Of a stretch of 12,077 bases of DNA, positions 1-12,077 are shown one piece after another. Made by a program: the position numbers and the translations under genes. Numbering within the stretch: position 1 is the stretch's first letter; the number at the start of each line of letters is the position of its first letter. Location of the stretch: contig JAGCSS010000111.1 in NCBI GenBank assembly GCA_017964055.1, positions 1-12,077 on the forward strand, given 5' to 3'. The DNA comes from Lachnospiraceae bacterium (GTDB taxonomy: Bacteria; Bacillota; Clostridia; Lachnospirales; Lachnospiraceae). A model generated the notes under the pieces. The model ran no database searches. It saw only the letters and a program-made list of their open reading frames with translations, and had not been told where the DNA came from.

Positions 1-96
1 AATCCTTCGCGTAAGAACCGCATCGCGACGGGCGCGGGCGTTGACATTGCCGATGTTAACCGCATGGTGAAGCAGTTCGGCGAGACCGCAAGATGA
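1..96 (+). CDS. ffh: Signal recognition particle protein Ffh, C-terminal fragment (5' truncated)
   Basis: This is the end of the M domain of Ffh, the SRP54 GTPase that binds 4.5S/scRNA and signal sequences of nascent membrane and secreted proteins. The gene starts outside the window. Frame 1 encodes NPSRKNRIATGAG followed by VDIADVNRMVKQF, which matches the conserved SRP54 'SR..RIA.G.G...V..VN.L.KQF' segment of the RNA-binding helices. The frame then reads GETAR and stops at TGA 94-96. The normal continuation (Arg-Lys-Met-Met and a Gly/Lys/Met-rich tail) is present in frame 3 up to 171-173, so a single nucleotide appears to be missing near 86-88 (CC where CCC would restore the frame). Family identity is firm. 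Whether the truncation is real or a sequencing error cannot be decided here. The gene lies just upstream of rpsP, the usual Firmicute order. Confidence 0.85.
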   Translation, partial: NPSRKNRIATGAGVDIADVNRMVKQFGETAR

Positions 97-173
97 TGAC
101 GCAGAGGTCCGGAATGTTCGGAGGCAAGGGCAAGAAGGGCAAGTTCAAAATGCCATTTAATATGAAGTTCTGA
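93..173 (+). other. Out-of-frame C-terminal tail of Ffh
   Basis: Frame 3 from ATG 93 to TGA 171-173 encodes MMTQRSGMFGGKG, then KKGKFKMPFNMKF. This Met/Gly/Lys-rich stretch is the typical extreme C-terminus of Firmicute Ffh, which normally follows the RKMM helix. It is displaced by one nucleotide from the upstream frame. It is not a likely independent gene: ATG 93 has no Shine-Dalgarno sequence. Confidence 0.75.
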
Positions 174-181
174 TGTAATGC

Positions 182-209
182 TTAACTAAACTTCATTTAT
201 GGATATATT
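182..209 (+). promoter_or_regulatory. Possible weak promoter upstream of rpsP
   Basis: TTAACT (182-187) and TATATT (204-209) are separated by 16 bp and lie just upstream of the rpsP ribosome binding site. The match to the -35/-10 consensus is partial, and rpsP could simply be co-transcribed with ffh. No terminator with a T tract is seen between ffh and rpsP. Confidence 0.3.
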
Positions 210-236
210 ACAAATCAAACCAAGGAGGTGAAAGAG

Positions 237-479
237 ATGGTAAAGATTAGACTTCGCAGAATGGGTGCAAAGAAGAATCCCTTCTACAGAATCATCGTTG
301 CAGACAGCAATTCTCCCCGTGACGGTCGTTTCATCGAGGAGATCGGTACTTATGATCCCAACAAGGAGCCCAGTCAGTTCAAGATTGACGAGGAGGCAGC
401 CAAGAAGTGGCTCGCTAACGGTGCTCAGCCTACCGATATCGTAGGAAAGCTTTTCAAGAAGGCCGGTATTGTAAAATAA
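237..479 (+). CDS. rpsP: 30S ribosomal protein bS16
   Basis: bS16 is a primary assembly protein of the small ribosomal subunit that contacts 16S rRNA in the body of the 30S particle. The 80-residue product starts [19 protein letters not shown] and contains [21 protein letters not shown], split here as the family's two signature blocks, with the usual basic C-terminus. Length is normal for the family (about 80-90 aa). ATG 237 is chosen because AAGGAGG (222-228) lies 8 nt upstream. An in-frame GTG at 228 would overlap that SD and add three residues (Met-Lys-Glu) not seen in the family. It is followed 17 nt later by khpA and almost certainly co-transcribed with it. Confidence 0.97.
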
Positions 480-496
480 TTGTGAGGTGATCAGTA

Positions 497-724
497 GTGA
501 AAGAATTAGTCAGGATTATTGCTACATCACTGGTCGATCATCCGGAGCAGGTTGAGGTTACCGAGAAGGAAACCGAAAAGGCCCTTGTAATCGAGCTTAA
601 AGTCGCACCGGAGGATATGGGAAAGGTCATTGGAAAACAGGGCCGTATCGCAAAGTCCATACGTACCGTTGTAAAAGCTGCTGCTACAAAGGATGATAAG
701 AAAGTTGTAGTAGACATCGTTTGA
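497..724 (+). CDS. khpA: KH-domain RNA-binding protein KhpA (YlqC)
   Basis: This small KH-domain RNA-binding protein, in other Firmicutes, works with KhpB/EloR in RNA-linked control of cell elongation and division. The 75-residue product is a single KH domain. Its GxxG nucleic-acid-binding loop reads GKVIGKQGRIAKSIR (about residues 42-56), followed by the helix TVVKAAATKDDKKVVVDIV, which ends in the beta strand typical of the family. Length is standard (75-80 aa). The start is GTG 497 with GAGGTGAT (484-491) upstream, giving about 5 nt spacing. The gene lies between rpsP and rimM in most Firmicutes. Here a terminator and an unrelated surface-protein gene separate it from rimM. Confidence 0.93.
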   Translation: MKELVRIIATSLVDHPEQVEVTEKETEKALVIELKVAPEDMGKVIGKQGRIAKSIRTVVKAAATKDDKKVVVDIV

Positions 725-730
725 TGTTGA

Positions 731-759
731 AGGGGACGGTTATACCGTCCTCTTTTTTT
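731..759 (+). terminator. Intrinsic terminator after khpA
   Basis: A 9-bp stem (arms 731-739 and 745-753, one G-T wobble) with a 5-nt loop TTATA is followed by a run of seven T. It ends the ffh-rpsP-khpA unit and separates it from rimM-trmD. Confidence 0.9.
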
Positions 760-859
760 ATGCGGAAAACGCGGCAATATATACCCTTGTGGGTGATTTA
801 ATGTGTCCGGTCAAGCAGTATTATAAGCATAGATCAGATTACAAGGAGGTTTACTTTTT

Positions 860-2767
860 ATGCGAAGTCTCGGAAGGTTTATCAAAGCTATGGTCGTATT
901 CGCCGCAGTGTGCATGCTCACGGCTATGATGCCGGATGTTGTGAAGGCCGAAGCGGGCGATTACTATACGCTGAACGGCAATGAGCTCGGCAGATACAGT
1001 GATGTCGACCGTGTACAGGTTGAAGGAACAGATGGTACGATCTCGTTCAATCCCGAGCTGGGCATGGTTGTTCAGGTTTACGGCAGCAATCTTACAAAGA
1101 TAAATATCCCCGATAAGATAAACGGTGTGAAAGTCAGATCTATCGCCGACTGGGCGATCCAGTACAGAGAAAATGTTACTGAACTGACGCTTCCGGAGGG
1201 CCTGGAGATCATAGGAGACGGTAATTTCAGAGGCCTGAAAGTTAAAAAGATCGTCATCCCCGGAAGCGTAACTTCGATCGGAAGCAGTACATTCAGCTAC
1301 AGTGAGTATCTTGAAGAGATCGTGTTTGAAGATGGGGCATCCGGAAAGACACTCGGCGACTGGTCGGTACAGGAATGCACGGCATTGAAGTCCGTTTATT
1401 TCGGTGAAGGTTTTGTAAGCCTCGGACAGGGAACCGGACGTTACTGTGATAAGCTCGAAACGGTTTGTTTCCCGACAACACTTAAGTCTATCGGCAATTA
1501 TTCATTCAGATACTGCACAAACCTCGAGAACGTAAAAGTCGGCAAAAAGTCAGTCGATTATATGCATGAGTTCGGTGAACTCGGAATCAGTCTCGGGGAT
1601 TATCCTTTTACGCAGTGCTATTTTCTTCGCAAGGATTTCTCACCTTCCTACAAGACAAGCAAGTGGTACGATGCCGTCCATGAATTGAAGCTGACAGGCG
1701 ATTATGCAAAGGATATCGTTATGATCGCGCGCTCCCAGTTGGGATACCATGAGGGCAATTCGTTTGACGAGCAGCACGGAAACAATACTAAGGGAAACAA
1801 GGATTTCGCGGAGTATAATTATTTCTACGGTGATCCCGGAACCATGTGGTGCGGCGAGTTCGTTGACTGGTGCTATGCCATGGCCGGCGTTCCAGATGAG
1901 CTCTACAGCCTGTCTTCGTCGGATAATGAATATGACAATCAGCATAAATGGGAGGATACCGTTTATGCGGGCGGAAGCTATAAACTTAAGCCCGGCGATG
2001 TGATCATGTTCATCGCCGACGGCAATAAGGATCATGTGATCATGGTCGAATCGCTCGAAGACAGCGGCAAAAATATCATTGTGCATTCCGTTGATGGTAA
2101 TCACAGCCAGGCTGTCGTGACCGACACATGGAGGATCGAGAAAAAGACCGGAAGATGTCTTGACTATAATTATGACACCAACGGACATGTGGATACGATC
2201 TACGGTCCCGACTGGAGTCTGGCGGATACGATAAAGTATTATAATGTCAGGTTCGACGCAAACGGCGGAACGACTTCCGTTTCTTCGAAAAAAGTATCGA
2301 ATAAGGCTTTTTACGGAATCCTCCCGATCCCCGTACGTTCGGGATACACATTTGACGGATGGTATACTTCTCCTGAGGGCGGAAATCTGATCACCGCATA
2401 TAGGAATGTTGATCTTACGGACAACGTGACGCTTTATGCGCACTGGAGCGGCAGCGGAAGCGGGGACGATAACAGATCCGATAAGAATACCAAGATAACC
2501 ATAAAGGCTTCCAAATCCTCGATAAAGAAATCTGCGGTTAAGAAGAAAGCCGTATCGGTTCAGATAGTTGTAACCGGAAACCGGGGAAAGGTTACATTCA
2601 AGAATGTTTCATCTTCAAAACTGAAGAAATACATTTCTTTGACCACTGACGGAAAAGTAACGTTTACAAAAGGCGCACCTAAGGGAACCTATAAGATAAA
2701 GGTATCCGTTGCTGAGACAGACGGACAGCCGGGTGCAGAAAAAACGATAAAGATCAAGATCAAATAA
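860..2767 (+). CDS. Secreted LRR (BspA-like) / CHAP-amidase-like surface protein with InlB-type repeat
   Basis: This 635-residue exported protein has an unrecognised specific role, probably in cell-wall hydrolysis or surface interaction. Residues 1-30 are a signal peptide (basic start, hydrophobic core, likely cleavage after VVKA). Residues about 80-235 carry BspA/LRR_5-type repeats such as LPEGLEIIGDGNFRGL and IPGSVTSIGSSTFSY. Residues about 280-430 resemble a CHAP/NlpC-like cysteine amidase: candidate Cys331 in MWCGEFVDWCYAMAGVP, His392 in DHVIMVES, and a polar third residue in HSVDGN. Residues about 461-531 match a Listeria-Bacteroides (InlB B) repeat, with FDANGG, GYTFDGWYTSPEGG and LYAHW. 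Residues 545-635 are a Lys-rich beta domain, possibly wall-binding. ATG 860 has AAGGAGGT (843-850) 9 nt upstream. A -10-like TATTAT at 819-824 lacks a convincing -35. It is a single-gene unit inserted between khpA and rimM and flanked by terminators. Domain calls are by eye. Confidence 0.85.
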   Translation: MRSLGRFIKAMVVFAAVCMLTAMMPDVVKAEAGDYYTLNGNELGRYSDVDRVQVEGTDGTISFNPELGMVVQVYGSNLTKINIPDKINGVKVRSIADWAIQYRENVTELTLPEGLEIIGDGNFRGLKVKKIVIPGSVTSIGSSTFSYSEYLEEIVFEDGASGKTLGDWSVQECTALKSVYFGEGFVSLGQGTGRYCDKLETVCFPTTLKSIGNYSFRYCTNLENVKVGKKSVDYMHEFGELGISLGDYPFTQCYFLRKDFSPSYKTSKWYDAVHELKLTGDYAKDIVMIARSQLGYHEGNSFDEQHGNNTKGNKDFAEYNYFYGDPGTMWCGEFVDWCYAMAGVPDELYSLSSSDNEYDNQHKWEDTVYAGGSYKLKPGDVIMFIADGNKDHVIMVESLEDSGKNIIVHSVDGNHSQAVVTDTWRIEKKTGRCLDYNYDTNGHVDTIYGPDWSLADTIKYYNVRFDANGGTTSVSSKKVSNKAFYGILPIPVRSGYTFDGWYTSPEGGNLITAYRNVDLTDNVTLYAHWSGSGSGDDNRSDKNTKITIKASKSSIKKSAVKKKAVSVQIVVTGNRGKVTFKNVSSSKLKKYISLTTDGKVTFTKGAPKGTYKIKVSVAETDGQPGAEKTIKIKIK

Positions 2768-2790
2768 AACGGAATATTATAGCAAACAGG

Positions 2791-2824
2791 CCGGAGATCT
2801 CGCTATATGAGGTCTCCGGTTTTT
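2791..2824 (+). terminator. Intrinsic terminator after the LRR/CHAP gene
   Basis: An 11-bp stem (2791-2801 with 2809-2819, one G-T wobble) closes a 7-nt loop and is followed by TTTTT (2820-2824). It isolates the surface-protein gene from rimM. Confidence 0.92.
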
Positions 2825-2851
2825 ACTGATAAAATACTCTATTTTTGCTTT

Positions 2852-2880
2852 TTGCATTAAATCAGGATAAATGGTATTAT
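2852..2880 (+). promoter_or_regulatory. Sigma-A-type promoter for rimM-trmD
   Basis: TTGCAT (2852-2857) and TATTAT (2875-2880) have a 17-bp spacer. Transcription would begin near 2887, leaving a leader of about 38 nt before the rimM ATG at 2925. Confidence 0.7.
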
Positions 2881-2924
2881 AGTTTTCACAGATGAATCTA
2901 ATACAGCAGAGAAGGGATCACGGA

Positions 2925-3437
2925 ATGGAAGAAAGACTGAGAGTAGGTGTGATAACATCGGCGCACGGAGTCCACGGTGAAGTAAATGTATTTCCCACCA
3001 CGGACGATCCGCAGCGCTTTAAGCAGCTGGGAAAATGCTATATAGACAAAAAGGGCGTCTTAAAGGAAGTTGAGATAGACAGTGTCAAGTTCTTCAAGAA
3101 TATGGTCATCCTGCATTTTAAGGATATAGATGACAGGAATTTTGCAGAGACACTGAAACAGTGCGACCTGCTGATCGACAGAGAGGATGCCGTGCCGCTG
3201 GCTGAGGGCGAGTTCTTTATCTGCGACCTCGTGGGACTTAAAGTCATAGATGAGGCGGGGACTGAGCTCGGAGTCGTGGAGGATGTGCTCCAGACGGGCG
3301 CGAATGACGTATTTCAGGTAACAAAGCCCGATGGTAAGGAGCTGCTGATCCCTTCGATAAAGGACTGCGTACTCGAGAAGAATCCCGGGGGCGGATATAT
3401 CAAAGTACACCTGCTGCCGGGACTGGAGGAATTATGA
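2925..3437 (+). CDS. rimM: 16S rRNA processing protein RimM
   Basis: RimM binds uS19 and helps mature the 30S head and the 3' part of 16S rRNA. The 170-residue product has the N-terminal RimM beta barrel (LRVGVITSAHGVHGEVNVFP at the start, about residues 5-24). It also has the C-terminal PRC barrel, with FFICDLVGLKVIDEAGTELG, the ANDVFQV strand and LLIPSIKDCVLEKN. Length is typical. ATG 2925 is preferred because AGAAGGG lies at 2910-2916. An in-frame ATG at 2892 has no SD, would lie only about 5 nt after the predicted transcription start, and adds a non-homologous 11 residues. The stop overlaps the trmD start (ATGA), so the two genes are translationally coupled. Confidence 0.95.
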   Translation: MEERLRVGVITSAHGVHGEVNVFPTTDDPQRFKQLGKCYIDKKGVLKEVEIDSVKFFKNMVILHFKDIDDRNFAETLKQCDLLIDREDAVPLAEGEFFICDLVGLKVIDEAGTELGVVEDVLQTGANDVFQVTKPDGKELLIPSIKDCVLEKNPGGGYIKVHLLPGLEEL

Positions 3438-4240
3438 TGTATTCTTCAAAGATCAGCTTTACGGTGCTGACTCTTTTTCCGGATATGATCAAAAACTGCA
3501 TGTCGACCAGTATCCTTGGCCGGGCCGTGGAGAACGGCCTGATCTCATGCGAAGTAGTCGACATACGTGACTTTTCGGAGAATAAGCACAACCGTGTCGA
3601 TGACTATCCGTATGGTGGGGGCGCCGGCATGGTCATGGAGCCCGGGCCTGTCGTGAGTGCATGCGAGCATGCCAAAGGACTGCATCCGGATAAAAAAGCG
3701 AAAGTAATATACTTAAGCCCGATCGGACGCACGTTTACGCAGGAGATCGCAAAGGAGCTGGCCGCCGAGGAGAGTCTGATATTCTTATGCGGACACTATG
3801 AGGGCATCGATGAGCGCGCACTGGAGGCGGAGGTCGATGAGTATATATCGCTCGGAGATTTTGTGCTGACCGGCGGAGAACTGCCGGCGCTGGCAGTAAT
3901 GGACGCTGTTTCCCGCCTGATCCCGGGAGTGCTGAACAATGACGAGTCTGCGGGTGAGGAGAGCTTTGAGAACGGCCTGCTGGAATACCCGCAGTTCACG
4001 AGACCGGAAGATTTTAAGGGCGTTAAGGTTCCTGAGGTCCTGCTGTCGGGACATCACGCGAATATAGAGCTGTGGCGGCTGGCCATGAGTCTGCTAAGGA
4101 CATATGAGCACCGTCCGGATATGCTCGAGGGTTTTAAGCTCGAGAAGCTGCGCAGGAGAGCGCTCTTAAAATACATAAAGGACAGCAATCTGTTTTCGGA
4201 GGATGAAAAGGATTTGATAAGGAAGATCCTTGACGCTTAA
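3434..4240 (+). CDS. trmD: tRNA (guanine-N1-)-methyltransferase TrmD
   Basis: TrmD transfers a methyl group from S-adenosylmethionine to N1 of G37 in tRNAs with a G36, preventing +1 frameshifting; it is essential in many bacteria. The 268-residue product has all hallmark SPOUT trefoil-knot motifs: DDYPYGGGAGMVM (56-68), YLSPIGRTF (93-101), LCGHYEGIDER (118-128) and EYISLGDFVLTGGELPALA (136-154) running into the knot. SFENGLLEYPQFTRP (177-191) follows. Length is slightly over the usual 240-250 because of a longer C-terminal helix. The start is ATG 3434, overlapping the rimM stop. A second ATG at 3437 has better spacing to GGAGG (3425-3429), so the exact start may be one codon later. No terminator is seen before the downstream GH26 gene, 50 nt away. 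Confidence 0.97.
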   Translation: MMYSSKISFTVLTLFPDMIKNCMSTSILGRAVENGLISCEVVDIRDFSENKHNRVDDYPYGGGAGMVMEPGPVVSACEHAKGLHPDKKAKVIYLSPIGRTFTQEIAKELAAEESLIFLCGHYEGIDERALEAEVDEYISLGDFVLTGGELPALAVMDAVSRLIPGVLNNDESAGEESFENGLLEYPQFTRPEDFKGVKVPEVLLSGHHANIELWRLAMSLLRTYEHRPDMLEGFKLEKLRRRALLKYIKDSNLFSEDEKDLIRKILDA

Positions 4241-4243
4241 TGG

Positions 4244-4273
4244 TTGGGAGCGGTGTTTTGTCTTAATTATGAT
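4244..4273 (+). promoter_or_regulatory. Possible promoter for the GH26 gene
   Basis: TTGGGA (4244-4249) and TATGAT (4268-4273) are separated by 18 bp in the short trmD-GH26 gap. A start near 4280 would leave almost no leader before the SD at 4281, so read-through from trmD is an equally good explanation. Confidence 0.3.
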
Positions 4274-4290
4274 CCGGAAAAAGGAGAAAT

Positions 4291-5955
4291 ATGAAAAGAT
4301 TATTAGTCTTAATACTGGCAGCTGCATTGATACTTACGGCCTGTACTAAAAACAGCGGCAACACAGGAGATAACGGAACAGCGGTTACCGGTGACGGTAC
4401 CGTTACGGGCAGCGCGGATAACGGCGGCGCTGCGACAGATTCCGGCAATGGAGCGGATAACACCGGCACAGCAGATAACGGGCAGAACGCACCTTCAGCA
4501 CCTGCGCGCGAGCTGACCTATTCTAAGCAGACTCGTGAGGTATCATATGAGGCGCAGCCTTTCAGCATCAAGGTCGAGGCTGAGGACGGAGTGCTCGAGG
4601 GCGGCTTGAAAACAGGCAATTCACGTAAGGGCTACAGCGGGAGCGGCTACGTGACGAACTTTAACCAGGCGGCCGGAAACAGGCTGGCTGTGAGCGTCGA
4701 GATCCCGTATGCGCAGTTTTATGACATTACGGTCAGGGCCGCGGCGGATCAGTACAAGATAAACTACCTGACAGTTAACGGTGACAGTGTATGCGAGATC
4801 GTCTGCGACGGGGAAACATCAAAGGATTTCGTTGATATGACGGCTTATTCGGTTTATCTCGATGCCGGCACCGCGGAGTTCGGAGTTCAGGAATCCTGGG
4901 GCTGGTTTGATCTCGACAGCATAACCGTAGAGGCGGGAAGCATCGTATCACCCGATACTTATAACGGAATATCCTCAAAGCTCGCGAATCCCAATGCCAA
5001 TGATGACGCGGCAAAGCTCATGGAGTATCTGGTCAGCATCTACGGAAACTATACGCTTGCGGGGCAGTACTGTCAGCATAACAGCTCGACTGAGGTCGAG
5101 GGCATATATAAGGCCACCGGCAAATATCCTGCCGTTAGAGGCTTTGATATGATATTCTGTTCGCCCAATTCGGGCTACAGCAATATGAGCGAGATATCCC
5201 AGGCAAAGTCATGGGCCGCAAAGGGTGGTATAGTTTCATTCTCATGGCACTGGCACGGACCTGTAGGCAAGAATTCGTTCTATACGAGTGATTCCGATTT
5301 CAGGATCCCCGATGCGAGGACTGCGGAGGACCTGTCGCTGGTAAGTGCTGCGGATCTAAAGACAAAGTATCAGAACGGAGAACTGACGGAAAAACAGTAC
5401 AAGCTGATCTCCGACATAGACGTGATCTCATTCCATCTGAAATCGTTGAGAGACGCCGGGATACCGATCCTCTGGAGACCTCTGCATGAGGCGAGCGGAG
5501 GCTGGTTCTGGTGGGGTGCAACGGGCGCGGATGACTACAAATGGCTCTGGAAGCTGATGTTTAACCGCATGACCTATGTGCACGGGCTCGACAACCTGAT
5601 CTGGGTATGGAACGCGCAGGACAAGAGCTGGTATCCGGGTGATGAATATGTGGATATAGTAGGAGAGGATATTTACGCCGAAGCCTACGATTACAGTTCG
5701 CAGTCGGCGAAGTTCCGAACAGTGCTCGATTATCCCGACACGCCGAAGCTTACGACGCTTTCGGAAAACGGCGTGATCATGGATCCCGAGCTTTGTGGCA
5801 GGGATAATGTATGGTGGCTGTGGTTCAATGTATGGAACGGTGATTTCCTGTTTGAGGGCATGGATACAAACGAGAAGTACACATCGGACGAGATGCTGGT
5901 CAAGACCTACAACTCCGAATATGTGATCACGCTCGATGAACTGCCGTGGAACTGA
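4291..5955 (+). CDS. Cell-surface lipoprotein: CBM35-like module plus GH26 beta-mannanase-like domain
   Basis: This is a probable membrane-anchored endo-beta-1,4-mannanase acting on mannan or glucomannan outside the cell. The 554-residue product has a lipoprotein signal with lipobox LTAC (lipidated Cys18). A Gly/Asn/Thr/Asp-rich flexible linker follows (about 19-72). Residues about 90-216 form a CBM35/CBM6-like beta-sandwich (KVEAEDG, RKGYSGSGYV, and ESWGWFDLDSITVEAG at the end). Residues about 235-554 form the GH26 barrel. SWHWHGP (318-324) and WRPLHEASGGWFWWG (395-409) mark it; Glu400 is the expected acid/base and Glu492 in TTLSENG the expected nucleophile. These follow GH26 family knowledge. 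Mannanase specificity is inferred from the WRPLHE...GWFWWG signature, and other GH26 activities are possible. AAGGAGA (4281-4287) is the SD. The stop abuts the stop of the convergent GGDEF gene. Confidence 0.92.
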   Translation: MKRLLVLILAAALILTACTKNSGNTGDNGTAVTGDGTVTGSADNGGAATDSGNGADNTGTADNGQNAPSAPARELTYSKQTREVSYEAQPFSIKVEAEDGVLEGGLKTGNSRKGYSGSGYVTNFNQAAGNRLAVSVEIPYAQFYDITVRAAADQYKINYLTVNGDSVCEIVCDGETSKDFVDMTAYSVYLDAGTAEFGVQESWGWFDLDSITVEAGSIVSPDTYNGISSKLANPNANDDAAKLMEYLVSIYGNYTLAGQYCQHNSSTEVEGIYKATGKYPAVRGFDMIFCSPNSGYSNMSEISQAKSWAAKGGIVSFSWHWHGPVGKNSFYTSDSDFRIPDARTAEDLSLVSAADLKTKYQNGELTEKQYKLISDIDVISFHLKSLRDAGIPILWRPLHEASGGWFWWGATGADDYKWLWKLMFNRMTYVHGLDNLIWVWNAQDKSWYPGDEYVDIVGEDIYAEAYDYSSQSAKFRTVLDYPDTPKLTTLSENGVIMDPELCGRDNVWWLWFNVWNGDFLFEGMDTNEKYTSDEMLVKTYNSEYVITLDELPWN

Positions 5956-7350
5956 TCACTCGTTTCGTCTGCTGAACTCGGGATGATTCCTGTAAAATGC
6001 GGATTTGTCGGCGTACATGCTCGCGTCTGCGGCATGGATCGCGTAACTGAGATCGTGATCGAGCTCATCATAATAGCTGCCTACCGCAAAATGGATATCG
6101 GTATCTTCATCTTCCTGTTTGCGCAGCTCGGCAACGATCGCTTCAAATCTGTCCTTGGGACATCCCTCGGCAAGCACCATGAACTCATCGCCGCCGGCAC
6201 GGTATATCTCATAGCCGTCAAACAAGTCACGGAGACGGTTGGCGACTGCTTTTATCAGCTCGTCGCCGGCATCGTGTCCCTTTATGTCGTTAACGGTCTT
6301 TAAGCCGTTTACATCGATGAAAACGACACCGAAATCCTTATCGAACGAGATGCTGCCTGAGGTAAAATCAGCGATCCGGTTGTTCATTGCGTTACGGTTA
6401 TATACGCCGGTGAGCATGTCGAAACGGCTCATGAGCTCCATTTTTTCGTACATCTGGTGGTTGGCGATCTCCGCTGCCAGGATAAAAGCGTTCAGCTCCA
6501 TGACTTCCTTGATCATGCTGATCCTGTCGGCATTGAAGTTCGTGGCCCAGATATAGCCGAGGATCTTGTTCTTAAGTCGAAGAGGGTAGAGGACAACATT
6601 GTAGATGCCGGATATTTTCATGGACTCGGCCCATTTGGGGTCCTTCTGCTCGACTGTCTTCATGTCGCGCTCATTGGCTATGATATAGCAGTTGCTGCCG
6701 GCCATCAGATCGCGCCAGGTCTCTGCAACTTCGAAGAACTCGTCCATGAATACGATGTCGTTATCGCCCATCGCAAATGAATTGTCATGGGAAACGCAGA
6801 GAATGGAGCATTTCCGTGCTTCGAAGTCGGTCAGCAGTATGCTGCAGGCACTGGATTCGCACATTTTGCGGATATCTTTGATGATGGAATCCATGGCGGC
6901 ATGGAAATCATCAGTCTCACGAAGCTTTATGCAGGTTTTGAGTACCTCTGAAGCTGTCTTAGGAGAGATATCGAGCAGCTTGTCCGATTCGGGCTTGGGA
7001 GTCATTTCGTAAGTAAAAAGGAGATAGTCGATGTCTTCGTCTTCCTGCGACAGCGGGATGGCATACAGATCGAGCCAAGCGTTATAGAGCTCAGTATTGA
7101 TATACTGATGCTGAGTTTTTTGCGTTGTAATGCATTTGAGACAGAACGTCTCAAAGTTCGGATCTTGTTTGATGTAGTATTTATACGATCTGCCGGGGAC
7201 AAATGTCTCATTGAGCCGGCCCACGGATTCAAGATATGCCCTGTTTGCGTCTTCGAGCGTGAAATCCCGCAGATCGTTGTCTATGGCGTTCCTGACAGCG
7301 ATAACGCATGCTTTCTGGTTGATCTTTTCTATCGAATTAAAGCCGATCAT
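5956..7350 (-). CDS. Diguanylate cyclase with PAS-like and GAF-like sensor regions (GGDEF protein)
   Basis: This is a predicted soluble diguanylate cyclase making cyclic di-GMP from two GTP. The 464-residue product has no signal peptide or membrane segment. Residues about 20-115 look like a PAS fold (EDANRAYLESVGR, FVPGRSY). Residues about 135-300 look like a GAF domain (ACSILLTDFEARKCSILCVS, NVVLYPLRLKNKILGYIWAT). Residues about 308-455 are a GGDEF domain with DMLTGVYNRN, the metal Asp346 in VVFIDVNGLK, KGHDAGDELI and an intact active loop YRAGGDEFMVLAEG (GGDEF at 386-390). The product-inhibition I-site (RxxD five residues before GGDEF) is absent at its normal position, where the sequence is FDGY. 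The ligand is unknown. ATG 7350 is preceded by GGAGG (complement of 7359-7363) at 8 nt. It is transcribed against its neighbours, converging on the GH26 gene and diverging from the ABC-F gene. Confidence 0.92.
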   Translation of the reverse strand: MIGFNSIEKINQKACVIAVRNAIDNDLRDFTLEDANRAYLESVGRLNETFVPGRSYKYYIKQDPNFETFCLKCITTQKTQHQYINTELYNAWLDLYAIPLSQEDEDIDYLLFTYEMTPKPESDKLLDISPKTASEVLKTCIKLRETDDFHAAMDSIIKDIRKMCESSACSILLTDFEARKCSILCVSHDNSFAMGDNDIVFMDEFFEVAETWRDLMAGSNCYIIANERDMKTVEQKDPKWAESMKISGIYNVVLYPLRLKNKILGYIWATNFNADRISMIKEVMELNAFILAAEIANHQMYEKMELMSRFDMLTGVYNRNAMNNRIADFTSGSISFDKDFGVVFIDVNGLKTVNDIKGHDAGDELIKAVANRLRDLFDGYEIYRAGGDEFMVLAEGCPKDRFEAIVAELRKQEDEDTDIHFAVGSYYDELDHDLSYAIHAADASMYADKSAFYRNHPEFSRRNE

Positions 7351-7412
7351 GGGGAAAACCTCCGTTTTGTGCTTTTATATGAAGTGTCCGGATCATCAAA
7401 GTCAGTTATTGT

Positions 7413-7441
7413 ATTCTACCATATTTCATCCCGTTTGTCAT
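7413..7441 (-). promoter_or_regulatory. Promoter of the GGDEF gene
   Basis: On the minus strand, ATGACA (complement of 7436-7441) and TAGAAT (complement of 7413-7418) have a 17-bp spacer. They give a start near 7406 and a 5' leader of about 55 nt. It is back to back with the ABC-F promoter. Confidence 0.65.
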
Positions 7442-7512
7442 TATTCTGTATGGGATTTATCGATTCGTGAACCGATTTGGGAAGAGTTTTGACCGTATTA
7501 TAAGCCGTTGTA

Positions 7513-7541
7513 TTGACCGAAACAAAGTTAAGTGATAATAT
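7513..7541 (+). promoter_or_regulatory. Promoter of the ABC-F leader transcript
   Basis: TTGACC (7513-7518) and TAATAT (7536-7541) have a 17-bp spacer, close to the sigma-A consensus. Transcription would start near 7548, about 270 nt before the ABC-F start codon. Confidence 0.8.
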
Positions 7542-7654
7542 ATCTGTTAGTATTAATAAAAGAAAGGCGTACGCTGTGCGAGAGTGATCCGATGAATATT
7601 CGATAAGTTGACGGCAATTACAGACTGGTGACGCTCCTTGGAGGGGGCTTGTTT

Positions 7655-7804
7655 GTGTATGCCGAAAGCGGATCGAAGTATTCATTCAAAACTGTCAGTA
7701 TCAGGCTGCGCAAACATACATTTAGGCTGTTTTGCCTTTATGCGCCTGTATATCGGTTTATTGACTGCTTCTCCGCTTTCGGGGAAGCGTTTTTGTTTAT
7801 GTAA
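7655..7804 (+). CDS. Candidate leader peptide ORF (49 aa) upstream of the ABC-F gene
   Basis: GTG 7655 lies 7 nt after the very strong SD GGAGGGGG (7640-7647) and opens a 49-codon frame. It starts MYAESGSKYSFKTVSIRLRK and ends GEAFLFM with TAA 7802-7804, inside the ABC-F SD (AAGGAG 7803-7808). Such a stop position would couple leader translation to ABC-F initiation. An alternative leader frame, using TTG 7653 or ATG 7659, reads Leu-Cys-Met-Pro-Lys and stays open in frame with the ABC-F gene, without a stop. Which frame is used cannot be told from sequence. The peptide has no recognised domain; its probable role is regulatory. Confidence 0.4.
   Translation: MYAESGSKYSFKTVSIRLRKHTFRLFCLYAPVYRFIDCFSAFGEAFLFM
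7767..7794 (+). terminator. Attenuator terminator before the ABC-F gene
   Basis: The arms GCTTCTCC (7767-7774) and GGGGAAGC (7781-7788) pair with one T-G wobble around a 6-nt loop, followed by G and TTTTT (7790-7794). It lies 9 nt before the ABC-F SD, so it would stop transcription before the coding region unless disrupted. Confidence 0.8.
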
Positions 7805-7817
7805 GGAGATGATATAT

Positions 7818-9419
7818 ATGGCACAGATAAGAGTGAGCGATCTTACATTTTCCTATGACGGCAGTTCGGATACCGTCCTGGAGAATGTGTCGTTTAATAT
7901 TGACAGTGACTGGAAGCTGGGCATGATAGGCAGGAACGGCAAGGGCAAGACGACCCTGCTGAACCTGCTGCTCGGTAAATATGAATATAAAGGCAGTATA
8001 TCGGCGGGGATCGGTTTCGACTATTTTCCGTACGAGGTAAGCGGCGAACAGCTGAAAAGTACGGCGGACGAGCTGGCGGCTTTCTGGAAGCCTCATGCCG
8101 AATCGTGGCAGATACTGATGCAGATAAATCAGATAGGGCTCGATCCCGAGCTGCTGTATCGGCCGTTTGAGACTCTCAGCCACGGTGAGCGCACACAGGT
8201 GATGCTGGCTGTACTGTTCGCGGGAGAGAACGAATTCCTGCTGATAGACGAGCCGACGAATCATCTGGATACGGATGCGCGTCAGACCGTAAAGAGATAC
8301 CTGAATTCGAAAAAAGGCTTTATCCTGGTATCTCATGACCGAGATCTGCTCGATGCGGTATGCGATCATGTGCTGGTCCTGAACCGCAAGACCGTTGAGG
8401 TCCAGACGGGAAACTTCTCGTCTTGGTGGGAAAATAAGGAAAAAAGTGATGCCTTCGCAAAGGCCGAGAACGAAAAGCATCTGAAGGAGATCGGAAAGCT
8501 TAAAGCTGCGGCCGACAGAGTAGGCAGATGGGCCGACAAAAGCGAAGGCTCGAAGATCGGCTTCGATCCGACAAAGGAACACGACCGCTACATGGATACG
8601 CGCGCTTACATCGGATCGAAGACCAAAAAGATGCAGACGCGCGTGAAAGCCTTTGAAAAAAGGATAGACCGCGAGATAGAGGAAAAAGAAGGCCTGCTGC
8701 AGGATATTGAAACGGTGAACGACCTGAAGCTGATGCCGCTGCGCTTTCATAAAGAAGTGCTGGTCGAGGCAAGAGATCTGTCTCTTTGGTATGAAGGTGC
8801 CGATCATGAGCTGTTCGCCGGTATGCGCTTCCGGATAAGGCGCGGCGGCAGAGTGTTCCTTGCGGGGGAAAACGGCTGCGGCAAATCGAGCATCATCAAG
8901 GCGATACTGCAGAAGCTTGCCGCGGGAGGTCTGAATTCGCCTGCGATGCAGCAGTCCTTTGCCGGGAATGCGTTTACAGACAGTCAATCCGGGTTGATCA
9001 TCGACGGTACCCTCGATGTTTCGTCGGGCCTTATCATATCCTATATCAACCAGGATACTTCATTCCTGTCAGGATCCCTGCAGGATTTCTGCGAAAGGCA
9101 TGCTCTGCAGTACAGTGTGTTTCTCGCGATACTCAGACAGCTCGATTTCGGCCGCACGCAGTTTGTCAAGAATATGGAGGATTTCTCCGAAGGTCAGAAG
9201 AAAAAAGTGCTGATCGCGGCGAGCCTGCTGACACCCGCGCATCTGTACATCTGGGATGAACCGCTCAATTATATCGATGTTTTCTCACGCATGCAGATCG
9301 AGAAGCTGATACTTGAGTTCGAGCCCACGATGCTGCTGGTGGAGCATGATGAGCGCTTCAGGGACCGCGTCGCGACAGATATCGTATCGATAGGTGCCTC
9401 ACAGGTGACAGCGAAATAA
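7818..9419 (+). CDS. ABC-F ribosomal protection protein, Lsa-like
   Basis: This is a soluble twin-ATPase protein of the ABC-F family. Antibiotic-resistance members bind the ribosomal E site and displace lincosamides, pleuromutilins or streptogramin A. The 533-residue product has no membrane segments. NBD1 has Walker A GRNGKGKTT (38-46), signature LSHGE (120-124), Walker B LLIDEPTNHLD (141-151) and VSHD. An interdomain linker (about 200-300) is charged and helical. NBD2 has Walker A GENGCGKSS (350-358), signature FSEGQ (456-460), LYIWDEPLNYIDVF and VEHD. The openings 'LTFSYD' and 'WKLGMIGRNGKGKTTLL' and the second Walker B 'DEPLNYIDVF' resemble Lsa/Vga-type proteins, not housekeeping EttA or Uup. 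About 20 extra residues (roughly 375-398) are inserted in NBD2. ATG 7818 is chosen for AAGGAG at 7803-7808; the upstream in-frame extension is leader sequence. Drug spectrum is unproven. Confidence 0.9.
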   Translation: MAQIRVSDLTFSYDGSSDTVLENVSFNIDSDWKLGMIGRNGKGKTTLLNLLLGKYEYKGSISAGIGFDYFPYEVSGEQLKSTADELAAFWKPHAESWQILMQINQIGLDPELLYRPFETLSHGERTQVMLAVLFAGENEFLLIDEPTNHLDTDARQTVKRYLNSKKGFILVSHDRDLLDAVCDHVLVLNRKTVEVQTGNFSSWWENKEKSDAFAKAENEKHLKEIGKLKAAADRVGRWADKSEGSKIGFDPTKEHDRYMDTRAYIGSKTKKMQTRVKAFEKRIDREIEEKEGLLQDIETVNDLKLMPLRFHKEVLVEARDLSLWYEGADHELFAGMRFRIRRGGRVFLAGENGCGKSSIIKAILQKLAAGGLNSPAMQQSFAGNAFTDSQSGLIIDGTLDVSSGLIISYINQDTSFLSGSLQDFCERHALQYSVFLAILRQLDFGRTQFVKNMEDFSEGQKKKVLIAASLLTPAHLYIWDEPLNYIDVFSRMQIEKLILEFEPTMLLVEHDERFRDRVATDIVSIGASQVTAK

Positions 9420-9446
9420 AAAAGTCAGCCGATCCGTAAAAAATGC

Positions 9447-9475
9447 TTGCTTTCTCTTTAATGCTATGATATTAT
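9447..9475 (+). promoter_or_regulatory. Promoter of rplS
   Basis: TTGCTT (9447-9452) and TATTAT (9470-9475) have a 17-bp spacer, giving a start near 9482 and an 87-nt leader. No terminator separates it from the ABC-F gene, so some read-through is possible. Confidence 0.65.
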
Positions 9476-9489
9476 ATTACATCGTGAGT

Positions 9490-9556
9490 AATGGTGTTCC
9501 GCTGTACCGAGCCGATAAACAACGGGTAACGCAAGGTAGGATGAACAGCATAATTT
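9490..9556 (+). promoter_or_regulatory. Probable L19 (rplS) leader RNA
   Basis: The compact leader between promoter and SD contains CCGCTGT (9499-9505) able to pair with ACAACGG (9519-9525) with one mismatch. GGTAACGCAAGGTAGGATGAACA follows in two blocks. Its position and layout resemble the bL19 autoregulatory leader described in Firmicutes, where L19 represses its own synthesis. This identification is from memory of the motif and not a covariance search. Confidence 0.45.
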
Positions 9557-9568
9557 AAGGAGGTTCAT

Positions 9569-9916
9569 ATGAACGATATTATCAAAAACATTGAGAATGC
9601 TCAGCTTAAAGAGAGCGTACCCGAGTTCAACGTTGGTGACACCGTAAGAGTTTCTTCACTGGTTAAAGAAGGTAACCGTGAGAGACAGCAGGTATTTGAG
9701 GGAATCGTTACCAAGAGACAGAACGGCGGCGCAAGAGAGACATTCACCGTTAGAAAGATTTCGGACGGTGTAGGCGTTGAGAAGACCTGGCCTTTACATT
9801 CACCCGTTGTTGCTAAGGTTGAGGTTATCAGACATGGTAAGGTAAGACGTGCAAAGCTTAACTACCTTCGCCAGAGAACAGGAAAGGCTGCTAAGGTTAA
9901 GGAAGTTATCCGTTAA
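9569..9916 (+). CDS. rplS: 50S ribosomal protein bL19
   Basis: bL19 sits at the 30S-50S interface and contributes to intersubunit bridges. The 115-residue product shows the family blocks [60 protein letters not shown] and [20 protein letters not shown]. Length is normal. ATG 9569 follows AAGGAGGT (9557-9564) with 5 nt spacing. It has its own promoter, probable leader and a strong terminator, so it is a single-gene unit. The usual trmD-rplS adjacency is interrupted here by three accessory genes. Confidence 0.97.
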
Positions 9917-9933
9917 TTTTTTACGTAGTCTGC

Positions 9934-9967
9934 AAGGGACCGTATCCGTACGGTCCCTTAAATTTTT
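9934..9967 (+). terminator. Intrinsic terminator after rplS
   Basis: A perfect 11-bp stem (9934-9944 with 9949-9959) and a 4-nt loop are followed by AAA and TTTTT (9963-9967). It ends the rplS transcript. Confidence 0.9.
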
Positions 9968-9969
9968 AT

Positions 9970-9998
9970 TTGCCTATTCCATCCGCTGATAGTAGAAT
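9970..9998 (+). promoter_or_regulatory. Promoter of lepB-rbgA-rnhB
   Basis: TTGCCT (9970-9975) and TAGAAT (9993-9998) have a 17-bp spacer, immediately after the rplS terminator. A second -10-like TATAGT (9999-10004) overlaps it. Confidence 0.6.
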
Positions 9999-10041
9999 TA
10001 TAGTGTATGAATAATTTTGATTTGCGAGGATTTACTCTTTT

Positions 10042-10701
10042 ATGAGCCTTGATTATGATTTTGACCGGGCCGAACGTATCGAGAAACGGAAAAAGTTCCT
10101 CAAAAAGTTCTTTGGCTGGGTTTTGGCGCTCGGGGCGGTGATCGCGCTGGCCTGGGCCATTACGACATATGCCCTGGAAAAAACAAATATGGTCGGAGAT
10201 TCGATGGAGGCCACGCTTTCTTCCGGAGATACGATACTGATCGATAAGCTGCTGTACCGCATCAAATCACCCGAACGTTTTGACGTTATCGTGTTTAAGA
10301 AGGACGGCAAGGAACACAGCTATTACAGTATCAAGAGGATCATCGGACTCCCAGGCGAGCATGTGCTGATCGCCGACGGAAAGATATATATTGACGGCGT
10401 TTTGCTCGAAGAAGAGACCAATGTAGAGGATATACTGCTTCCGGGTCTGGCATCCGATGAGATCCTGCTGGACGGGGATGAGTATTTTGTACTGGGCGAC
10501 AACCGCAACAACAGCGAAGACAGCAGGTTTTTCAATGTCGGCAATGTTTTCTCGGAAGAGATCATAGGAAGGGCCTGGATCAGGCTGAACAGATTCGGCC
10601 TCATCAGCAAGCTGAACATGCGTAATGATGACGTTAAGGCCGAAGATGCGGATGACAGTGCGGAAAGCGCTGACACACAGGAAAAGGACGGAACAAAATG
10701 A
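10042..10701 (+). CDS. lepB: Type I signal peptidase
   Basis: This membrane-bound serine protease removes signal peptides from exported proteins. The 219-residue product has a short basic cytoplasmic start and one transmembrane helix (about 24-45). Box B is NMVGDSMEATLSSGD, with nucleophile Ser54. Box D is YYSIKRIIGLPGE, with general base Lys98. Box E is YFVLGDNRNNSEDSRFF. Single-TM architecture is typical of Firmicute SipS-type enzymes. The C-terminus carries an acidic tail (about 194-217, rich in Asp, Glu and Ala) beyond the catalytic fold; it is unusual and of unknown role. ATG 10042 is preceded by GAGGA (10026-10030) at a somewhat long 11 nt. The stop overlaps the rbgA start (ATGA), indicating translational coupling. 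Confidence 0.95.
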   Translation: MSLDYDFDRAERIEKRKKFLKKFFGWVLALGAVIALAWAITTYALEKTNMVGDSMEATLSSGDTILIDKLLYRIKSPERFDVIVFKKDGKEHSYYSIKRIIGLPGEHVLIADGKIYIDGVLLEEETNVEDILLPGLASDEILLDGDEYFVLGDNRNNSEDSRFFNVGNVFSEEIIGRAWIRLNRFGLISKLNMRNDDVKAEDADDSAESADTQEKDGTK

Positions 10702-11567
10702 GCGACAGCCCCAATGCTATAAACTGGTACCCCGGGCATATGTCCAAGGCCAAGCGGCAGATGCAGGAGGACCTGAAAATAATCGACGCGGTAGTTGAGA
10801 TACTTGACGCGAGGATACCTTTCAGCAGCAAGAATCCCGACATCGATCAGATGGCCAAGAACAAATACCGCATTATCATCCTGAATAAGGCGGATCTGGC
10901 CGATAGATCGAAGACCGACGAGTGGAAACGGTATTACGAGAGCAAAGGCTTTTTCGTGAGCGCCGTCGATTCGCGCAGCGGAAAAGGCATGAAGGAAGTT
11001 GTCGAGCTGATCCGCAGGGCATGCGCGGAAAAAATTGAGAAGGACAGGAAAAAAGGCATATTAAACCGCCCCATACGCGCCATGATCGCGGGCATACCGA
11101 ACTCGGGAAAGTCCACCTTCATCAATTCCATGGTCGGCAAGGGCGCGGCAAAGACAGGCAATAAGCCCGGCGTTACCAAGGGGAAACAGTGGATCAGACT
11201 GAACAAGGACATCGAGCTTCTCGATACGCCCGGCATACTCTGGCCGAAGTTCGAGGACCGCAGCATCGGCCTGAAGATCGCATTTATCGGTTCGATCAAC
11301 GATGAGATACTTTTCCCTGAGGAGATGGTCTGTGAGCTGATCGGCATACTTAAAAAAGAGTATCCCGGCACGATAGACCAAAGATACGGCGAGGGACTCG
11401 AAGACATCGAGAACAGTTTTGAGATACTCGGCAAAATTGCGGTTATCCGCGCGTGCCTAAAAAAGGGCGGCGAGCCAGATACCGAGAAAGCGGCCAAGCT
11501 GGTCATAGACGATCTGCGCAGCTGCAAACTGGGCAATATCACATTGGAAAAGGTGGCCGATCTATGA
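10698..11567 (+). CDS. rbgA: 50S ribosome-assembly GTPase RbgA (YlqF)
   Basis: RbgA is a circularly permuted GTPase needed for late 50S assembly, including stable incorporation of uL16. The 289-residue product opens with the family signature [14 protein letters not shown]. Its G motifs appear in permuted order: G4 NKAD (63-66), G5 SA (88-89), G1 GIPNSGKST (132-140), G2 PGVT (157-160) and G3 DTPG (176-179, in [14 protein letters not shown]). The C-terminal helical domain (about 190-289) follows. Length is usual (280-290 aa). It starts within the lepB stop, with AAAAGGA (10682-10688) as SD, and overlaps rnhB by ATGA. In many Firmicutes rbgA lies between lepB and rnhB or next to rplS, as here. 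Confidence 0.96.
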
Positions 11568-12077
11568 CAAAGGCTGAGGAACAAAGGGAATTAAAGCGTC
11601 TCGCAAAGCTTGAGGCAGAGCGTGCCAGGATCGAGACCATGAAGGAGTTCGAGTACAAATACGCGGACTGTGAGTTTATCTGCGGCATCGACGAGGTCGG
11701 ACGCGGCCCGCTGGCCGGCCCTGTTTACGCTGCGGCCGTGATCCTTCCCAAGGATAAGGAGATACTGTATCTTAACGATTCGAAAAAGCTCTCCGAGAAA
11801 AAGCGCGAGGAGCTCTATGACGAGATCATGGAAAAGTCTGTCGCGGTAGGCATCGGACAAGCCTCATGGGAGCGGATCGACGAGATAAACATTAAACAGG
11901 CGACGCTTGAAGCCATGAGGATGGCAGTCGGCGCACTTTCCGTACAGCCCGACATGCTGCTCGTGGACGCGGAGCATATACCGGATATCAATATACGGCA
12001 GGTCGGAATTATTAAGGGGGACGCGCGCAGCATTTCCATTGCCGCAGCGAGCATCAGAGCCAAGGGTACGAGGGACC
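11564..12077 (+). CDS. rnhB: Ribonuclease HII, 3' truncated by window end
   Basis: RNase HII nicks RNA-DNA hybrids and single ribonucleotides in DNA, removing misincorporated rNMPs and primers. The 171 visible codons begin [20 protein letters not shown], a charged helical N-terminal extension seen in Firmicute RnhB. The catalytic [19 protein letters not shown] segment supplies the first Asp-Glu pair; [18 protein letters not shown] and the [11 protein letters not shown]sp follow. The last visible motif, [14 protein letters not shown], corresponds to the highly conserved SIAAASIIAKVTRD, with Ile-to-Arg and Val-to-Gly changes. ATG 11564 overlaps the rbgA stop, and AAAAGGTGG (11548-11555) is the SD. 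No stop is reached; the remaining C-terminus lies beyond the window. Confidence 0.95.

Follow-up and report, generated by a model that had tools for sequence, protein, structure and literature searches.

Attenuation of transcription by way of a leader ORF is already known for genes of the class considered here. In vmlR of Bacillus subtilis, as described in the accessible part of PMC9226507, a uORF encoding MIN lies in an anti-antiterminator, SL-1, which is accompanied by an alternative antiterminator and an intrinsic terminator, SL-3, and induction by lincomycin needs both the start codon and the SD of the uORF. In cplR of Clostridioides difficile, according to the sections of PMC10201436 that were available, a uORF encoding MR[I/M] is located in a 5' hairpin and is combined with a terminator hairpin and an antiterminator; the same sections give MAGN as the uORF of LsaA.

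Here we have analysed a stretch of 12,077 nucleotides (the window; contig JAGCSS010000111.1 of assembly GCA_017964055.1) from a rumen-type Lachnospiraceae bacterium, whose draft genome is 64.9% complete. In this window, an Lsa-like ABC-F gene is preceded by a leader that, judging from its sequence and its modelled folds, is very probably a ribosome-controlled transcription attenuator. A leader-ORF attenuator had been postulated at this place in an original prediction, and its general anatomy is supported by our results, although the leader ORF is a different one, MNIR*, and the switch has three states.

As far as the available parts of the cited papers allow a comparison, the anatomy and presumed mechanism of the leader, both predicted, would match those of vmlR, which shares with it a tiny uORF in the anti-antiterminator, an antiterminator, a terminator and an ARE ABC-F gene. 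The two differ in the peptide, which is MIN in vmlR and MNIR in the window (MxxR* in 35 of 39 aligned leaders), as well as in sequence family and host family, and a counterpart of the SD-sequestering SL-4 of vmlR was not clearly seen in the window leader. The cplR leader likewise has a very short uORF, of three codons, in a 5' hairpin, an antiterminator and a terminator, and cplR is a PLSA-type ABC-F gene; however, the terminator stem of cplR holds the SD of the gene (PMC10201436), whereas the SD in the window (7803-7808) lies outside the terminator. LsaA, whose protein family (Lsa(A), 7nhk) is the nearest that has been characterised, has a uORF of four codons too (PMC10201436), but the peptides differ (MAGN versus MNIR), and the likeness rests on the protein family and the uORF length. 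Finally, hflXr/rli80 of Listeria monocytogenes, which has a leader ORF and drug induction in the account accessible in PMC6310831, shares the anti-antiterminator, antiterminator and terminator, but its ORF has 14 codons with an RLR motif and its gene encodes an HflX homologue.

The sequence family of the window's leader looks undescribed. No match to Rfam was obtained at the gathering score in the whole window, and at E values up to 10 the search returned one irrelevant lncRNA match (15.3 bits; gathering score 55). We found no description of a window-type leader in Lachnospiraceae in the literature covered, which takes in few subscription papers, and its spread over genes appears wider than is described in the accessible parts of the papers examined. 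Our results would add Lachnospiraceae of the rumen and gut to the hosts in which a leader ORF attenuates ribosome-protection genes; base-pair covariation is present in all three helices.

Locus and architecture of the leader

The features of the locus, all on the + strand, are the following.

7513-7541, +: candidate sigma-70 type promoter, TTGACC-17-TAATAT, 9/12 match
7580-7587, +: weak SD-like GAGAGTGA of the leader ORF, from the sequence
7591-7686, +: anti-antiterminator hairpin, 33 pairs, core probability 0.93 in the free leader; covariation
7592-7606, +: predicted leader ORF MNIR*, ATG AAT ATT CGA TAA, four codons plus stop; position kept in relatives
7640-7647, +: GGAGGGGG, hairpin apex rather than functional SD, from apex pairing and the frame in relatives
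7662-7672, +: antiterminator 5' arm, CCGAAAGCGGA; complementarity, shuffles, folding and covariation
7766-7794, +: intrinsic terminator, stem-loop 7766-7789 plus T run 7790-7794; scan, folding and covariation
7772-7782, +: antiterminator 3' arm, TCCGCTTTCGG, within the terminator hairpin; complementarity, shuffles, folding and covariation
7803-7808, +: SD of the ABC-F gene, AAGGAG, from the sequence
7818-9419, +: Lsa-like ABC-F gene of ribosomal-protection type, 533 aa; profile scores and best solved structure

The top NCBIfam family of the protein encoded at 7818-9419 is ABCF_Lsa_all, but its 596.6 bits are below the cutoff of this curated model (750), and we therefore call the protein Lsa-like and not Lsa. 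The wider ribo_prot_ABC_F model is passed (416.5 bits versus a cutoff of 380), and Lsa(A) 7nhk ranks first among solved structures (370.9 bits); the gene is therefore of the kind that had been predicted downstream of the leader. The nearest named relative found is a Lachnospiraceae metagenome assembly (locus L052), whose ABC-F protein is 92% identical. A cultured relative, Pseudobutyrivibrio ruminis CF1b, also carries the leader (L072). In the window, the leader and the ABC-F gene sit between trmD and rplS (3434-9916). The rplS gene is also next to the ABC-F gene in L002 and L004; it was not found near it in L003, L005, L006 and L007, L003 being a short contig. A GGDEF diguanylate cyclase gene (5956-7350, minus strand; 70.7 bits, cutoff 37.4) is divergent from the leader, and a relative of it occupies the same place in L002.

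The promoter predicted at 7513-7541 is present as a 9/12 match, but the match alone is not above chance, as five such sites were found and 4.0 were expected. Sites matching 9-10 of 12 positions with a spacer of 17 precede the leader in L002, L003 and L004, at differing distances; for L001, the window's own copy, the script used on the relatives chose another 9/12 site. Starting from the candidate promoter, the leader would be about 270 bases long.

The antiterminator arm at 7662-7672 is the exact reverse complement of 7772-7782 over 11 bp, and this pair is the longest Watson-Crick complement within 7548-7817. With the terminator end held and the upstream part dinucleotide-shuffled, none of 400 shuffles reached 11 bp against the terminator hairpin, the longest complement being 10 once, 9 once and at most 8 in the other 398; the perfect complementarity noted in the original prediction is borne out. 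The terminator scan gives the stem-loop 7766-7789 ten pairs, a loop of 4 and the tail TTTTTGTTTA; terminator-like sites in 7000-10000 number seven, versus 2.8 expected. The leader (7548-7800) folds at -85.6 kcal/mol, compared with a mean of -67.5 over 200 shuffles (z -4.08), none of which was as low.

The antiterminator and the terminator were expected to be mutually exclusive, and in the predicted folds they are. The switch, however, has three states instead of two, because the anti-antiterminator hairpin (7591-7686), with the leader ORF in its 5' strand and the antiterminator arm in its 3' strand, has to be added. In the predicted fold of the free leader, the core of this hairpin has a mean pair probability of 0.93 and the terminator one of 0.98, while the antiterminator stays at 0.00; a ribosome footprint, whichever of the five codons it is placed on, raises the antiterminator to 0.86-0.99 and leaves the terminator at no more than 0.004. 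In transcripts ending at 7625-7672, the start codon of MNIR is 0.69-0.74 unpaired, a value that drops to 0.01 for an end at 7690. The ribosome would therefore have to load early, during transcription, as the start codon is closed once the 3' strand of the hairpin has been made.

Conservation and covariation in Lachnospiraceae

The ABC-F gene was detected at E<=1e-150 in 6 of the 24 same-genus genomes searched, including that of the window, and all six have the leader ORF and the antiterminator arm; loss of the complementarity in close relatives, which had been named as evidence against the switch, was thus not encountered. Upstream regions were collected from 131 homologue loci, of which 123 distinct ones with at least 150 bases were kept; seven duplicates and a locus that had a single upstream base were removed. 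A rough, motif-based classification of these 123 regions gave 50 of class A, 23 of B, 11 of C, 11 of D and 28 of none; on reading the sequences, L013 and L033 turned out to be misfiled, L025 and L075 to be without a leader, and at least L016, L044, L049, L084, L087, L093, L126 and L130 of the "none" class to have one; these class sizes are not used for any conclusion. Of 49 candidate window-type leaders, 39 were aligned. Those left out have long inserts (L034, L088, L102), are near copies (L057, L073, L084, L085, L093) or contain no recognisable terminator (L055 and L100, 2 of the 49).

Compensatory changes in relatives, another check that had been proposed, are present: all three helices show changes on both sides of some pairs across the 39 leaders. 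For the antiterminator (23 pairs), 83.0% of cells are paired versus 28.9-50.9% in slid controls, both-side changes occur in 11 pairs (1/500 shuffles as high), and the covariation is 0.254 compared with 0.189 after shuffling (0/500 as high). For the anti-antiterminator hairpin (28 pairs; 91.4% of cells paired), the nine double-change pairs were equalled in 5/500 shuffles and approached by the slid controls (5-8), and the covariation is 0.266, against 0.224 shuffled (0/500) and 0.051-0.104 slid. The terminator (8 pairs; 91.2% paired) has five double-change pairs (6/500 shuffles; slid 1-2), and 0/500 shuffles were as high in covariation; a count of further pair types gave the terminator no support in the 39 leaders (151/500 shuffles). 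These figures are to be read as strong indications, not as probabilities, because the shuffles ignore relatedness and because picking the paired columns by eye on the very alignment that was tested gives them an advantage over the slid controls. RNAalifold, given the alignment alone, produced the antiterminator and the upper part of the hairpin unprompted.

On the consensus columns, the window keeps 13 of 23 antiterminator pairs, 19 of 28 hairpin pairs and 3 of 8 terminator pairs. It is among the less typical members, because the internal loop that separates two antiterminator blocks in most aligned rows is missing from its contiguous 11-bp core, and because its terminator stem lies at a shifted position.

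The leader ORF is likely MNIR* at 7592-7606. An ORF of three or four codons is present at this position in all 39 aligned leaders, and the four that depart from M-x-x-R-stop encode MHR, MKN, MRY and MKY. The SD of the leader ORF is weak in the window, GAGAGTGA, and the consensus of the 39 leaders has GGTGA at that place. The pairing of RNA and the position of the ribosome seem to outweigh the peptide, because a stretch of the GATAAT type, which takes part in the pairing of the hairpin, persists even when the frame shifts, as in L078. A peptide that varies while the shape of the RNA is conserved agrees with stalling that occurs immediately after initiation and depends little on sequence, for which the accessible part of PMC10201436 argues in the case of PLSA drugs.

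The original prediction had named a leader ORF with a strong SD, giving no coordinates for it. The one strong SD-like run seen, GGAGGGGG, is located 12 bases upstream of an ATG at 7659 that is followed by no stop before the ABC-F gene. A leader ORF at this place did not hold: the five consensus apex pairs around GGAGGGGG form in 31-37 of 38 leaders, so that the run is a hairpin apex, and among the 39 leaders having the 7659-type ATG (47 tested), its frame continues without a stop into the gene in 2, the window included. We have therefore rejected the ORF behind this run as the leader ORF.

Folding of the 39 leaders at equilibrium, at full length and with a mask, predicted a complete switch in 12; with the mask, the antiterminator came out above the terminator in 15 and increased to some extent in 34. 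The script took a wrong terminator in L001, and probably also in L054 and L104, which have weak hairpins; for the window itself, the probabilities given above apply. For transcripts truncated where the antiterminator ends on its 3' side, so that the 3' strand of the terminator was still lacking, the antiterminator probability exceeded 0.5 in 31 of the 39 leaders with the mask and in 2 without it. As 12 of 39 switch fully at equilibrium, the switch in many relatives would have to be kinetic. The antiterminator is favoured without a mask in L003 (full-length folding) and in L103 and L087 (cut transcript).

Proposed mechanism and alternatives

In the mechanism that we propose, ribosomes would translate MNIR* and depart in the absence of drug, the anti-antiterminator hairpin would close and sequester 7662-7672, and the terminator would form, so that transcription would end near 7795. 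A drug acting at the peptidyl-transferase centre would, by analogy with vmlR and cplR, stall the ribosome on the first codons. The stalled ribosome would mask the 5' strand of the anti-antiterminator hairpin and release 7662-7672, which could then pair with 7772-7782, preventing the terminator from forming and allowing the ABC-F gene to be transcribed. Because the protein is Lsa-like, the drug may by analogy be a lincosamide, a pleuromutilin or a streptogramin A.

Four other explanations were considered. The best of them, which we nevertheless regard as improbable, is a riboswitch-like attenuator with the same antiterminator and terminator, controlled by a ligand or a protein and without a translated leader ORF. 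The highly structured leader RNA and the variable peptide would suit such a device, but a short ORF at the same place in all 39 aligned leaders with GGTGA in the consensus, the lack of an Rfam family match and the uORF control reported for the same gene class (available parts of PMC9226507 and PMC10201436) argue against it. Less probable still is mainly translational attenuation, in which the SD or start codon of the ABC-F gene would be hidden or exposed and termination would be secondary. The vmlR and cplR systems have a layer of this kind, as far as the accessible parts of PMC9226507 and PMC10201436 go, and the predicted unpaired probability of the ABC-F start codon is 0.36 in the free and 0.60 in the masked leader; that of the SD, however, barely shifts (0.37 free versus 0.41 masked), and the terminator and antiterminator covary. 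Based on these SD and start codon values, a second, translational layer in the style of vmlR is not clearly seen.

It is very unlikely that the hairpin simply ends transcription arriving from upstream, as any terminator might, and that its complement arose by chance: the chance-level promoter match would agree with this, but the 0/400 shuffles and the covariation in 39 leaders contradict it, and we reject it. The weakest explanation, in which ATG 7659 begins a longer ABC-F protein or a genuine leader ORF and the hairpins have no role of their own, can draw on the upstream GGAGGGGG and on the open frame in the window, but is contradicted by the 2-of-39 count and can practically be dismissed.

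Occurrence before other genes, and other leader types

We searched whole genomes with R1, a covariance model that has 116 positions and represents the hairpin domain. One copy was found in the window's own, incomplete genome, and at E<=0.01 the genomes of 22 of 195 relatives gave matches. With a threshold of E<=0.001 per genome, at which less than one chance match per approximately 400 genomes is expected if the rough calibration holds, 397 genomes of the family gave 36 places in 35 genomes, and 392 genomes of the order gave 42 places in 37 genomes, the two sets overlapping. The genes behind the matches were identified by blastx against three reference proteins. In the family, Lsa-like genes follow at 16 places (that of L170 interrupted), members of a second ABC-F family that has no name and is labelled ABCF2 here at 18, and neither of the two at 2; in the order, the numbers are 11 Lsa-like, 21 ABCF2, 4 before a third ABC-F-like gene and 6 other.

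The ABCF2 protein of L132 (1058-2440) is 24% identical to that of the window, and four ABCF2 members, all cut by the end of the locus, score 222-259 bits with ribo_prot_ABC_F, below the cutoff of 380. Leaders precede ABCF2 genes in L132, L138, L142-L145, L150, L152, L160, L163-L168, L171, L174 and L176-L179, and the third ABC-F-like gene in L190, L194, L200 and L201. For this third gene, the protein of L194, the only one scored, passed ribo_prot_ABC_F with 434.1 bits, the Vga and Msr models being next best.

The rarer partners are a GNAT gene (L186, 57.6 bits), genes of the UDG superfamily (L195, 50.1 bits; L198, 43.8 bits, assigned without a protein scan), a DJ-1/PfpI gene (L173, 43.4 bits) and a DUF2785 gene (L149, 37.1 bits); R1 matches near 37 bits call for care. 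A hairpin and a T run follow the leader hairpin, by eye, in L173, L186, L195 and L149. L151 and L206 (the latter with an R1 match of 36.4 bits) gave no match to the three reference proteins, and their R1 matches may be false; in L172, the contig ends 833 bases past the leader, and no gene was identified in that stretch.

The leader could perhaps be a portable drug-sensing attenuator to which, in Lachnospiraceae and the families next to them, genes unrelated to one another have become coupled, an interpretation that we put forward tentatively. It would cover three ABC-F families, namely the Lsa-like, the unnamed one of about 24% identity and the Vga/Msr-like, with GNAT acetyltransferase, UDG-superfamily, DJ-1/PfpI and DUF2785 genes as rarer partners. 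If this is true, the leader marks candidates for new genes of the response to ribosome-targeting drugs among proteins of unknown role; because one leader family occurs before several genes, searches with it may reveal uncharacterised genes that respond to such drugs.

Two further leader types, which differ from that of the window, were observed. In type-B leaders of Lachnospiraceae, which include L014, L041, L045, L051, L122, L123, L127, L129, L130 and L131 and are absent from the window, the SD that belongs to the leader ORF forms the 5' base of a terminator-like hairpin ending in a T run in 22 of 24 cases (24 leaders with such an ORF among 29 candidates). By a rough pattern, a second terminator-like hairpin is located downstream in 10 of these 22, so a type-B leader is possibly a tandem attenuator. 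In L153, a type-B leader (1501-1621; 33.1 bits) is followed approximately 340 bases on by a metallophosphoesterase gene (1966-2892), with a short ORF in between. Lsa-like genes that are more distant have yet another type, in which the leader ORFs are longer and have SC, SCK or SCR at their ends, as in MRSISCR* and MIVFSC*; these were found in L022, L023, L028, L029, L032, L106, L107 and L111.
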